Assembly: GCF_030268045.1 (NCBI RefSeq)
Contig: NZ_BSDC01000001.1
Location: forward strand, 868,001 to 932,000
Source: Geothrix edaphica
GTDB taxonomy: Bacteria; Acidobacteriota; Holophagae; Holophagales; Holophagaceae
Direction of reading: 5' to 3'
DNA length: 64,000 nucleotides
Shown here: one piece after another, positions 1-64,000 of the stretch
How positions within the stretch are numbered: position 1 is the stretch's first letter
How the letters are laid out: every line of letters begins with the position of its first letter
The notes under the pieces: model-generated
Told to the model about the DNA's origin: nothing
The model's database searches: none
The model's input: only the letters and a program-made list of their open reading frames with translations
Program-made: the position numbers and the translations under genes

Positions 1-290
1 CCGTGATGATCGGCCGCGGGGCGCTCTACAACCCCTTCCTCTTCCGCCAGATCCTGGAGCCGGAGTTCGTGGTGACCACGGAGATGCGCATCGACGCCAC
101 CCTGCGGCTCTTCCAGATCCTGCTGGATCTGCTGGAGCCCCGCGAGGCCCTGCACAAGATCAAGAAGATCGGCGCCTGGTTCACCAAGGGCGTGCCCGGC
201 GGCCACGGCTTCCGCCAGAACCTCCACGCCGCCAGCGACCCCCAGGCCCTCATGGCCGCCATCGACGCCCTGAGGCATCAGGCGGCCTAG
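1..290 (+). CDS. tRNA-dihydrouridine synthase, C-terminal end (partial)
   Basis: The reading frame is open from the window edge to the stop at 288-290, so the start lies outside. The first visible residues, [12 protein letters not shown], match the end of the flavin-binding TIM barrel of Dus enzymes, which reduce uridine to dihydrouridine in tRNA D-loops using FMN. The following helical tail contains [13 protein letters not shown], the counterpart of the RKHxxWYxKG motif in the tRNA-binding tail domain of bacterial Dus proteins. Only about 95 residues are visible, so the subtype (DusA, B or C) cannot be assigned. The 3' end overlaps the convergent downstream gene by 4 bases. Confidence 0.85.
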
Positions 291-1759
291 CGCCTGCGCC
301 CTCCGCCGCCGAAGATGGACCCCATGACGCCACGGATGATCTGGCGGCCGATGGAGCTGCCGGCGGCGCGGATGACGCTCTTGCCGAAGGCCTCGACCAT
401 GCTGTCGGAGCGGCGGGTGGGTTCCTTCGCGGCCTTGGCCTCCGCCTTGGCCTGGGCCTCGGCGGCCTCCTGCTGCATGGCCACCTCGGCGCGGGCCTTC
501 AGCTTCTCAAAGGCGCTCTCCCGGTCCACAGCCTGCTCGTAGTGGCCGGCCAGCAGGGAGCTCTTGATGACCTGCTGCCGCTCCTCGGGCGTGATGGGCG
601 CCAGCTGGCTTTCGGGCGGGCAGACGAAGGCGCGCTCCACCACGGTGGGGCGGCCCTTCTCATCCAGCAGGGAGACCAGGGCCTCGCCCACGGCCAGCTC
701 GGTGATGGCCGTGGCCACGTCGAGCTCCGGGTTGGCGCGGAAGGTCTCGGCGGCGGCCTTCACGGCCTTCTGGTCGCGGGGCGTGAAGGCGCGCAGCGCG
801 TGCTGCACCCGGTTGCCCAGCTGGCCCAGCACCTTCTCGGGGATGTCCAGCGGGTTCTGGCTCACGAAGTAGACGCCCACGCCCTTGGAGCGCACCAGGC
901 GCACCACCTGCTCGATCTTGTCCAGCAGGGCGTCGGGCGCATCGTTGAAGAGCAGGTGCGCCTCGTCGAAGAAGAAGGCCAGCTTGGGCTTCTCGGGATC
1001 GCCCACCTCGGGCAGGCGCTCGAAGAGCTCCGACAGCAGCCAGAGCAGGAAGGTGGCGTAGAGCTTGGGGGCGTTGATGAGCTTGTCCGCCGCCAGGATG
1101 TTGATGACGCCGCGACCCTTGGCATCGGTCTGCAGGAGGTCGTCGAGGTCGAGGGCCGGCTCGCCGAAGAAGGCCTCGGCGCCCTGGCTCTCCAGCTCCA
1201 GCAGGCCGCGCTGGATGGCGCCGATGCTGGCGGCGGAGACATTGCCGTACTGGGTCTTGAACTCGGCGGCATGGTCGCCCACGAACTGGAGCATGCTGCG
1301 CAGGTCCTTGAGGTCCAGCAGCAGCAGGCCGTTGTCGTCGGCGATCTTGAACACCAGATTCAGCACGCCGCCCTGGGTGTCGTTCAGGTTCAGCAGCCGC
1401 GAGAAGAGCAGGGGCCCCATGTCGCTGATCGTGGTGCGGACCGGGTGGCCCTGCTGGCCGTAGAGGTCCCAGAAGGCCACCGGATAGCCCTTGTACTCGA
1501 AGCCCTCGAGCTTCAGCTGCCCGACGCGCTCGGTGACTTTCGGGTTGTCGCCGCCGGGCTTGCAGACGCCTGGCAGATCGCCCTTCACGTCCGCCAGGAA
1601 GACCGGCACGCCGATGGAGGAGAACCGCTCGGCCATGGTGCGCAGCGTCACCGTCTTGCCAGTGCCCGTCGCGCCCGCCACCAGCCCGTGGCGATTGGCC
1701 ATGCGGGGCAGCAGGACGAGTTCTGAGGTGCCTTTGGCGATCAGCAGGGGCTCGGGCAT
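287..1759 (-). CDS. HerA-like/DUF853 ATPase (YjgR family)
   Basis: A 490-residue P-loop ATPase. The Walker A motif GATGTGKT is at residues 29-36, immediately followed by [10 protein letters not shown], and a Walker B-like FFFDEAH lies near residues 262-268. Opening with an ATP-binding core after only about 20 residues is typical of the DUF853 family (E. coli YjgR), relatives of the HerA/FtsK translocases whose cellular role is not settled. An alanine/glutamate-rich, probably coiled segment around 410-450 leads to a Gly/Arg-rich tail (FGGGGRRR). It lies 36 bases after the cation efflux gene and is probably the last gene of the leftward thiD operon. The start is ATG; no close alternative is better supported. 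Confidence 0.85.
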
Positions 1760-1795
1760 GGGGGCCTCATGACAGTGGTACGAGTGTGGTGAAGC

Positions 1796-2785
1796 TCAGG
1801 CAGGGCCTGCGGCCGTGGCCTCTTCCAGGGCGAAGGCCACTGCCTCGGTCTGGGGAGAGCGCCGGATGGCGCAGGTCTCGGCGGGGCAGCGCTCGCAGTA
1901 GAGGCGGCCGCAGGGATCCACGTGGGTGTGGACTTCGCCCTCGATGTCGGCCTCTTCCAGCGTGCGCTTGCCGAAGCTTTCGCAGAGGTCATGGGCCTGG
2001 CGCACGGGGTAGTACTCGGGCACCACCATGTGCACGTCCACGTGGGTGTAGCGGCCCGAGCGGAAGGTGCGCATCTCGTGGACGGCGATGATGTCCCAGG
2101 TCCGAACGCGGTTCATGGCCGCGAGCACCTTGGCCAGCACCTCCGGATCCTCCATATCGAGCAGGGCCTGGGAAGACTCCTTCACCAGGCGGAAGCCCGT
2201 GCGGGCCAGCAGGAGGCCCACGATCATGGCCATGACCGGATCGAGCCACTTGATGCCCGTGAACTTCACGGCGAGCAGGCCGGTGACGATGCCCACGGTG
2301 GTCCAGAAGTCGGAAAGGATGTGGTGCCCGTCGGCCTCCAGGGCCCTCGAGCGGGTCTTGCGGCCCTGGGTGAGAAGGAACCAGCCCAGCAGGCCGTTGA
2401 TAGCGCCGGCCAGCAGGTTGACGGCCAGGCCGCGGCCCAGATCCTTCAATACGACACCATGGATGAGCCCTTCGGTGGCCTCGAAGAGGATGAAGGCCGC
2501 GGCCAGGGAGATCAGGCCGCCTTCGAAGGCCGCGCTGAAGTGCTCGATCTTGCCGTGGCCATAGGGATGTTCCTTGTCTGCGGGCTTCCCGGCGAAGACC
2601 ACGGCGCCCAGGGCGAACACAGCCGCCACCACGTTCACCACGCTCTCGATGGCGTCGGATTTCAGGGCCACGGAGCCCGAGAGAACGTAGGACAGGTACT
2701 TCAGCCCGAGGACGACGACGCCTGCCGTGATGGAGACGAGGGCGACGCGGACCCGGGATCGCTGTTCGAGGTGTTCGGCGGACAT
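1796..2785 (-). CDS. Cation diffusion facilitator (CDF) family metal efflux protein
   Basis: A 329-residue inner-membrane transporter of the CDF family, which exchanges Zn2+, Fe2+ or similar divalent cations for protons. About six hydrophobic segments span residues 12-205. Family signatures are LKSDAIESVVN (Asp44), HPYGHGKIE (73-81) and a HHILSD helix near 154-159, which carry the transport-site ligands. The cytoplasmic C-terminal domain ends in a cysteine cluster, C-x4-C-x2-C-x4-C, that basic CDF proteins lack and that could bind metal. The ATG at 2785 is chosen because GGAG precedes it by 5 bases. A longer frame exists but would run into the upstream gene. Substrate metal unknown. Confidence 0.88.
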   Translation of the reverse strand: MSAEHLEQRSRVRVALVSITAGVVVLGLKYLSYVLSGSVALKSDAIESVVNVVAAVFALGAVVFAGKPADKEHPYGHGKIEHFSAAFEGGLISLAAAFILFEATEGLIHGVVLKDLGRGLAVNLLAGAINGLLGWFLLTQGRKTRSRALEADGHHILSDFWTTVGIVTGLLAVKFTGIKWLDPVMAMIVGLLLARTGFRLVKESSQALLDMEDPEVLAKVLAAMNRVRTWDIIAVHEMRTFRSGRYTHVDVHMVVPEYYPVRQAHDLCESFGKRTLEEADIEGEVHTHVDPCGRLYCERCPAETCAIRRSPQTEAVAFALEEATAAGPA

Positions 2786-2828
2786 GGCTGCTCCGGCTTT
2801 CACGGTACCAGCGGCCGAGCTTGCAGGC

Positions 2829-4016
2829 TCACTCGAACCCATCGAACAACCCCCGCTGCACGCCGTTGCCTGGGTCCGCCGGGAAGGGGAAGGCCGCGGG
2901 CGGGAACCAGGGGCGCTCAGGGTCGAAGGGCGGTGGTGGTGGCAGGTCCGGCGGCAGCCAGCGGAGGGCCGGGGCGGGCTGGATCTGGGCGAGCATGGCC
3001 TGGGCGCCGGCTTCGGGAGGCACCGCGGGCACCCGGAGGAGGATGGCCGGGGGATGATCCAGGGTGTCGGGCCAGGCCGCAGGCTGGAGGGCGCGGGCCT
3101 CCAGCGGTGCGGGATCCCGCGGATCCGCGGCGAGGCCGGGCGTGAAGGCCCCGGGGGCAGGGGGGAGCGGCAGGCTCGCCCGCCAGGGCAGGCCCTCCCG
3201 CAGGGCCTGGCGTCCGAGCAGGGCCGCGAGCCGCGGATCGCCGCAGGCGCCCAGATGGATGGGCGTCCTCAGCCGCTCCTGGAGCAGGGCCTTCAGGGCC
3301 CGCAGCTGCCCGAAAGCCGCGGGCCAGGCTCCCCCGGCCCGCTGGAACTCGATGCCGCCCACCAGGGCCAGACGCCAGCCAGCGGCCCGGCGCAGGAAGG
3401 GGAGGTCCACCCAGGCGTTCGCCGACATGCGCTGGGCCAGGCCCCGCTCCGCCGCGCCCTGGGCTTCCGACATGGCGGCGGCCAGGGCCTCGCCCGAAGC
3501 CAGGGTGGAGAGGGCCCCGATGGGCAGGGTCACCTCGCCCCAGAGCCAGCCGGGAGGCACTTCATCGCCGGGCGCGGGGGTGCCCAGGTCAGGCAGGTGC
3601 CAGGCGATTCCGGTCCGTAGAACCCAGCCCACGACGCCCTGGCGCCAGGCCTCGCCGAGCGGGCCCTCGGGCATCTCCGGGGCATGGAGCCAGGCCCGGA
3701 AGGCGCCTCCGGGCAGCTGGGCCGCCGCATCCGGCCCCAGGTGCAGGGTCAGGCCGGGAATGGCCGAGATGGCCTCCCACCAGCCCTGTCGGGATTCCGC
3801 GGGGAGGGCCTCCATCCAGGCCGGGGGGTGGTCCCAAATCAGGCCGAAGCCGCCGGGGAGCAGGGCCGCCAGGTTCATGAGCCGGGCCAGGGCACGGCCC
3901 GGCGCCGCATGCACCGAGGCCAGCCCTTCTTCCAGGAACCGCGAGCCCGCCCAGCCCGCCCAGGGGCCGTCGGTCGCCGCGCGCAGCATGAAGCCCCGGC
4001 CTTCGTTCTCCGTCAC
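2829..4016 (-). CDS. Hypothetical protein in the thiD operon
   Basis: A 395-residue protein I do not recognise. It is rich in Ala, Pro, Leu and Trp, with no signal peptide, no clear membrane segment and no nucleotide-binding motif. The C-terminal third is proline-rich (PPDLPPPPPFDPERPWFPP), suggesting a disordered linker before a short end (GLFDGFE). It starts with GTG overlapping the thiD stop (GTGA), so the two are translationally coupled, and the cation efflux gene follows 43 bases later. The reading frame is supported by the coupling and by the operon packing rather than by homology. It could act with ThiD, but nothing in the sequence shows this. Confidence 0.65.
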   Translation of the reverse strand: MTENEGRGFMLRAATDGPWAGWAGSRFLEEGLASVHAAPGRALARLMNLAALLPGGFGLIWDHPPAWMEALPAESRQGWWEAISAIPGLTLHLGPDAAAQLPGGAFRAWLHAPEMPEGPLGEAWRQGVVGWVLRTGIAWHLPDLGTPAPGDEVPPGWLWGEVTLPIGALSTLASGEALAAAMSEAQGAAERGLAQRMSANAWVDLPFLRRAAGWRLALVGGIEFQRAGGAWPAAFGQLRALKALLQERLRTPIHLGACGDPRLAALLGRQALREGLPWRASLPLPPAPGAFTPGLAADPRDPAPLEARALQPAAWPDTLDHPPAILLRVPAVPPEAGAQAMLAQIQPAPALRWLPPDLPPPPPFDPERPWFPPAAFPFPADPGNGVQRGLFDGFE

Positions 4017-4861
4017 CGGGCCCCCCTGGCAACGGATTCCGGTCTCCCCTGCAGGGGCGCGAACATGGGCCGGCCCGCGCCGCCGGGCGAGAAGGCCTGG
4101 TTCCAGCGTTCCCGCAGGCGCCGGGCAGATTCTACGGCGGCCGCGCGATCATCCAGCCCCCACAGGCGCAGGCCCAACCAGGTGGCGGACAGGAGACAGC
4201 CCGTGCCCCGGCGCTGGCCGGGCAGGCGCGGGGCGGCTTCCAGCGGCATGATGCCCTCCTGCGTGATCCACAGGTCCTGCACCAGGTCGCCCGGGGCGTG
4301 ACCGCCCTTGAGCCATACGGCCGAGGCTCCCGCCACCAGCCAGGGGGCTGCCAGAACCTCGGGTGCCGCTCCGCGGATGGCTTCCGGTGGCAGGCCGGCG
4401 AAGGCGGCGGCTTCGCCACGGTTGGGGCTCACCACCCACCCGCCCATGGGCAGCAGGTCCGCGGCCATGCGGCGGAGATCGCCGCCGTCGTGCAGGCCCA
4501 CGCCCGCGCTGGGGGCCAGGATGGGATCCCAGATCCGCAGGGGCGGCGCAAGATGGCGCAGGGTGACGCAGAGCCGCCGGAAGTCGCGGGGCTCAAGGGC
4601 GCAGAGGCTGAGCTTCACGCCCCAGCGACCCGCCAGATGGGGGGCGAGGGTTTCGAGGCGCTGGACCGGGTCCAGCCCCGGAGCTTCGATCCGGGTGCAG
4701 GCCAGGCCGTTCTGGAGGGTCTCCGCCAGGCTCACCGCCATGGGCTGGCAGCCCAGCTCCGCCAGCGCCAGGGCATCCCGCAGGAGGCCCGCCCCTGCGG
4801 ACGGATCCATCCCGCCCAGGCACAGGGCGACCGGCGGGGCACTGGGGCGGGTGGCATCCAT
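4013..4861 (-). CDS. thiD: Hydroxymethylpyrimidine/phosphomethylpyrimidine kinase
   Basis: A 282-residue ribokinase-fold enzyme that phosphorylates HMP and HMP-phosphate, giving the pyrimidine half of thiamine diphosphate. The N-terminal GGMDPSAGAGLLRD is a clear variant of the ThiD SGxDxSGGAGIxAD motif, and the C-terminal part has VWLKGGHAPG and the anion-hole-like GQRRGTGCLLSAT with the catalytic Asp position replaced or shifted relative to GTGCTLSA. A GTG at 4882 is an alternative start; ATG 4861 is preferred because GGGG sits about 10 bases upstream. No TPP riboswitch motif is visible upstream. No other thiamine gene is nearby. Confidence 0.82.
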   Translation of the reverse strand: MDATRPSAPPVALCLGGMDPSAGAGLLRDALALAELGCQPMAVSLAETLQNGLACTRIEAPGLDPVQRLETLAPHLAGRWGVKLSLCALEPRDFRRLCVTLRHLAPPLRIWDPILAPSAGVGLHDGGDLRRMAADLLPMGGWVVSPNRGEAAAFAGLPPEAIRGAAPEVLAAPWLVAGASAVWLKGGHAPGDLVQDLWITQEGIMPLEAAPRLPGQRRGTGCLLSATWLGLRLWGLDDRAAAVESARRLRERWNQAFSPGGAGRPMFAPLQGRPESVARGAR

Positions 4862-4965
4862 GGCGAAGCCCCAGGATGACACAGGATGGGCACCCGGCGC
4901 TGCCCCCGAGGTTTCCCCGGATCACAAAGAATGACGGGGTTTACAGCGCTCCGCCTTGGGGAAAA

Positions 4966-4984
4966 CGAGGGGCCGGGCCCCTCG
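4966..4984 (-). terminator. Second (backup) terminator after the HU gene
   Basis: On the minus strand CGAGGGGC, a 3-base loop and GCCCCTCG form a perfect 8-bp stem followed directly by TTTTCCCC. It lies about 60 bases downstream of the first terminator of the HU transcript and upstream of thiD, so it may also insulate thiD from read-through. Confidence 0.55.
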
Positions 4985-5040
4985 CGGGCTCCCAAGAGTC
5001 ATCGGCCTTTAATATTTAAAAAAAGTGCTTTGACATGAAA

Positions 5041-5064
5041 CAGGGCCCACCGAAGTGGGCCCTG
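5041..5064 (-). terminator. Rho-independent terminator of the HU gene
   Basis: Perfect 10-bp stem CAGGGCCCAC / GTGGGCCCTG with a stable TTCG tetraloop on the minus strand, starting 37 bases after the HU stop codon. It is followed by TTT and, further on, a run of seven T. Position and orientation fit the end of the HU transcript. Confidence 0.85.
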
Positions 5065-5101
5065 CGATCCTGGTGTCCGGCCTGGGCCGGTCAGCCTGGT
5101 C

Positions 5102-5398
5102 CTACTTGCGCTTCTTGCCGCCCTTGCCGTTGACTTCGTCAGCGAGCTTCTTGCCGGGCTTGAACTTGGCGACCTTCTTGGCAGCGATCTTGATGGGCTT
5201 GTTGTCGCGGGGGTTGCGGCCGGTGCGGGCGCCGCGGTTGGCGACGGAGAAGGTGCCGAAGCCCACGAGGGTGACCTTGTCGCCGGAGCGCAGGGCGGAG
5301 GCGATGCCACCGAGGACCTGATCCAGGGCCGCAGCGGCCTGGGCCTTGGTGATACCGGCCTTGTCGGCGACGGCGCTGACCAGTTCAGCCTTGTTCAT
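5102..5398 (-). CDS. hup: DNA-binding protein HU
   Basis: A 98-residue nucleoid protein of the HU/IHF family, which binds and bends DNA as a dimer. The N-terminal helices are MNKAELVSAVADKAGITK, and the beta-arm signature GFGTFSVANRGARTGRNP is at about residues 46-63. The tail is strongly basic (NGKGGKKRK), slightly longer than E. coli HU. The ATG at 5398 has a near-perfect ribosome binding site, GGAGGT four bases upstream, and gives the usual family start; the frame is open further upstream but has no support there. It is monocistronic, with a sigma70-like promoter upstream and two terminators downstream, as expected for a highly expressed gene. Confidence 0.97.
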   Translation of the reverse strand: MNKAELVSAVADKAGITKAQAAAALDQVLGGIASALRSGDKVTLVGFGTFSVANRGARTGRNPRDNKPIKIAAKKVAKFKPGKKLADEVNGKGGKKRK

Positions 5399-5762
5399 GG
5401 AAACCTCCGAATTTGGGGATCTGTGTCCCCGGGTTGAGGAAAACGAAATCGGCTCCACATGGAGACGACCGTGGCTGTTAGGTTTTCGAACATCATTGGC
5501 CCGGAAAGGCCCATGAATACTGTATTTCCTAAACTGCCAAGAAGCTACGCCGCAGATGCAGCATGGTCAAGGCTTTTCTTTCGAAAAAAAATGCAGATCC
5601 GCCGCCCTGGGGCCTCTGGGCCGGCATGGAACACACGGAAGGCCGAAAATACTACGGCCTAAGTTCCATGTATGTCGCAGATCGCCGTAGAACGGGCCAT
5701 TGGGGGAGAGACCCCTCCTGGAAGGCCCGCAGAGGGGCGATTCGGGGCCTATGATGGGTCCT
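5399..5762. other. Intergenic region between hup and truA
   Basis: About 360 bases without a convincing gene; local composition is richer in A+T than the surrounding coding DNA, as expected for promoters. It holds the hup promoter and leader. Short frames here lack ribosome binding sites and family features. I see no RNA gene or riboswitch. Confidence 0.6.
5542..5570 (-). promoter_or_regulatory. Candidate sigma70-type promoter of hup
   Basis: On the minus strand TTGACC (5565-5570) and TAGCTT (5542-5547) are separated by exactly 17 bases. Transcription would start near 5535, giving an untranslated leader of about 135 bases before the hup ATG. Spacing is ideal; the -10 match is partial. Confidence 0.5.
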
Positions 5763-6554
5763 ATGACACATCCCTACTTCCTCACCGTGGCCTACGCGGG
5801 CGGGGCCTTCCACGGCTGGCAGATCCAGACCAGCCTGCGGAGCGGCCAGGGGGACCTGTGGCAGGCCCTGCGGGCCTTCGATCCCGAGGCGCCCATGCCC
5901 CAGGGCACCGGCCGCACAGATGCGGGCGTGCATGCCCGGGCGCAGGGTGTGCTGATCCACACCGCGCGGGCCTGGGACCCCTACCGCCTCCTGGCGGCGC
6001 TGAACGCGCACCTGCCGAAGGACATCCGGGTGATGCAGGCGCAGCCCGCTCCGGAAGGCTTCTTTCCGCGCCAGCATGCGGTGGCCAAACGCTACATCTA
6101 CCGGCTGGGCCTCGGACCGGCGGAGGATCCGCTGCTGGCGCCCTTCCGGTGGCACGTCCACCAGGCCGTGCCGCTGGATCTGGCGGCCATGGCGGATGCG
6201 GTGCCCCCCCTGCTCGGCACCCACGATTTCTCCAGTTTCCGCTGCGTCGAGTGCGCCGCGAAGACGCCGGTCCGAACGCTGCACGGCATCCGCATCGTTC
6301 CCGGCGAGGCCGGCGCGGAGCTCATCTTCGAAGGAAGCAGCTTCCTCATGCACCAGGTCCGCATCATGACGGGCACGCTGGTGGAGGTGGGGAAGGGGCG
6401 GCGGAGGCCGGATTCCCTTCCTGCCGTGCTGGCCGCCAAGGACCGCACGAGGGCGGGGCTCACCGCTCCGCCATGGGGGTTGTGCATGGAGAAGGTCTGG
6501 TACGAAGCCCGCTGGGGGATGGGCGACCCCAGCCCCTGGGGCGAGCGCGAGTAG
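5763..6554 (+). CDS. truA: tRNA pseudouridine(38-40) synthase TruA
   Basis: A 263-residue enzyme that isomerises uridines 38-40 in the anticodon stem of tRNAs. The signature GTGRTDAGVHARAQ near residues 48-61 carries the catalytic Asp53. Other family segments are YAGGAFHGWQ at the N terminus, KRYIYRL in the middle, and FLMHQVRIMTGTLVEVGKGR near the C terminus. Three closely spaced ATG codons (5751, 5754 and 5763) are possible; 5763 puts the first beta-strand at the usual distance, but the ribosome binding site is weak for all of them. It stands alone, convergent with the next gene. Confidence 0.93.
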   Translation: MTHPYFLTVAYAGGAFHGWQIQTSLRSGQGDLWQALRAFDPEAPMPQGTGRTDAGVHARAQGVLIHTARAWDPYRLLAALNAHLPKDIRVMQAQPAPEGFFPRQHAVAKRYIYRLGLGPAEDPLLAPFRWHVHQAVPLDLAAMADAVPPLLGTHDFSSFRCVECAAKTPVRTLHGIRIVPGEAGAELIFEGSSFLMHQVRIMTGTLVEVGKGRRRPDSLPAVLAAKDRTRAGLTAPPWGLCMEKVWYEARWGMGDPSPWGERE

Positions 6555-6568
6555 ACAGGCCTCGGTCT

Positions 6569-7276
6569 TCAGTCCAGATAGAACCCCACGCCCTGCCAGA
6601 CCTTGAAGCGGGTCTTGCCGTCCTTCGAGGCGGCCGGGTCGAACACGAGCTTCTTCGCGGCTTCCACGCAGGCTTCCCCCGCCTCGTTCACCTCTGGCCC
6701 ATCGCCCGGCAGGCCCTGGATCAGGCGCGACGCGACGACCTCGCCCTTCTCGTTGATCAGGACGTTCACCACGACCACGCCCTTGGGTCGGCCGGCGAAC
6801 AGGCCCGAGGATTTCAGGCGCGGAACCACCCGGTTCAGGTTGATGGGCCGGGCGGGCTGGACCTCCTGGCTGAGCACCACCAGGTCCCCCTCGGCGGGGA
6901 CGGCGCTCAGCTTGCCGCGGAGCTCCTCGTTCTCGGTCTTGGCCTTCGCGGCCGCGGCCTTGGCCTCCTCGGCCTCCTGTCGGGCGGCCTGGAGATCCTG
7001 CAGGATGGCGTCGCCGCCGCGGCCATTCTCCTGGAGCGTGGCGCGGACCTGGTCCGCCTCTTTACGGGCGGCTTCGGCCTCGGTGCGGGCCAGGTCACGG
7101 GCTTTCTGCGCCGCGGCCAGCTCCTGCTGGATATCCTCGGTGGCCGCCAGCCGCTGCTTGAGGTCGTCGCGCTCTTCCGTGAGCCGCTTGACCTGGGCCT
7201 GGAGCTGGGCGGGCGTGGGCTTCTTCGCCGCGGCGAGGGGCAGGGCGATCAGCAGCAGGGCGATGACGATACGCAT
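6569..7276 (-). CDS. Envelope protein with coiled coil and TonB C-terminal-like domain
   Basis: A 235-residue exported protein. Residues 1-16 (MRIVIALLLIALPLAAA) look like a signal peptide. Residues about 20-130 are a long Ala/Glu/Lys-rich coiled coil, and the last about 90 residues resemble a TonB C-terminal domain (GVVVVNVLINEKGEVVASRLIQG, then an alpha helix and FKVWQGVGFYLD). TonB boxes or a membrane anchor linking to ExbBD are not seen, so a periplasmic adaptor role is more likely than energy transduction. The ATG at 7276 has GGAGG four bases upstream. It lies 23 bases after the DUF4388 gene, probably in one transcript. Confidence 0.75.
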   Translation of the reverse strand: MRIVIALLLIALPLAAAKKPTPAQLQAQVKRLTEERDDLKQRLAATEDIQQELAAAQKARDLARTEAEAARKEADQVRATLQENGRGGDAILQDLQAARQEAEEAKAAAAKAKTENEELRGKLSAVPAEGDLVVLSQEVQPARPINLNRVVPRLKSSGLFAGRPKGVVVVNVLINEKGEVVASRLIQGLPGDGPEVNEAGEACVEAAKKLVFDPAASKDGKTRFKVWQGVGFYLD

Positions 7277-7299
7277 GGCGCCTCCAAGTCCGGGAGAGG

Positions 7300-8424
7300 T
7301 CAGCGCATGGTGCCCGGCTGATCCCCTTCCCTGGTGAGTTTCGACGTCTTGAGAATCCCACGCTTGATGAGCCGGGAGAAGATGGCGAGGCACTCATCCT
7401 GCTCGAATGGGGCGATGGTGAGGATGTCGCGGATGGACCACAGGCCGTTCACGCGGCTGGCCAGGAAGGCCTCGTTCGGACCGAGGTCGGTGGTCATCAG
7501 CTCATCCAGGCTCACGGCCAGCACGGGGACCAATTCCTGATCCAGCTTCCGGTCATCGAGGAGATCCTGGACCACGGCCATCATCCGGCCAGCGTCCACA
7601 TGGCGGGGCTGGTCCTTCAGGATGCGCCGCAGCTCCTCCTGGGCCTCCTGCAGCTTCTGCTTCTCCACCAGGGCCCGGGCGCGCTGGAGCTGGAGGCTCG
7701 GATTCTCACCCAGGTTGCCTCCGGCATGCACGAGGCGCACCAGGCCCTTCTCGTGGAGGTCGAAGAGCAGCTTGTTGATCTTGAACTCGGGCATGCGGAT
7801 ATCCAGCACCAGCTGGTCCACGCGGATATGCCCGTCCAGGCGGGCCAGGAGGTCGGCATCTTCGGTGGCCAGGGGCAGGCGCTCGGCGATGGCCTCGGGA
7901 ACGGGCGCCAGCACGGCATCGCCGCCCCGGATGACCCTCCGGATGCGCTTCCAGTCGTCCATCCGGCGGGCGCCCTCCAGCACGATGCCGGTGACGTCGA
8001 GGCTGAGCAGCATGGACTTCTGGTGGGAGGCGACGCCATCGTGGAACTCGAAGCTGCCCACGCTCCACAGGAACGTGTCGTAGATGCTCTCCTCGACCTT
8101 CAGCTGGACGATGCGCCGGATCTCGGCTTCCGTGATCAGCTGGCGGTTGATGAGGATGCGCCCCAGCAGCTGCTGTTCGTCCTCCTGGGTGGCCAGGGCC
8201 TCCCTCAGCTGATCCTCGGTGATGCGGCGGAAGGCGAGGAGGTACTGGCCCAGGTACTCGCGAGGATCCGAGGACCAGACGCTGGTGATGCGGCCCTCGT
8301 GGAAGGCCACGCGCTTGGTGTGCAGGGGGCCGCGGAGTTCGAGGACACCGGATTTCTTGCCCACGGCGAGCCACTGGAAGAGATCCTCCAGGCCCATCGT
8401 CGCCAGATCACCGCTCAGGGCCAA
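7300..8424 (-). CDS. DUF4388 domain protein
   Basis: A 374-residue cytoplasmic protein. The N terminus (SGDLATMGLEDLFQWLAV, then KSGVLEL and a VAFHEGRITSVWSSDP segment) is a DUF4388/PATAN-like domain, found in gliding and signalling proteins of Myxococcota and Acidobacteriota. Residues about 80-140 resemble a GspE N-terminal helical domain. The C-terminal segment FLASRVNGLWSIRDILTIAP resembles a winged-helix module also visible in the protein at 32305-33264. The start is TTG, chosen because AGGAGG lies 7 bases upstream. Probably a signalling or scaffolding protein; the exact role is unknown. Confidence 0.75.
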   Translation of the reverse strand: MALSGDLATMGLEDLFQWLAVGKKSGVLELRGPLHTKRVAFHEGRITSVWSSDPREYLGQYLLAFRRITEDQLREALATQEDEQQLLGRILINRQLITEAEIRRIVQLKVEESIYDTFLWSVGSFEFHDGVASHQKSMLLSLDVTGIVLEGARRMDDWKRIRRVIRGGDAVLAPVPEAIAERLPLATEDADLLARLDGHIRVDQLVLDIRMPEFKINKLLFDLHEKGLVRLVHAGGNLGENPSLQLQRARALVEKQKLQEAQEELRRILKDQPRHVDAGRMMAVVQDLLDDRKLDQELVPVLAVSLDELMTTDLGPNEAFLASRVNGLWSIRDILTIAPFEQDECLAIFSRLIKRGILKTSKLTREGDQPGTMR

Positions 8425-8558
8425 GACCGTGCCTCCTGTCCTGACAAGGCTACCTGGATCCTGGTTGGAAACCCAGGCTGATCAGGATTCTACAAGCCTC
8501 CGGACCCAGCCCGTGCCTCGGCTGGGGTGGGTCCAGCGAGGAGGTCGACGCCAGCTCG

Positions 8559-9548
8559 TCAGAGCCGGGTGAGGGTCTCGCGGATGGCCTGGTTCAGGAG
8601 GTCCGGGTGGTGCCGCGCCATGGGGGCCTCGGGGTCCAGCAGGGGGAAGCGGTGCACGGGAATGCCCAGGACTTCGGCGGAAGGGGCGGCGATCGGCTCG
8701 CCGCCCTCCTCCCGGTAGCGGGCGAGCATCTCGGGCTGGAGCGGGGCCGAGTTGGCGATCACGGCGGAAATGCCCACGCGCCCGAAGGAGGCGATGGCGG
8801 CCACGTGGTTCTCCAGGTCCAGTCCGGAGGATTCGCCGGGCTCGGTCATGAGGTTCGCCACGTACACCACCGGTGCCCGGGAGATGGCCACAGCCTCCTG
8901 CAGCTCCGACAGCAGGAGGTTGGCGATGGTGGATGTATAGAGGCTGCCGGGGCTGAGGATGACCAGGTCCGCGCGCAGCAGGGCGAGGACGGCCTCGGGC
9001 AGGGGCTCGGCCTCGGCGGGCTCCATCCAGAGGCGGGCCAGGGGCGGGCGGCAGGAGCCCACGGCTGTCTCCCCCTCGTAGCGGCGCCCTGCCATGTCCT
9101 CGGCGCAGAGGGTGATGGGCACCACGGTGGAGGGGAACAGCCGACCCACCGTCACCAGCACGCCCGAGAGCTGCCGGATGGCCCGCACCCAGTCGCCCGT
9201 GAGGTCCGCCAGGGCCCAGAGCATGAGGTTCCCGAGAGAGTGCCCGGCCAGACTGCCGTCACCCTTGAACCGGTAGTTCAGGAGGTCGGAGAGGGCGGAA
9301 TCCTCCAGGGTCAGGGCCGAGAGGCAGTTGCGGAGATCCCCCGGCGGGATGCCACCCAGCTCGTCGCGCAGCCGCCCAGAGGAGCCGCCGTTGTCGGACA
9401 CGGTGACGATGCCCGTGAGCTTCCAGGGATCACGGCTGCGGCCGGCCTCGCGTTTCAGGGCCCGCAGCAGCGCGGCAAGGCCCGTGCCGCCGCCCAGGGC
9501 CACCACCTTCAGGGGCTGGTCGGCATGGAGACCCAGGGGGCCTGACAC
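8559..9548 (-). CDS. yvcK: YvcK/GlmR family UDP-sugar-binding regulator (CofD-like fold)
   Basis: A 329-residue cytoplasmic protein of the YvcK family, which in Bacillus is needed on gluconeogenic carbon sources and links central metabolism to peptidoglycan precursor supply. GGGTGLAALLRALK at residues 19-32 is the nucleotide-sugar binding loop. TVSDNGGSSGRLR (about 49-61), PPGDLRNCLSAL and GHSLGNL follow in family order, then LSPGSLYTSTIANLL near residue 200. The GTG start is 18 bases after the upstream gene. Unlike many genomes there is no rapZ or whiA beside it. The downstream gap (8425-8558) has a 7-bp GC hairpin without a T-run. Confidence 0.9.
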   Translation of the reverse strand: MSGPLGLHADQPLKVVALGGGTGLAALLRALKREAGRSRDPWKLTGIVTVSDNGGSSGRLRDELGGIPPGDLRNCLSALTLEDSALSDLLNYRFKGDGSLAGHSLGNLMLWALADLTGDWVRAIRQLSGVLVTVGRLFPSTVVPITLCAEDMAGRRYEGETAVGSCRPPLARLWMEPAEAEPLPEAVLALLRADLVILSPGSLYTSTIANLLLSELQEAVAISRAPVVYVANLMTEPGESSGLDLENHVAAIASFGRVGISAVIANSAPLQPEMLARYREEGGEPIAAPSAEVLGIPVHRFPLLDPEAPMARHHPDLLNQAIRETLTRL

Positions 9549-9566
9549 GGGGCGGGCCGGCGGAGC

Positions 9567-10097
9567 CTAGCGGCCTTCGGTGAAGGCGAAGAGGGGCGAC
9601 TTCCGGACGGAGTTGAAGTCCGGCTCCATGTGCCACTGGAAGACCAGATCTGCGTCCAGTTCCACGGCCTTCTTCAGGCTCTCCGCGGAGGCCTCGGTGT
9701 TCTCCGCCTGGGCGAAGGCCACGGCGCGGAGGTAGTGGAGGTTGCCCTGGGCGGGGTGCGCCTTGATGGCCTTCTCGAGCTGCTTGAGGGCCCCATCCGT
9801 ATCGCGCCGGTTGAGGCAGGCCTGGATCTCGGTGATGACATCGGGGGCGACGGCCTTGGGGGGATGCAGCTTCGCTTCGGCAAGGGTGCGGTAGACCTGG
9901 GCCCGGCGCTTGACGGCCCAGTCGCCGGTGGCCTGGGCCTCCGCCATCAGCGTGTCCAGGGCCTTCACGGCTTCGGCGTGCTTGCCCCCTTCCACGAGCT
10001 TCACGGCTTTCGCGTAGGCGTCCCCGAGCAGCGAAGGGTGGCCGGCCTGAGCGGGGGCGGACTTGGGAGCGTGTTCGGACTTGGCCTTCGTCGCCAT
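9567..10097 (-). CDS. Tetratricopeptide-like repeat protein
   Basis: A 176-residue protein with a Lys/Ala-rich N terminus and TPR-like helical pairs: LLGDAYAKAVKLVEGGKHAEAVKALDTL, later RDTDGALKQLEKAIKAHPAQGNLHYLRAVAFAQAEN. Each stretch fits the TPR small-large-small residue pattern. No signal peptide or catalytic motif is visible, so a protein-protein adaptor is the most that can be said. ATG preceded by GAGG at 7 bases. It is followed after 18 bases by yvcK and probably cotranscribed with it. Confidence 0.6.
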   Translation of the reverse strand: MATKAKSEHAPKSAPAQAGHPSLLGDAYAKAVKLVEGGKHAEAVKALDTLMAEAQATGDWAVKRRAQVYRTLAEAKLHPPKAVAPDVITEIQACLNRRDTDGALKQLEKAIKAHPAQGNLHYLRAVAFAQAENTEASAESLKKAVELDADLVFQWHMEPDFNSVRKSPLFAFTEGR

Positions 10098-10182
10098 GCG
10101 GGATCCTCTGGAAGCCTTGGAGAAACTATAGGATGACAGCTTTCCCCGGGCAAATGCCCCCGCCGGCCCCCGGAATCGGTCC

Positions 10183-11372
10183 TCAGGCTTTGAACAGGGC
10201 CTTCTCGCGGTTCAGGATCCGCGTGGAGACCCAGGTCATGATGGCCGCCAACCCCACGGTCATGGCGAAGGCCACGAGGTATTCCAGCTGGTTGAACTGC
10301 TGGCTGAACAGCTTGCGCAGGGCCAGGCAGACATTCACCACGGGCACGTAGGAGAGGAAGGCCATCTTGTCCACGCCCGGGGACATGGTGAAGATGCCGA
10401 GGAAGACCACCAGGAAGATGCCGGGCGTGATGGCGCTGCCGGCCTCGATGGTGTTCCGGGCCTGGATGCCCATGAGCAGGATGAAGTTCGAGAAGAAGAG
10501 GCCCAGGGGCACCATGATCATAAAGGTGAGGCCCAGGGTCATGGGGTTGGCCAGGGCCGCCATGGCCTGCATGGAATTCGTGGAGCCGCCGCTCATGAAG
10601 GGGATGGAGAGGCCCATGCTCAGAAGGTTCAGGAGGGCGGCGATCACGCCCATGCTGAAGATGTAGAGCAGCTTGCCGAGGATGATCTGATTCCTGGGCA
10701 GGCGCGTGGCCATGAGGCTCAGGAGCGTGTGGCGCTCCTTCTCCCCGGCCGTGGCGTAGATGCCGTGCTGCATGGAGCCGGTGTACATCATGATCATCAG
10801 CAGGTAGGGGAGGATCCGCCCCATGACCTTGCCCATCTCCAGGATCGGGTCCGCGGCATTCTTCACTTCCAGCTTCAGGGGTTCCGCCAGCTGGGGCGAA
10901 GCGCCGAGGATCTCCAGGCGCGCCTGGATCCAGGTCTTCTCCTGGCCCGCGAGGGCCTCCTTCAGGCGCTTGAGGGCCAACTCGGAGGTGCGCTCGCTCT
11001 CGTCGACGGTGGCGGCGATGGTGAAGGTCGCGTGTTTCCGGAGCGCTTCGGCCGCGCCGGCATCCACATCCAGGGCCAGGTCCAGCTTCTGGTCCCGCAC
11101 CGCCTGCCGCAAATCGCCCTCGGGCCTCGGGGCCAGCTCGAAGCGCTTCGGATCAGCCTGCAGCATCCCGGTGATGGCGCCGGAGGGATCGGCGAGGAAG
11201 ACGCGGCTGGCCTTGTTGCGGTTCTGCGCTTCATCCCGCTTCGCCATCTTGGCCATCATCCCGAAGATGGCCGGGTAGAGCAGGAAGGGCAGCACGAAGG
11301 CGAAGAAGAGGGTCTTGCGGTCCTTGGAGAGCTCCAGGAACTCCTTCTTGGCGATGAGCAGGGCGCCGCGCA

Positions 11373-11373
<1 letters not shown>
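10183..11373 (-). CDS. natB: ABC-2 type exporter permease (NatB family)
   Basis: A 396-residue membrane component of an ABC exporter. One hydrophobic segment near residues 22-42 is followed by a large extracytoplasmic region (about 55-190), then five or six membrane segments from about 190 to 390. This is the NatB layout (COG1668; sodium or antibiotic export in Bacillus). The segment GEKERHTLLSLMATRLPR is the cytoplasmic E-R-loop conserved in ABC-2 permeases. Its start codon overlaps the stop codon of the ATPase gene (TGATG), so the two subunits are coupled. The substrate cannot be told from sequence. Confidence 0.8.
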
Positions 11374-12134
<761 letters not shown>

Positions 12135-12239
12135 CGAACCTCCGGATGGGAGGTCCCAGTGTAGGGGCAGAGCCTGCGATCCAGCTACGGGGACCGGTGA
12201 ACGGGGCTGGCGGGCCGGCGAACGGTGGCCCCCCGGACC

Positions 12240-13121
12240 TCAATGGTGGCCCAGGGCCCCGGTGGTGCCGAGGACCAGCATCACCACACCCAGGCCCAGG
12301 CAGTACACGGCGAAACCGTTGAGCCTCGGCTTCCGGGTGAAGCGGTCGAGGAGCCCGATGGCGAGATAGCCCGAGATGGCCGCGGCCAGGACGCCCACCC
12401 CGCAGAGCAGGGCCGGGGAGGCGGAGCCGGCGGGGAAGGTCAGGTCCGCCGGCAGGGGCTGATGCCTGAGCAGGGGCTTCACCAGACCGCGCAGCTCCAC
12501 CACGGCGGCGGCGGCAATGGTCGGCACGCCCAGGAGGAAGCTGAACCGGGTCGAGGCTGGGAGCCTCAGGCCCTGGAACACGCCCATGGCGATGGTGGAC
12601 CCGGAGCGGGACAGCCCGAAGCCGCCGCCGATGCCCTGGATGGCGCCCACGGCCAGTGCGTCCGAGGCCCGAAGGTCGCCGAGGCCCCGTCCCGCCTGAT
12701 CCTCATGGCGCAGGTTGTTCCGCTGACAGCTGAGGCGGTTGGCGAGGTAGAGCAGGCCGGAGGTGCAGACCAGCCCAATGCCGTAGACCCAGAGGTGGTC
12801 CTTCGCGGCCTCCTTCACGCCCTTGGTGGCCAGCCCGAAGAGGCCCGTCGGGATCATGGCGAGGAACAGCCAGAGGGCCAGCTTCCGGCCCTCCGAGTCC
12901 CGGCCCAGGCAGCCCATGGCCACCTGGAACAGCTCCCGGCGGAAATAGATCGTCAGCGCGATCAGGGTGCCCCCGTGCAGCAGCACGTCGAAGGCCAGGG
13001 GCATGGGCCGCCCGCCGAACATCAGGTGCTCGGCCAGGGTGAGGTGCGCGGTGGAGGACACCGGCAGGAATTCCGTCAGGCCCTGGATCAGACCCAGGAG
13101 GATGGCGTGGAGCGGATTCAT
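12240..13121 (-). CDS. uppP: Undecaprenyl-diphosphatase UppP (BacA)
   Basis: A 293-residue multi-spanning membrane enzyme that dephosphorylates undecaprenyl diphosphate, recycling the lipid carrier for peptidoglycan and other polymers. Both family signatures are present: GLIQGLTEFLPVSSTAHL at residues 10-27, with the catalytic Glu, and GIGGGFGLSRSGSTIAMG in the second half, with the Ser/Arg pair. At least seven hydrophobic segments are visible. The ATG at 13121 has GGAG five bases upstream; the longer frame has no such signal. Absence of an obvious partner gene is normal for uppP. Confidence 0.95.
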   Translation of the reverse strand: MNPLHAILLGLIQGLTEFLPVSSTAHLTLAEHLMFGGRPMPLAFDVLLHGGTLIALTIYFRRELFQVAMGCLGRDSEGRKLALWLFLAMIPTGLFGLATKGVKEAAKDHLWVYGIGLVCTSGLLYLANRLSCQRNNLRHEDQAGRGLGDLRASDALAVGAIQGIGGGFGLSRSGSTIAMGVFQGLRLPASTRFSFLLGVPTIAAAAVVELRGLVKPLLRHQPLPADLTFPAGSASPALLCGVGVLAAAISGYLAIGLLDRFTRKPRLNGFAVYCLGLGVVMLVLGTTGALGHH

Positions 13122-13158
13122 TCGTTCTCCGGCACAAAGAGACAGTGTGCCAGAGCCT

Positions 13159-13902
13159 TCAGGCTTCCCGGGGAAGTGCCCGCAGGAGGGCCAGGTACTC
13201 GCGGTGTTCCTTCCAGCCCCGAACCATGGCCAGGGCACCCCAGATCAGCACCAGGTAAATGAGGACGAGCAGGCCGATGCCGGTGACATCGCCGAAAAGT
13301 CCCCACCCAGTCTTCAGGGGAGGTGCCGGGGGGCCGAAGCTGAAAAGGAAGAGGGGGATGAGCCAGAGGATGCACTGGCCGACCAGGACGGCATAGGCCC
13401 GCGCCTCCTCGATGCCGCGAATGACCCAGGGCATGGGTAGGAGGTACAGGAACGGCATCAGCAGGATCCACATGGGAGGAGGGAAGAGGGCGGCCCGGGG
13501 CTGGTTCGCTTGCAGGAATCCAGACGTGAAGGCATAGAGGGCCGCCAACAGCACCGTGATGAGGAACAGTGCAAGGCCCAGGATCCAGAACCAGCGCTGG
13601 CGTTCGTAGGCGCCGTCGGGCGAGGCTTTCACAGTGCCGAGGCCCCGGTAAAGCGCACGGCCAAACACGCCTTTGAGTACCAGCCAGAGGAAGGGTACCC
13701 AGACGAGGTACTCAATGAAGAGGTGATCCAAGACCTGGGCCCCCATGAAATTCGGGCTCAGCGCGGCGATGACCAGGACGACGGCCAGCAGCCCTCCCAG
13801 GGCCGTGGCCAGGCCGCTCTTGCGGGACTGGAAGGTGGCATAGTCGCGGGTCAGGGCGGCCAGGGCTGCAAGGTCCGGCCCGTCGAGATCGGTCGTGGTC
13901 AT
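13159..13902 (-). CDS. Integral membrane protein of unknown function, paired with a regulator
   Basis: A 247-residue protein with five or six hydrophobic segments (about 34-52, 60-80, 104-128, 140-160, 172-190 and 210-232). No known family is recognised. Its ATG overlaps the stop codon of the upstream winged-helix regulator (ATGA), so the pair is translationally coupled and shares the promoter that carries the 29-bp palindrome. Coupled regulator/membrane-protein pairs of this kind often form self-controlled units, but what this one senses or transports cannot be told. Confidence 0.7.
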   Translation of the reverse strand: MTTTDLDGPDLAALAALTRDYATFQSRKSGLATALGGLLAVVLVIAALSPNFMGAQVLDHLFIEYLVWVPFLWLVLKGVFGRALYRGLGTVKASPDGAYERQRWFWILGLALFLITVLLAALYAFTSGFLQANQPRAALFPPPMWILLMPFLYLLPMPWVIRGIEEARAYAVLVGQCILWLIPLFLFSFGPPAPPLKTGWGLFGDVTGIGLLVLIYLVLIWGALAMVRGWKEHREYLALLRALPREA

Positions 13903-14222
13903 GACTTTCCTTCCTTCGGGAGCAGGGCCCGGAGCTGCTGGTGATAGGTGCGGAGGGCGGCGCGTCCGTCCTCCGTGATGCGGAAGCTGGTGACGGGGAT
14001 GCGGCCCTGGAAGGTCTTGACCGTTTCCAGATACCCGGCCGCTTCCAGCTTTTGCGTGTGGCTCGAGAGGTTGCCCTTGCTCAGGCCGGTGACCCGCTGG
14101 AGGAAGAGGAAGGCCACTTCCTCCGCCGCGGCCAGCACGGTGAGGATGGCCAGCCGGGCCGGCTCGTGGACCATCCGATCGAGGGCGAGAATGGCCTTGG
14201 GACTGGTTCCGCTTTTGTTCAT
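13899..14222 (-). CDS. Winged-helix transcriptional regulator (MarR/ArsR-like)
   Basis: A 107-residue one-domain DNA-binding protein. Helices [44 protein letters not shown] form the helix-turn-helix, with recognition helix near residues 48-63. The beta wing follows ([24 protein letters not shown]), and a short helix ends the protein. It matches the small winged-helix group with a [15 protein letters not shown] motif. Because the palindrome at 14223-14251 touches its start codon, it very probably represses its own transcript. No effector domain is present, so the signal is unknown. No ribosome binding site precedes the ATG. Confidence 0.85.
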
Positions 14223-14251
14223 GAAACAAGTTTGCGTTGCAAACCTGTTTC
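14223..14251. promoter_or_regulatory. 29-bp palindromic operator between the regulator and ltaE
   Basis: GAAACAAGTTTGC, a GTT spacer and GCAAACCTGTTTC form a 13-bp inverted repeat with one mismatch. It abuts the start codon of the winged-helix regulator and lies 37 bases before the divergent threonine aldolase start. Size and symmetry fit a dimer of a winged-helix repressor. Autoregulation is inferred. Confidence 0.7.
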
Positions 14252-14288
14252 GTCAATCAAAAATGTCCGCCCATGTTTGAATCTCCCC

Positions 14289-15317
14289 ATGCGATCCATC
14301 GACCTCCGCTCCGACACCGTGACCCAGCCCTCGAAGGAGATGCGCGCCGCCATGGCGGCCGCGGAAGTCGGGGACGACGTGCTGGAGCACGATCCCACCA
14401 TGGTCCGGCTGGAGGGCCGGGTGGCCGACCTGCTGGGGCTTGAGGCGGCGCTGTGGGTGCCCTCCGGCTGCATGGGCAACCTCATCGGCCTGATGCTCCA
14501 CCTGAAGCGGGGTGACCGCTTCCTCGCCCCGGCCCAGGCCCACGTGCTGGGCGCGGAGCTGGGCACGGGCGCCTGGCTGGCGGGCGGCATGCCCGAGGCC
14601 CTGGCCTGGGAGGGCGGCCCCGGCCGGCCCACCCCGGGGCAGGTGACCAGGGCCGCGGGGTCGCCCGGTCCCTACTACTCGCTGCGCACGACCCTGCTCT
14701 GCCTGGAGAACACCCACAACTTCGCGGGGGGGGCCGTGACGCCTCAGGCCGAGCATCGCGCCCTGGTGGCTGCCGCCAAGGCCGCGAAGCTGGCGGTGCA
14801 CCTGGATGGCGCGCGGATCTGGCACGCCGCGACCGCGCTGGGGCTTGCGCCCTCCGCGCTCACCGAAGGCGTGGATACCGTGCAGGTTTGCCTCAGCAAG
14901 GGGCTGGGTGCGCCGATGGGATCGCTGCTGGCGGGTACGAAACCCGCCATGGCCGAGGCTCGCCGCCTGCGGAAGATGCTGGGCGGCGGGGTCCGCCAGG
15001 GCGGCGTCGTGGCCGCAGCGGGCCTGGTGGCCCTGGACTACCTGCCGCGGGTGGCCGAGGACCACGCCAAGACCCGGCGGCTCGCCGAGGGACTGCGGGG
15101 CTTCGGCATTGCCGCTCCCACTCCGGAGACCAACATCCTGCTGGTGCCCGTGCCCGATGCCGGCGCGGCCCTCGCGGCCCTGGAGGCCGTCGGCGTCCGG
15201 GCCCTGCCGGTGGGATCAGCGGTCCGCTTCATCCCGCACCGCGATCTGGAGATGGCCGACATCGAGGAGGCCCTGCGCCGCATCGAGCCCCTCGCCCACC
15301 TGCTGCGGGCTGCCTGA
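14289..15317 (+). CDS. ltaE: Low-specificity L-threonine aldolase
   Basis: A 342-residue PLP enzyme that cleaves L-threonine and allo-threonine to glycine and acetaldehyde. The N terminus [19 protein letters not shown] is the family hallmark. [10 protein letters not shown] (171-180) contains the PLP-binding Asp and Arg, and [12 protein letters not shown] carries the Schiff-base Lys204. The ATG at 14289 gives the canonical start; the frame is open further upstream but that would cross the palindromic operator. It is divergent from the regulator pair and may be influenced by the same operator. The next gene follows after 2 bases. Confidence 0.92.
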
Positions 15318-15319
15318 CC

Positions 15320-16186
15320 ATGAAAGCCCGTCTCATCCTTGCGGTTGTGGTGGTGCTCGCCCTGGCGGCGGGCGGTTACTGGTGGTACCAGGACACCCTG
15401 GTGCCGGTGCCCCTGGCTTCGGGCGACCAGCTGTTCGTGCCCGGCCAGCCCGAGTTCGGCGAGGACGAGGCGGTGGTCGAGGCGTTGCTGCCTCCGGGGC
15501 CGGGGGCCGAGGCCTTCCTCGTCGCCCAGTCCGATCTCGCGCTGCTGGAGAAGGCGCCCGAGGGCGGGTGGATGGGACAGCTGCTGTCCAGTCTGGATGG
15601 TTCCCGGCACGGCCGGCGGTGGCGCCTTGCAGTGCGTCCAGGCTGGCGGATGCAGGACGGGACCCTGCTGGATGCGGCCCGGGTCGCCAAGGCCGTCGCG
15701 CCCGAGGCGAGCCGTCTGGGCGGAACCGTCCGCGTGATCGACGGGGCCAGCCTCGAGCTGCGCTTCCAGTCCCGGCAGGGAGACCTGCCCGCCCGGCTCA
15801 CCGGATGGCGGGTGCCCGGCAGCGGACCTTTCGTGCGCCAGGGCATGACCCTCACCCGCTTCGAGCGGTTCACCCCCGGCCGGCCGGGCCTGGCGGGGGT
15901 GAGAGTCGCCGTGGATCCGGCCCTGCTGGAAAGCCGCGCCTGGTCCGCAGGGCTGGCTTCCGGCCGCTGGGCCTGGGCCGTGTTCCCCGGCCAGATCGCC
16001 CCCGAGGACATGGCGAAGGTCCGCATCGCACCCTATGACGAGTACCGCCTGAAGAACGGCTCCGTGTGGTTCCTCTCCCGGCGCATGCGGCGCTTGCGGC
16101 CGGATCCTTCGGATTGGACCCGCACCCGGCTCTTCGGCGTATGGAAGAGTTCCACAGAGTTGCCGTACGACCCGCTGGGCTTCTAG
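15320..16186 (+). CDS. Hypothetical membrane-anchored protein
   Basis: A 288-residue protein with an N-terminal hydrophobic anchor or uncleaved signal (LILAVVVVLALAAGGYWWY) and an extracytoplasmic remainder. The middle part (LAVRPGWRMQDGTLLDAARVAKAV) faintly resembles the N-terminal lobe of peptide-binding proteins of the ABC dipeptide class, where RPGVKFHDGTPLTAEDVV is typical; I offer this only as a lead. At 288 residues it would be much shorter than a full binding protein (about 500). It lies 2 bases after ltaE and is likely cotranscribed. Convergent with yicC, with a 3-base gap. Confidence 0.6.
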   Translation: MKARLILAVVVVLALAAGGYWWYQDTLVPVPLASGDQLFVPGQPEFGEDEAVVEALLPPGPGAEAFLVAQSDLALLEKAPEGGWMGQLLSSLDGSRHGRRWRLAVRPGWRMQDGTLLDAARVAKAVAPEASRLGGTVRVIDGASLELRFQSRQGDLPARLTGWRVPGSGPFVRQGMTLTRFERFTPGRPGLAGVRVAVDPALLESRAWSAGLASGRWAWAVFPGQIAPEDMAKVRIAPYDEYRLKNGSVWFLSRRMRRLRPDPSDWTRTRLFGVWKSSTELPYDPLGF

Positions 16187-16189
16187 CCG

Positions 16190-17065
16190 TCACTCCAGAT
16201 TGGCCGACTGCTCGCGGATCTGATCCAGCGCGCCCTTGGCTTCCATGACCGCGCGGGTCATGGCGATGCGCTTGCACTTGCTGCCGGTGGTGTTCAGCTC
16301 GCGCAGGACCTCCTGGCACCACACATCGATGGCCTTGCCTTCGAGGCGACCGGTGGCGAGGCGTTCGGCGAAGTCGTCGAGGTGGGCGGCGAGGCGGGTC
16401 AGCTCTTCGCGCACATCCTGGCGCTCGGCCAGCACGCCCGCTTCCGCCAGCAGGCGCTCGGCGGGGAGCTGGCCGGCGAGGCGGGCGTCCTCCAGGAGCT
16501 GTTCGATGCGCTGGCGGTAGAGGCCGGGGAGCTCGGCGGCCTGGAGATCCGCCTCGGCCTGGAGGCGTTCGCACAGGGAGCAGAGCCGCGCCAGCCCATC
16601 CACGAAGAAGGGGCGCAGCCGCTCGGCCTCGCGGGCCCGGCCTTCATTCCAGGTTTCGAGCAGGGCCGCCAGGGCTTCGCGCACGGGCGCCTCCATGCGC
16701 TCACCCAGGTCCGAGGCGGGGGACTGGAAGGCGCCGGGCAGGCGGAAGAAGGCCTCGGCAGTGAGGGGCGGAAGATTCAGCCATTCCGCGTCCTCCTGCC
16801 AGCCTTTGGCCACGGTCCGGAGCAGGGCGCGGTTCATGCGGGGTTCCAGGGAAGGCTCGTCCTGGACCTCCACGGTGAGGTCCAGCTTGCCGCGCTGGGC
16901 CGCTTCGCGCACCTGGGCCCGGAGCCCGGCCTCCAGGGGGAACAGGGCGGGGGGCAGGCGCAGGCTGAGGTCCAGGGCCTTGCTGTTGACGCTGCGGAGG
17001 GACAGCCGCAGCTGCCCGGCGGCCAGGGGCCGGACGACCTCGGCGAAGGCGGTCATGGATCTCAT
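16190..17065 (-). CDS. yicC: YicC/YloC family protein (probable endoribonuclease)
   Basis: A 291-residue protein of the YicC family, whose members have been linked to RNA turnover and stationary-phase survival. The N terminus MRSMTAFA matches the family MIRSMTGF start, followed by LRSVNSKALDLSLRLP. The conserved C-terminal domain has CQEVLRELNTTGSKCKRIAMTRAVMEAKGALDQIREQSANLE in family order, including the NTxGSK segment. The start is supported by the family start. It is the only gene in its transcript unless it reads into leuD downstream. Confidence 0.9.
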   Translation of the reverse strand: MRSMTAFAEVVRPLAAGQLRLSLRSVNSKALDLSLRLPPALFPLEAGLRAQVREAAQRGKLDLTVEVQDEPSLEPRMNRALLRTVAKGWQEDAEWLNLPPLTAEAFFRLPGAFQSPASDLGERMEAPVREALAALLETWNEGRAREAERLRPFFVDGLARLCSLCERLQAEADLQAAELPGLYRQRIEQLLEDARLAGQLPAERLLAEAGVLAERQDVREELTRLAAHLDDFAERLATGRLEGKAIDVWCQEVLRELNTTGSKCKRIAMTRAVMEAKGALDQIREQSANLE

Positions 17066-17101
17066 CAGGAACCCCGGAGGTTGATCCTCCAGGGTAGCGC
17101 G

Positions 17102-17704
17102 TCACTGTCCGCCGATGGCCAGCCAGGGCGCTTCGGCGCGTCGCCGGACCTCATAGGCTTCAATGTCGGCCAGGTTCGCCTCGCTGCGCTTGATCTCATC
17201 CAGGCCTTCCAGCAGGGTGGCCTTCCGGGTGGGCTCGATCTCGAAGCGGAAGCCGCAGCTCGCGCCGCTCACGGTCTGGGCGGGCAGGTCCACCGTGAGG
17301 AGGCCTTCTTCAGCCGCGAGCCGGGTGATGGCCTCTGCGGGCAGGACCACCGGCAGGATCCCGTTGGCGAAGCAGTTGTTGAAGAAGATGTCGGCGAAGC
17401 TGGGCGCGACGACGCAGCGGATGCCGAAATCCAGCAGGGCCCAGGGGGCATGCTCGCGGCTGGAGCCGCAGCCGAAGTTCGGGCCCGAGAGCAGGATGGC
17501 GGCCTGCCGGTACGGCTCGCGGTTCAGCAGGAAGTCCGGCAGTTCCCGGCCCTCGGGGCTGTAGCGGAGCTCATGGAAGAGGTGGCGGCCCAGGCCCGAG
17601 CGTACGAGGGTGGTGAGGAACTGCTTGGGGATGATGAGGTCCGTGTCCACGTTGGCGCGGAGGAGCGGCGCGGCGATACCGGTGAGGGTGGTGAAGGGGA
17701 CCAT
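17102..17704 (-). CDS. leuD: 3-isopropylmalate dehydratase small subunit
   Basis: A 200-residue subunit of isopropylmalate isomerase, the second step of leucine synthesis. NVDTDLIIPKQFL near residues 18-30 and GPNFGCGSSREHAPWAL near 74-90 are the family signatures that complete the substrate site of LeuC. Its ATG overlaps the leuC stop (TGATG), and the two subunits are coupled. An apparent longer frame upstream is only the leuC shadow. Last gene of the leftward LysR-leuC-leuD operon. Confidence 0.96.
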   Translation of the reverse strand: MVPFTTLTGIAAPLLRANVDTDLIIPKQFLTTLVRSGLGRHLFHELRYSPEGRELPDFLLNREPYRQAAILLSGPNFGCGSSREHAPWALLDFGIRCVVAPSFADIFFNNCFANGILPVVLPAEAITRLAAEEGLLTVDLPAQTVSGASCGFRFEIEPTRKATLLEGLDEIKRSEANLADIEAYEVRRRAEAPWLAIGGQ

Positions 17705-19113
17705 CAGCGCACCTCCATGCGGCGGACATCCGTGAAGTGGCCCGCCACGGCGGCGGCGGCGGCCATGGCCGGGCTCACGAGGTGGGTGCGGCTGCCGCGG
17801 CCCTGGCGGCCCTCGAAGTTGCGGTTGCTGGTGCTGGCGCAGCGCACCCCGGCCTCCAGGCGGTCCTCGTTCATGCCGAGGCACATGCTGCAGCCGGGCT
17901 GGCGCCACTCGAAGCCCGCCTCCAGGAAGATGCGGTCCAGGCCCTCGGCCTCGGCCTGGCGCTTCACCAGGCCCGAACCGGGAACCACCAGTGCCCGCAC
18001 GCCCTGCGCCACCTTCCGGCCGCGGGCGATGCCTGCGGCTTCGCGCAGGTCCTCGATGCGGCCGTTGGTGCACGAGCCGATGAACACGGCCTGGATGCCG
18101 ATGGCCTCCATGGGCGTGCCCGGCTCCAGACCCATGTAGGCCAAGGCCCGCAGGATGGCTTCGCGCTCATCTGCGTTGCGGCCCTGGGCAGGATCCGGCA
18201 CGCGGCCCGTGATGTCCGTGACCCACTGGGGGCTGGTGCCCCAGGTGACCTGGGGCGCGAGGTCGTGGAGGTCGATCACCACCTCCTGGTCGAAGACCGC
18301 CTCAGAATCCGAGACGAGGGTGCGCCAGTGGGCCACCGCGGCGTCCCACAGGGCGCCCTTCGGCGCGAGGGGTCGCCCCGCCACGTAGGCGAAGGTGGTG
18401 TCGTCGGGGGCCACCAGGCCCGCCCGGGCGCCGCCCTCGATGCTCATGTTGCAGAGGGTCATGCGGCCCTCCATGGAGAGGGCGCGGACGGCGGGACCCG
18501 TGTACTCCATCACGCAGCCCGTGCCGCCCGCGGTGCCGATCTGGCCGATGAGGCGCAGGGCCATGTCCTTGGCGCCGGTGCCCGGGGGCAGGCCGCCCTC
18601 GAACCGCACCCGCAGGTTCTTCGAGCGGCGCTGGGGCAGGGTCTGGGTGGCCATGACGTGCTCCACCTCGCTGGTGCCGATGCCGAAGGCCAGGGCCCCG
18701 AAGGCGCCGTGGGTGCTGGTATGGCTGTCCCCGCAGACCACGGTGGCGCCGGGCAGGGTGAAGCCCTGCTCCGGGCCCACCACGTGGACGATGCCCTGGC
18801 GGTCGTCCAGGAGGGGGATGTAGGGCACGCCATGGGCCTTCACGTTCGCTTCGAGCGCCTCGACCTGGAGGCGGCAGGTCTCGTCGGCGATGCCCTTCTC
18901 CCGGTCCGCCGTGGGGACGTTGTGGTCCGCCACGGAGAGGATCTGCTCCGGCCGGCGCAGGGGGCGCCCCGCGAGGACCAAGCCCTCGAAGGCCTGCGGG
19001 CTGGTGACCTCGTGGACCAGGTGGCGGTCGATGTAGAGGAGGCTGGTGCCGTCGGCGCGGGTGGCCACCAGATGCTCGTCCCAGATCTTGTCGTAGAGGG
19101 TGCGCGGGCTCAT
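17704..19113 (-). CDS. leuC: 3-isopropylmalate dehydratase large subunit
   Basis: A 469-residue aconitase-superfamily subunit that carries the 4Fe-4S cluster. Visible signatures are [17 protein letters not shown] at the N terminus, [28 protein letters not shown] in the middle, and the cluster ligands in [13 protein letters not shown] and, with the CxxC pair, [10 protein letters not shown] near the C terminus. Length is normal for bacterial LeuC. The ATG overlaps the stop of the LysR gene (ATGA), so the regulator and the enzyme are translated from one message. Confidence 0.97.
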
Positions 19114-20030
19114 GGGCTCTTCCTAGCTGGAACGGGGTCGGGGCGGTCGAGGTCGAGGGAGCGGATCAGGTCGAGGAAGGCCCGGGTGGCCGGGGAGAGG
19201 GCCGCCTCCCGGCGGGTGACGATGCGGATGAGCTTCTCCACCTGGAGCTCCCGCACGGGGATCTCCACCAGCCGGCCCTCGCGGACGGCGGTGGTGGTGG
19301 TCATCCGGGGCAGGATGGCCAGGCCGGCGCCCAGGCTCACGAACTCCAGGATGGTGGCGATGGAGGCCAGCTCCATGGTGAGGCGCAAGGGCGTGTTGCA
19401 GCGGGCGAACAGCTCGATGATGGCGGTCCGGGTGGGGGTGGGCGCGTTGTGGGCCACGAAGCGCTCGTCCCCCAGGTCGGTGATGCTGAGGTTCTTCTTC
19501 CGGGCGAACCGATGCCCCGGCGGCGCCACCAGGACCATGCGGTCCCGGTGGATGACCTGGCTCACCAGCTCGGGATGGAGGGCGTCGTAGGAGACGAAGC
19601 CCACATCCAGGCGCCGCTCCAGCACCTCCGTGGGGATGCGCTCCGAGGTCTGGCGGTAGGCCTGGATCTTGATGGCCGGCCAGGCCTGCTGGTAGGCCAG
19701 GAGGATCCGCGGGAGCAGGAACTCGGACACGCTCTCGTTGGCGCCCACGTTCAGGCGACCCTGCTGGAGGCCCTTCAGGGCCCCGAAGGTGTCGAGGATC
19801 TCCTGGCGCAGGTCGAACATGCGCTGGGCCAGGGGGAGCAGGGTGGCGCCGGCATCCGTGAGGGTGCCCCCCTTGGTGGTGCGGTCCACCAGGGTCTCGC
19901 CCAGCTCCTCCTCCAGGCGCTTCAGGGCGAGGCTCACGGCAGGCTGCGTCCGGAAGAGGCGCTCCGCCGCGCGGGAGAAGCTCTTCTCGCGCGCCAGCAC
20001 CAGGAATGTTTCCAGCTGCCCGAGGTCCAT
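19110..20030 (-). CDS. LysR family transcriptional regulator of the leu/ilv locus
   Basis: A 306-residue LysR protein. The N-terminal helix-turn-helix is [39 protein letters not shown] (residues about 5-45); the rest is the effector-binding domain. The ATG at 20030 has GGAGG four bases upstream. It is divergent from leuA with a 133-base gap holding an ATTAC-N4-GTAAT palindrome, and its stop overlaps leuC. By position it should control both leuCD and leuA and sense a branched-chain pathway intermediate, as IlvY, LeuO or LeuB-linked LysR proteins do elsewhere. That role is inferred. Confidence 0.88.
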
Positions 20031-20063
20031 GGACCCTCCGCCAGGAAGTGTAGGATTCCAAGT

Positions 20064-20077
20064 ATTACTTATGTAAT
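20064..20077. promoter_or_regulatory. Probable LysR-type operator between the LysR gene and leuA
   Basis: ATTACTTATGTAAT is a perfect 5-bp inverted repeat with a 4-base centre, in an AT-rich divergent control region (20031-20163). It sits 34 bases from the LysR start and about 87 bases from leuA, where LysR proteins usually bind for autoregulation and activation. An AT-rich run (20079-20100) follows on the leuA side. Confidence 0.55.
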
Positions 20078-20163
20078 CATAAAAAAAATTAAATGTATTT
20101 ATGGGTTGGATTGGGTGATCTTCGATTGATCCCACCGGCTCCGGCCGGTCCAGGAGCACCGTC

Positions 20164-21723
20164 ATGGGCAGCGAGCGGATCGCCATCTTCGACACCACCC
20201 TCCGCGACGGAGAGCAGTCGCCCGGCTGCAGCATGAATCTGGACGAGAAGCTGCTGATGGCCCGCCAGCTGGAGGCCCTGGGCGTCGATGTCATCGAGGC
20301 CGGGTTCCCCGTGGCCTCGGAGGACGACTTCGCCGCCGTGCAGGCCGTGGCCCGAGAGTGCCGGAAGCCGGTCATCGCCGCCCTCTGCCGCGCCCTCCCC
20401 CGGGACATCGAGCGGGCCTGGCAGGCCGTGTCCGGGGCCGCCCGACCGCGCATCCACACCTTCCTGGCCACCTCGGACATCCACCTGGAATTCAAGCTCC
20501 AGAAGACGAGGGAAGAGGCTCTGGTGATGATCCGCGAGGGCGTGCGGACCGCCAAGAGCTTCACGCCAGATGTGGAATTCTCCGCCGAGGACGCCACCCG
20601 CAGCGACTGGGACTTTCTTGTGGCGGTGTTCACGGTGGCCATCGAGGAGGGCGCCACGGTCCTCAACGTGCCCGACACCGTGGGCTACACCGTCCCCGAT
20701 GAGTACGGCCGCCTCATCCGGTACCTGAAGGACAAGGTGCCCGGCATCGACGGCGTCACCATCAGCGTCCACTGCCACAACGACCTGGGCCTGGCCGTGG
20801 CGAACTCCCTGGCGGCCGTGGCCGCCGGGGCCCGCCAGGTGGAGTGCACCGTGAACGGCATCGGCGAGCGGGCGGGCAACGCGGCCCTGGAAGAGGTGGT
20901 GATGGCCCTGTCCGTGCGCCGGGACGCGCTGCCCTTCGAGACGGGCATCCACAAAGAGGTCATCACCCGCGCCAGCCAGACCCTGGCCAACATCACGGGC
21001 GTCGAGGTGCAGCCCAACAAGGCCATCGTGGGCCGGAACGCCTTCGCCCACGAGAGCGGCATCCACCAGCACGGGATGCTGAGCCACCGGTCCACCTACG
21101 AGATCATGACCCCCGAATCCGTCGGGGCGAACCGCACGAGCCTGGTGCTGGGCAAGCACTCCGGCCGCCACGCCCTGGGCAAGCGCTTCGAGGAGCTGGG
21201 CTATCCCCTGGACAAGCCGGCCCTCGAGAAGGCCTACAAGCTCTTCACCAAGCTCAGTGACCAGAAGAAGGAGATCTTCGACGAGGATCTGCTGGCCATC
21301 GTGCGCGATGGCCTCACGCAGATCCCGGAAGCCTTCAAGCTACGCTCGGTACAGGCCACGGCCGGCACGGCCATGTTCGCCACGGCCCTCGTCACCCTGG
21401 GGGGCGAGGCGGGGGAGGCCACGGAGACCGCCATGGGGGACGGCCCGGTCAACGCGGTCTTCGCCGCCGTGGACAAGCTCACGGGCCTGAAGGGCCGGCT
21501 GGTGGATTTCCGCGTGCATTCCATCACGGGCGGCGCGGATGCGGTGGGGGAGGTGTTCGTCCAGGTCGAGTTCGGCGGCGTCATCCAAGGGGGGAAGGGC
21601 GCCAGCACGGACATTGTCGAGGCCAGCGCCCGGGCCTACCTGAACGCCTCCAACAAGGTGCTGTTCGCCCGTCGCTCTGCCGAGGCGCCCGCCGCCGGTC
21701 CGGCCCCGGCCGCCACGAGGTGA
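20164..21723 (+). CDS. leuA: 2-isopropylmalate synthase
   Basis: A 519-residue enzyme that condenses 2-ketoisovalerate with acetyl-CoA, the first committed step of leucine synthesis. [17 protein letters not shown] (about 9-25) carries the metal-binding Asp and catalytic Arg. [21 protein letters not shown] holds the HxH metal ligands, and [19 protein letters not shown] follows. The C-terminal about 130 residues form the leucine-binding regulatory domain, so feedback inhibition is likely. AGGAG lies 7 bases before the ATG. First gene of the rightward leu-ilv cluster. Confidence 0.97.
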
Positions 21724-21727
21724 TGCG

Positions 21728-21859
21728 ATGAAAGAACCTTTGCCCGAGGGCCTTGAACTCACCGCCGCCAGGACGGACCTTCCCGTTCCGGCGACCGCAC
21801 TGCCCGCCCCGCCCCTGGAAGATGGGGCGGATCCTGACCAGTACCTCTGGGGAGTCTGA
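21728..21859 (+). CDS. Small ORF (43 codons) between leuA and leuB
   Basis: The frame starts 4 bases after the leuA stop, has GAGG 9 bases upstream of its ATG, and ends with TGA 2 bases before the leuB GTG, so it fills the gap exactly. The product begins [19 protein letters not shown], is rich in Pro, Ala and acidic residues, and ends DPDQYLWGV. It has no membrane segment. Seven of 43 codons are Leu. Inside it CCGCCCC (21809-21815) and GGGGCGG (21824-21830) form a 7-bp hairpin with no T-run. The ribosome binding site of leuB lies in its last codons. It could be a real small protein, or a translated spacer tuning leuB translation. I do not recognise it. Confidence 0.5.
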
Positions 21860-21861
21860 TC

Positions 21862-22998
21862 GTGGAAGCCCGCATCACCCTTCTTCCCGGCGACGGCGTG
21901 GGCCCCGAAGTGGTCCACGAGGCCGCCGCCTGCCTCACGGCCGTGGCCAAGGCCTATGGCCACCGGTTCCACCTGGAGGAGGCCCTCATCGGGGGTGCCG
22001 CAGTGGACGCCACCGGGGATCCGTTGCCGGCGGCCACCCTGGCCCGGTGCCAGGCGAGCCAGGCGGTCCTGCTGGGCGCCGTGGGCGGGCCCGCCTGGGA
22101 CCGCCACCCCCGGGACCAGCGGCCCGAATCCGGCCTCCTGCGCCTGCGGCGGTCCCTGGGTCTCTACGCCAACCTCCGCCCCGTCAAGGTCCACCCGGCC
22201 CTGGAGGATGCCTCGCCCCTGCGCCCGGAGGTGACCCACGGCACGGACCTGATGATCGTCCGCGAGCTGGGCGGCGGCCTCTACTTCGGCGAGCCGCGCT
22301 CCTTCTCGGACGAGCGCGCCGTGAACACGCTGCCCTACACGCGCACCGAGATCGAGCAGGTGGCCCGCGTGGCCTTCGAGCTGGCCGCCTCCCGCCGGCG
22401 CCGGCTGGTCTCCGTGGACAAGGCCAACGTGCTGGAGACCTCCCGTCTCTGGCGCCAGATCGTGGACGAGTTGGCTCCCTCCTATCCGACGGTGCAGGTC
22501 ACCCACGCCTATGTGGACAGCTTCGCCATGGCCCTCATCACCCGGCCCCGGGACTTCGATGTGGTGCTGACGGAAAACCTCTTCGGGGACATCCTCAGCG
22601 ACGAGGCGGCGGTGCTGGCGGGCTCGCTGGGGCTGCTGCCCTCCGCCAGCCTGGGCGGCCCCGTGGGCCTCTACGAGCCCATCCACGGCTCGGCGCCGGA
22701 CATCGCGGGCCGGGATGCGGCCAATCCCATCGGCACCATCCTCTCGGCGGCCATGCTGCTCCGCCACAGCCTCCGCCTCGAGACCGAGGCCCTGGCCCTC
22801 GAAGCCGCCGTGGACCGTGTGCTCAAGGGTGGCCACGGCACCTCGGACCTGGGAGGCCTCAAGCACCAGCACGGCACCCGGGCCCTCGGCGAGCGGATCC
22901 GCGAAGCCATCCGCCCGCCGCGCGCCAAAGGAGCCCGGCTTGCCGACTCCGCCTATGCCTGGTGCGGTTCGCCCGAAGGCGCCCGCTCCCACCTCTGA
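21862..22998 (+). CDS. leuB: 3-isopropylmalate dehydrogenase
   Basis: A 378-residue beta-decarboxylating dehydrogenase, third step of leucine synthesis, using NAD+ and Mg2+ or Mn2+. [15 protein letters not shown] starts the protein, GAVGGPAWD follows, and the NAD-site and metal signatures are [15 protein letters not shown] and [57 protein letters not shown] is the C-terminal hallmark. It starts with GTG behind GGGGAG at 7 bases. A stretch of about 25 extra residues after the usual end ([15 protein letters not shown]) is slightly unusual. Confidence 0.96.
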
Positions 22999-23022
22999 TA
23001 CCACCCCTCTGGAAACCGGCCC

Positions 23023-23127
23023 ATGCTCCCTGCCTCCCCCAGCCCCGACGTGACCTCCGCCTTCGAGGCGGGGTCCATCGCCGTGATCAACCGGCTGCCC
23101 GGGCTGGTGCTGTGGCTGGCGGGCTAG
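23023..23127 (+). CDS. Attenuator leader peptide 1 (34 codons, Leu/Val/Ile-rich)
   Basis: An ATG 24 bases after the leuB stop opens a 34-codon frame that ends in TAG. Codons 19-32 encode IAVINRLPGLVLWL: 8 of 14 are Ile, Val or Leu. It is followed after 27 bases by a GC-rich terminator hairpin. The run GGGGAGGGG at 23127-23135, overlapping the stop codon, can pair with the CCCC tracts of the hairpin's left side and loop as a rival structure. This is the layout of an amino-acid attenuator. A weak GGAAAC lies 6 bases before the ATG. Translation is inferred. Confidence 0.65.
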   Translation: MLPASPSPDVTSAFEAGSIAVINRLPGLVLWLAG

Positions 23128-23154
23128 GGGAGGGGACGACACCACACGGAACCC

Positions 23155-23180
23155 GGCCCCGCACCCCACCAGGCGGGGCC
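23155..23180 (+). terminator. Attenuator terminator 1 upstream of ilvD
   Basis: GGCCCCGC (23155-23162) and GCGGGGCC (23173-23180) form a perfect 8-bp stem with a 10-base loop, followed by TTTCC. The T-run is short. The same arms and the following CACATCGG recur 285-287 bases downstream in attenuator 2. Confidence 0.65.
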
Positions 23181-23252
23181 TTTCCACATCGGCCAGACCC
23201 TTTCCGCGACCTCCCGAGGGACCCCATGACCCGAACAGCACAGACTTCAGCC

Positions 23253-23281
23253 TTGACTTTTTCCACACGAACCCGGAAACT
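23253..23281 (+). promoter_or_regulatory. Possible internal promoter before leader peptide 2
   Basis: TTGACT (23253-23258), a 17-base spacer and GAAACT (23276-23281). The -35 is good and the -10 poor. A start point near 23289 would nearly coincide with the ATG of leader 2, implying a leaderless leader peptide. It would let ilvDBNC be transcribed apart from leuAB. Confidence 0.3.
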
Positions 23282-23289
23282 CGTCCGCC

Positions 23290-23415
23290 ATGAGCCTCTC
23301 CCACCTCGACCACTCGGCAGCCGCGGCGACTTCGCCCGTGGTGCTGCGCCCCGTGGCCGGCCTGGTGGCCATTTCCGCCGTGCTGATTATTAGCGGCGAG
23401 GTGGGGGCCTCCTAG
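23290..23415 (+). CDS. Attenuator leader peptide 2 (41 codons, ilv type)
   Basis: A 41-codon frame ending in TAG, 24 bases before a strong terminator hairpin. Codons 17-38 read [18 protein letters not shown] then SGEV: 6 Val, 3 Leu and 3 Ile in 22 codons, with paired GTG GTG and ATT ATT. This closely resembles the ilvGMEDA leader peptide of enterobacteria in style. The last codons (GAG GTG GGG GCC) contain GGTGGGGGCC (23400-23409), complementary to the left arm GGCCCCGCACC (23440-23450). A ribosome stalled at Ile or Val codons would leave it free to act as antiterminator; one reaching the stop would cover it. The ribosome binding site is weak (GGAAAC). Confidence 0.75.
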
Positions 23416-23439
23416 ACGTTCTCGGAACCAACCGAAACC

Positions 23440-23467
23440 GGCCCCGCACCTCGAAGGATGCGGGGCC
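23440..23467 (+). terminator. Attenuator terminator 2 upstream of ilvD
   Basis: GGCCCCGCA (23440-23448) and TGCGGGGCC (23459-23467) form a perfect 9-bp stem with a 10-base loop, followed by TTTTC. It ends about 50 bases before the ilvD start and follows leader peptide 2. A competing pairing with 23400-23409 is possible. Best explained as the terminator of a translation-coupled ilv attenuator. Confidence 0.8.
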
Positions 23468-23521
23468 TTTTCACATCGGTCCTGCCATTCCGAGGTCGGC
23501 GGCCTTCCACAGAGGAAGACC

Positions 23522-25210
23522 ATGACAGTCCCAGGACAGCCGCTCAACGCCCGCAGCCGGGCCATCACCCAGGGCCCCAACCGCGCTCCCGCCCGGGCCA
23601 TGCTCAAGGCCATCGGCTTCACGGACGAGGATCTGGCCAAGCCCATCATCGGCATCGCGAACACCTGGACCGAGATCGGTCCCTGCAACTACCACCTGCG
23701 CGAGCTGGCGGAGCGCGTGAAGGCGGGCGTCCGCGCCGCCGGCGGCACGCCCATGGAGTTCTGCACCGTCTCCATCAGCGACGGCATCACCATGGGCACC
23801 GAAGGCATGAAGGCCTCCCTCGTGAGCCGCGAGGTCATCGCCGATTCCATCGAGCTGGTGGCCCGGGGCAACGCCTTCGACGGAATGGTCTGCCTCTCGG
23901 GCTGCGACAAGACCAACCCCGGCGTGGCCATGGCCCTGGCCCGCCTGGACATCCCCGGCCTGATCCTCTATGGCGGGTCCACGGCCTCGGGACACTGCGA
24001 CGGGAAGGACCTCACCGTGCAGGATGTCTTCGAGGCCGTGGGCGCGCACAGTGCGGGCCGCCTGGATGACGCGGGCCTGAAGGAGGTGGAGGACGCTGCC
24101 TGTCCCGGCGCCGGGGCCTGCGGCGGGCAGTTCACGGCCAACACCATGTCCGCCAGCCTGGAGCTCCTCGGCCTCAGTCCCATGGGCCTCAATGGCATCC
24201 CCGCCGAGGATCCCCGCAAGGGCGAGGCCGCCGAGACCTGCGGGCGTCTGGTGATGGAACTGCTGAAGCGCGACCTGCGCCCCAGCGCCATCCTCACGCG
24301 GGAGGCCTTCGAGAATGCCGTGGCTGCCGTGGCCGCCACGGGCGGCTCCACCAACGCCGTCCTGCACTACCTGGCCCTGGCCCGGGAGGCGGGTGTGCCC
24401 TTCACCCTGGAGGACTTCGACCGGGTCAGCGCCCGCACGCCCCTGCTGGCGGACATGAAGCCCGGCGGGCGGTTCATGGCGCCGGACCTGCACGCCGCCG
24501 GCGGCATCCGCCTCGTGGCGAACCGCCTGCTGGAGGGCGGGCTCATCCACGGCGCGGCCCTCACCGTGACCGGCCGCACGCTGGCCGAAGAGTTGGCCGG
24601 CGCGCCGGAAACGCCCGGGCAGGAGGTGGTGCGCCCCTTCGACAAGCCCATCAAGCCCACGGGCGGCCTCGTGATCCTGCGCGGCAGTCTGGCGCCGGAG
24701 GGCTGCGTCATCAAGGTGGCGGGCCACGAGCGCCTGCATCACACCGGTCCCGCCCGGGTCTTCGAGCACGAGGAGGACGCCTTCGCCGCCGTGCAGGCAG
24801 GCCGCATCGAGCCCGGCGACGTGGTCGTCATCCGCTACGAGGGCCCCAAGGGCGGGCCCGGCATGCGCGAGATGCTGGGCGTCACCGCGGCCCTGGTGGG
24901 CGCCGGGCTCGGCGAATCCGTGGCGCTGCTCACCGATGGCCGCTTCTCGGGCGCCACCCGGGGCCTGATGGCCGGCCACGTGGCGCCGGAGGCGGCCGTG
25001 GGCGGCCCCATCGCCCTGGTGCGCGAGGGCGACACAGTGGTGATGGACATCCCCTCGCGGCGCCTGGACCTGAAGGTTCAGGAGGACGAGCTCGCGCGGC
25101 GCAAGGCCGAGTGGAAGGCCCCGGCCCCGCGATACAAGACCGGCGTCTTCGCCAAGTACGCCGCCACGGTCGCCAGCGCGGCCGAGGGCGCCATCACCCT
25201 GGCCCGGTGA
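23522..25210 (+). CDS. ilvD: Dihydroxy-acid dehydratase
   Basis: A 562-residue Fe-S dehydratase that forms 2-keto acids from dihydroxy acids in isoleucine and valine synthesis. Cluster cysteines are in [33 protein letters not shown] and [21 protein letters not shown]. The C-terminal part has [30 protein letters not shown]. Length fits the IlvD subgroup of bacterial 2Fe-2S or 4Fe-4S dehydratases. The ATG has GAGGA 6 bases upstream. It is the first structural gene after the two attenuators and is followed 10 bases later by ilvB. Confidence 0.97.
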
Positions 25211-25220
25211 AGGGGGAACC

Positions 25221-26951
25221 ATGACTAGGACTGGATCGCATACCGGGGCCCAGCTCATCTGGGAATGCCTTATCCGGGAGGGCGTCACCACCGTCTTCGG
25301 CTATCCGGGCGGCGCCATCCTCCCGGCCTACGACGCCATGGTGGGCTTCGACATCCGGCACGTGCTGGTGCGCCACGAGCAGAGCGCCGTGCACATGGCG
25401 GACGGCTACGCCCGCGCCTCGGGCCGCGTGGGTGTGGTGGTGGCCACCTCCGGCCCCGGCGCCACGAACCTGGTGACGGGCCTGGCCACGGCCATGATGG
25501 ATTCCACGCCCCTGGTGGCCATCACGGGGCAGGTGGGCTCCGGCGTGCTGGGCACGGACGCCTTCCAGGAAGTGGACATCACGGGCATCACCCTGCCCGT
25601 GACCAAGCACAACTACCTGGTCACCCGGGCCGCGGACATCGTGCCGGCCCTGCGGGAGGCCTTCGCCGTGGCGAAGAGCGGGCGCCCCGGCCCTGTGCTG
25701 GTGGACATCACCAAGGACGCCCAGCAGGGCCGGGCAGAGCTTGATTGGGAGGCGGCGGAGCCCATCCGCCACCTGCGCCACCTGCCGCCCCCCCTGGATC
25801 CCGAGGCCCTGGCCCGGGCCCTGGAGCTGATCCGCCATGCCAAGCGGCCCCTCATCCTGGCGGGCCACGGCATCCAGATGTCGGGCGCCCGGGCCGAGGT
25901 GCTGACCCTGGCGGAACGGGCGGACATCCCCTTCGCGTTGACCTTGCTGGGGCTGGGCGCGGTGCCCGCCACGCATCCCCTCAGCCTCGGCATGATGGGC
26001 ATGCACGGCGAGTCCTGGGTCAACAAGGCCATCCAGGAGGCGGACCTCCTGCTGGCCCTGGGCATGCGGTTCGACGACCGCGTGACCGGCAAGCTCAAGG
26101 AGTACGCGCCCCACGCCAAGAAGATCCACATCGACATCGACGCCAGCGAGCTGGGGAAGAACGTGCCGGTGGACGTGGCCATCGCCGGGGACCTGCTCGC
26201 CGTCCTCCGCGCCCTGCTGCCGGGGGTAGAGGTGGCGGACCGCTCCAAGTGGCTGAAGCAGATCCGCGGCTGGCGGGGCGATTCCGCCGTCCGCGACATC
26301 AAGAACCTGCCCGACGACGGCCACCTCTATGCCGCCCATGTGATGCACGACCTCTGGCGGCTCACCGACGGCAAGGCGGTGGTGGTGACGGACGTGGGCC
26401 AGCACCAGATGTGGGAGGCCCAGTACTACCACCACGATGAGGAGCGCAGCCTCATCACCAGCGGCGGCGCGGGCACCATGGGCTTCGCCCTCCCCGCTGC
26501 CATCGGCGCGAAGGTGGCCCGGCCCGAGGCCGAGGTCTGGGTGGTGGCCGGCGACGGCGGCTTCCAGATGACCTTCGCGGAGCTGATGACCGCCGTGCAG
26601 GAGGGGGTGAAGGTCAACATCGCCATCATCAACAACGGCTTCCTCGGCATGGTCCGCCAGTGGCAGGAGCTGTTCTACGAGGGCCGCTACGCTGCCACGC
26701 CCATCCTGTCACCGGACTTCGTGAAGCTGGCTGGCGCCTTCGGCATCCACGGCCAGCGCGTGGACACGCGGGCGGATCTGGCAGGGGCCGTGGCCGCGGC
26801 CCGGGCCGCGGAGGGCACGGCCCTCGTCGAGTTCCGGGTGGAGCAGGAGGACAGCGTCTATCCCATGGTCCCCGCCGGGGCGGCGCTGCACGAGATGATC
26901 CGCCGGCCTTCTGCCAGCGCCATTGCCGAAACCGGGTCCGACCCTGTCTGA
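25221..26951 (+). CDS. ilvB: Acetolactate synthase, catalytic subunit
   Basis: A 576-residue ThDP enzyme that condenses two pyruvates, or pyruvate and 2-ketobutyrate, at the branch point of valine/leucine and isoleucine synthesis. The N-terminal domain has VTTVFGYPGGAILPAYDAM and VRHEQSAVHMADGYARASG with the catalytic Glu. The middle FAD domain has LALGMRFDDRVTGKL. The ThDP/Mg site is VVAGDGGFQMTFAELMTAV followed by NNGFLGMVRQWQELFY, the latter typical of anabolic AHAS. AAGGGGGAACC lies before the ATG. The regulatory subunit gene follows 10 bases later. Confidence 0.97.
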   Translation: MTRTGSHTGAQLIWECLIREGVTTVFGYPGGAILPAYDAMVGFDIRHVLVRHEQSAVHMADGYARASGRVGVVVATSGPGATNLVTGLATAMMDSTPLVAITGQVGSGVLGTDAFQEVDITGITLPVTKHNYLVTRAADIVPALREAFAVAKSGRPGPVLVDITKDAQQGRAELDWEAAEPIRHLRHLPPPLDPEALARALELIRHAKRPLILAGHGIQMSGARAEVLTLAERADIPFALTLLGLGAVPATHPLSLGMMGMHGESWVNKAIQEADLLLALGMRFDDRVTGKLKEYAPHAKKIHIDIDASELGKNVPVDVAIAGDLLAVLRALLPGVEVADRSKWLKQIRGWRGDSAVRDIKNLPDDGHLYAAHVMHDLWRLTDGKAVVVTDVGQHQMWEAQYYHHDEERSLITSGGAGTMGFALPAAIGAKVARPEAEVWVVAGDGGFQMTFAELMTAVQEGVKVNIAIINNGFLGMVRQWQELFYEGRYAATPILSPDFVKLAGAFGIHGQRVDTRADLAGAVAAARAAEGTALVEFRVEQEDSVYPMVPAGAALHEMIRRPSASAIAETGSDPV

Positions 26952-26961
26952 AAGGAACCCC

Positions 26962-27501
26962 ATGCCCCATGTGCTCGTGGTCTATACCGATGATGAACCG
27001 GGCGTGCTGACCCGCGTGGCTTCCCTGTTCCGCCGCCGGGGCTTCAACATCCACTCCCTCACCGTGGGCCCCACGGAGCGTTCCCGGCAGGCCCGCATGA
27101 CCATCGTGGTGGATGCGGAGGAAGCCACCGTGCGGCTGGCGGTGGAACATCTGCGGAAGCAGGTGAACGTCCTCGAGGTGCAGCAGCTGGGCGACCGCCC
27201 GAAGGTGGTGCGGGACCTGGCCCTCATCCGGGTGGCGGCGGGGCTGGATGTCCGCTCCGAGATCCTCCAGCTGGCCCAGGTCTTCCGCGCCAACGTGGTG
27301 GACATCGCCGGCGACAGCCTGGCCATCGAGTGCAGCGGTGGCCCCGACAAGATCGATGCCCTGGTGGATGCCCTGCGCCCCTTCGGGATCCTCGAGCTGG
27401 GCCGCACGGGCGCCGTCGCCATGGCCCGCGGCCCGCGCGCTTCGCCGGAGCGCCCCGCCGCAGCCCCCCCACCGGCCAGCAACCAGGCCATGTCTGTCTG
27501 A
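26962..27501 (+). CDS. ilvN: Acetolactate synthase, regulatory subunit
   Basis: A 179-residue regulatory subunit. Residues 1-75 form an ACT domain (VVYTDDEPGVLTRVASLFRRRGFNIHSLTVGPTE), which binds valine and confers feedback inhibition. The second half (VVRDLALIRVAAG ... AQVFRANVVDIAGDSLAIECSGGPDKIDALVDALRPFGILELGRTGAVAMARG) is the C-terminal domain of full-length small subunits. The tail is Pro/Ala-rich and probably disordered. The ATG at 26962 is chosen on the AAAGGAA ribosome binding site 5 bases upstream and the family start. Confidence 0.95.
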   Translation: MPHVLVVYTDDEPGVLTRVASLFRRRGFNIHSLTVGPTERSRQARMTIVVDAEEATVRLAVEHLRKQVNVLEVQQLGDRPKVVRDLALIRVAAGLDVRSEILQLAQVFRANVVDIAGDSLAIECSGGPDKIDALVDALRPFGILELGRTGAVAMARGPRASPERPAAAPPPASNQAMSV

Positions 27502-27537
27502 CCTTCCACCTTCCGATCACCCCACAAGGAGCCTCCC

Positions 27538-28560
<1,023 letters not shown>

Positions 28561-28684
28561 GAGAATCCCGGGGGAGCGGTCGGGGCTTTTGACCCAAGGT
28601 AGGAAGGTTGAACTCCGTCACAGGGGTATTGGCCTCACAATAGTCCTTGGGAGATAAGCCATTTCCGCTCCCCCGGAGCCATGC

Positions 28685-30412
28685 ATGTCCGAGTCCTTCT
28701 TCAACACCGCGTCCCTGCCCACCCTCCAGGGCTGGCAGGCTCCCGGGTCCCTTGATTTCCAGGCCGCCTTCCTCCGGGCTGGCGGCTGGGCTTTGCCCCG
28801 CACCGAAGCCTTCCCCGACACCGCCAAGCTCCGGGAACGGCTGCAGGAGCTGCGGGCCTCCATGCGCGAAGGGGGCAAGATCGGTCTGGACCTGCGCGGG
28901 CTCCGCGACAGCGCCGACAGCGTCATGGCCGCCGCCCGCGAGGCCGGTGTCGCCTTCCTGCTGCACACGGCGGAGCTGCCGCCCTCTCTCACCATGCTGC
29001 GCCACGCGAACCTGCCCCGCATCGTGGCAGTCCAGAATGCCGAGGAGGCCGCCCAGGCCAAGGCCGGCGGCGCCTCTGCCCTGCTGGCCCGGCCCGGGCT
29101 GGTGGCGGCCCTCCGCTCCCTGGGCCTGCCCGTGATGGCCACGGCCGATACCGAAGCCGAGGCCAAACAGGCCATGGCGGACGGCGCCTTCGGCCTCCAG
29201 CCCCGCACCCCCTCGATGCTGGACGCATCGCCCCTGGCGGCCTTCCGGTCGCGCCTCATGGCGGGCCTCGATTCCATGGCCCAGGCCCTGGTGCGCAAGG
29301 GCGCCTGCACGCTGCCGCGCCTGCGCATCCGCAACCTCGACCTGGCCTATCCCATCCAGCAGGGCGGCATGGGCGTGGGCATCTCCTGGGAAGGCCTCGC
29401 CGGCGCCGTCGCCCACGAGGGCTGCGTGGGCCTGGTCTCGGCCATCGGCACGGGCTACCACGGCTCGGCCAACCCCAAGATGCGCCTGGGCCGCCCGGAC
29501 GGCTCCGACTCGCTGAACCCGCCCAAGGCCCTGGAATGGATCATCCGCGAGGCCCGGGAACGCGCGGCCGGCCGCGGCGCCGTAGGCGTGAACATCCTCT
29601 GCGCCATCGAGGGCTACGAGGCCGCCGTGAAGGCCTCCCTCGCGGGCGGCGCCCAGATGATCGTGTCCGGCGCGGGCCTGCCCCTGGGCCTGCCGGGCAT
29701 GGTGGGCGACGCGGACGTGGCCCTGGTGCCCATCGTGTCCTCGGGCCGGGCGCTCCAGGTGATCTGCAAGCAGTGGCAGCGGAAGTACAACCGCCTGCCG
29801 GACGCCGTGGTGCTGGAAGGCCCCGAGAGCGGCGGCCACCAGGGCTTCAGCCACGAGGGCTGCGCCGATCCGGCCCACACCCTGGAGAACATCCTGCCCG
29901 AGGTCATCGAGGAGCGGGACAAGTGGGGCGACTTCCCCGTCCTGGTCGCGGGCGGCGTCTGGGACCACGCGGACATCCAGAAGTTCCTGGCCCTGGGCGC
30001 CTCCGGCGTGCAGATGGGCACCCGCTTCATCGGCACCTTCGAGTGCGACGCCTCGCCGATCTTCAAGGAGGTCATCCTCCGCGCCAAGGCCGAGGACATC
30101 GGCCTCATGAAGTCCCCCGTGGGCCTGCCCGCCCGCGGCGTGCGCACCTCCCTGCAGGCGCGCATCGAGGCCGGCACCGCGCCCCAGATCCGCTGCGTCA
30201 GCAACTGCCTCTCGCCCTGCGGCCACGGCAAGGGCGCCGCCGCGGTGGGCTACTGCATCGCCGACCGCCTGGCCGATGCCATGAAGGGCGACCAGGAGAA
30301 TGGCCTCTTCTTCACCGGCAGCAACGGCGCCAAGCTCCGGGACCTCATCAGCGTCCGCGACCTCATCGAGGAACTGACCCAGGATCCAGGCTTGCAGCGG
30401 GTCTACGCCTGA
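28685..30412 (+). CDS. Nitronate monooxygenase-family flavoprotein with an extra N-terminal region
   Basis: A 575-residue protein. From about residue 215 it is a TIM-barrel FMN protein of the NPD/2-nitropropane dioxygenase family: YPIQQGGMGVGISWEGLAGAVAHEG, QMIVSGAGLPLGLPG, VVLEGPESGGHQG (phosphate and catalytic region) and VLVAGGVWDHADIQKFLALGASGVQMGTRFIGT. Typical family members are 320-360 residues. The first about 210 residues are additional and look like a degenerate alpha/beta barrel half (DSADSVMAAAREAGVAFLL, NAEEAAQAKAGGASALLA, DTEAEAKQAMADGAFGLQ). Substrate unknown; it may handle nitronates, quinones or enoyl-thioesters. It lies 124 bases after ilvC. Confidence 0.8.
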   Translation: MSESFFNTASLPTLQGWQAPGSLDFQAAFLRAGGWALPRTEAFPDTAKLRERLQELRASMREGGKIGLDLRGLRDSADSVMAAAREAGVAFLLHTAELPPSLTMLRHANLPRIVAVQNAEEAAQAKAGGASALLARPGLVAALRSLGLPVMATADTEAEAKQAMADGAFGLQPRTPSMLDASPLAAFRSRLMAGLDSMAQALVRKGACTLPRLRIRNLDLAYPIQQGGMGVGISWEGLAGAVAHEGCVGLVSAIGTGYHGSANPKMRLGRPDGSDSLNPPKALEWIIREARERAAGRGAVGVNILCAIEGYEAAVKASLAGGAQMIVSGAGLPLGLPGMVGDADVALVPIVSSGRALQVICKQWQRKYNRLPDAVVLEGPESGGHQGFSHEGCADPAHTLENILPEVIEERDKWGDFPVLVAGGVWDHADIQKFLALGASGVQMGTRFIGTFECDASPIFKEVILRAKAEDIGLMKSPVGLPARGVRTSLQARIEAGTAPQIRCVSNCLSPCGHGKGAAAVGYCIADRLADAMKGDQENGLFFTGSNGAKLRDLISVRDLIEELTQDPGLQRVYA

Positions 30413-30435
30413 AGTCCTGAACTGCTAACAAAACT

Positions 30436-30547
30436 ACGCACGCGAAGGTCGCAGAGGATGCGGAGGTAGGCGGAGAAGAGAATCATCAGGCTGCTGTCTG
30501 ATTTCCTCTGCGTCCCTCAGCCTTCTCCGCGACCTCCGCGAGTGTGG
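30436..30547. repeat. Imperfect long palindrome in an intergenic gap
   Basis: The left part (about 30440-30478) and the reverse complement of the right part (about 30503-30541) align with roughly two-thirds identity, sharing blocks such as CGCG-AGGTCGC and GGCNGAG. The right arm reads CCTTCTCCGCGACCTCCGCG. Such GAGGTCGC-rich units recur in many high-GC genomes as scattered intergenic repeats. The transcript could fold into one large hairpin downstream of the flavoprotein gene and of the convergent methyltransferase gene. Confidence 0.55.
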
Positions 30548-30557
30548 TTCCCTTCAG

Positions 30558-31403
30558 TCAGTCCCGCCGCTCGGCCACGATCTCCAAGACCATGGGCGTG
30601 ATCATCAGCGTCCGGGGGTCGGCGGCGGCGTCGCGCAGGGCGGTGCGGACGGCGTTCGTCCAGGCCTGGTCCACACGGCCCAGCTCCAGGAGGCGCTGGA
30701 GGTTGATCTCCACGAATTCGGAGGGCCACTTCCAGATGAAGTCGCTGGGGGGGATGACGAAGACTTTCGGCTCGAGGTGTTTCACCGTGAGGCCGGCCGC
30801 CTCGAGCAGGGTGGGCAGCGCGAGGGCCACGTCCGGCTCGCCGCCGGAGGCGCGCCAGCTGGCCATGACCTCCGAGACGAAGGCTTCCAGGGGCGGGCAG
30901 GGCGGGGCCAGGCGCCAGGTGCGGTAGTCCAGGTACTCGTGGAAGATGGCCACGCCACCGGGCTTCAGGGCCCGGGCCACTGTGGTCACCAGCTTCGCCG
31001 GATCGGACACGAAGGAGGCCACCCAGCGGCACCAGGTGGCGTCCATGCCGCTCACCTCCAGGGGACCGGCCATGAGGTCCTGCTCATGGAAGCGCACGTT
31101 CGACAGCCCACGGGCCGCGCAGGTCTCCCGGGCATGCTGGACGAAGTTGCCCGAGCGCTCGGCGGCGTGGACCTCCCCGGTGGGGCCGACGATCTCCGCC
31201 AGGTCCACGGTGGCGTAGCCCGGTCCCGCGCCCACATCCAGCACGCGGGACCCCGTGGTGATCCCGGCCCGGCGCCAGCACTCCAGCACATGCGGCCGCC
31301 AGACCCGGTGCTGGAGCCCCAGCCGCTCGATCTCCTCCCGGTGGGTCCCGAGGACGTAGTCGCGCTCACCTGATCCGGCCACTCCTGCCTCCATGCCTGT
31401 CAT
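30558..31403 (-). CDS. SAM-dependent class I methyltransferase
   Basis: A 281-residue Rossmann-fold methyltransferase. Motif I is VLDVGAGPGYATVDLAEIVG near residues 54-73, the acidic ligand of motif II is EVHAAERS, and motif IV region is RWVASFVSDPAKLVTTVARALKPGGVAIFHEYLDY. The C-terminal part, IWKWPSEFVEIN, does not point to a known substrate class. The start could be 31403 or 31394 (both ATG, neither with a good ribosome binding site). The substrate cannot be assigned. Divergent from the next gene across an AT-rich gap. Confidence 0.82.
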   Translation of the reverse strand: MTGMEAGVAGSGERDYVLGTHREEIERLGLQHRVWRPHVLECWRRAGITTGSRVLDVGAGPGYATVDLAEIVGPTGEVHAAERSGNFVQHARETCAARGLSNVRFHEQDLMAGPLEVSGMDATWCRWVASFVSDPAKLVTTVARALKPGGVAIFHEYLDYRTWRLAPPCPPLEAFVSEVMASWRASGGEPDVALALPTLLEAAGLTVKHLEPKVFVIPPSDFIWKWPSEFVEINLQRLLELGRVDQAWTNAVRTALRDAAADPRTLMITPMVLEIVAERRD

Positions 31404-31576
31404 GACGCCAGTCTAGCGGAGGGGGCGGGAGTCCCCGGGAAGCGGGCCTGCATGATTGATTCTGTGATAAAAAATAATGGCGTTAATTTACAATTGATTT
31501 TGCGTCTCATGGGCTTAGTTTGGATGGACCACTCCCGAAGTGCCTCACCCACTGGAGCTCATCCCGGAGGATGGAC

Positions 31577-32290
31577 ATGGCCACCGAATCGCGCTCCATC
31601 GCGCTCGCCCCCCCGCATCGCCTCTACACCTTCGGGGCCTGGGCGGTGGCGGGCGTCGTGGTCCTGGGCTTCGCGAAGACCTACTACCTCAAAGTGGTCT
31701 TCGGCACGCCCACCCTGTCGCCCATGCTGCACCTGCATGGGCTGGTGATGACTCTCTGGTTCGGCCTGTTCGTGGTGCAGACCCGGCTGGTGGCGGCTCG
31801 CCGGCTGGATCTCCACCGGCAGCTCGGGCTGCTCGGGGCCTTCCTCGCCGCGGCGGTGCTGGTGGTCGGCACGGTGACAGCCATCGCCGCGGCGCGGGCG
31901 GGGCGCTCCCCGGGGCCGCCGCCCCTCATCTTCCTGGTGGTGCCCCTGGGGGACATGGTGGTGTTCGGCAGCCTGGTGGGCGCGGGGCTGTGGCTTCGGG
32001 GCAAGGGGGACTTCCACAAGCGGCTCATGCTGCTCTCCTGCGTGGGCATCCTCGCGGCAGCCATCGCGCGGATCCCCCTGGACGCCATCGCCAAGGCGGG
32101 ACCTCTGGCCTACTTCGGCCTGACGGACCTGGCGGTGATCGGCTGCGCGGCCTACGACCGCCTGCGGACCGGCCGCTTCCACCCGGCCTTCCTGTGGGGC
32201 GGGCTCTTCGTCATCCTGTCGCACTGGCTGCGCCTCGCCTTCTCCGGCACCGGAGCCTGGATGGCCATCGCCACCTGGCTGACGCGGTAG
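31577..32290 (+). CDS. Multi-spanning membrane protein of unknown function
   Basis: A 237-residue protein with six or seven hydrophobic segments between residues 18 and 232 and several histidines at their edges, including HLHGLVMTLWFGLFVVQTRLVAARRLDLHRQLG. That arrangement resembles small cytochrome b561-like or DUF2306-type membrane proteins, but I cannot assign heme ligands. The ATG at 31577 is chosen because GGAGG lies 6 bases upstream; the ATG at 31571 touches the ribosome binding site. Upstream, 31450-31520 is AT-rich and probably holds promoters for this gene and the divergent methyltransferase. Confidence 0.7.
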   Translation: MATESRSIALAPPHRLYTFGAWAVAGVVVLGFAKTYYLKVVFGTPTLSPMLHLHGLVMTLWFGLFVVQTRLVAARRLDLHRQLGLLGAFLAAAVLVVGTVTAIAAARAGRSPGPPPLIFLVVPLGDMVVFGSLVGAGLWLRGKGDFHKRLMLLSCVGILAAAIARIPLDAIAKAGPLAYFGLTDLAVIGCAAYDRLRTGRFHPAFLWGGLFVILSHWLRLAFSGTGAWMAIATWLTR

Positions 32291-32304
32291 CGTCTCCGTC
32301 CTCT

Positions 32305-33264
32305 TCAGCTCGCGTTCGGATGCCGCTCCAGCAGCTGGCGCAGGGGCGCGTTCCGCTTCACGGCGTCCTGGCGCCGGAGGTGGGCGATGAGCTGGGGCGG
32401 GGCCGCGCTCCAGCGGGCGATGTTCTGGATGAGCAGCGTGGAGACGTAGGTGCGCCGGCAGAGCAGGGCGGTGGCGTGGCCGTCGAGGGTCAGGCCCACC
32501 AGGCTGGCGAGGCAGCGGCCCTCGGTGGTGAAGATGAGCTCGGCCTTCTCCTCGCCCGTGCGCTGGGTGAAGCTGGCGCGGAGCAGATCGCGGGCCATGG
32601 CGCGCACCTGCTCCGGCGCGTCGCGCGAGGTGGCCACCAGGTACTGCTCCAGCAGGCGCCGGGTGGACCAGAGCCGGCGGTAGAGGCCCACCGGCAGGAG
32701 GGGATTCTGGAGCAGGGAGCGGCGCACACCCCCGTCGTTCGTGAAGGCCGTCCGCCCGCCCAGGGCCTCCAGGCCCGCGCTGGTGCGGTGGTGGGCGGCG
32801 ATGAGGCGCGCGTGGAGGGAGCCCACCCGCGGGTTCTCCAGCACGGCGCGGACCACCTCCGCCGTGGGATCGAAGCAGAAGGCGCTCAGCTCTGGCTCGA
32901 CGGCGACCCGCGCCTGGGCCACGCGCTCATCCACAGGCTGCGGGTGCAGCCGCCGCTCGAAGAGCTGGCGGTGGGTCGCGGCCAGGGCCGCCGCCGTGGG
33001 AGCATCCTCCTCGCCTTCGGCATGCTCCACCGGAGGGTCCTGGATGGAGGCGCGCGGCCCCGCGTCCGGGCCTGGTTCCACCGCACCGAGGGCCACCAGA
33101 TTCGTTAGCATCCCCTCCAGTTCTGGTTCCTCCAGGCCCATCAGCGAGGCGAGGGTCGGAATGTCCAAGGTCCCGTCCAGCCGGGACAGCAGGAAGCCCT
33201 GGCGGGCATCGAGGGGGAGGGAGGCGTGGCCCTCACCTTCCCGGGAGCGGGGTCTCCAGGTCAT
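32305..33264 (-). CDS. Hypothetical protein with an N-terminal winged-helix-like module
   Basis: A 319-residue cytoplasmic protein. Residues about 17-62 (LDARQGFLLSRLDGTLDIPTLASLMGLEEPELEGMLTNLVALGAVE) resemble the small winged-helix module common at the ends of DUF4388 and myxobacterial signalling proteins; a similar segment ends the protein at 7300-8424. The rest is helical and Leu/Arg-rich, ending with KRNAPLRQLLERHPNAS. No enzyme motif is seen. It might be a protein of the same local signalling style, but no family function can be claimed. Confidence 0.65.
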   Translation of the reverse strand: MTWRPRSREGEGHASLPLDARQGFLLSRLDGTLDIPTLASLMGLEEPELEGMLTNLVALGAVEPGPDAGPRASIQDPPVEHAEGEEDAPTAAALAATHRQLFERRLHPQPVDERVAQARVAVEPELSAFCFDPTAEVVRAVLENPRVGSLHARLIAAHHRTSAGLEALGGRTAFTNDGGVRRSLLQNPLLPVGLYRRLWSTRRLLEQYLVATSRDAPEQVRAMARDLLRASFTQRTGEEKAELIFTTEGRCLASLVGLTLDGHATALLCRRTYVSTLLIQNIARWSAAPPQLIAHLRRQDAVKRNAPLRQLLERHPNAS

Positions 33265-33325
33265 AAGACGAGCCTACGTGCATCCAGTGCCGGAGGCATC
33301 TGGAGAATCCCTCCTTCCACCGGAT

Positions 33326-34204
33326 TCAGGAGGGCGAAGGCGCGGGGCTGGGCGCCGGGGCCGCCTCCTCCCGGCCCACCAGCCATGGCGCCCAGCGCTT
33401 GAAGGCGGGCGTCCAGTAGGACCAGTCGTGTCCGCCCGGGCTGAGCTCCAGGCGCATGGGCCGGTGTCGCTCCGTGCAGACCCGCGCGAATGTGCGGCAG
33501 GCCTCCGCCAGGCCATGGCCATCCTCGGTGCCGCAGCCGACGATGAGCTCCGCAGACCCTCCGAGGTGCTTCCAGGGATTCCAAGGCGCGAAGGCCGCGG
33601 GGTCGAGCGGGAAGACCTTCACCAGGCTGCGGCGGACGAACCAGTTCAAGCCCTGGAAGGGGCCTTCGACCAGGGCGGGGGAGAGGGCGAGACAGCGCGA
33701 GAAGGCGCCCGTCCGGGCCGCGAGGTTGAGGGCACCGAAGCCCCCCATGCTGAGTCCCGTGACGGCCCGCGCCTCCGGACTGCCCCCGAAGCCGGGGTAC
33801 CGGGCCTCCAGGAGCGGCAGCAGCTCGTCCATGAGAAACCGCTCGTAGGGGAAGGTGCCGTCGGCGCGGTCCGCGTACCAGCTTCGGAAGTGGGTCACCG
33901 CCACCCAGAGGCTGGGCGGGAGCTCCCCCCGGGCTTCCTGGTCCGCAAGGAAGGCGTCCAGGCCCTCCCGCTGGAAATCTCCCGGGCCGTCATAGGCGCC
34001 GGGCAGGAAGAGGACCAGGGTCATGGGGCCGGGATGGCGGACGGTCCACTGCCGCACCACCGCGGGCGTCGGCACATGGAGCGCCACGGGCACATCGCGG
34101 CGCAGGCGTTCCGAATGGATGGTTTCCAGAGTGCGGCCCAGGCAGGGGAGGGCCAAGGCAAAGGTCAAGGTAAGGCTGAAGGCGAGGAACCACCGTCGCT
34201 TCAC
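33326..34204 (-). CDS. Secreted alpha/beta-hydrolase, putative esterase
   Basis: A 292-residue exported hydrolase of the esterase D type (PF00756-like). Residues 1-23 form a signal peptide (WFLAFSLTLTFALALPCLG). The nucleophile elbow GLSMGGFGALN puts the catalytic Ser at 152, SPGGHDWSYW holds the likely catalytic His, and FLPGAYDGPGDF is the oxyanion region. The tail is Pro/Ala/Ser-rich. The GTG at 34204 is chosen because GGAGG sits 4 bases upstream; the in-frame extension beyond it is the radA shadow. Close relatives include antigen 85-like and S-formylglutathione-like esterases; the substrate is unknown. Confidence 0.8.
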   Translation of the reverse strand: MKRRWFLAFSLTLTFALALPCLGRTLETIHSERLRRDVPVALHVPTPAVVRQWTVRHPGPMTLVLFLPGAYDGPGDFQREGLDAFLADQEARGELPPSLWVAVTHFRSWYADRADGTFPYERFLMDELLPLLEARYPGFGGSPEARAVTGLSMGGFGALNLAARTGAFSRCLALSPALVEGPFQGLNWFVRRSLVKVFPLDPAAFAPWNPWKHLGGSAELIVGCGTEDGHGLAEACRTFARVCTERHRPMRLELSPGGHDWSYWTPAFKRWAPWLVGREEAAPAPSPAPSPS

Positions 34205-34266
34205 ATGGCCTCCACGATCCTTGGATGCCGCAGGCGCCGGGGGTGTGACCCGGAAGGGGGCGGCGC

Positions 34267-35631
34267 CTACTCCTCCGCCACACCCTTCAGCCAGGCCTTG
34301 CTCCGCAAGCGTTCCACGCTGACCTCGGGGAACAGGTCGAGGGGGCTCTTCCCCTCGAGCCCCAGGCGGGGCACGGCAGCCGCGGCGAAACCCAGGCGGG
34401 CCCCCTCCTGGAGGCGCAGGGGCAGCTGGGCCACGGGACGCACTTCGCCGGTGAGGCCCACCTCGCCCATGAAGAGACATTTCTCGGCCAGCAGGCGGCC
34501 GCCGGCGCTGCTGCAGAGGGCGGCGATCACGGCCAGGTCCGCGGCGGGGTCCTCGATCTCCAGGCCGCCGGCCACGTTCACGTAGACATCCCGGTCGTGC
34601 AGCTGCACACCGCCGCGCCGCTCCGCCACGGCGCAGAGCATGGCCAGCCGCGGCCCGTCGATGCCGAGGGCCGTGCGGCGGGGGATACCCAGGCCCGCGG
34701 CGGCCACCAGGGCCTGGATCTCCACGACCATGGGCCGGGTGCCGCTGAGCACCACGGTGGCGGCGCAGCCGGGCCGGGGCTCGGCGTCGAGGAAGAAGGG
34801 GTTGCCCTCGGCGGGCACCAGGCCCTTCTCGGTCATGGCGAAGATGCCCAGCTCGAAGGCGGCGCCGAAGCGGTTCTTGAGGGCGCGCAGCAGGCGGTGG
34901 TGGTGGTGGCGATCGCCCTCGAAGGCCAGCACCGTGTCCACCAGGTGCTCCAGCACCTTGGGGCCGGCCAGGCCGCCGTCCTTGGTGACGTGGCCCACCA
35001 GCACCAGCGGCGTGCCCGTGGTCTTGGCCCAGCGGGTGAGCATGGCCGCGCAGCCGCGCACCTGGCTCACGCTGCCGGCGCTGCTCTCGAAATCGGGGTC
35101 GAAGAGGGTCTGGATGCTGTCCACCAGCAGCAGGCCCGGCTGCATGCGCTCGGCCTCCTCGATGATGCGGCGCACGTCCGTCTCCGCCAGCAGGTGGATA
35201 CCGGGGTTCTCGGCGCCCAGGCGCTGGGCCCGCAGTTTGATCTGGCGCTCGCTCTCCTCGCCGCTGGCGTAGAGGACCGTCCCCTGCGCCGTGGCCGCCC
35301 ACTGGAGCAGCAGCGTGGACTTGCCGATGCCCGGCTCGCCGCCCAGCAGGGCCACCATGCCCGGCACCACGCCGCCGCCCAGGACGCGATCCAGTTCCGC
35401 GAGGCCCGTGGGGCTGCGCTGGGTGTCCGTCACATCCACATCGGGCAGGGCGACGGGGCCGGCGTAGTGGCTCTGGGAGTAGGCCGAGCCCGCCCGCTGG
35501 AGGTCGCGCTTCAGGCTTCCGCGCACCTCCTGGACCGTGTCCCAGGCCCCGCAGCCCGTGCACTTGCCCATGGCCTTGGGATGGCGGGCGCCGCAGGCCG
35601 TGCACTCGAACAGGGGTGAGGTCTTGGCCAT
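34267..35631 (-). CDS. radA: DNA repair protein RadA (Sms)
   Basis: A 454-residue RecA-like branch-migration ATPase that processes recombination intermediates. The N-terminal zinc finger has C10, C13, C24 and C27 (FECTACGARH ... GKCTGCGAW). Walker A is GGEPGIGKSTLLLQ near residue 97, and the RadA-specific LKNRFGA motif is in the middle. The C-terminal Lon-like domain ends with LRLQEGARLGFAAAAVPRLG. Length is normal. Its ATG overlaps the stop of neither neighbour alone: it forms TGATG with the end of the upstream B12-binding gene, so they are coupled. Confidence 0.96.
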   Translation of the reverse strand: MAKTSPLFECTACGARHPKAMGKCTGCGAWDTVQEVRGSLKRDLQRAGSAYSQSHYAGPVALPDVDVTDTQRSPTGLAELDRVLGGGVVPGMVALLGGEPGIGKSTLLLQWAATAQGTVLYASGEESERQIKLRAQRLGAENPGIHLLAETDVRRIIEEAERMQPGLLLVDSIQTLFDPDFESSAGSVSQVRGCAAMLTRWAKTTGTPLVLVGHVTKDGGLAGPKVLEHLVDTVLAFEGDRHHHHRLLRALKNRFGAAFELGIFAMTEKGLVPAEGNPFFLDAEPRPGCAATVVLSGTRPMVVEIQALVAAAGLGIPRRTALGIDGPRLAMLCAVAERRGGVQLHDRDVYVNVAGGLEIEDPAADLAVIAALCSSAGGRLLAEKCLFMGEVGLTGEVRPVAQLPLRLQEGARLGFAAAAVPRLGLEGKSPLDLFPEVSVERLRSKAWLKGVAEE

Positions 35632-36029
35632 CAGGCGGAGGTCTCGCGGCGGATGAACGTCACGATGTCGTCGGTGTTCGTGCCGGGCTGGAAGATCTCG
35701 CGGATGCCGAGGGCCTTGAGGCCGGGGATGTCGCCGTCGGGGATGATGCCGCCGGCGAACACCAGCACGTCATCGGCGCCCTGTTCCTTCAGGAGCCGCA
35801 TGACCTCGGGGAAGATCTGGTTGTGGGCGCCGCTGAGGATGCTCATGCCCAGCACCCGGGCGTCCTCCTGCACCACGGCCGCCACGATCTGCTGGGGCGT
35901 CTGGCGCAGGCCCGTGTAGATGACCTCCATGCCGGCGTCCCGCAGGGCCCGGGCCACGACCTTGGCGCCGCGGTCATGCCCGTCGAGGCCTGGCTTGGCG
36001 ATGACGACGCGGATGGGGGCCTGGCTCAT
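35631..36029 (-). CDS. Cobalamin-binding domain protein (methylmalonyl-CoA mutase C-terminal type)
   Basis: A 132-residue stand-alone B12-binding domain. [39 protein letters not shown] carries the DxHxxG motif whose His ligates cobalt, and [14 protein letters not shown] and [28 protein letters not shown] complete the flavodoxin-like fold. It matches the small subunit of split methylmalonyl-CoA, ethylmalonyl-CoA or 2-hydroxyisobutyryl-CoA mutases. The large subunit is not in the window. The ATG at 36029 has GGAG five bases upstream. Coupled to radA. Confidence 0.9.
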
Positions 36030-36048
36030 GGGGGCTCCGGTGGATGGG

Positions 36049-36504
36049 TTACCAGTTCTCAGTCTGCCGCAGCGCCTCGTAAAGGCCAATGGCCGCGGCC
36101 TGGGCCAGGTTCAGGCTGCGGTGGTGGTCGCCCAGCATGGGGATGCGCACCAGGTGGTCCTTGTAGGTCTCCAGGAGGTCTTCCGGAAGGCCGACGGTCT
36201 CGCGGCCGAACACCAGGCCGTCGCCGAAGGCCCAGGGGATCTGGGTATGGCGGCGGGCCCCCTTGGTGGTGAAGAACCACAGGCGCATGCCGGGATTGCG
36301 GGCCAGGAAATCCTCCCAGCTCTCGTAGTGGGTGGGCTCCAGCTTCTCCCAGTAGTCCAGGCCCGCCCGCCGCAGGTAGTAGTCGCTGGTGTCGAAGCCC
36401 AGGGGGTGGATGAGATGCAGCTTGGCGCCGTTGTTCACGCACAGGCGGCCGATGCTTCCGGTATTCTGCGGAATCTCGGGTTGGTGCAACACAATATGAA
36501 ACAT
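36049..36504 (-). CDS. trmL: tRNA (cytidine/uridine-34 2'-O)-methyltransferase TrmL
   Basis: A 151-residue SPOUT enzyme that methylates the wobble ribose of leucine tRNAs. It has the minimal trefoil-knot length. [19 protein letters not shown] opens the protein (Asn/Arg of motif 1), [13 protein letters not shown] is motif 2, and [25 protein letters not shown] is motif 3. Hence it matches the YibK/TrmL group well. It is divergent from the HIT gene with only 11 bases between the start codons. Confidence 0.95.
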
Positions 36505-36515
36505 GGAGGTCCCTG

Positions 36516-36875
36516 ATGAGCGCCGCTACGAGCGAATGCCTGTTCTGCAAGATCGCGCGGAAGGAGATTCCCGCTGTTCCAGTCTACGAAGATGACAGCC
36601 TGCTCGCCTTCAAGGACATCTTTCCGCAGGCGCCGGTCCACCTGCTGCTCATCCCCAAGGCCCACTGCGAGGGCCTGGCGGACATGACGCCCGGGATCGC
36701 CGAGACGGTGGGCCGCCTTCCCCAGGTGGCCGCCCGCCTGGCCCAGGAACACGGGGTCGCCGCCAGCGGTTGGCGCCTCCTGAGCAACAACGGCCCCGAC
36801 TCCGGCCAGAGCGTCTTCCACCTCCATTTCCACCTCCTGGGCGGCAAGCCCCTGGGCGGAAAGCTCTGTCTCTAA
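36516..36875 (+). CDS. HIT family purine-nucleotide hydrolase (HinT-like)
   Basis: A 119-residue histidine-triad protein. ECLFCKIARKEIPAVPVYEDDSLLAFKDI is the standard N-terminal stretch and HLHFHLLGG the catalytic H-x-H-x-H motif near residues 102-110. Bacterial HinT-like proteins hydrolyse AMP-lysine or adenosine phosphoramidates. GGAGGT lies 6 bases before the ATG and overlaps the start region of trmL. A strong bidirectional terminator follows 30 bases after the stop. Confidence 0.93.
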   Translation: MSAATSECLFCKIARKEIPAVPVYEDDSLLAFKDIFPQAPVHLLLIPKAHCEGLADMTPGIAETVGRLPQVAARLAQEHGVAASGWRLLSNNGPDSGQSVFHLHFHLLGGKPLGGKLCL

Positions 36876-36904
36876 GCTGACGCTCCTAGATTCTTTTCAT
36901 ATTT

Positions 36905-36940
36905 AGCGAAAAAGACACGCGTTTGCGTGTCTTTTTCGCT
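36905..36940. terminator. Bidirectional terminator between the HIT gene and mraZ
   Basis: AGCGAAAAAGACACGC, a GTTT loop and GCGTGTCTTTTTCGCT form a perfect 16-bp stem whose own arms supply the T-runs in both directions, followed by TTTATTT. It separates the HIT transcript from the dcw cluster. Confidence 0.93.
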
Positions 36941-36951
36941 TTTATTTCCGC

Positions 36952-36979
36952 TTGTGGCATCTCGCCGTCTTTCTAGACT
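36952..36979 (+). promoter_or_regulatory. Candidate promoter of the dcw cluster
   Basis: TTGTGG (36952-36957), a 16-base spacer and TAGACT (36974-36979). The predicted start point, near 36986, falls inside the first MraZ box, so bound MraZ would block initiation. Confidence 0.5.
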
Positions 36980-36982
36980 TTG

Positions 36983-37028
36983 AAGTGGTTCTCAGTGGAG
37001 AAAAGTGGGCTGAAGTGGATCAAAGTGG
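36983..37028 (+). promoter_or_regulatory. MraZ operator: five AAGTGG-type boxes at 10-base intervals
   Basis: AAGTGG occurs at 36983, 37003, 37013 and 37023, with the variant CAGTGG at 36993: five boxes in perfect 10-base phase. MraZ rings are known to bind tandem GTGG/TGGG-core repeats at 10-base spacing upstream of mraZ, usually three or four of them. Position, phase and neighbour gene make the assignment firm. Confidence 0.88.
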
Positions 37029-37081
37029 TCTCATTTCGGTCTCCCGGTCTCTCCTGGACCACTGGTTGAAAGGCGACACCG

Positions 37082-37567
37082 GTGCTGCGACTACGCGGAA
37101 ACTCACCGGCCACAGTAGATGAGAAGGGACGACTGAAGCTCCCCTCTTCCTTCAAGGCCGAGCTCGAATCCTTCGCCCAGGGCGAGGGAGCGGAAGCTCT
37201 GCGTGAAGGTGCCGGCGCCCTGCGGCACTACCTGACTTCCCTGGACGGCCGCTCCGCCCGTCTCTACCCCCTGCCAGTCTGGGAGGCCATCGAGGCCCGC
37301 CTGGCGGGCCTGCCTTCGACCAGCCCCGCCAAGCGCAAGTTCCTGGAGACCACCGCCTACTTCGGCAGCGAGGTGGAGCCGGATGCCCAGGGCCGCTTTG
37401 TCATCCCGCCCATCCTGCGCGAGGCCGCGCAGCTCACGGGCGAAGTCGCCGTGCTGGGGCAGATGGATCACCTGGCCCTGTGGAACAAGGCCGGCTTCGA
37501 GCGCCGCCTGGCGGCTGAACCCCTGGGCGCCGACGACCTGGCCCAGCTCGCGGAACTGGGGATCTGA
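37082..37567 (+). CDS. mraZ: Transcriptional regulator MraZ
   Basis: A 161-residue ring-forming regulator with two SpoVT/AbrB-like repeats. The first is RGNSPATVDEKGRLKLPSSFKAEL (about 5-28), the second EVEPDAQGRFVIPPILREAAQL (about 97-118), each with the conserved D-x-x-G-R core. The segment between them is a few residues longer than usual (AQGEGAEALREGAGALRHY). It should bind the five boxes just upstream and repress its own operon. The start is GTG behind AAGG at 9 bases. Its stop overlaps the rsmH start (TGATG). Confidence 0.94.
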   Translation: MLRLRGNSPATVDEKGRLKLPSSFKAELESFAQGEGAEALREGAGALRHYLTSLDGRSARLYPLPVWEAIEARLAGLPSTSPAKRKFLETTAYFGSEVEPDAQGRFVIPPILREAAQLTGEVAVLGQMDHLALWNKAGFERRLAAEPLGADDLAQLAELGI

Positions 37568-38526
37568 TGATGACGATCCCCGTCCATGTCCCCGTGCTGC
37601 TCCAGGAAGTGCTGGACAGCCTCGTGCTGCCCCCGGCGGCCCGGGTTCTCGATCTCACCCTGGGGCTGGGCGGCCACGCCGAGGCCCTGCTGGCCCGCTG
37701 CGACAAGGCCGCCCGCTACCTGGGCGTGGATCGCGACCCCGAGGCGCGCTACCAGGCCCGTCGCCGTCTGGGGGACGACCTGCGCCTGGAGATCCTGGCG
37801 GGGAACTACGAAGACATCTGGAGCGATGCCCAGTTCCTGGCCTGGAAGGCCGAGTACGCCGCCGGCGGCTTCGACGCCATCCTCGCGGACCTCGGCGTCT
37901 CCACCCTCCAGCTCCGCACCCCGGAACGCGGCTTCAGCTTCCGGGACGACGGCCCCCTCGACATGCGCATGGATACCACGTCCGGCCCCACTGCCCTGGA
38001 ATGGATCGCGGAACAGACCGATGAAAGCCTGGCCGACGCGATCTACCAGTACGGCGAAGAGCGTGCCAGCCGGCCCATCGCCCGCGCCATCCTCCGGGCG
38101 CACCGCGAAGGCCGGCTGGCCACCACGAAGGATCTGGCCGAAGCCGTCTATACCGTCATTCCCCGGGAGCCCGCCAAGCGGAAGGGGCACAGCGACCCGG
38201 CCACCCGCACCTTCCAGGCCATCCGCATCGCGGTGAACGGCGAACTGGACCGCCTGGCCGCCGCCCTGGAAGCCGCCGTTGCCAACCTCCGCCCCGAAGG
38301 GCGCTTGGCCGTCATCAGCTTCCACAGTCTGGAGGACCGCATCGTCAAGCAGACCCTGCGCCGCCTCGCGGGCATCTACGACGGGCCGGGCCGGACGGCC
38401 CCCGCCGAACTCCCCAGGATCCTCAAGCTCATCCATCCCGGTGGTCTCGCCCCCAGCGAGGCCGAGGCCGCCGGGAATCCCCCCTCCCGTTCCGCCCGCC
38501 TCCGCGTGGCGGAGCGTCTCCCCTGA
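37567..38526 (+). CDS. rsmH: 16S rRNA (cytosine1402-N4)-methyltransferase RsmH
   Basis: A 319-residue enzyme (MraW) that methylates C1402 in the ribosomal P site. HVPVLLQEVLDSL starts the protein, LTLGLGGHAEALL is the SAM loop, and GVDRDPEA, FRDDGPLDMRMD, RTFQAIRIAVNGEL and VISFHSLEDRIVKQTLRRL are all family blocks. ATG 37567 or 37570 could initiate; the first overlaps the mraZ stop. Typical second gene of the dcw cluster. Confidence 0.96.
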   Translation: MMTIPVHVPVLLQEVLDSLVLPPAARVLDLTLGLGGHAEALLARCDKAARYLGVDRDPEARYQARRRLGDDLRLEILAGNYEDIWSDAQFLAWKAEYAAGGFDAILADLGVSTLQLRTPERGFSFRDDGPLDMRMDTTSGPTALEWIAEQTDESLADAIYQYGEERASRPIARAILRAHREGRLATTKDLAEAVYTVIPREPAKRKGHSDPATRTFQAIRIAVNGELDRLAAALEAAVANLRPEGRLAVISFHSLEDRIVKQTLRRLAGIYDGPGRTAPAELPRILKLIHPGGLAPSEAEAAGNPPSRSARLRVAERLP

Positions 38527-38537
38527 CCGAGGTACCC

Positions 38538-38906
38538 ATGGCCGCCGGAACCCTCCCGAGCCCCACCCCTCCCGTCCGCATGGTCGAGAGCGAGGGCATC
38601 CTGCGCATGCTGCTCCTTGTGCTGGCCCTGGCCATGCCCCTGGCCACCCTCGCCTACCTGAAGATCCAGAGCACCCGCCTGAGCTACGCCATGGGCGAGC
38701 TGAAGGAGCGCATCCGCAAGGAAGAGGAGCTGCAGCGCAAGCTCCTGCTGGAGCGCAGCCGGTACCAGCGGGATGAGGAAGTCCAGGGCTACGCCCAGAA
38801 GGCCGGGCTCCAGCCCCGCAAGCAGGGGCACCTGATCCGCCGCGCCTTCACACCCGAGGATCAGCGCCTTGCCAAGCTCCGCCCGGTCTCGTCCGATGGA
38901 TTGTAG
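38538..38906 (+). CDS. ftsL: FtsL-like cell division protein
   Basis: A 122-residue bitopic membrane protein. Residues about 1-22 are cytoplasmic and Pro-rich, 23-41 form the membrane helix (LRMLLLVLALAMPLATLAYL), and 42-80 a charged coiled coil (MGELKERIRKEEELQRKLLLERSRYQRDEEVQ). The last part is basic. Sequence identity with known FtsL is not expected, since the family is very divergent; size, topology and position between rsmH and ftsI support it. It would form the FtsQLB divisome scaffold with proteins encoded elsewhere. Confidence 0.8.
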   Translation: MAAGTLPSPTPPVRMVESEGILRMLLLVLALAMPLATLAYLKIQSTRLSYAMGELKERIRKEEELQRKLLLERSRYQRDEEVQGYAQKAGLQPRKQGHLIRRAFTPEDQRLAKLRPVSSDGL

Positions 38907-38961
38907 TCTGTAGGCTGGGGGCTGCGGCCCCGCCACCGCGTCATCCAGCCCCGGCCTTCCC

Positions 38962-41103
38962 GTGTCCATCCGTTTCGCCACCGAGCCCCGCATCTCCCGC
39001 CGCCTGCTGGGCCGGCAGGATCCCCAGGATCTGCTGAGCCAGCGCCTGCCCTGGATCCTGGGCGGCATGGCCTTCTGGGCCCTGTGCATCCTGCTGCGGC
39101 TGCTCTGGCTGCAGGGGGTGGAGCACAACCGCTACCGGGCCCGGGCCGAGCAGCAGCACACCACCATCGTGCCGATCCCGCCCATCCGGGGCGAGCTCCG
39201 GGACCGGCGCGGGGAGCCCCTGGCCATCTCCATCAAGGTCGAGAGCCTCTTCGTGGATCCCCGCGTGTTCTACCCGGACTACAAGCCGGGGAAGGGGGAG
39301 GAGCGCCAGTGGGGCGAGCCCGACCGGAAGGCCGCCGCCGCCGTGGCCGCGAAGCTGGCACCCATCCTGGACCAGACCCGGGGCCAGGTGCTGGAGAAGC
39401 TCCTCCGCAAGAAGACCTTCGTCTACCTGGAGCGGCACCTGCCGCCCATCAAGACGGCCGCCGTGCGGGCGCTGAACCTGGATGGCGTGGAGTTCCAGCC
39501 CGAGAGCCGCCGCTTCTACCCCCGGGGCAGCTTGGCCGCGCAGATCATCGGCTTCACCAACATCGACGGCTTCGGCCAGCTGGGCATCGAGCAGACCTAC
39601 GACAAGCAGCTGGCCGGCGTGAAGGGCGAGCTTATCGCCCCGAAGGACGCCCACGGCAAGCTGCTCATCCTCCAGGAGAACTACAGCCAGGTGCCCGTGA
39701 ACGGGGCGTCGCTCCAGCTCAGCCTGGACGCCTCCATCCAGCACATCGTGGAGGACGCCCTGGAGGAGGGCGTGCGCCTCTCCCGGCCCCGCACGGCCTA
39801 TGCCGTGGTGGTGGATCCCCGCACCGGGGAGATCCTGGCCATGGCCGGCACGCCCACCTTCGACCCGAACCACATCCTGCCCAAGAAGTTCCGCAACCGG
39901 GCCGAGTCCGAGCTTTCCACCGCCGAGCGGGAGGAGCTGCGCCGGGAGCTGGAGCGCCAGAAGGCGGCCCGCAAGGTGCATCCGGTGGAGGACGTCTACG
40001 AGCCCGGCTCCACCATGAAGATCTTCACCGCGGCCATGGCCCTGGAGGAGCGCAAGGTCCACCTGGGCGAGCGCATCGACTGCATGTCGGGCCGCTGGCT
40101 CTACAGCCCCAAGATCCCCCCCATTACGGATACCCACCGCCACGGGCTGCTCACCTTCGAGGAAGTGCTCTGGCAGAGCTCCAACATCGGCGCCGCCAAG
40201 ATCGGCATCCGCCTCGATCCGACGATGCACTACCAGTACCTCCGGAAATTCGGCTTCGGGGACGCCACGGGCCTGAACTTCCCCGGGGAGAGCTCCGGGC
40301 GCCTCATCGCGCCGGACCGCTGGAGCGTGCCCACCCAGTACACGATGTCGTACGGCTACGGGCTGAGCACCACGCCCCTGCAGATCCTCATGGCCGGGTG
40401 TGTTTTGGCCAACGGGGGCAAGCTCATGCAGCCGATCCTCGTGCAGCGCATCTACAACGACAAGGGCCTGCTGCTGAAGGAGTTCAAGCCCACCGTGCGC
40501 AGCCAGGTCCTCAGCGAGGAGACGGCGAACCTGATGAAGGAGACGCTGAAGGGCGTGATCACCCAGGGCACGGGCAAGCGGGCCAAGCTCGACAACGGGG
40601 TGGAGGCCTTCGGCAAGACCGGCACCAGCCGCAAGCTCATTGATGGACAGTACGATCCCAAGCGCCACTACGCCTCCTTCATGGGGTTCTTCCCCGCGGA
40701 CAAGCCGCAGTTCGGCGTCCTCGTGATGCTCGACGACCCCGCCGGCGACACCACCGGCGGCGACGTGGCAGCGCCGCTGTTCAAGCGCATCGGCGACGGC
40801 ATCCTCCGCTTCCGGCAGACCGCCGCCGATCCGGATCGCGAGGCGGACCTTAAGCTGTCCCTGCGCGACTGGCCCGTGAGCGAGACCGACGAGGCGGCCC
40901 TGCACGTGGAGCGTGGCCGGGTGCCCGACCTGCAGGGGCTGAGCCTCAAGGCCGCCATCCATCGCGTGGTGCTGGTGGGCGGGACCCCCAAGGTGGAGGC
41001 GGCGCCTGGCGTCACGGCCACCCATGTGGTGGGCCAGAGCCCCAGTCCCGGCGCGCCGCTGGAGCCGGGCACCGTGGTGAAGATCAAGGCGGGGATGCCA
41101 TGA
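38962..41103 (+). CDS. ftsI: Penicillin-binding protein (FtsI-type transpeptidase) with PASTA domain
   Basis: A 713-residue class B PBP that cross-links septal peptidoglycan. A membrane anchor is at 30-50. The pedestal domain starts at RGELRDRRGEPLA. The transpeptidase has S350-T-M-K353 (EPGSTMKIFT), S406-S-N408 and K552-T-G554. The last about 65 residues, VPDLQGLSLKAAIHRVVLVGG to VVKIKAGMP, form one PASTA domain, as in SpoVD-like PBPs of some Gram-positives and in several acidobacterial and delta-type bacteria. The start is GTG. The stop overlaps the murE ATG. Confidence 0.95.
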   Translation: MSIRFATEPRISRRLLGRQDPQDLLSQRLPWILGGMAFWALCILLRLLWLQGVEHNRYRARAEQQHTTIVPIPPIRGELRDRRGEPLAISIKVESLFVDPRVFYPDYKPGKGEERQWGEPDRKAAAAVAAKLAPILDQTRGQVLEKLLRKKTFVYLERHLPPIKTAAVRALNLDGVEFQPESRRFYPRGSLAAQIIGFTNIDGFGQLGIEQTYDKQLAGVKGELIAPKDAHGKLLILQENYSQVPVNGASLQLSLDASIQHIVEDALEEGVRLSRPRTAYAVVVDPRTGEILAMAGTPTFDPNHILPKKFRNRAESELSTAEREELRRELERQKAARKVHPVEDVYEPGSTMKIFTAAMALEERKVHLGERIDCMSGRWLYSPKIPPITDTHRHGLLTFEEVLWQSSNIGAAKIGIRLDPTMHYQYLRKFGFGDATGLNFPGESSGRLIAPDRWSVPTQYTMSYGYGLSTTPLQILMAGCVLANGGKLMQPILVQRIYNDKGLLLKEFKPTVRSQVLSEETANLMKETLKGVITQGTGKRAKLDNGVEAFGKTGTSRKLIDGQYDPKRHYASFMGFFPADKPQFGVLVMLDDPAGDTTGGDVAAPLFKRIGDGILRFRQTAADPDREADLKLSLRDWPVSETDEAALHVERGRVPDLQGLSLKAAIHRVVLVGGTPKVEAAPGVTATHVVGQSPSPGAPLEPGTVVKIKAGMP

Positions 41104-42557
41104 AGCTGGATGCGCTCATCGAGGGGTTCGCGGTCCGGCATTCCGGCCCAGATGCGGAGGTGGTGGATCTCACCAGCGACAGCCGCGAGGTCCGCCCCGG
41201 GTGGGTTTTCCTGGCCCTCAAGGGGGAGAAGGCCGATGGCGCCGCCTTCGTGCCCCAGGCCCTGGGGCAGGGCGCTTCGGCGGTGATCTCCGAGGCGGCG
41301 CTGGGGCTGCCTTCGACTGTCGCGGACTGCGCCTTCACAGAGGAGCCCCGCCTCGCCATGGCGGAGCTGGCCCGCCGCCTGCATGGCGCGCCGGACCAGC
41401 GCCTGGCCCTCATCGGCGTCACAGGCACCAACGGCAAGACCACCACCACCACGCTCATCCGCCAGCTCCTGCGGGGGGCCGGGATCGGCTGCGGGGTGGT
41501 GGGGACGGTCCTGAATGCCGCGGGCGACCTGGAAGAGGAAGCCGTCCGCACCACGCCCGAAAGCCCGGCCTTCTACCGCTGGCTGCACCGCAGCGTGGCA
41601 GCGGGCGATGCGGCCTCGGCGGTGGAGGTGAGCAGCCACGCCCTCTGCCTGGGCCGGGTCCACGGGGCGCGGTTCCGCGTGGGCGTCTTTACGAACCTCA
41701 CCCAGGACCATCTGGACTTCCACGGCACTCTGGAAGCCTACTTCGAGGCCAAGCACCGGCTGGTGGCCCAGAGCGACCGCTTCCTGGTGAATGCCGACGA
41801 CCCCTGGGGCCGAGGTCTGCTGGAGCGGGAGGGCCACGTCAGCTACGCCGTGGACCGGCCCGCCTGCTACCGGGCCCACGGCTTGGAGCTGGGCCCCACG
41901 GGCACCCGCTTCACCCTGCACTCGGCCAGGGGCAGCTGGGAGGTCCAGAGCCCGCTGCTGGGGCGGTTCAACGTCTACAACCTGGTGGCGGCCCTGGCCG
42001 CCTGCGCCGAGGCGGGCTTCGACCTGGATCGCCTGGTCCCCGCCGCCCGGAAGGTCAGCGGTGCCCCGGGCCGCCTGGAGCGGGTGGACTGCGGCCAGCC
42101 CTTCGGCGTGATGGTGGACTACGCGCACACGCCGGACGCCCTGGAGAAGCTGCTGGCAGAAGGCCGGCGCCTGCTGCCAACCGGCGGCCGCCTGCATGTG
42201 CTCTTCGGCTGCGGCGGCGACCGCGACCGCGCCAAGCGCCCCCTCATGGCCGCCGCCGTGGCCGCCGGCGCGGATGTCCTCTGGCACACCAGCGACAACC
42301 CCCGCACGGAGGATCCCGAGCGCATCCTCGACGATGCGGCGCCGGGGATTCCGGAAGCCATTCGCACGAATCGGGCGCGGTACCACCGCAACGCCGATCG
42401 TCGGGAGTCCGTGCGCCAGGCCCTGGCGGACTGCCGCCCCGGCGACCTGCTGCTGCTGGCCGGGAAGGGCCATGAGCCCTACCAGGAGATCCACGGCGTG
42501 AAACACCCCTACAGCGACCGCGCGGCGGTCGAGGCGGCCCTCGGAGGTCCGCGGTGA
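41100..42557 (+). CDS. murE: UDP-N-acetylmuramoyl-tripeptide synthetase, meso-diaminopimelate type
   Basis: A 485-residue Mur ligase that adds the third peptide residue to UDP-MurNAc-dipeptide. The ATP loop is GVTGTNGKTTTT at 106-117, the likely carbamylated Lys is K218 (YFEAKHRL), and VMVDYAHTPDALEKLL follows. D399-N-P-R402 is the motif that selects meso-diaminopimelate over lysine, so the wall is of the Gram-negative type. ATGA overlap with ftsI and GTGA overlap with the following gene show tight coupling. Confidence 0.97.
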   Translation: MKLDALIEGFAVRHSGPDAEVVDLTSDSREVRPGWVFLALKGEKADGAAFVPQALGQGASAVISEAALGLPSTVADCAFTEEPRLAMAELARRLHGAPDQRLALIGVTGTNGKTTTTTLIRQLLRGAGIGCGVVGTVLNAAGDLEEEAVRTTPESPAFYRWLHRSVAAGDAASAVEVSSHALCLGRVHGARFRVGVFTNLTQDHLDFHGTLEAYFEAKHRLVAQSDRFLVNADDPWGRGLLEREGHVSYAVDRPACYRAHGLELGPTGTRFTLHSARGSWEVQSPLLGRFNVYNLVAALAACAEAGFDLDRLVPAARKVSGAPGRLERVDCGQPFGVMVDYAHTPDALEKLLAEGRRLLPTGGRLHVLFGCGGDRDRAKRPLMAAAVAAGADVLWHTSDNPRTEDPERILDDAAPGIPEAIRTNRARYHRNADRRESVRQALADCRPGDLLLLAGKGHEPYQEIHGVKHPYSDRAAVEAALGGPR

Positions 42558-43540
42558 CCCGCCTCCTCCCCGTCACCGGGCCGGAGGATCCGGCCATCCA
42601 GGAGGCCGCGACCCTGCTGCGGGCCGGGGGCCTGGTGGCCTTCCCCACGGAGACGGTGTACGGCCTGGGGGCGGACGGCCTGAACCCCGAGGCCGTGGCG
42701 AAGATCTACGCAGCCAAGGGCCGGCCCGCCACCAACCCGGTGATCCTCCACGTGGCCGATGCCGCCGCCGCCCAAGCGCTGGTGTCCCACTGGCCCACGG
42801 AGGCCCAGGCCCTGGCGGAGCGGTTCTGGCCCGGCCCGCTCACTCTGGTGCTGCCGGCCTCGGAGCGAGTGCCTTCCATCGTCCGCGCGGGCGGTCCCTC
42901 CGTGGCCCTGCGCTGCCCGGCCCATCCCGTGGCCCTGGCCCTGATCCGCGCCGCGGACCGGCCCCTGGCCGCCCCCAGCGCCAACCGCAGTCAGCACCTG
43001 TCGCCCACCCTTGCCCGGCACGTGGCCTCCAGCCTGGGGGACGCGGTGGATCTGATCCTGGACGCCGGCCCCACGGCGGCGGGCCTCGAGTCCACCATCC
43101 TCGACCTGACCGGGGCCCGGCCGCGCATCCTGCGTCCCGGCCCCCTCGGCCCAGCGGAGCTGGCGACCCTGGTGGGACCCATCGAGCTCTGGGAGGGCGC
43201 GGTGAGGGCGGGCGAGGTGCAGGCGGCCCCGGGGATGGCCGAGCGCCACTACGCGCCCCGGGCCAGGCTGGAGCTGGTGGCGCCCGGGACCGGGGCGCAT
43301 GCCGTCTCCGGTGCGGTGGCCTATGTGGGCCTTGGATCGCTGCCCCCCCTGCCTGAGGGGGTTCGCGGCATCCTCCTGCCGCTGGACGCGGAGGTGGTGG
43401 GCGCGCGCCTCTACGCCCTCCTCCATGAACTGGATGACACTGGCTTCGAGCGTATCTTCATGGAGCGCCCGCCGGAGGACGAGCGCTGGCTGGCGGTGCG
43501 CGACCGTCTGCGGCGGGCCTCCGCCAAGGAGCTGCCATGA
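42554..43540 (+). CDS. Sua5/YwlC-type threonylcarbamoyl-AMP synthase
   Basis: A 328-residue enzyme that makes threonylcarbamoyl-AMP for t6A37 in ANN-decoding tRNAs. The TsaC/YrdC domain (1-200) has FPTETVYGLGADGLNPEAVAKIYAAKGRPATNPVILHV and SANRSQHLSPT. The PGMAERHYAPRARLELV linker and the C-terminal about 110 residues form a Sua5 domain, so it is the long Sua5 type rather than short TsaC. It starts with GTG overlapping the murE stop and ends overlapping murF. A translation gene inside a dcw cluster is unusual. Confidence 0.92.
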   Translation: MTRLLPVTGPEDPAIQEAATLLRAGGLVAFPTETVYGLGADGLNPEAVAKIYAAKGRPATNPVILHVADAAAAQALVSHWPTEAQALAERFWPGPLTLVLPASERVPSIVRAGGPSVALRCPAHPVALALIRAADRPLAAPSANRSQHLSPTLARHVASSLGDAVDLILDAGPTAAGLESTILDLTGARPRILRPGPLGPAELATLVGPIELWEGAVRAGEVQAAPGMAERHYAPRARLELVAPGTGAHAVSGAVAYVGLGSLPPLPEGVRGILLPLDAEVVGARLYALLHELDDTGFERIFMERPPEDERWLAVRDRLRRASAKELP

Positions 43541-44886
43541 GCCTCTGGTCCCTGTTCCAGGCTGCTTACCAGGTGGGTGGCGAGGTCCTTGGCGATGGCG
43601 CCGTGGTGCCGTCGTCCCTTTCGCTGGATACCCGGACGATCCAGCCCGGCGCCTGCTTCGTGGCTCTGCGGGCGGAGCGGGACGGGCATGACTTCATCGG
43701 CCAGGCCGAGGCCAAGGGGGCCGCGGCCCTCCTGGTGGACCATCCGGTGGACAGCGACTGTCCACAGCTTGTGGTGCCCGACACGGAGGTGGCCCTCCAA
43801 CGCTGGGGTCAGACCCGGCTGGCGGCGGTCCGGCCGAGGGCCGTCTTCGGCGTCACTGGCAGTGTCGGCAAGACCAGTACCAAGGAACTGCTGGCGGCGG
43901 CCGTGGGGGGGTGGAAGACACCGGGCAACCGCAACAACACCCTGGGCCTGCCCGAGGCCCTGGCCACGCTGCCGGAGGGCCTGGGAGCGGCGGTGCTGGA
44001 GATGGGCATGAGCACGCCCGGAGAGATCCAGCTCCTCACGGAGATCGCACCCCTGGACTTCGGGATCATCACGCTGGTGGGGACCGCCCATGCCGAGAAC
44101 TTCGCTCACGGTCAGCAGGGCATCGCCGAAGCCAAGGGTGAGCTGGTGGCCGGTCTGGTTCCCGGTGGCGTCTGGGCCCACCTCGCCTCGGACCCCTGGT
44201 GTCGCTGGATCGCGGAGCAGCCCTGGGCCCGGCATGCAGTGGCCCTGCCCGTGGGTGAGGGGCACCCCTACGATTGGGAAGGCATCGCGTCCCTGGGGGC
44301 CGCGGGCGGGGCCTTCCTCATGCGGACGCCGCAGGGCGCGTTCCCGGTGCGGATCCAGCTTTCCGGAGAACACCAGGTGCGCAATGCCGCCCTGGCCGCA
44401 GCCATCGCCGTCCAGGCCGGGTTCGACCCGAAGCAGGTGGCGGCGGGTCTCGGCTCGGTGGCTCCCGACCCCGGGCGCGGGAGGCTCCACACGCTGGCCG
44501 GAGGTGGCTGCCTGCTGGATGAGACCTACAACGCCAGTCCCGACTCCATCCTGGCCTGCGCCCGGGCCCTGCTCCAGCTCCCCGGTGAGGAGGCCGTGGC
44601 GGTGCTCGGCTCCATGCGGGAGCTGGGTCTGGAGGCCCCGCGGATCCACCGGGAGACCGGCGCGGCCCTGAAGGCCCTGGGCCTGTCGCGGCTCTGGGCC
44701 TACGGGGAGTTCGCGAAGGACTACGCGGAAGGCTTCGGCCTGAGGGCTGTGGCCTTCCCGGATTTCGAAGCCCTCCGCGACGATGCCGCCGGTCTCTCCG
44801 CAATCCCGCCGGGAGCCCGTATCCTGGTGAAGGGCAGCCGGTTCTGGCGCGCGGAGCGCGTCGTGGATTGGCTCCTCAACCGCTGA
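43537..44886 (+). CDS. murF: UDP-N-acetylmuramoyl-tripeptide-D-Ala-D-Ala ligase
   Basis: A 449-residue Mur ligase that adds D-Ala-D-Ala. SLDTRTIQPGACFVALRAERDGHDF is the N-terminal substrate domain, and GVTGSVGKTSTKELLA (106-121) the P-loop. PGNRNNTLGLPEALATL, EMGMSTPGEIQLL, and DETYNASPDSILACARAL with the central-domain metal ligands follow in order. Its ATG overlaps the stop of the Sua5-type gene. The C-terminal ligase domain is complete (ILVKGSRFWRAERVVDWLL). Confidence 0.95.
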   Translation: MSLWSLFQAAYQVGGEVLGDGAVVPSSLSLDTRTIQPGACFVALRAERDGHDFIGQAEAKGAAALLVDHPVDSDCPQLVVPDTEVALQRWGQTRLAAVRPRAVFGVTGSVGKTSTKELLAAAVGGWKTPGNRNNTLGLPEALATLPEGLGAAVLEMGMSTPGEIQLLTEIAPLDFGIITLVGTAHAENFAHGQQGIAEAKGELVAGLVPGGVWAHLASDPWCRWIAEQPWARHAVALPVGEGHPYDWEGIASLGAAGGAFLMRTPQGAFPVRIQLSGEHQVRNAALAAAIAVQAGFDPKQVAAGLGSVAPDPGRGRLHTLAGGGCLLDETYNASPDSILACARALLQLPGEEAVAVLGSMRELGLEAPRIHRETGAALKALGLSRLWAYGEFAKDYAEGFGLRAVAFPDFEALRDDAAGLSAIPPGARILVKGSRFWRAERVVDWLLNR

Positions 44887-44909
44887 CTTCAGACCTTCAG
44901 ACTTCAGAC
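44887..44909 (+). repeat. Three tandem CTTCAGAC units before mraY
   Basis: CTTCAGAC occurs at 44887, 44895 and 44902 (periods of 8 and 7 bases), followed by TCCGGACTCC. They fill most of the 35-base gap between murF and mraY. No terminator or promoter is seen; the mraY ribosome binding site (GGA, 7 bases before the ATG) is weak. Confidence 0.5.
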
Positions 44910-44921
44910 TCCGGACTCCCC

Positions 44922-46010
44922 ATGCTGCCTTGGCTCCTCTATCCCTTCCGTGACGTGATCCCGGGTTTCTCGGTCTTCCGCTACGTGACCTTCCGGACCG
45001 CCCTGGCCGCCGCCACGGCCATGGTGCTGAGCCTGCTGCTGGGTCCCTGGGTGATCCGCACGCTGACCGCCCTCAAGATGGGCCAGCACATCCGCGACGT
45101 GGGCCCTGAGCACCACCAGAAGAAGGCGGGGACCCCCACGATGGGCGGCATCCTCATCCTGCTGGTGATCACGGTCTCCACGCTGCTCTGGTGCGATCTC
45201 AAGAGTGGTGCCATCTGGGTGGCGCTCATGGCGCTGCTGGGCTTCGGCACCGTGGGCGCCTTCGATGACGCCCAGAAGCTGCTGAAGAAGCAGAACCTGG
45301 GCCTCACCAGCTGGCAGAAGATGGCCCTGCTCACCGGCATCTCGCTGCTGGTGGCCTGGCTCATCCTGCATTTCGGCCTCCGAGGCACGGCGACCAGCCA
45401 GCTCTCCATGCCCTTCTTCAAAAAATTCCGACCCGACGTGGGGGTGCTCCTCATCCCCTGGATCTGGCTGGTCATGGTGGGCACGAGCAACGCGGTGAAC
45501 CTCACGGACGGGCTCGACGGGCTCGCCATCGGCGGCACGCTCATCGTGTCGCTCACCTACGCGATCCTGGCCTACATCGTGGGCCACGCGAAGATCGCGG
45601 CCTACCTGGTGGTGCCCCATGTACCCGGCGGCGCGGAGCTCTCCGTCTTCATGGGCGCCATGGCGGGGGCCTGCCTGGGCTTCCTGTGGTTCAACGCCCA
45701 CCCGGCGGAGGTCTTCATGGGTGACACCGGCTCCCTGGGCCTGGGCGGGGCACTGGGCACCGTGGCCGTGGTCATCAAGCAGGAAGTACTGCTGGTCATC
45801 GCGGGCGGGCTCTTCGTGCTGGAGGCCGTGAGCGTCATCCTCCAGGTTGGCAGCTTCAAGCTGCGCGGCGGGAAGCGCATCTTCCGCATGGCGCCCTTCC
45901 ACCACCACCTCGAGCTGGGCGGGCTCCAGGAGACCAAAGTGGTGATCCGTCTCTGGATCACCGCCATCGTCTGCTCGATCCTGGCGCTCAGCTCTCTGAA
46001 GCTTCGCTAG
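44922..46010 (+). CDS. mraY: Phospho-N-acetylmuramoyl-pentapeptide transferase
   Basis: A 362-residue membrane enzyme with ten hydrophobic segments that transfers phospho-MurNAc-pentapeptide to undecaprenyl phosphate, giving lipid I. Family blocks are KKAGTPTMGGILIL, GFGTVGAFDDAQKLLKKQNLGL with the Asp pair, NAVNLTDGLDGLAIGG, EVFMGDTGSLGLGGALG and the cytoplasmic FRMAPFHHHLEL histidines. The ATG at 44922 gives the family start; an upstream frame extension has no support. The 3' end overlaps the convergent EAL gene by 23 bases. Confidence 0.97.
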   Translation: MLPWLLYPFRDVIPGFSVFRYVTFRTALAAATAMVLSLLLGPWVIRTLTALKMGQHIRDVGPEHHQKKAGTPTMGGILILLVITVSTLLWCDLKSGAIWVALMALLGFGTVGAFDDAQKLLKKQNLGLTSWQKMALLTGISLLVAWLILHFGLRGTATSQLSMPFFKKFRPDVGVLLIPWIWLVMVGTSNAVNLTDGLDGLAIGGTLIVSLTYAILAYIVGHAKIAAYLVVPHVPGGAELSVFMGAMAGACLGFLWFNAHPAEVFMGDTGSLGLGGALGTVAVVIKQEVLLVIAGGLFVLEAVSVILQVGSFKLRGGKRIFRMAPFHHHLELGGLQETKVVIRLWITAIVCSILALSSLKLR

Positions 46011-46755
46011 GCAGAGCCAGCGGCTTCGGCCGCGTGGGCCAGGGCTGGCCGAGGATGTAGCCCTGGCCCCAGGGCACGTCCGCGTCCATGACGGCCTCGA
46101 GCTCTTCCAGGGTCTCGATGCCCTCGGCGATGAAGCCGATGCACATGTGCCGGGCGAAATGGGAGAGCGCATTGAGGAGGGCCGCCTGATAGGGCCGGCG
46201 GTGGACCTGCTCCACGAGGCTCCGGTCGGCCTTGATGTAGTCCGGCGCCAGCCGCGCCATCTGCGTGAGGCTGGCCACGCCAGCACCGAGGTCATCCACA
46301 GCCACGCGCAGCCCTGAATCGCGCAGCCGCTTGGCATAGGTCTGGAGCGCCTCGAGATCACTCATGCCCTGGGACTCGGTGAACTCCATCACCACGCATT
46401 CCACCGGGAAGGGGAGGGCCTCCAGCCAGCGGGGAAGGCAGCCCCAGAATCCGGGGGCCTCCAGGCTCACGGGTTCCAGGTTCACGAAGTGCAGGTGGGT
46501 TCCGGTCCCGCGCTGGGCCAGGGCCGAGAAAGTGGCCTCCAGGAACCGCAGATCCAGGGCCAGCCGGTCCTTCGGCGCCAGGGACGGATCCTGGAGGATG
46601 GGTCCCACCGGGTGGGCCACGCCGGCCTGGTCCAGGTGCCGCGCCAGGTACTCCTGGGCCATCATCCGGTTGTCGGACAGCCGGTACATGGGTTGGACGT
46701 GAGGCACGATGGCGCCTTCGCCGCTCAACAGACTTTCCAGGATGCCCTTGGGCAT
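45988..46755 (-). CDS. EAL-domain protein (cyclic-di-GMP phosphodiesterase-like)
   Basis: A 255-residue single-domain protein. The name motif reads E35-Y-L-A-R instead of EALLR, but the catalytic set is largely present: N92 (VNLEP), E124 (VVMEFTES), D154-D155 (VAVDDLGAG), K175 (DYIKADRSLV), E211 (IAEGIET) and Q231 (GQGYILGQP). It may therefore still hydrolyse or bind cyclic-di-GMP. No sensor or membrane domain. Start 46755 is chosen because GGAG lies 5 bases upstream; GTG 46788 is an alternative. It is antisense inside the dcw cluster, between mraY and murD. Confidence 0.85.
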   Translation of the reverse strand: MPKGILESLLSGEGAIVPHVQPMYRLSDNRMMAQEYLARHLDQAGVAHPVGPILQDPSLAPKDRLALDLRFLEATFSALAQRGTGTHLHFVNLEPVSLEAPGFWGCLPRWLEALPFPVECVVMEFTESQGMSDLEALQTYAKRLRDSGLRVAVDDLGAGVASLTQMARLAPDYIKADRSLVEQVHRRPYQAALLNALSHFARHMCIGFIAEGIETLEELEAVMDADVPWGQGYILGQPWPTRPKPLALPSEASES

Positions 46756-46857
46756 GGCCACTCCGAACTCATTCAAGGGTCCTGCCACTATTGTAGCGCG
46801 CCGGAAGCCCGCATGCAGGAAGCTTCTGCCCAGGTTACGCTGGAAACAGGGGGAGAC

Positions 46858-48183
46858 ATGCGTACCGTGGTCATGGGGGCGGGACGTTCAGGCCTGGCGG
46901 CGGCCCGGTTCCTGGCAGCGCAGGGGCAGTCTGTGGTGTTGACCGACACCCGCCCCAGTCCCGAGCCCACGCTGGAACTTGACCTGGCGAAGGACGGAAT
47001 CCCCGGCGTATGGGGCAGCCACCCTGAGTCCCTCCTGGAGCAATGCGGGGAACTGATCATCAGCCCCGGCATTCCTCCCAGCGCCCCGTTTGTGGCGGCC
47101 GCCCATTCAAGGGGCATCCCCGTGATCGGCGAAGTGGAGCTGGCCCACCGCGTCCTCCGGGCACGGAGCGATGGCAGCCGCGTGCTGGCCGTGACCGGCA
47201 CCAATGGCAAGAGCACCACGACGGACCTGGTGGCGCACCTGCTGCGGACCTCCGGCCTGCCCGCCGTGGCCTGCGGCAACCTGGGCACCCCGGTCATCGA
47301 AGCCGTGGTCGCGGGCGCCGCGGGCTCGATCTACGTGGCGGAGCTGAGCAGTTACCAACTCGAGACGGTGGCGGCCTTCCACGCGGAGGGGGCGGCCTTC
47401 CTGAACCTCACGCCGGATCACCTGGCCCGCCACGGGAACCTCGAGGCCTACCGCCAGACCAAGCTGCGGATTTTCGAGCGGCAGGATGCGGGGGATCTCC
47501 GCGTGGTGCCCGTCGCCCACCCGGAGTGGTGGCAGGACGCGCCGGGGGCCGGGCGGAATGCGCGCTTCGGCTGGTCCGAGTGCGAAGCCTGGTGCGATGG
47601 GTCAGGCCGCCTGAAGCTTCACGGCGAGGCGCTCCTGCACCGCGAGGACCTGCGCATTCCCGGCGACCACAATGTCGAGAACGCCCTGGCGGCGGCCCTC
47701 CTCGCGCGGCACGGAGGCGCGACGCTCGAGGCCATCCGAGCGGGGCTGCGCACCTACCCCGGGCTGGCTCACCGCATCGCCTTCTGTGGCGAAAAGGGGG
47801 GCGTGAAGGCCTACAACGACTCCAAGGGCACGAACGTGGACGCCACCCTCACGGCCATCAAGGCCCTGCCGGGGCCGCTGGTGCTGCTGCTGGGCGGCAC
47901 GGACAAGGGCGCCAGCTACGAGCCGTTGCGGCAGGCGCTGGCGGGCAAGTTGCGCCGGCTGATCTTCCTGGGCGATGCGATTCCGCAGCTCACCCGCGAC
48001 CTCGGCGACCTGCCCCACGACGTGGTGCCAGCCTTCGATGAGGCCGTGCGCGCCGCCCTCGCCCTCGCGCAGCCCAGCGACCAGGTGCTCCTCAGCCCCG
48101 CCTGCGCCAGCTTCGACCAGTTCGACAACTTCGAACAGCGCGGCGAGCGCTTCGAGGCCCTGGTGAAGGCCTGGCTCCAGTAG
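46858..48183 (+). CDS. murD: UDP-N-acetylmuramoylalanine-D-glutamate ligase
   Basis: A 441-residue Mur ligase that adds D-Glu. The N-terminal Rossmann domain begins VVMGAGRSGLAAARFLAAQG, the P-loop is VTGTNGKSTTTDL at 112-124, and ELSSYQLETV, LNLTPDHLARHGN and YNDSKGTNVDATLTAIKAL are family blocks. The ATG at 46858 is preceded by GGGGGAG. It is the last dcw gene here: ftsW, murG and murC do not follow. The gap to mraY is occupied by the EAL gene, so murD may need its own promoter. Confidence 0.96.
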   Translation: MRTVVMGAGRSGLAAARFLAAQGQSVVLTDTRPSPEPTLELDLAKDGIPGVWGSHPESLLEQCGELIISPGIPPSAPFVAAAHSRGIPVIGEVELAHRVLRARSDGSRVLAVTGTNGKSTTTDLVAHLLRTSGLPAVACGNLGTPVIEAVVAGAAGSIYVAELSSYQLETVAAFHAEGAAFLNLTPDHLARHGNLEAYRQTKLRIFERQDAGDLRVVPVAHPEWWQDAPGAGRNARFGWSECEAWCDGSGRLKLHGEALLHREDLRIPGDHNVENALAAALLARHGGATLEAIRAGLRTYPGLAHRIAFCGEKGGVKAYNDSKGTNVDATLTAIKALPGPLVLLLGGTDKGASYEPLRQALAGKLRRLIFLGDAIPQLTRDLGDLPHDVVPAFDEAVRAALALAQPSDQVLLSPACASFDQFDNFEQRGERFEALVKAWLQ

Positions 48184-48191
48184 AATCGGTT

Positions 48192-49619
48192 ATGCACGAT
48201 GCCGTCTTAGCCGCCGCCGACCTCCGCGCCATGCTGGGCGCCGATGCCGTCCTGGCGGAGCCGGAGGATCTCACCCGCTACGAGTCGGGCTGGCGGTACG
48301 GGAAGGGCAGGGCCCTGCTGGCGGTCCGCCCGGGCACGACCGCCGAAGTGTCGAAGGTGATGGCCTATTGTCATGAGCAGGGCCTCCGGGTGATGCCCCA
48401 GGGAGCCAACACCGGCCTGGTCGGCGCCTCCAACCCGGACGCCAGCGGGGAGATGCTCGTGCTCAGCCTGGAGCGGCTGAACAAGCGGCTGGAGATCGAC
48501 CCCATCAACCGCACGGCCGTGGTGGACGGCGGCGTGCTGCTCAGCACGCTGAACGGTGCCCTCGCGGAGCACGGCCTCATGTTCCCCATCGACCTGGGGG
48601 CGGACCCCACCATCGGCGGCATGATCGCCACCAACACGGGCGGCACCCGTCTCCTGAAGTACGGCGACGTGCGCCACAACCTGCAGGGCGCTGAGGCCGT
48701 GCTGGCGGACGGCACGGTGGTGGACGTGATGAACCACCTGCGGAAGAACAACACCGGCCTCGACCTCAAGCAGGTGCTTGTGGGCACCAGCGGTGTCTAC
48801 GGCGTGATCACCGGCGCGGTGCTCCAGGTGGTGCCCGTGCCCCGGCAGGATGCCACGGCCCTGGTGGGCTGTGCGTCCGGGGATGCCGTGCTGGCCCTCC
48901 TGAAGGCCCTGGAGCGCGAGCTCGCGGATGTGTTCACGGCCTACGAGGTGATCAGCGCCAATGCCCTGAGCCCCGTGTTCAAGCACCACGACACCATCCG
49001 GAACCCCTACGGCGGCAGCAAGCCGCCGGCGTACACGGCTCTGGTGGAGCTCTCCTCCACCCTGCCCGAGACGGCCCTGAACCTGCCCGAAGTCCTGGAG
49101 GAGCGTCTGGGAGCCTTCCTCGAAGCCGACGGCGGCGAGGGCATCACGGATGTCTTCATGGGCAAGCCCGAGGACTTCTGGGCCATCCGCCACCACATCA
49201 GCGAGAGCCTGCGCAACGAGGGCAAGGTGCTGGCCTTCGACATCAGCGTGCCGCGGAGCCGCATGGCCGCCTTCACCGATGCCGCCGTGGCGCTGCTGGC
49301 CAAGGACTATCCCTTCGTCCGCTGCTGCGACTTCGGGCACTGGGGTGACGGTGGGACCCATCTCAATCTGGTGTGGAACGAGGCCGAGTCGCCCCGGCCG
49401 ACGCCGGTGATCATCGAGGAGCTGCAGTCGCGCATCTACGAGCTGGCGGTGCGCGGCTTCGAGGGTTCGTACAGCGCCGAGCACGGGGTCGGCCCGCACA
49501 ATCAGCGCTTCTATGATGCCTACACCCCTGAACCGGTGAAGGCCGTGAACCAGGCGCTCAAGCAGCAACTGGATCCCAAGGGCCTGCTGGGCACCACCCG
49601 GCTCGGTCCCCGGCCCTGA
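48192..49619 (+). CDS. FAD-linked 2-hydroxyacid dehydrogenase (GlcD/D-2-hydroxyglutarate type)
   Basis: A 475-residue flavoprotein of the FAD_binding_4 plus FAD-oxidase-C family. AVRPGTTAEVSKVMAYCHEQGLRVMPQGANTGLVGAS and DLGADPTIGGMIATNTGGTRLLKYGDVRHN form the FAD site. The C-terminal domain has CCDFGHWGDGGTHLNLVWN and YSAEHGVGPHNQRFY, with the catalytic His of the D-lactate/D-2-hydroxyglutarate dehydrogenase group. No iron-sulfur partner gene (GlcF) is beside it. It starts 8 bases after murD and may be read through from it. Confidence 0.88.
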   Translation: MHDAVLAAADLRAMLGADAVLAEPEDLTRYESGWRYGKGRALLAVRPGTTAEVSKVMAYCHEQGLRVMPQGANTGLVGASNPDASGEMLVLSLERLNKRLEIDPINRTAVVDGGVLLSTLNGALAEHGLMFPIDLGADPTIGGMIATNTGGTRLLKYGDVRHNLQGAEAVLADGTVVDVMNHLRKNNTGLDLKQVLVGTSGVYGVITGAVLQVVPVPRQDATALVGCASGDAVLALLKALERELADVFTAYEVISANALSPVFKHHDTIRNPYGGSKPPAYTALVELSSTLPETALNLPEVLEERLGAFLEADGGEGITDVFMGKPEDFWAIRHHISESLRNEGKVLAFDISVPRSRMAAFTDAAVALLAKDYPFVRCCDFGHWGDGGTHLNLVWNEAESPRPTPVIIEELQSRIYELAVRGFEGSYSAEHGVGPHNQRFYDAYTPEPVKAVNQALKQQLDPKGLLGTTRLGPRP

Positions 49620-49669
49620 TCGCGGCCGGAGGCATTCCAAGGTAGATTCGAGGTCTCCAGGGAGTTTTC

Positions 49670-50176
49670 ATGCGCCCATCCACCCTCGCCCTCCTGCTTT
49701 GCACGCCCCTGCTGGCCCAGGCGCCCGCGCTCAAGGCGGATCCCTTCGAGGCCGTGCGATTCCTGGGCGGCGATTGGGTGGGGGAGTCGGACGGGAAGGC
49801 CGGCTCGCCCAGCGGTGCGGCCACCTTCCGCTTCGAGCTGGAGGGGAAGGCCCTGGTGCGGCGCAGCCACGCGGATTACCCAGCCGCCAATGGCCGGCCG
49901 GCCGCCCACCACGAGGACCTGATGACGGTCTTCGTCGAGGGCGGCCAGCTCAAGGCCTTCTATGTGGACAACGAGGGCCACGTCATCCGCTACCTGGCGG
50001 CCGCCGTGCCCCATGGCGTGGCCTTCACCAGCGAGCCGGCCCCGGGCCCCCGGTTCCGTCTCACCTATCTTCGCGGGACTGCCGACACCGTCGCCATCCG
50101 CTTCGAGATCGCTCCGCCCAACGCCCCCGACGTCTTCAAGACCTACCTGGAGGGTGTCACCCGCAGGGTGAAGTGA
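49670..50176 (+). CDS. Small secreted protein, lipocalin-like
   Basis: A 168-residue protein with a signal peptide (STLALLLCTPLLAQAPA, residues about 3-19). The remainder alternates short hydrophobic strands (FLGGDWVGES, ATFRFELEGKALVRR, FYVDNEGHVIRYLAAA, FRLTYLRG), as in single-domain beta-barrel proteins of the DUF1579/lipocalin-like type; the opening FLGGDWVGE fits that group. No ligand can be named. A perfect bidirectional terminator follows 21 bases after the stop. Confidence 0.7.
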   Translation: MRPSTLALLLCTPLLAQAPALKADPFEAVRFLGGDWVGESDGKAGSPSGAATFRFELEGKALVRRSHADYPAANGRPAAHHEDLMTVFVEGGQLKAFYVDNEGHVIRYLAAAVPHGVAFTSEPAPGPRFRLTYLRGTADTVAIRFEIAPPNAPDVFKTYLEGVTRRVK

Positions 50177-50197
50177 CCTTTTAATGTTTTTACCTGG

Positions 50198-50236
50198 ATG
50201 CAAAACGGCCCCCGGTTTCCGGGGGCCGTTTTGCAT
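50198..50236. terminator. Bidirectional terminator between the secreted protein gene and ccsA
   Basis: ATGCAAAACGGCCCCCGG, a TTT loop and CCGGGGGCCGTTTTGCAT form a perfect 18-bp stem with A/T-rich feet, so T-runs are available on both strands. It closes two convergent transcripts. Confidence 0.93.
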
Positions 50237-50248
50237 CTGGCAAAAAAC

Positions 50249-52021
50249 TCAAGCCTTGGAATGCGGCTTCTGTTCCCAGAACCGTGCTGGCGCAGCGCAG
50301 ATGGCCATGAAGACCAGCTGGCTGACGATGAACCCGGTCAGGGCGTAGAAGGCCTGGTCCATGAAGCCATAGGAGTGCAGGCCCACGCCCAGCATGTTCA
50401 CGCCGAACCAGGAGCAGGCTGTGATCACGTTGCCGAAGATGGCCATCACCATGGTGCCGCGCTCACGCACGTAGCCTGCCCAGCGGGCGTGAAGGATGAT
50501 GGCGTTCCACAGCACGATGAGCAGGGCGCCGTTCTCCTTGGGATCCCAGCCCCAGAAGCGGCCCCAGGACTGGTCGGCCCAGATGCCGCCCAGCACGGTG
50601 CCCACGAAGCTGAAGAAGAGGGCGAAGCAGATGATGCCGTAGGCCATGTCCACGAGGGCCTTGTCCGTCTCCACATCCACCTTGGCGACGATGTGCTTCC
50701 GGATGGCGTAGCCGATGGCGATGGCGCCCGCGAGGAAGGTGCCGGAATAGCCGATGGTGATGGTCACGACGTGGGTGGCCAGCCAGAAGTTGGAGTCCAG
50801 CACGGCCCGCATCATCTCCATGGTGTCGCCTTCGGTGCCCAGGTTCTGGGCCACGATGAGGGACGCGAAGCCCGCGGCGGCGGCCACGGCCGTGCCGAAG
50901 CCCTTGCGGTACATCCGCTCCACGATGAGGCCCAGGATCACCGCGCCCCAGCCCACGAACACGGCGGAGGAGTAGAGGTTCGTCACCGGGGGGCGGCCCT
51001 GGAGGATGATGCGCGCCGCCAGGCCCAGGGTGTGGACGATGGCGCCGGCGAAGAGCAGCGAATAGGCCGTGGGGCGCAGCAGCTCGGGCTTGTAGATCCA
51101 GGACACGCACAGGACGAGGAAGGCCACGAAGTAGATCGACAGGCCCACGAAGAAGGGCTGGGCGCGGTTGAAGACGATCTCGTTGTTCGCGTGGCTCAGG
51201 GCGCCGGGCTTCAGGGTGCTGACCACACCCTTCATGTCGGCCAGGGCGGCATTGAAGCTGGCGGCATCATTGGCGAGGTAGGCCGCGTTGAGCCGGGCGA
51301 GGGGCACCAGGGCCGGGTGGACGCCCTGGCCGGAAGCCATGGCGCGGAGGCCCTCACCCACGTTCTTCCACGCATCGGGGTTGCCACCGGGCAGGGGCGG
51401 CAGGATGCGGAAGGCCGCGAGCTGCATCAGTTCCTGGTGACGGGCGGCAGCCTCGGCATCGCCGATGGACTGGAGCTCCCAGCCGAGGCCAGGCGACCCC
51501 GCCAGCTGGAGGGTGTTCCGCAGCTTGTAGTAGAGGTAGGCGCGGTCGAACAGGTTCACGATGGCGCTCTGGAAGCGGGTCCGCTTCTGGGGCGCGATGG
51601 GCTGGGCGGTCTGCGCCTGCTTCTGGATCTCCTCCAGGTGGGTGGAGAGGTCGGCGAAGCTGAAGTAGTTGCGGTTCTTGGTCTGCTTGGCGCCGATGAG
51701 GCCGATGACATCCGGATCATCGATGACGAAGATGGGCTGCTGGTCGGCCACCTGGGGCCGGAACATCACGTCGAGGATCCACTCGTCGGGCCCGATGGTG
51801 CGTCCCTGGTAGCGGAAGCCCTGGCGGCTGTGGATGACCAGGAGGGAGTTGCGGGCCAGGGAATCCAGCGGCTTGACGCGTCCGCCATCGAGGATGGGCA
51901 GGTTGCCGAAGCCAGCGGCATCGAAGCCGCGGACCTTGCCGCCCGGCAGGGCGACGACCAGCGCGATGAGCAGAGCGAGGACGCCGGCGCCCCAGGCGAG
52001 GTATTTCTGCACGAAGGTCAT
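50249..52021 (-). CDS. ccsA: Cytochrome c biogenesis protein CcsA/ResC with large extracytoplasmic insert
   Basis: A 590-residue membrane protein of System II cytochrome c maturation, which brings heme to apocytochromes outside the membrane. One N-terminal hydrophobic segment is followed by about 260 extracytoplasmic residues, then eight segments from about residue 290. The heme-handling WWD motif is GGIWADQSWGRFWGWDPKENGAL. Conserved histidines are in GAIVHTLGL, LATHVVTI and HARWAGY-type segments. The extra N-terminal domain is like that of ResB/CcsA fusion lines. It lies 1 base after the resB stop. Confidence 0.9.
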   Translation of the reverse strand: MTFVQKYLAWGAGVLALLIALVVALPGGKVRGFDAAGFGNLPILDGGRVKPLDSLARNSLLVIHSRQGFRYQGRTIGPDEWILDVMFRPQVADQQPIFVIDDPDVIGLIGAKQTKNRNYFSFADLSTHLEEIQKQAQTAQPIAPQKRTRFQSAIVNLFDRAYLYYKLRNTLQLAGSPGLGWELQSIGDAEAAARHQELMQLAAFRILPPLPGGNPDAWKNVGEGLRAMASGQGVHPALVPLARLNAAYLANDAASFNAALADMKGVVSTLKPGALSHANNEIVFNRAQPFFVGLSIYFVAFLVLCVSWIYKPELLRPTAYSLLFAGAIVHTLGLAARIILQGRPPVTNLYSSAVFVGWGAVILGLIVERMYRKGFGTAVAAAAGFASLIVAQNLGTEGDTMEMMRAVLDSNFWLATHVVTITIGYSGTFLAGAIAIGYAIRKHIVAKVDVETDKALVDMAYGIICFALFFSFVGTVLGGIWADQSWGRFWGWDPKENGALLIVLWNAIILHARWAGYVRERGTMVMAIFGNVITACSWFGVNMLGVGLHSYGFMDQAFYALTGFIVSQLVFMAICAAPARFWEQKPHSKA

Positions 52022-52022
52022 G

Positions 52023-53183
52023 TCAGCCCTCCTTCTTGTCCTGGCGCCGCTTCAGCGAGCGTCGCAGGACGATGGCGAAGTGCACGAGCAGGCCCAGCGA
52101 GACCAGCACGCACGACACATAGGGGAGAAGCCAGCCGGGATTTTCGACCACGGAAAGGACGGACAGGGTGTCGTTCTTGCCAAAGCTCGCCTGGTAGAAG
52201 GTCTTGCCCTCGTACCGCAGCGGCTGGTTCATGTAGATGAGCACCTCCCGGGATTCCTTCTGGGAGGGGTTCACCACCTGCACCAGGCTCGAGAAGTTCT
52301 TGGGGATGTCGGTGCCGGGGTACACGTCATGCCGGAACTGCTTGAGCGTGAAGGAGTACGGAAGGTACTGGCGGCGCAGGCGCATGGAGAGCGCGTAGGT
52401 GCGGCCCTCGTGGGTGAAGGACTGGGGTGCCCCGATGGCCATGGAGGCCAGCCAGATGCCATAGCTGCGGCCACCGGCCACCGGCTCCACGAACACGGAG
52501 CCCGTGTTCATCTCATTGTCGTTGGTGACGGTGGGCCGCTCGACGACGGAGACACCAGGGCCGATGCCGGCGGTGGCCAGGGACGGCTGGGCTCCGGGCG
52601 GCAGGTTCGAAAGCTCCGAATTGGGGAAGTAGCGCTTCACGTTCAGGGTGATGGGCGTGCCGGGGATGGCGATGGCGCCCCCCTTGGCCAGCAGGGTGTC
52701 CGGTACCGAGTAGACCTCGTCCCAGGTGGGGTCGGTCGTGTCGATGACGGCCAGCTCCATGTTCTTGTAGCTCTGGACGTAGTTGACGGTCTGGCCCACC
52801 TCGATGGAGAGGTTGGTGTCCACCTGCATCAGGCCGGCCACGAACTCGCCGGCGAACAGGATCACCAGGCCCGCGTGGACCAGCCACATGCCGGCCTTGG
52901 TCCAGGTGCGCTGGATGTCGAGGGTCTTGGCGATGAGGTTGAGGGTGAGCATGAGGCCCACCAGGCCGCCGCCCGGGAACGTGGGGATCGGGAAGGGCAG
53001 GAAGCTGAACTGGTGCCAGACGAAGAAGCTGCGCATGTAGGCGTTCACGGCACCGGCCGTGCCCAGTTCCACCTGGGCCAGGGTGCAGAACACCACGAGG
53101 AGCATGAGCAGGGCCAGCAGCACGATGGTGAGCTGGAAGGACTTGAAGAAAGCCCAGGTGCGGGAGGCGAGTGTCTTAATCAA
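52023..53183 (-). CDS. resB: Cytochrome c biogenesis protein ResB (Ccs1)
   Basis: A 386-residue System II partner of CcsA. The N terminus AFFKSFQLTIVLLALLMLLVVFCTLAQ is the ResB hallmark first membrane segment. Further segments lie near 75-90, 100-118 and 345-368, and a large extracytoplasmic domain spans about 120-340. AGMWLVHAGLVILFAGEFV carries the His that helps bind heme. It begins inside the last codons of the lipoprotein gene (8-base overlap). Confidence 0.9.
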   Translation of the reverse strand: MIKTLASRTWAFFKSFQLTIVLLALLMLLVVFCTLAQVELGTAGAVNAYMRSFFVWHQFSFLPFPIPTFPGGGLVGLMLTLNLIAKTLDIQRTWTKAGMWLVHAGLVILFAGEFVAGLMQVDTNLSIEVGQTVNYVQSYKNMELAVIDTTDPTWDEVYSVPDTLLAKGGAIAIPGTPITLNVKRYFPNSELSNLPPGAQPSLATAGIGPGVSVVERPTVTNDNEMNTGSVFVEPVAGGRSYGIWLASMAIGAPQSFTHEGRTYALSMRLRRQYLPYSFTLKQFRHDVYPGTDIPKNFSSLVQVVNPSQKESREVLIYMNQPLRYEGKTFYQASFGKNDTLSVLSVVENPGWLLPYVSCVLVSLGLLVHFAIVLRRSLKRRQDKKEG

Positions 53184-53829
53184 GGCGGAGGCTCTCCAGG
53201 ATGCGCATGAAGTCAGGCTTGGCCTTGGCCACGGGACCGGCGTCGCCCGTGAGCTTGAGGAACCAGGTGTTCCCGTCCGGCGTGGAGATCAGGCCGGCCA
53301 CCATGCGGCTCTTGGCCTGGCCCTGGCTGGTGAAGTCGTAGACGTTCAGGTCGCCGGCCTTGGACTTGACCACCACGCGGGCGGCGGCCAGGGTCGTCTC
53401 GTCGATGGGACCCAGGCCGATCTGGCCACGCCAGCGGTTCACGTTCGCCAGCTCGCCACCGGCGGGTCCGGGCAGCACCACCACCGTGGTTTCGTTCTTG
53501 CCCGGCACCGGCGACTTGAAGGTGGCGAAGCGCATCCCCTCGCCGGGAACCTCGCTCCAGCCCTTGGGCAGGGACCACTTCAGGGAACCCTGGCCCGTGG
53601 GCCTGGGCGGGGCGGGCATGTCGCCGGTGGCGGGGGGCATGCCCTGGGCGTGCTCCTCGTGGCCCGGGTGGTCCGGGTGATCGGCGACGGCCTCCTTGGG
53701 CACGCGGAAATGGCTCACCTGGTCGCGGCCGCATCCGACGGCCAGGGCCAGGAGGCCGGTACCGGCCAGGAGGGAGGCCTTCGCGACGAAGGACCTGGAA
53801 TGGCGGGGAAACATCGATGTTTTCAACAA
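53176..53829 (-). CDS. Histidine-rich lipoprotein upstream of resB
   Basis: A 217-residue lipoprotein. The signal peptide ends at the lipobox LAVGC (Cys near residue 33). A His/Asp/Pro-rich stretch follows (DHPDHPGHEEHAQG, about 50-65), then a folded domain of about 140 residues (LPKGWSEVPGEGMRFATFKSP to FMRILESLRLD). Start TTG 53829 is chosen because GAGG lies 6 bases upstream; ATG 53814 has none. The His-rich stretch could bind metal or heme. By operon position it may assist cytochrome c maturation, but no family supports that. Confidence 0.75.
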   Translation of the reverse strand: MLKTSMFPRHSRSFVAKASLLAGTGLLALAVGCGRDQVSHFRVPKEAVADHPDHPGHEEHAQGMPPATGDMPAPPRPTGQGSLKWSLPKGWSEVPGEGMRFATFKSPVPGKNETTVVVLPGPAGGELANVNRWRGQIGLGPIDETTLAAARVVVKSKAGDLNVYDFTSQGQAKSRMVAGLISTPDGNTWFLKLTGDAGPVAKAKPDFMRILESLRLD

Positions 53830-53898
53830 AGGGTTCCTCTAGGACACATCAGAATACCGGACCTTCCGGGGTGGAGACACGTGACATTGGGCAAAGGC

Positions 53899-54144
53899 TT
53901 ACAGGTCGAAAGGCCGGACCGCTTCATCGATGAGTCTGGCCAACTGCTGATCCTTCTCTGTGATACCTCCAGCGTCGTGGGTGGTCAGGGCGATCCTGAC
54001 GTGGCCCCAGCCAAAGATGATATCTGGGTGGTGATTCATGGCCTCCGAAGGTTCCACTACGGCGGTCACAATCCGGAAGGCGGTCATGAAATCCGGCGTC
54101 CGGAACTCCCGGACCAGGCATCCGTCCTGCTCGATCCAGCTCAT
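53899..54144 (-). CDS. phhB: Pterin-4a-carbinolamine dehydratase
   Basis: An 81-residue enzyme that regenerates the pterin cofactor used by phenylalanine hydroxylase. MNHHPDIIFGWGHVRIALTTHDAGGITEKD carries the catalytic histidines and the THDAGGxT family motif. Slightly shorter than average (about 95-110) at the N terminus. The ATG at 54144 has AGGAGG 7 bases upstream and overlaps the phhA stop (ATGA), so hydroxylase and recycling enzyme are coupled. Confidence 0.93.
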   Translation of the reverse strand: MSWIEQDGCLVREFRTPDFMTAFRIVTAVVEPSEAMNHHPDIIFGWGHVRIALTTHDAGGITEKDQQLARLIDEAVRPFDL

Positions 54145-55733
54145 GGTCTCGCCTCCTGGGCCAGGGTGGCCTCCAGCTCCGCCAGCTCCGCCTGGAGGAG
54201 CCATTCGTCCGGGTGGGCCCGGGCCCGGTCAGCCAGAGTCCGGAGGCGCAGACCATCGGGCTCCTCCCGCAGGGCCCGGGCTTCCACGTAGAGCCCGGCC
54301 AGCTCCGCGGACAGGGAGGAGGCCTTGCGGTCCCGGGCCTGGGCTTCGGCCTCGCCTTCTCCGAAGGCTCCCGGCCCGCCGTACCAGCGGTCCCAGGCGC
54401 CGGGATCCGCCGGTCCCCCTGCCACCGACGACAGGCCCTCGCTCAGGAAGAGCAGGGCCCAGCTGGGCAGGTCCAGGGGGCGGCCATCCTGGTGGCCCCG
54501 GAGGTTGATCACCTCGTGCTCACCCACCCGGAAGCCCGTGAGGAAAAGCCCCGAGGGCAGATCCAGGCTGAAAGGTCCCCGGGGGGGCAGCGTCCCGCGG
54601 CCGAAGGCCACCAGCGCCGAGCCGGGCCAGGGCTGGTCTTCCGCCACGCCGCCGCGCGACAGCAGCACAGGTCCCTCCACCCGCGCCAGGGCGGTGGAGA
54701 GGCCCGGAGCGAGCTCGCCCCGGGCGGGGATCCGCGCCACCACCTTGCCCGTGAGCTCGATGCCGCCTTCCAGGCCCAGGTGGTTCACCGTGCGCGCCCG
54801 CAGGGCCTCCTCCAGGCCGTGGTCGCCGCCCCGCCGCCAGCTGAGGGTGGCCTCGAAGGCGTCCAGCACCTCGAAGAGGTGGTCGAAGTCCCGGGCCACG
54901 AAGAGCTGGGGCTGCATGCGGGTGATGTCGTATTCGGTGTCGGCGCAGACGAGGCTGAGGGGCACCTTGGCCACGGTCGGGGTGAGACAGTGGGCCGCTT
55001 CGCCGAGGCTGCTGAGGAGCCCTGCGCCGTAGAGCTTGGGATCCGCCAGGTCGCCCACCAGGCCGTACTCGGCGGTCCACCAGTAGAGGCGGCTGGCCTT
55101 GGTGCTCTCGCTGACGTACCGGCGGCTGGCGGAGGCGGCCCGCAGGCGCTCCTCCGCGAGGTGGATTTCCGATTCCGTGGCTTCGGGATCCTCCTTCACC
55201 ACGCTGAGGTTCCGGATGGCCTCGTAGACGGCCTGGTCCTCCACGGAGGCGATGGCGCGGAAGCCGGCCTCCCCGCAGCGCTTGAGGTAGTCCGCGTAGC
55301 GGCGGTCCGCCAGGATGGGCGCATGGCCCGCGCTCTCGTGGACGATGTCCGGAGCCGGCGTGTACTCGATGTGCTCGTGGCTGCGGATGTCGGCGGCGAT
55401 GGCCAGCACGCCCAGGGACTGGAGCTCCGTGAACACCGCCGGGGGGATGAAGCCCCGCACACCCACGGCGGACCAGCCCAGGCCCTCCAGCTTGAGGTTC
55501 ATCTCGTCCAGGCTGGGGATGCGCTCCAGGCCGATGCCCGTGGCCGCCAGGCCCGCCAGATAGCTGGCGTGGGCCGTGTCCCTGAGCCGGTCCGTCAGCC
55601 GGTGGAGGATGTGCCGCCAGACCGCGTGCTCCCGGGGGGTGTAGGCCCCGTAGTCCTGGCCCGCCACGTAGCGCCGAAGGTGGGCCGGAAGCCGGTCGAT
55701 GGCGCGCTGGGTGGGGGAGGGAAGGGAAGGCAT
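54141..55733 (-). CDS. phhA: Phenylalanine 4-monooxygenase, long form
   Basis: A 530-residue aromatic amino acid hydroxylase. The catalytic domain is residues about 5-260. IVHESAGHAP supplies the iron ligands H132 and H137, and WWTAEYGL the third ligand E222. The about 270 residues after it are not part of the usual short bacterial enzyme (about 260-300 residues); they end in a helical Ala/Glu-rich section. Start ATG 55733 is preferred over 55751, because the likely -10 box TATAAT (55755-55760, minus strand) would place the start of transcription near 55748. No ribosome binding site is clear. Confidence 0.9.
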   Translation of the reverse strand: MPSLPSPTQRAIDRLPAHLRRYVAGQDYGAYTPREHAVWRHILHRLTDRLRDTAHASYLAGLAATGIGLERIPSLDEMNLKLEGLGWSAVGVRGFIPPAVFTELQSLGVLAIAADIRSHEHIEYTPAPDIVHESAGHAPILADRRYADYLKRCGEAGFRAIASVEDQAVYEAIRNLSVVKEDPEATESEIHLAEERLRAASASRRYVSESTKASRLYWWTAEYGLVGDLADPKLYGAGLLSSLGEAAHCLTPTVAKVPLSLVCADTEYDITRMQPQLFVARDFDHLFEVLDAFEATLSWRRGGDHGLEEALRARTVNHLGLEGGIELTGKVVARIPARGELAPGLSTALARVEGPVLLSRGGVAEDQPWPGSALVAFGRGTLPPRGPFSLDLPSGLFLTGFRVGEHEVINLRGHQDGRPLDLPSWALLFLSEGLSSVAGGPADPGAWDRWYGGPGAFGEGEAEAQARDRKASSLSAELAGLYVEARALREEPDGLRLRTLADRARAHPDEWLLQAELAELEATLAQEARP

Positions 55734-55828
55734 GGCGAGATCGTTACCCATTAAATTATAATATATGAACAATAGCTGGATATTCCAAAATCCGGAGACT
55801 CAGGCGGACTGCGGGCTACCCTGGTGCC

Positions 55829-56611
55829 ATGACCTTTGATGCCTGGGATCCCTATCGCGACCTGCGCTTCGCCGGGACGCGGGAGCACCCGGAGTTCGGT
55901 CCCTGCTTCATCGCCGAGGGGCGGATCCTGGTGGAGGATCTGCTCGCCGCCGGCCGGGCGGGCCGGTTGCGCGTGGTGTCCGTGGCCGCCACGACTCCGG
56001 CGGCCGGGGCCGCGCGGGCCCTGCTCCCCGAGGGGACGGAACTGCTGGTGGCAGAGCCCGCGGCGCTGTCGGAACTGGCGGGCTTCCCCTTCCACCGGGG
56101 CCTCATGGCCTGTGCGCAGGTGCCGCCGCCGCCTTCCGCGGCGGCCCTGCTGGCGGCCCGGCGCCTGCTGGTGCTGCCGCGGCTCTACGACGGCGAGAAC
56201 CTGGGCCTGCTGCTGCGCAGCGCCGCGGCCCTGGGGCTGGATGGCGTGCTGGCGGGGCCGGGGCCGGGCCTCTGGAGCCGCCGCACGGTGCGGGTCTCCA
56301 TGGGCGCCGTGTGGCGCATCCCCGTGTGGCGGGTGGAGGATCCCTGGGCGCTCCTGGCGGACTGGAAGGCGGCGGAGTCCGGCTCGGAGGTCGTGGCTGC
56401 AGCGCTCACTCAGCAGGCGGAAGACGCCCGGCACTGGCGGCCCGCGGCCCGCTGCGCCCTGGTGATGGGACCCGAGGATACGGGCCTGGATGCGGACCAG
56501 CTGGCGCGCTGCGACCGGGCCGTGGCCATTCCCATGGCCTCGGGCATGGACAGCCTGAACGTGGCCGCCGCCGGGGCGATCCTGATGTTCCGGATGGTGG
56601 AGAACGGCTAG
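55829..56611 (+). CDS. SpoU/TrmH family RNA 2'-O-ribose methyltransferase
   Basis: A 260-residue SPOUT enzyme. The N-terminal about 95 residues form a substrate-binding domain of the RlmB/TsnR type (FIAEGRILVEDLLAAG). The catalytic trefoil knot has DGENLGLLLRSAAALGLDGV, VMGPEDTGLDADQL and IPMASGMDSLNVAAAGAILMF, in the standard order of motifs 1 to 3. The target nucleotide (23S rRNA or tRNA) cannot be told. An AT-rich gap upstream separates it from the divergent phhA. It overlaps the next, convergent gene by 4 bases. Confidence 0.9.
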   Translation: MTFDAWDPYRDLRFAGTREHPEFGPCFIAEGRILVEDLLAAGRAGRLRVVSVAATTPAAGAARALLPEGTELLVAEPAALSELAGFPFHRGLMACAQVPPPPSAAALLAARRLLVLPRLYDGENLGLLLRSAAALGLDGVLAGPGPGLWSRRTVRVSMGAVWRIPVWRVEDPWALLADWKAAESGSEVVAAALTQQAEDARHWRPAARCALVMGPEDTGLDADQLARCDRAVAIPMASGMDSLNVAAAGAILMFRMVENG

Positions 56612-57177
56612 GGCTCGCGGCTGGCCGCGATGTCCACCAGGCGCAGGAGCTCGGCCACCACCTCGCGGCAGGCCGTGTCCTGCTCGTAGCGGGCGGACAC
56701 CTTCTTCCGGGCCGCGGCCACGTCACCGCAGGCCTTGCCCCGGGCGATGAGTTCGCGGCAGCTCTCGGGCATGGGGCCCCAGTTGCCGCACTCCACGAAG
56801 CGGTCGCTCAGGAAGATGAACTTGGGGATGGCCTCGCCGCCGTTGGTGAGGAAGCGGGCGAACACATCCGGGTGCTGCTCCCGGCTGAGATAGCGGACCT
56901 TCAGGTTCGGGCCGGTCTCGGCCAGGCGCTGGAGCACGGGCGCGTGGCGCACCACGTCGCCGCACCAGTCCTCGGCGATGGCCACCACATGCACGGGCCT
57001 GGGCAGGGCGGCCATGAAGCCGGCAGCCTGCGGATCCAGCGCCAGGGCCGCCCGCTGGGCTTCCAGCTTGTCCCGCTGCTCTGCGGATTCCGCGGCGGCC
57101 AGCCAGGCGGTGTAGTCCAGGCCGGACTCGAACACGGCCTTCCAGTCCAAAGTGGGCAGGGTGGCGGGGCGGGGCAT
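56608..57177 (-). CDS. Thioredoxin-fold protein with a single active-site cysteine
   Basis: A 189-residue cytoplasmic protein. VHVVAIAEDWCGDVVRHAPVLQRLAE occupies the thioredoxin active-site position, but reads WCGD rather than WCxxC, leaving one cysteine. Downstream LKVRYLSREQHPDVFARFLTNGGEAIPKFIFLSD carries the cis-Pro segment (IPKFIF). Such proteins form a thioredoxin family group of uncertain function that includes disulfide isomerase-like and monothiol members. The ATG at 57177 has GGAGG 4 bases upstream. Single-gene unit. Confidence 0.8.
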   Translation of the reverse strand: MPRPATLPTLDWKAVFESGLDYTAWLAAAESAEQRDKLEAQRAALALDPQAAGFMAALPRPVHVVAIAEDWCGDVVRHAPVLQRLAETGPNLKVRYLSREQHPDVFARFLTNGGEAIPKFIFLSDRFVECGNWGPMPESCRELIARGKACGDVAAARKKVSARYEQDTACREVVAELLRLVDIAASREP

Positions 57178-57276
57178 GGAACCTCCGGGAAACCTCTGAT
57201 GCTGCCATGCCCGGCCCCGTGACTGGACGTACCTTTGGGGTGGCGCGGACCGCAGCCCGCGGGAAAGGGGGGCGCC

Positions 57277-57789
57277 ATGAGGGCGATGTGGAATGCCACC
57301 AAGCCACCTCTCGAATGGGTGGATCCCATGGTGAGGGTGCCGAAGTACGAGCTCCATGCCGGCGAAGAGGTGCTGGCGCGACTGTCCCTGGAGCCGCTCT
57401 GCCGGACCTTCGCCACGGTGGAGACGGCGGAGGGGCGCTGGACCTTCAAGCAGACCGGGATCTTCACCACGCTCGTCCACATCCGCGAAGCTGGGGTGGA
57501 CCAGGATCTGGCTGTCTTCCATCCCGGCCTCCTGGGGCGGGGGAGGCTCCGGTTTCGGGACGGCGAGACCTTCCAATGGCGGCGGGCCCGACACGATGGA
57601 GGCTGGTCGTTCCGGGACAGGGACGGCCGGGTGGTGCTCACCCTCAGGCTGGAGCCTGCGCCGCCGGGAGAGCCCTGGCCCCGCCGGACCCGGGCTGAAG
57701 TCGACATCACGGCGGAGGGGCGCCCCAATCCGCGGATGCCCTTGCTGACGGCCATCGGCTGGTTCCTGATGCTGCTCCATCCGCTTTAG
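57277..57789 (+). CDS. Hypothetical protein
   Basis: A 170-residue protein with no recognised family. It is Arg/Gly-rich, with predicted beta-strands (KYELHAGEEVLARLSLE, GRLRFRDGETFQWRR, RVVLTLRLEP) and a hydrophobic C-terminal end (LLTAIGWFLMLLHPL) that could anchor it in the membrane. AAGGGGGG lies 4-9 bases before the ATG. The repeated short strand-turn pattern suggests a small beta-sandwich. Function unknown. Confidence 0.6.
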   Translation: MRAMWNATKPPLEWVDPMVRVPKYELHAGEEVLARLSLEPLCRTFATVETAEGRWTFKQTGIFTTLVHIREAGVDQDLAVFHPGLLGRGRLRFRDGETFQWRRARHDGGWSFRDRDGRVVLTLRLEPAPPGEPWPRRTRAEVDITAEGRPNPRMPLLTAIGWFLMLLHPL

Positions 57790-57901
57790 CCGGACGGGCA
57801 TCCCGGACCTGCAGGTCCAGAGGCCACGCACCGGGAAGTGCCTTCTTCACCTCGAGGCTCTGTGGTCTAGAGTGGAGGTCCGGTCTTTTCCAGGAGCTCC
57901 C

Positions 57902-58945
57902 ATGACCATCGCGAAAGCCTACGCCGCTGCCTCTGCCACGTCTGCCCTCGCGCCGTTCCAGATCGAGCGTCGGGCCGTGGGGCCGCACGATGTCGAGATC
58001 GAGATCGCCTACTGCGGCATCTGCCATTCCGACATCCACCAGGTGCGGGACGAGTGGGGCGGCTCGAAATACCCCATGGTGCCCGGCCACGAGATCGTGG
58101 GCCGCGTCACCGCCGTGGGCGCTCACGTGAAGGGCTTCAAGGTGGGAGATCTGGCGGGCGTGGGCTGCATGGTGGACAGCTGCCGCACCTGCCCCAGCTG
58201 CCAGCGGAAGCTCGAGCAGTTCTGCGAGAAGGGCGCCGCCTTCTCCTACAACAGTACCGAAATGGACCGGAAGACGCCCACTTACGGCGGCTATTCGTCG
58301 AGCGTCGTGGTGGACGAAGCTTTCACGCTGAAGGTGTCTCCGAAGCTCGACCTCGCCGCCGTCGCGCCCCTGCTCTGCGCGGGCATCACCACCTACTCGC
58401 CCCTGCGCCACTGGAAGACCAAGAAGGGCGACAAGGTGGGCGTGGTGGGCCTGGGCGGCCTGGGCCACATGGCCGTGAAGATTGCCGCCGCCATGGGAGC
58501 CGAGGTGACCATGCTCAGCACCTCGAAGTCCAAGGAGGCCGATGCCCGCAAGCTGGGCGCCAGCCACTTCGGGCTCACGTCGGAGGACGCCACCTTCAAG
58601 CAGCTGGCCGGCCAGTTCGACCTCATCATCGACACCATCTCCGCGCCCCACGACTACAACAAGTACCTGGGCCTGCTCCGCGTGGAGGGTGCCATGGTGC
58701 TGCTGGGCGTTCCGCCTGAACCCACTCCGGTCGCGGCCCACGCGCTCATCGGCGGCCGCAAGACCCTCAGCGGATCACTCATCGGCGGCATCCAGGAGAC
58801 CCAGGAGATGCTCGACTTCTGCGCCGAGCACGGCATCGTCTCGGAGATCGAGCTCATCCCGGTCCAGCAGGTCAACGAAGCCTACGAACGCATGATGAAG
58901 AACGACGTCCGCTACCGCTTCGTGTTGGACATGAAGACGCTGTGA
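57902..58945 (+). CDS. Zinc-dependent NAD(P) alcohol dehydrogenase, CAD/YahK-like
   Basis: A 347-residue medium-chain dehydrogenase. The catalytic zinc ligands are in CGICHSDIHQV and PGHEIVGRV, and the structural zinc cysteines in CMVDSCRTCPSCQRKLEQFC. The nucleotide loop is VGVVGLGGLGHMAVKIAAAMGA. CAGITTYSPLRHWK and DTISAPHDYNKYLGLL fit the cinnamyl-alcohol-dehydrogenase-like group (E. coli YahK, a broad aldehyde reductase). AGGAG lies 5 bases before the ATG. Monocistronic. Confidence 0.92.
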   Translation: MTIAKAYAAASATSALAPFQIERRAVGPHDVEIEIAYCGICHSDIHQVRDEWGGSKYPMVPGHEIVGRVTAVGAHVKGFKVGDLAGVGCMVDSCRTCPSCQRKLEQFCEKGAAFSYNSTEMDRKTPTYGGYSSSVVVDEAFTLKVSPKLDLAAVAPLLCAGITTYSPLRHWKTKKGDKVGVVGLGGLGHMAVKIAAAMGAEVTMLSTSKSKEADARKLGASHFGLTSEDATFKQLAGQFDLIIDTISAPHDYNKYLGLLRVEGAMVLLGVPPEPTPVAAHALIGGRKTLSGSLIGGIQETQEMLDFCAEHGIVSEIELIPVQQVNEAYERMMKNDVRYRFVLDMKTL

Positions 58946-58987
58946 CGAGAATCCCGTCGAACGGGGCCACCACCCGGAAAAAAACGG

Positions 58988-59016
58988 TTGAATAAGCCAA
59001 TATAGGAATGTACGAT
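58988..59016 (+). promoter_or_regulatory. Sigma70-type promoter of the kinase gene
   Basis: TTGAAT (58988-58993), a 17-base spacer and TACGAT (59011-59016). Spacing is ideal and each box has four or more consensus bases. Transcription would start near 59023, about 30 bases before the GTG. Confidence 0.65.
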
Positions 59017-59053
59017 CTGGGGGTTTCCTCCCACCAGGGCGTGTGGAGGCTCC

Positions 59054-60592
59054 GTGTCTCCTCTTGTGATTGGCGAACTCATCGGTGCCTACGAGATCGT
59101 GGGTACCCTTGGTGCGGGCGGCATGGGCGAGGTGTTTCGGGCCTGGGATCCCAAACTGGGCCGTGAGGTGGCGGTCAAGGTCCTTCCTGAATCCTTCGTC
59201 AGCGAGCCGGTGAAATTGAAGCGCTTCCAGCAGGAGGCCCGCACTCTGGCCGCCCTGTCTCATCCCAACGTGGTGCAGGTCTTCGATGCCGGCGAACATC
59301 AGGGCCTCCCCTACCTGGTGATGGAACTGGTGGAGGGGCAGACACTGCGGCAGCGGATGGCCGCCGGCCCCATGCCCTGGCGCCAGGCAGCAGAGCTGGC
59401 GGCGGCCGTGGCAGATGGGCTCGCTGCCGCCCATGCCAAGGGCATCGTGCACCGGGATCTCAAGCCTGAGAACCTGATGCTGACGGTCCACGGCCATGTG
59501 AAGATCCTCGATTTCGGGCTGGCCAAACTGCGCAAGGATCAATCCCTGCCGCCAGGGTCCATCTCTGGCGCGGGGGTACGCCCGCCGCTCAGTGGGGTCA
59601 CGGAGGTTGGCCTGGTGATGGGAACCGCCGACTACATGAGTCCCGAACAGGCCCAGGGCGGCAACGTGGGCGCCAGGAGTGATCTCTTCAGCCTGGGGGT
59701 GATCCTCTGGGAGATGGCCACGGGAAACCACCCCTTCCACCGCGCCACGCCAGCAGAAACCATGCGGGCCATCCTGACGGGTCGACCGGGAACTCCCGGG
59801 GATTCGGAACGCCTGCCCTGGCCCCTGGGCCGCATCCTCAGGGTCTGCCTGGCAAGGGACCCCGCGCACCGGTTCCGGACCGCCCGGGAATTGGCCGAGG
59901 CCCTGCGCTTTGCCGCACGGACGGACCTGGGACCCCGCCCCATCTGGGAGGCATCGCAACATTCCTGGGCGGTTCGCCGCTCGCAGGTTCTGGGTGCTGG
60001 CATGGCCCTGGTTCTTCTGGGCTCGGGGGGTGGTGTCTATGCCTGGCGACGGAGCCACCGGGCCCCGGTGGCGCCCGCAAACACGGCGCCTCCGCTTCCC
60101 AGTGTGCTGGCCCTGCCCGCGCGGGTGTTTGGGGCCGAGGATGCCGTCTACTTGACGGATGCCGTGCCGAACTCGCTGTCCACGCTGCTCTCGAAGGTGG
60201 AGGGCCTGGACACGAAGGCGCCGCCCTCCAGCTTCCAGATGGAGAAATGGAAGGGCGATCTGGCCCAGGTCAAGGAGGCCTACCGGGCGGACCACCTGGT
60301 GGTCACCACCATCACCAAGAAGGCGAAGCGCCTGGTCCTCAATGTGCAGCTGGTGGACACGCGGACCTGGAAGGTACGCTGGGGCCACCAGTACGAAGGG
60401 GTGCAGGCGGACTACAACAATCTGGTCCGCGACGCGGCGGAGGCTGTGGCCCGCACTTTGACTCGCGAGGAGGGGCTGGCCCCGGTCATCGCCCGGCCCG
60501 CGACAGGCTCCGAAGCCGAGCTGGCTTTTGGTGAAGGGCGGCACTTTCAGTACCGCTATCGGGCCCTGGGGCGGAGCGGGGACTACGACTAG
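59054..60592 (+). CDS. Membrane Ser/Thr protein kinase, N-terminal part (ends at an in-frame TAG)
   Basis: A 512-residue Hanks-type kinase. Gly-rich loop GAGGMGEVF, Lys42 (VAVKV), HRDLKPEN with Asp135, DFGLA (153-157) and MSPEQA are present, so the kinase should be active. A membrane helix lies at about 311-330. Residues about 345-480 form an extracytoplasmic domain of the TolB-N/FlgO-like type (LPARVFGAEDAVYLTDAVPNSLSTLL). The frame ends at TAG (60590-60592) in the middle of a TPR motif (GRSGDYD), and continues in the same frame as a TPR protein. GTG start with GGAGG 4 bases upstream. Confidence 0.85.
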   Translation: MSPLVIGELIGAYEIVGTLGAGGMGEVFRAWDPKLGREVAVKVLPESFVSEPVKLKRFQQEARTLAALSHPNVVQVFDAGEHQGLPYLVMELVEGQTLRQRMAAGPMPWRQAAELAAAVADGLAAAHAKGIVHRDLKPENLMLTVHGHVKILDFGLAKLRKDQSLPPGSISGAGVRPPLSGVTEVGLVMGTADYMSPEQAQGGNVGARSDLFSLGVILWEMATGNHPFHRATPAETMRAILTGRPGTPGDSERLPWPLGRILRVCLARDPAHRFRTARELAEALRFAARTDLGPRPIWEASQHSWAVRRSQVLGAGMALVLLGSGGGVYAWRRSHRAPVAPANTAPPLPSVLALPARVFGAEDAVYLTDAVPNSLSTLLSKVEGLDTKAPPSSFQMEKWKGDLAQVKEAYRADHLVVTTITKKAKRLVLNVQLVDTRTWKVRWGHQYEGVQADYNNLVRDAAEAVARTLTREEGLAPVIARPATGSEAELAFGEGRHFQYRYRALGRSGDYD

Positions 60593-60595
60593 GCC

Positions 60596-61612
60596 GTGGC
60601 GGCCTTCGAGAAGGTCGTCCGCCTGGATCCGCGACATGCCGAGGCCGCGGCGCAGCTGGCCTGCCTCCACGGGTGGCGGTCCTACGAGGCGGGGACCGCC
60701 CAGGCCGGAGAAGCCGAGCGACAGCTGGAGACCACCTGGGCGCGCCGGGCCCTGGACATCGACCCGCGCTGCGGTCTGGCGTGGAGTCTCCTTGGGGCGG
60801 TGGAGGTGCAGGGCCGTCGGGAGAACCCGGAGTTGGCCGTGGAATACGCGGTGAAGGGGGTCTGTCTCGCCCCGCACCAGGCCCAGGTCCACATCACCAT
60901 GGCCACCATCCTGTCCGGGCCCGGCTCAGTGGGTCTCTTCATCGCGGGCGGCCGCCGGTCCATGGAACTGGATCCCATGGATCTCACGGGGCCCGCCTTC
61001 GTGGCACTGGGTCTGGCCTGGATGGGCCGGGCGGAGGAGGCGCTGGCCAATGTGGACCGGGCCCTCCTGAGGGAGCCGGGGCATGCCTTGTTGAACGGCA
61101 CAGTCCGGCCCTATGCCCTGGTTCGACTGGGGCGCCTAGACGAGGCCGAGGCCCACTACGCACGTTTGGGCAAGCCCCCCGGCCCCACGATCCGGTTCTG
61201 GAGCGCGGTGGACCGTGGGCAGACAGGGGAGGCCCGGGCCCTCGCGGGACCCCTCCTGGCCCACTGGCTCGGCCCCAAGGAGCGGGCCATCGACATCGGG
61301 AACGCAGTGTTGTTCAACGCGCCCTACCTGGTGCGTGCGGGCCTGAGCGACGATGCCATCCGACTCCTCCAGCGGAGCGTAGACGTAGGGGCCATCCCGT
61401 GCCTGGATTGGCTCCTGGCCAACCCGGAGATGCAGCAGTTGCGCCGCGATCCCCGCTTCGCGCAGATCCTGCGGGCGACCCGGGACAGCGCGGCCATGGT
61501 GGCGCGGCATCTGGACCAGGCCAAGGCCCGGGGAGAACTGCCTGAATACTTGCAGAAGCCCCTGGAGGACCTGCATGGGCACATCGCGGAGGCCTCGCGG
61601 TTGGGTCCATGA
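60596..61612 (+). CDS. TPR protein, C-terminal half of the interrupted kinase
   Basis: The frame continues directly after the TAG at 60590-60592. The first codons complete the broken TPR: DYD, stop, then AVAAFEKVVRLDPRHAEAAAQLA. About 339 residues follow, with several TPR-like helical pairs (AEEALANVDRALLREPGHALL; LDEAEAHYARLGKPPG). A GTG at 60596 could start it alone, but the only GGGG is about 14 bases away and no proper ribosome binding site is present. The simplest view is one gene with a nonsense change in a GAG, CAG or AAG codon; read-through or a sequence error are alternatives. Confidence 0.7.
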   Translation: MAAFEKVVRLDPRHAEAAAQLACLHGWRSYEAGTAQAGEAERQLETTWARRALDIDPRCGLAWSLLGAVEVQGRRENPELAVEYAVKGVCLAPHQAQVHITMATILSGPGSVGLFIAGGRRSMELDPMDLTGPAFVALGLAWMGRAEEALANVDRALLREPGHALLNGTVRPYALVRLGRLDEAEAHYARLGKPPGPTIRFWSAVDRGQTGEARALAGPLLAHWLGPKERAIDIGNAVLFNAPYLVRAGLSDDAIRLLQRSVDVGAIPCLDWLLANPEMQQLRRDPRFAQILRATRDSAAMVARHLDQAKARGELPEYLQKPLEDLHGHIAEASRLGP

Positions 61613-61642
61613 GAAGCGCCCCGCCAAGGCGGGGCGCTTCTC
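61611..61642. terminator. GC-rich hairpin after the kinase/TPR gene
   Basis: GAGAAGCGCCCCGCC, AA, then GGCGGGGCGCTTCTC: a perfect 15-bp inverted repeat starting at the TGA stop. It lies between convergent genes. No T-run follows on either strand, so termination may need other factors. Confidence 0.7.
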
Positions 61643-61657
61643 GGTGGGGGCCTGCGC

Positions 61658-62218
61658 TCACTTGTAATGGAACACGAGGTCCAGAGTGGCGGGTCCGCCC
61701 TTGGTGCCGTTCTGCCAGGGGGTGATGGTGACGTCTTCGATGACGCCCCGCTGCAGATCGATATCCAGCAGCTTGGGGTTGAAGAGCAGTTCCCAGTTGG
61801 TCGCCTTGCCCATGGCCATGACACAGCCGTTCTTCAGGGCCGCTGGCGTGGTGCCGAAGGCAGGGATGCTGCCGTTGAATTTGGCCACAAGACTCGTAGC
61901 GAGGCCGGAACCATCGTAAACCAGGGGATCGCCGGGCAGCAGGGCCAGCAGCTGCACTCGGCGCTGCTGGATCATTGTGCCGGCGCGGCCCACCTGCATG
62001 GGATGGCGTACATCGATCACCGTGAGGGTGGCACCCTCGGGCAGGGCCCGCTGGAGATCGGCCACCTGGCTCTGGCTGCGGCCATAGTCGCAGACCACGC
62101 CGAAGTGGTTCATCCCCTGGTAGATGATGCCCGCTGCCTTCACCACGGGGCCGAAATCCTCGGCGACGAGGGACGTGGAAAGAGCTGCCAAGGCGAGCAG
62201 GGTGGTGGGGCGGAACAT
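61658..62218 (-). CDS. Secreted protein of unknown function
   Basis: A 186-residue exported protein with a signal peptide (LLALAALSTSLVA, residues about 6-18). The mature part (about 165 residues) has MNHFGVVCDYGRSQSQVADLQRALPEGATLTVIDVRHP and VYDGSGLATSLVAKFNGSIPAF, which suggests an alpha/beta fold with a nucleotide- or ligand-binding look, but I cannot name a family. The two cysteines are not paired in a known motif. The ATG at 62218 has GGAGGT 5 bases upstream. Its promoter side adjoins the ToxR-like regulator gene (divergent, 267-base gap without a gene). Confidence 0.65.
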   Translation of the reverse strand: MFRPTTLLALAALSTSLVAEDFGPVVKAAGIIYQGMNHFGVVCDYGRSQSQVADLQRALPEGATLTVIDVRHPMQVGRAGTMIQQRRVQLLALLPGDPLVYDGSGLATSLVAKFNGSIPAFGTTPAALKNGCVMAMGKATNWELLFNPKLLDIDLQRGVIEDVTITPWQNGTKGGPATLDLVFHYK

Positions 62219-62485
62219 GGGACACCTCCATGAATGGGACCCGACCGGGTCCGGGTGGTGCCGAGCCGGAGGCTGCGGCAAGGGAAACCTCGGCCAGGGC
62301 CCCTCACCGGGCCATGACCGCTGACTGACGGTACAAGTTGTGTTTTCAAGCCACTTGCGAGACCCGTTTTTGCCCGCCTCCGGGGCCGGCCTCCCGGCGC
62401 AAGGGGGCCGTTAGGTCCCCGTGAGATCAGGGTGTTGAAGCGGATCTGTCCGGTCCCATACTTGCCACGCCTCCCGCGGTGCCGA

Positions 62486-63361
62486 ATGACCCGATTGGCC
62501 TTTGGCGACTTCGAACTGGACCCCTCCACCGGAGAACTCTGGAAGGGGGAGGACTGCGTGCGCATCCAGGAGCAGCCCCTCAAGCTGCTGGTCTGCCTGC
62601 TGGAGCGGCCCGGTCAGCTGGTGGGGCGCGAGGACCTCCAGAAGCGGGTCTGGGCCGGAGACATCCACGTGGGCTTCGAGGATGGGCTCAATGCGGCGGC
62701 CTGGCGCCTCAGGCAGGTGCTGGGCGATTCCGCCGACCGGCCGCGGTTCATCGAGACCGTGCCGCGCAAGGGCTATCGCTTCGTGGGGAAGGTGATCCCT
62801 CTGCCGGGGAAGACGCCACCGCCCTCCGGTTCCTTCCCGATGCCCGTCTACCAGCCACCTTCGAATTCGAGCGTGTACCAGGCGGCCCGGGCCACCTGGC
62901 GCTGGAATGCCGGGAGATTCTGGCTGGCGGGTGCCCTGGTGCTGGGCCTCCTGGGGGCGGGCGTTGCGGCGTGGTCGGCGCTGAGGCCGAAGCCGGTGCC
63001 CCTCGTGGCCGCGCCCCTGCTGAACGTGACCGGGGACCCGGCCCTGGACTACTTCGCCTCCGCCCTCTCCCGCCAGGTGATCCAGGATCTGGCTGCCGCT
63101 CCGGGCGTGGAAATCAGGACGGCCGAACCCCGTCCCGCCGGGGCCGGTCCTCCTCCAGGCGCTCTGACCCTCACCTGGACCATGGCCCGGGAGGCCCAGG
63201 GCTACCGCGTCACTGCGAGCCTGATGGATGCCCAGGGGCGTGGCCGTGGCGACCGGGTTTTCCTGGTTTCCTCAGAGCACCTGCACCAGGTCCACCGCGA
63301 CATCTCCGCCTACCTGGCCGACCAGGCCGCTCAGGAGCCCAGGCCCGGGGCCTCGCGCTGA
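62486..63361 (+). CDS. ToxR/CadC-like membrane-anchored transcriptional regulator
   Basis: A 291-residue protein. Residues 1-102 form an OmpR-type winged helix (LKLLVCLLERPGQLVGREDLQKRVWAGD, then FIETVPRKGYRFVGKV). A membrane helix is at about 146-165. The outer domain (about 170-285; GDPALDYFASALSRQVIQDLAAAPGVEIRTAEPR) is of the TolB-N/adenylate-cyclase-associated kind, the same module seen in the nearby kinase. It would transmit an envelope signal directly to DNA. The ATG at 62486 gives the expected domain start; the ribosome binding site is weak. Confidence 0.82.
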   Translation: MTRLAFGDFELDPSTGELWKGEDCVRIQEQPLKLLVCLLERPGQLVGREDLQKRVWAGDIHVGFEDGLNAAAWRLRQVLGDSADRPRFIETVPRKGYRFVGKVIPLPGKTPPPSGSFPMPVYQPPSNSSVYQAARATWRWNAGRFWLAGALVLGLLGAGVAAWSALRPKPVPLVAAPLLNVTGDPALDYFASALSRQVIQDLAAAPGVEIRTAEPRPAGAGPPPGALTLTWTMAREAQGYRVTASLMDAQGRGRGDRVFLVSSEHLHQVHRDISAYLADQAAQEPRPGASR

Positions 63362-63389
63362 CGCCAGAGCGGGCCCCCCTGTCCCTGCG

Positions 63390-63422
63390 ATCGTTTTGAA
63401 TGCGGGTCTCCATCGTTTTGAA
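63390..63422. repeat. Two ATCGTTTTGAA direct repeats, 22 bases apart
   Basis: ATCGTTTTGAA at 63390-63400 and 63412-63422, exactly two helical turns apart, just downstream of the ToxR-like gene and within the about 300-base gap before the next gene. The outer ends also form GATCGTT and AACGATC inverted. Spacing suits an OmpR-type dimer. The remainder of the gap (63423-63660) shows nothing I can identify. Confidence 0.45.
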
Positions 63423-63660
63423 CGATCTGAAGGTTGGGCCAGGTCCGGCTGTACCCCCTCTCTCAGCGCTGTTGGCGCGTCCAAGGCCTGATTCATGTGG
63501 GGTTGGAGCCGCGGGAGGAGGCCCCGGTCCCCCAGGCACGATCCTTGATCTGGGAGGTGCAACCAAGGGCAACACAGGCTGTTCTGGTTCGCGCCCTTTC
63601 GTGAATGGCTGGATGGGTCTCGGCGGGTTGCGCCTGCCCTTGGGCTGGAGGAGGTCGGAC

Positions 63661-63813
63661 ATGCTCATTCTCTTGATCGTCATCCTGCTCTTGCTGTCAC
63701 TCGGCACCCTTCCCACCTGGCCCCACAGCAAAAACTGGGGCTATTACCCGAGCAGTGGCCTGGGTCTTGTGGTGGTGGTTCTCGTCATCCTGCTGCTCAT
63801 GGGCCGGATCTAG
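63661..63813 (+). CDS. DUF3309 family small membrane protein
   Basis: A 50-residue protein with two hydrophobic segments (LILLIVILLLLSLG at the start, GLVVVVLVILLLMGRI at the end) joined by the diagnostic hydrophilic loop TWPHSKNWGYYPS. The loop and length match the DUF3309 family, abundant stress-linked small membrane proteins of unknown function. GGAGG lies 9 bases before the ATG. Confidence 0.9.
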   Translation: MLILLIVILLLLSLGTLPTWPHSKNWGYYPSSGLGLVVVVLVILLLMGRI

Positions 63814-63885
63814 ACCCAGGGGCCGGGGCTTGAGTCGGGTCCTTCCAGAGCCATTGCCACAAAAGGGAAACCGAGGGGAACTGCC

Positions 63886-64000
63886 ATGTCATTCGGGCTG
63901 TATGCGGCGGGATTCGCCATCATCGTCATCGGGCTCATCTATGGTGCCCATCTGGTGCATGTGCCCGCGGAATGGATTGCCGTGGGTGCCATTATAATGA
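63886..64000 (+). CDS. Small membrane protein, partial at the window end
   Basis: ATG with GAGGGG 6-11 bases upstream opens a frame of 38 codons still open at the window edge. The product begins MSFGLYAAGFAIIVIGLIYG, a membrane helix, then AHLVHVPAEWIAVGAI, the start of a second. It resembles widespread short two-helix membrane proteins, often next to stress or lipid genes. It pairs with the DUF3309 gene 72 bases upstream. End not visible. Confidence 0.65.
   Translation, partial: MSFGLYAAGFAIIVIGLIYGAHLVHVPAEWIAVGAIIM

Follow-up and report, generated by a model that had tools for sequence, protein, structure and literature searches.

Gene order and leaders between leuB and ilvD

The stretch under study (the window, 64,000 nucleotides; G000:C1:868001-932000, G000 being the window's genome) belongs to Geothrix (Holophagaceae, Acidobacteriota), and its nearest named relatives by ilvD are Geothrix campi, G. 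terrae, G. fuzhouensis, G. paludis and Geothrix sp. SG200 (95-97% identity). On the + strand, leuA (20164) is followed by leuB, a gap of 523 bases, and then ilvD, ilvB, ilvN and ilvC; leuC is located on the opposite strand. Gene names were taken from NCBIfam matches above cut-off:

21862-22998, + strand: leuB, 3-isopropylmalate dehydrogenase, preceding the attenuators (TIGR00169, 480 bits, cut-off 353)
23522-25210, + strand: ilvD, dihydroxy-acid dehydratase, first controlled gene (TIGR00110, 706 bits, cut-off 618)
25221-26951, + strand: ilvB, acetolactate synthase large subunit (TIGR00118, 709 bits, cut-off 538)
26962-27501, + strand: ilvN, acetolactate synthase small subunit, with a start codon of our choice (TIGR00119, 168 bits, cut-off 57)
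27538-28560, + strand: ilvC, ketol-acid reductoisomerase (TIGR00465, 423 bits, cut-off 226)

A LysR-like regulator frame (window 19113-20030, minus strand) is oriented divergently to leuA, and the spacer at 20060-20130 is AT-rich; many LysR models matched this frame, none of them over its cut-off among the 25 matches listed. A leader peptide was not seen in the stretch upstream of leuA that was read.

The gap after leuB contains two attenuator units. Type 2 refers to the unit of the earlier note (ORF 23290-23415), and type 1 to an upstream unit (ORF 23023-23127). The upstream attenuator (23023-23183) was absent from that note, as was the putative promoter at 23253-23281. The features are as follows:

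23023-23127, + strand: type-1 leader ORF, MLPASPSPDVTSAFEAGSIAVINRLPGLVLWLAG and stop codon (read directly)
23121-23134, + strand: type-1 segment 2, the antiterminator arm, overlapping the stop codon (folding)
23155-23183, + strand: type-1 terminator, GGCCCCGC...GCGGGGCC, then TTT (read directly)
23253-23281, + strand: putative type-2 promoter, -35 TTGACT (23253-23258), 17-nt spacer, -10 GAAACT (23276-23281), 8 nt to the ATG (sequence pattern)
23290-23415, + strand: type-2 leader ORF, 41 codons, probably leaderless, ATG at 23290 and TAG at 23413-23415 (read directly)
23298-23308, + strand: type-2 segment 1, an optional pairing partner of segment 2 when the RNA is free (full-leader MFE fold; inconsistent across genomes)
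23380-23391, + strand: type-2 control codons GTG CTG ATT ATT, directly upstream of the switching threshold (switch simulation)
23398-23409, + strand: type-2 segment 2, antiterminator arm within the last leader codons (folding, pairing)
23422-23435, + strand: type-2 mini-hairpin TCGG-AACCAA-CCGA within the antiterminator loop (folding)
23440-23452, + strand: type-2 segment 3, common to antiterminator and terminator (folding, pairing)
23457-23471, + strand: type-2 segment 4 (up to 23467) and U tract TTTT (read directly, folding)

The earlier note proposed an ilv-type attenuator from a 41-codon frame carrying 12 Val/Leu/Ile codons within codons 17-38, and direct reading confirmed this frame, including GTG GTG at codons 17-18 and ATT ATT at codons 33-34. 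The 9-bp terminator was likewise found, with GGCCCCGCA (23440-23448) pairing with TGCGGGGCC (23459-23467) ahead of TTTT (23468-23471). The leader end does contain GGTGGGGGCC at 23400-23409, complementary to the left arm of the terminator; the extent claimed for this pairing was too short, since GAGGTGGGGGCC (23398-23409) and GGCCCCGCACCTC (23440-23452) form 12 pairs with one bulge. As bare duplexes, 2:3 and 3:4 of type 2 reached -24.1 and -20.5 kcal/mol, respectively. The full type-2 leader had a fold z-score of -3.65, with 0 of 200 shuffles as stable, and the whole type-1 leader folded modestly better than its shuffles (z-score -1.70; 11 of 200 as good). The T runs after the attenuator hairpins are short.

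A frame of 55 codons (window 23226-23393), its ATG preceded by a purine-rich stretch, runs out of frame over part of the type-2 leader and terminates at the TAG within ATTATTAG. Similar frames of 55-56 codons occur in the six genomes compared of the seven that carry both attenuators, and the frame may be a remnant of an ilvD start.

The pattern TTGACW-N17-NANACT-N8-ATG was found at all 10 type-2 loci, relative in G061 to the second in-frame ATG. It matched the window once, with 0 expected; as the pattern was written after seeing the site, this single match is illustrative, and the 10 loci are the evidence. Transcription usually starts 6-9 nt after the -10 box. With the ATG 8 nt past the -10 box, the leader message would begin at or next to the AUG, and the type-2 leader message is probably leaderless, judging from this spacing.

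Conservation of the attenuators within Geothrix

A search of 47 genus genomes with the type-2 core string, allowing at most 3 mismatches, found the core in 10, and the reversed control in 0. LeuB was matched in 47 of 47 genomes, but 11 had remote homologues only (best E 6e-54 or weaker); with G015 and G031 also left out (divergent leuB, no ilvD or ilvB in about 1.5 kb after it), 34 junctions were read. At least one attenuator was present at 31 of the 34 leuB-ilv junctions, giving 38 attenuators in 31 genomes, including one in G036 that the search pattern missed and that was added by hand. Type 1 stood alone at 14 junctions, had its leader formed by the end of leuB itself at 7, and was in tandem with type 2 at a further 7 (G000, G006, G007, G017, G024, G025 and G060); type 2 stood alone at 3 (G019, G028 and G061), and a leader was absent from the junction in G014, G030 and G035. 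The type-1 unit was thus found at 28 of 34 junctions, 7 of these using the LeuB tail. In all 38 attenuators, a terminator hairpin of the GGCCCCGCA type follows the leader stop at a distance of 21-30 nt. The 10 type-2 leaders have 41, 43 or 45 codons and the same stop, and the 43 codons of G061 become 41 from its second ATG. Conservation of the leader frame and the paired arms in relatives, which the earlier note had left as a check on its proposal, was observed within the genus.

The codon content followed the reading frame. Counts were made over the last 24 leader codons, the final one left out, and over fewer where the stretch was shorter. In type-2 leaders (n=10), the Val/Leu/Ile fraction was 0.48 in the leader frame versus 0.09 and 0.03 in the other frames; leader-frame means were 0.40 for the 21 free type-1 leaders and 0.40 for the 7 LeuB tails, with 0.01-0.10 in the other frames over all sets and 0.223 in eight neighbouring genes. 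In the LeuB tails, part of this excess may reflect the normal end helix of LeuB. Among Ile codons, ATT accounted for 29 of 31 in the type-2 leaders, for 16 of 60 in those 22 type-1 leaders whose ATG was recorded, and for 2 of 158 in the eight neighbouring genes. If the hairpins were plain terminators, placed after leuB and after a short untranslated leader, these Val/Leu/Ile-rich frames would be incidental. Strong hairpins with short T runs fit that explanation; the leader frame, however, had the highest Val/Leu/Ile content of the frames in 37 of 38 attenuators, despite diverged peptides. The Val/Leu/Ile excess is conserved in relatives.

In the alignments, the 3:4 pairing was intact in 97.6% of cells over 14 distinct type-2-like rows and in 100% over 21 type-1 rows. 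The 2:3 pairing was kept in 85.1% in the type-2-like set and, with the mini-hairpin, in 87.9% in the type-1 set, where the counterpart of the mini-hairpin was paired in 89.3% of cells. Changes on both sides were few and did not clearly exceed the controls, and for 2:3 they were not above them, as the arms are nearly invariant. Covariation as the main proof of the pairings was therefore not decisive, because the arms hardly vary. Outside the genus, L019 and L020 carry a C to A change that is matched by a U in segment 4 and, with the register set by hand, also in segment 2; manual reading was needed because the MAFFT alignment displaced segment 2 by one column in L019 and further sequences. The corresponding terminator pair is broken in L015, L017 and L018.

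In a LeuB tree of 32 of the 34 junction genomes (G028 and G036 left out), the seven tandem genomes grouped with G008 (support 100/100), which has type 1 and no ilvD after leuB. Whole-gene transfer of ilvD together with the type-2 leader was not favoured, since the window's IlvD is 88-91% identical to those of type-1-only species versus 88 and 87% to those of type-2-only G019 and G028. In L128, L130, L137 and L138, ilvD is missing between leuB and ilvB, and a mini-ORF of about 20 codons past the type-1 terminator looks like a deletion scar of ilvD.

The LeuB-tail variant concerns seven congeners (L144, L145, L147, L149, L150, L152 and L153). LeuB in these lacks the last residues found in other species, and the leuB frame runs into the type-1 attenuator, with the leuB stop at the leader-stop position. 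A comparable situation was seen in hisD (TIGR00069; L170 near 3480-3700 of the reverse complement, and L171-L200), whose product has a His-rich tail: HHH occurs near the end in 14 of 30 congeners read, and by manual count at least 2 His are among the last five residues in 24 of 30 and none in 2. In many of them, a hairpin of the GGAGCGC...GCGCTCC type follows hisD, and then GCTTC...GGAAGC, with a poor T run. The hisD tail is possibly the leader of a candidate His attenuator.

Predicted switching and competing explanations

For the simulation, the RNA made before segment 4 was folded with the ribosome masking all positions as far as 12 nt beyond the first nucleotide of the A-site codon, and stalls were placed 6 codons (type 1) or 9 codons (type 2) upstream of the stop. 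With the ribosome at the stop, segment 3 paired with segment 2 at 0.00-0.07 in 38 of 38 attenuators; with a stalled ribosome, the 2:3 pairing rose to 0.79-1.00, again in 38 of 38. In the window's type 2, the antiterminator was formed at about 1.0 with the ribosome at the Ile-Ile codons and at 0.00 with the ribosome at the stop. The threshold fell between Gly-6 (0.33) and Ser-7 (1.00) before the stop, directly downstream of Ile-8, Ile-9, Leu-10 and Val-11. In the window's type 1, GGGG (23127-23130) is paired with 23157-23160 as long as segment 4 is absent (P 0.80 stalled, 0.00 at the stop). The type-1 transition falls around codons 2-4, on the border of LVLRLTG/LVLWLAG. The antiterminator loop of the attenuators encloses a small hairpin, which in most is TCGG...CCGA.

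Once segment 4 was present, the terminator won at equilibrium in the window's type 2 at all 21 stall positions tried, so that the choice for antitermination must be kinetic, made during transcription. A purely thermodynamic switch was ruled out for this unit, and only a co-transcriptional version works. Before segment 4, free RNA formed 2:3 with P above 0.75 in 32 of 38 attenuators; for type 2, P was 0.85 in G000, 0.05 in G024, 0.26 in G025, 0.60 in G060 and 0.91-1.00 in the other six genomes. A protector helix 1:2, suggested by the MFE fold of the window, was rejected as a conserved part by folding across genomes.

As a control, the leader end and spacer were shuffled 60 times per copy. The pooled shuffles gave a mean of 0.45, and 24.7% of them were above 0.75; the fraction of single-copy shuffles doing as well was 0.12 for each window copy (12% equalled the type-1 pairing), 0.05-0.23 for type 2 and 0.00-0.17 for type 1. 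That a single copy is often equalled is compatible with plain terminators, and so is the finding that third codon positions of the leaders are no more variable than first and second positions: a protein-coding signal by codon position was tested, and none was obtained. Such an absence is also expected if only the codons matter in cis. Plain terminators do not account for the position of segment 2, at which a stalled and a terminating ribosome have opposite effects in all 38 attenuators, nor for the Trp, Phe and Thr leaders that precede the matching genes of the same genome (see below), and we consider them an improbable explanation.

A second possibility is that the leader acts in trans, as a small protein or as a terminated RNA of about 180 nt. 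The rnTrpL/peTrpL pair of Sinorhizobium meliloti is a leaderless attenuator leader with trans roles, in the available part of PMC7298713, and the C-terminal core of type 2 is conserved at the DNA level. This conserved part is, however, the antiterminator arm. Furthermore, amino-acid changes outnumbered silent ones by 34 to 9 among 8 of the 10 type-2 leaders and by 45 to 18 among 8 of the 28 type-1 leaders, a pattern unlike that of a peptide under selection as a protein. Attenuation and a role in trans could occur side by side; as the explanation of the locus, the trans role appears less probable still than plain terminators. Control of the terminator by a metabolite riboswitch or T-box independently of leader translation, which a structured leader before a biosynthetic operon could suggest, was rejected as scarcely credible, because no Rfam family matched the window at gathering score (five matches at the junction had E 0.25-7.6, all far below cut-offs, with Thr_leader at E 7.6) and the conserved element is a reading frame with codons matching the pathway.

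The anatomical steps of the attenuator logic set out in the earlier note hold in the window and in its relatives, antiterminator and terminator being mutually exclusive. Its comparison with enterobacterial ilvGMEDA stands as far as the way of working is concerned; common descent is not indicated, as no Rfam family matched at threshold. Anatomy, conservation, pairing and geometry were all obtained by calculation. Very probably, the unit before ilvDBNC is a real and conserved ribosome-mediated attenuator, ordinary in kind, one of two in series and in an unexpected phylum.

Translation of the leaders, termination, the starvation response and promoter use, which we infer, would combine as follows. 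At the second attenuator, RNA polymerase would start at the ATG of the 41-codon leader or within about two bases of it, and a ribosome would load on the almost leaderless message. When Ile, Leu or Val is short, the ribosome would wait at GTG CTG ATT ATT, leaving segment 2 available for pairing with segment 3 ahead of the synthesis of segment 4, with readthrough into ilvDBNC. When Ile, Leu and Val are plentiful, a ribosome at the stop would cover segment 2, segment 3 would pair with segment 4, and transcription would end near 23470. The first attenuator (23023-23183) would follow the same logic, with Leu/Val codons adjoining its threshold, and would gate transcripts from leuAB, which would have to pass both attenuators.

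Leaders at other loci and relation to known attenuators

Three further biosynthetic genes of the window's genome are preceded by candidate leaders:

about 1254-1440 of the reverse complement of L158 (G000:C1 near 1185417), reverse strand: trpE leader
about 1083-1210 of the reverse complement of L163: pheA leader
about 2390-2570 of the reverse complement of L162: thr leader

The leader before trpE (PF04715), MPLSFPTLRQGLLLGAWWWRTGLDGSLREA, contains three Trp codons (WWW) and is followed by a terminator; it has a TTGACA promoter with a likely -10 box ending 7-8 nt before the ATG. Homologous WWW leaders were found in G018, G027, G028 and G065, four of the six genomes matched by the trp pattern, which missed the window's own genome because of its longer spacing. 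The leader before pheA (PF00800) is MTLSRAFFFSFRTPGARVGGV (FFFSF), then a terminator, and the aspartokinase-homoserine dehydrogenase gene is preceded by a thr leader with QMMTTNGTITPT and a terminator. Simulated likewise, the thr leader gave a sharp switch between Val-5 (0.14) and Pro-7 (0.84) before the stop, adjoining the Thr codons. The trpE leader was blurred (0.07 at the stop, 0.17-0.66 over the Trp codons and 0.84 just upstream), and pheA was blurrier than trp (0.25 at the stop, 0.39-0.69 over the Phe codons). From their sequences, the predicted ilv, trp, phe and thr leaders indicate that leader-type attenuation is general in this genome.

Outside the genus, 78 ilvD loci (732 kb) were scanned mechanically for a Val/Leu/Ile-rich ORF followed by a terminator. 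Matches on the ilvD strand came from 5 of the 7 class or phylum relatives (L015 and L017-L020, but neither L016 nor L021) and from 12 of the 71 remaining loci, of which eight are from Opitutaceae or related bacteria and four from Acidobacteria; a single locus was matched on the other strand. Little can be read into the misses of this generic scan, because in the window it detects type 2 but not type 1. The class relatives L015 and L017-L020 have plainer leaders, with runs such as VVLVVVIIVI at the threshold. Tandem pairs of leaders precede ilvD in L015, L017 and L018, with IVVIIVVVIIS and VVLVVVIIVI among their runs, which places predicted serial attenuators in two families of the class (f1 and f3). 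On these comparisons, the predicted attenuation mechanism is older than the genus. In Opitutaceae and related Verrucomicrobia (L044, L061, L068, L069, L070, L074, L075 and L092), Leu/Ile/Val leaders, for example LNVLAALIIAVVILLTPSTGRLSHT, and terminators were observed right before ilvD.

The scheme resembles the enterobacterial ilvGMEDA, ilvBN, leu, thr, pheA and trp attenuators, for which the available part of PMC1183508 gives a short leader ORF with pathway codons, alternative 2:3 and 3:4 pairing and structural genes downstream. Geothrix differs in having no conserved 1:2 protector helix, a probably leaderless leader mRNA, and two attenuators in series inside the leu-ilv cluster after leuB. 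The likeness is one of scheme, as no curated leader family matched at gathering score.

Corynebacterium glutamicum ilvBNC is also preceded by a Val/Leu/Ile leader peptide (IlvL), with transcription starting one nucleotide from the leader start codon and a three-hairpin model; it has a 15-residue peptide in another phylum and an overlapping antiterminator and terminator laid out differently, and the part of PMC11857589 available describes one attenuator. A BCAA-rich leader and terminator precede ilvD in Staphylococcus aureus as well; this leucine-rich attenuator peptide of ilv-leu is Leu-responsive and combined with CodY, one attenuator being described in the accessible text of PMC5794164. In Salmonella mgtCBR, two short ORFs in one leader have been called tandem attenuators (PMC3641672, in part), in a virulence and Mg2+ transport operon, whereas in Geothrix both predicted sensors read BCAA and a putative promoter lies between them. 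The attenuator leader RNA of S. meliloti trpL (rnTrpL) begins with the ATG of the leader ORF, in the passages available of PMC7298713, but belongs to a trp operon in another phylum. Attenuator anatomy by itself can mislead, as in Streptomyces coelicolor, where ilvB is preceded by candidate regulatory codons whose alteration was without effect according to the part of PMC1262725 at hand.

According to a 2010 survey, hardly any of the predicted attenuators from Acidobacteria and other such phyla had a function tied to it (PMC2965389, available part). A limited literature search found no BCAA leader-peptide attenuator in Acidobacteria and no internal, intergenic or intercistronic attenuator with a leader peptide; Geothrix and leader peptide occur together in PMC8528874, whose available part has sulfur cycling as its topic. 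As far as the parts available of PMC11857589, PMC7298713, PMC5794164 and PMC1262725 go, leaderless leaders and BCAA attenuators are already known elsewhere. Less usual are the placement of two attenuators in series, the second with a promoter of its own that is probably leaderless, and the LeuB-tail variant. An E. coli-type textbook switch, little documented in Acidobacteriota, appears here twice in a row.

We hold tentatively, at a little under even odds, that two ribosome-read BCAA sensors work in series with a leaderless promoter between them, and that in a sister lineage the C-terminal codons of LeuB, and perhaps those of HisD in the his operon, have replaced the leader. If so, leu-derived transcripts would pass a two-step gate, and local transcripts would meet only the Ile-weighted second sensor. 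Why two sensors of the same amino acids should be stacked is a question that the tandem arrangement makes directly testable, in one genus with textbook-like ilv, trp, phe and thr leaders, many species to compare and named isolates. The tail of a working enzyme would, moreover, double as an amino acid sensor for the genes after it, and the LeuB-tail variant suggests how leader peptides might originate from ordinary genes or merge back into them.
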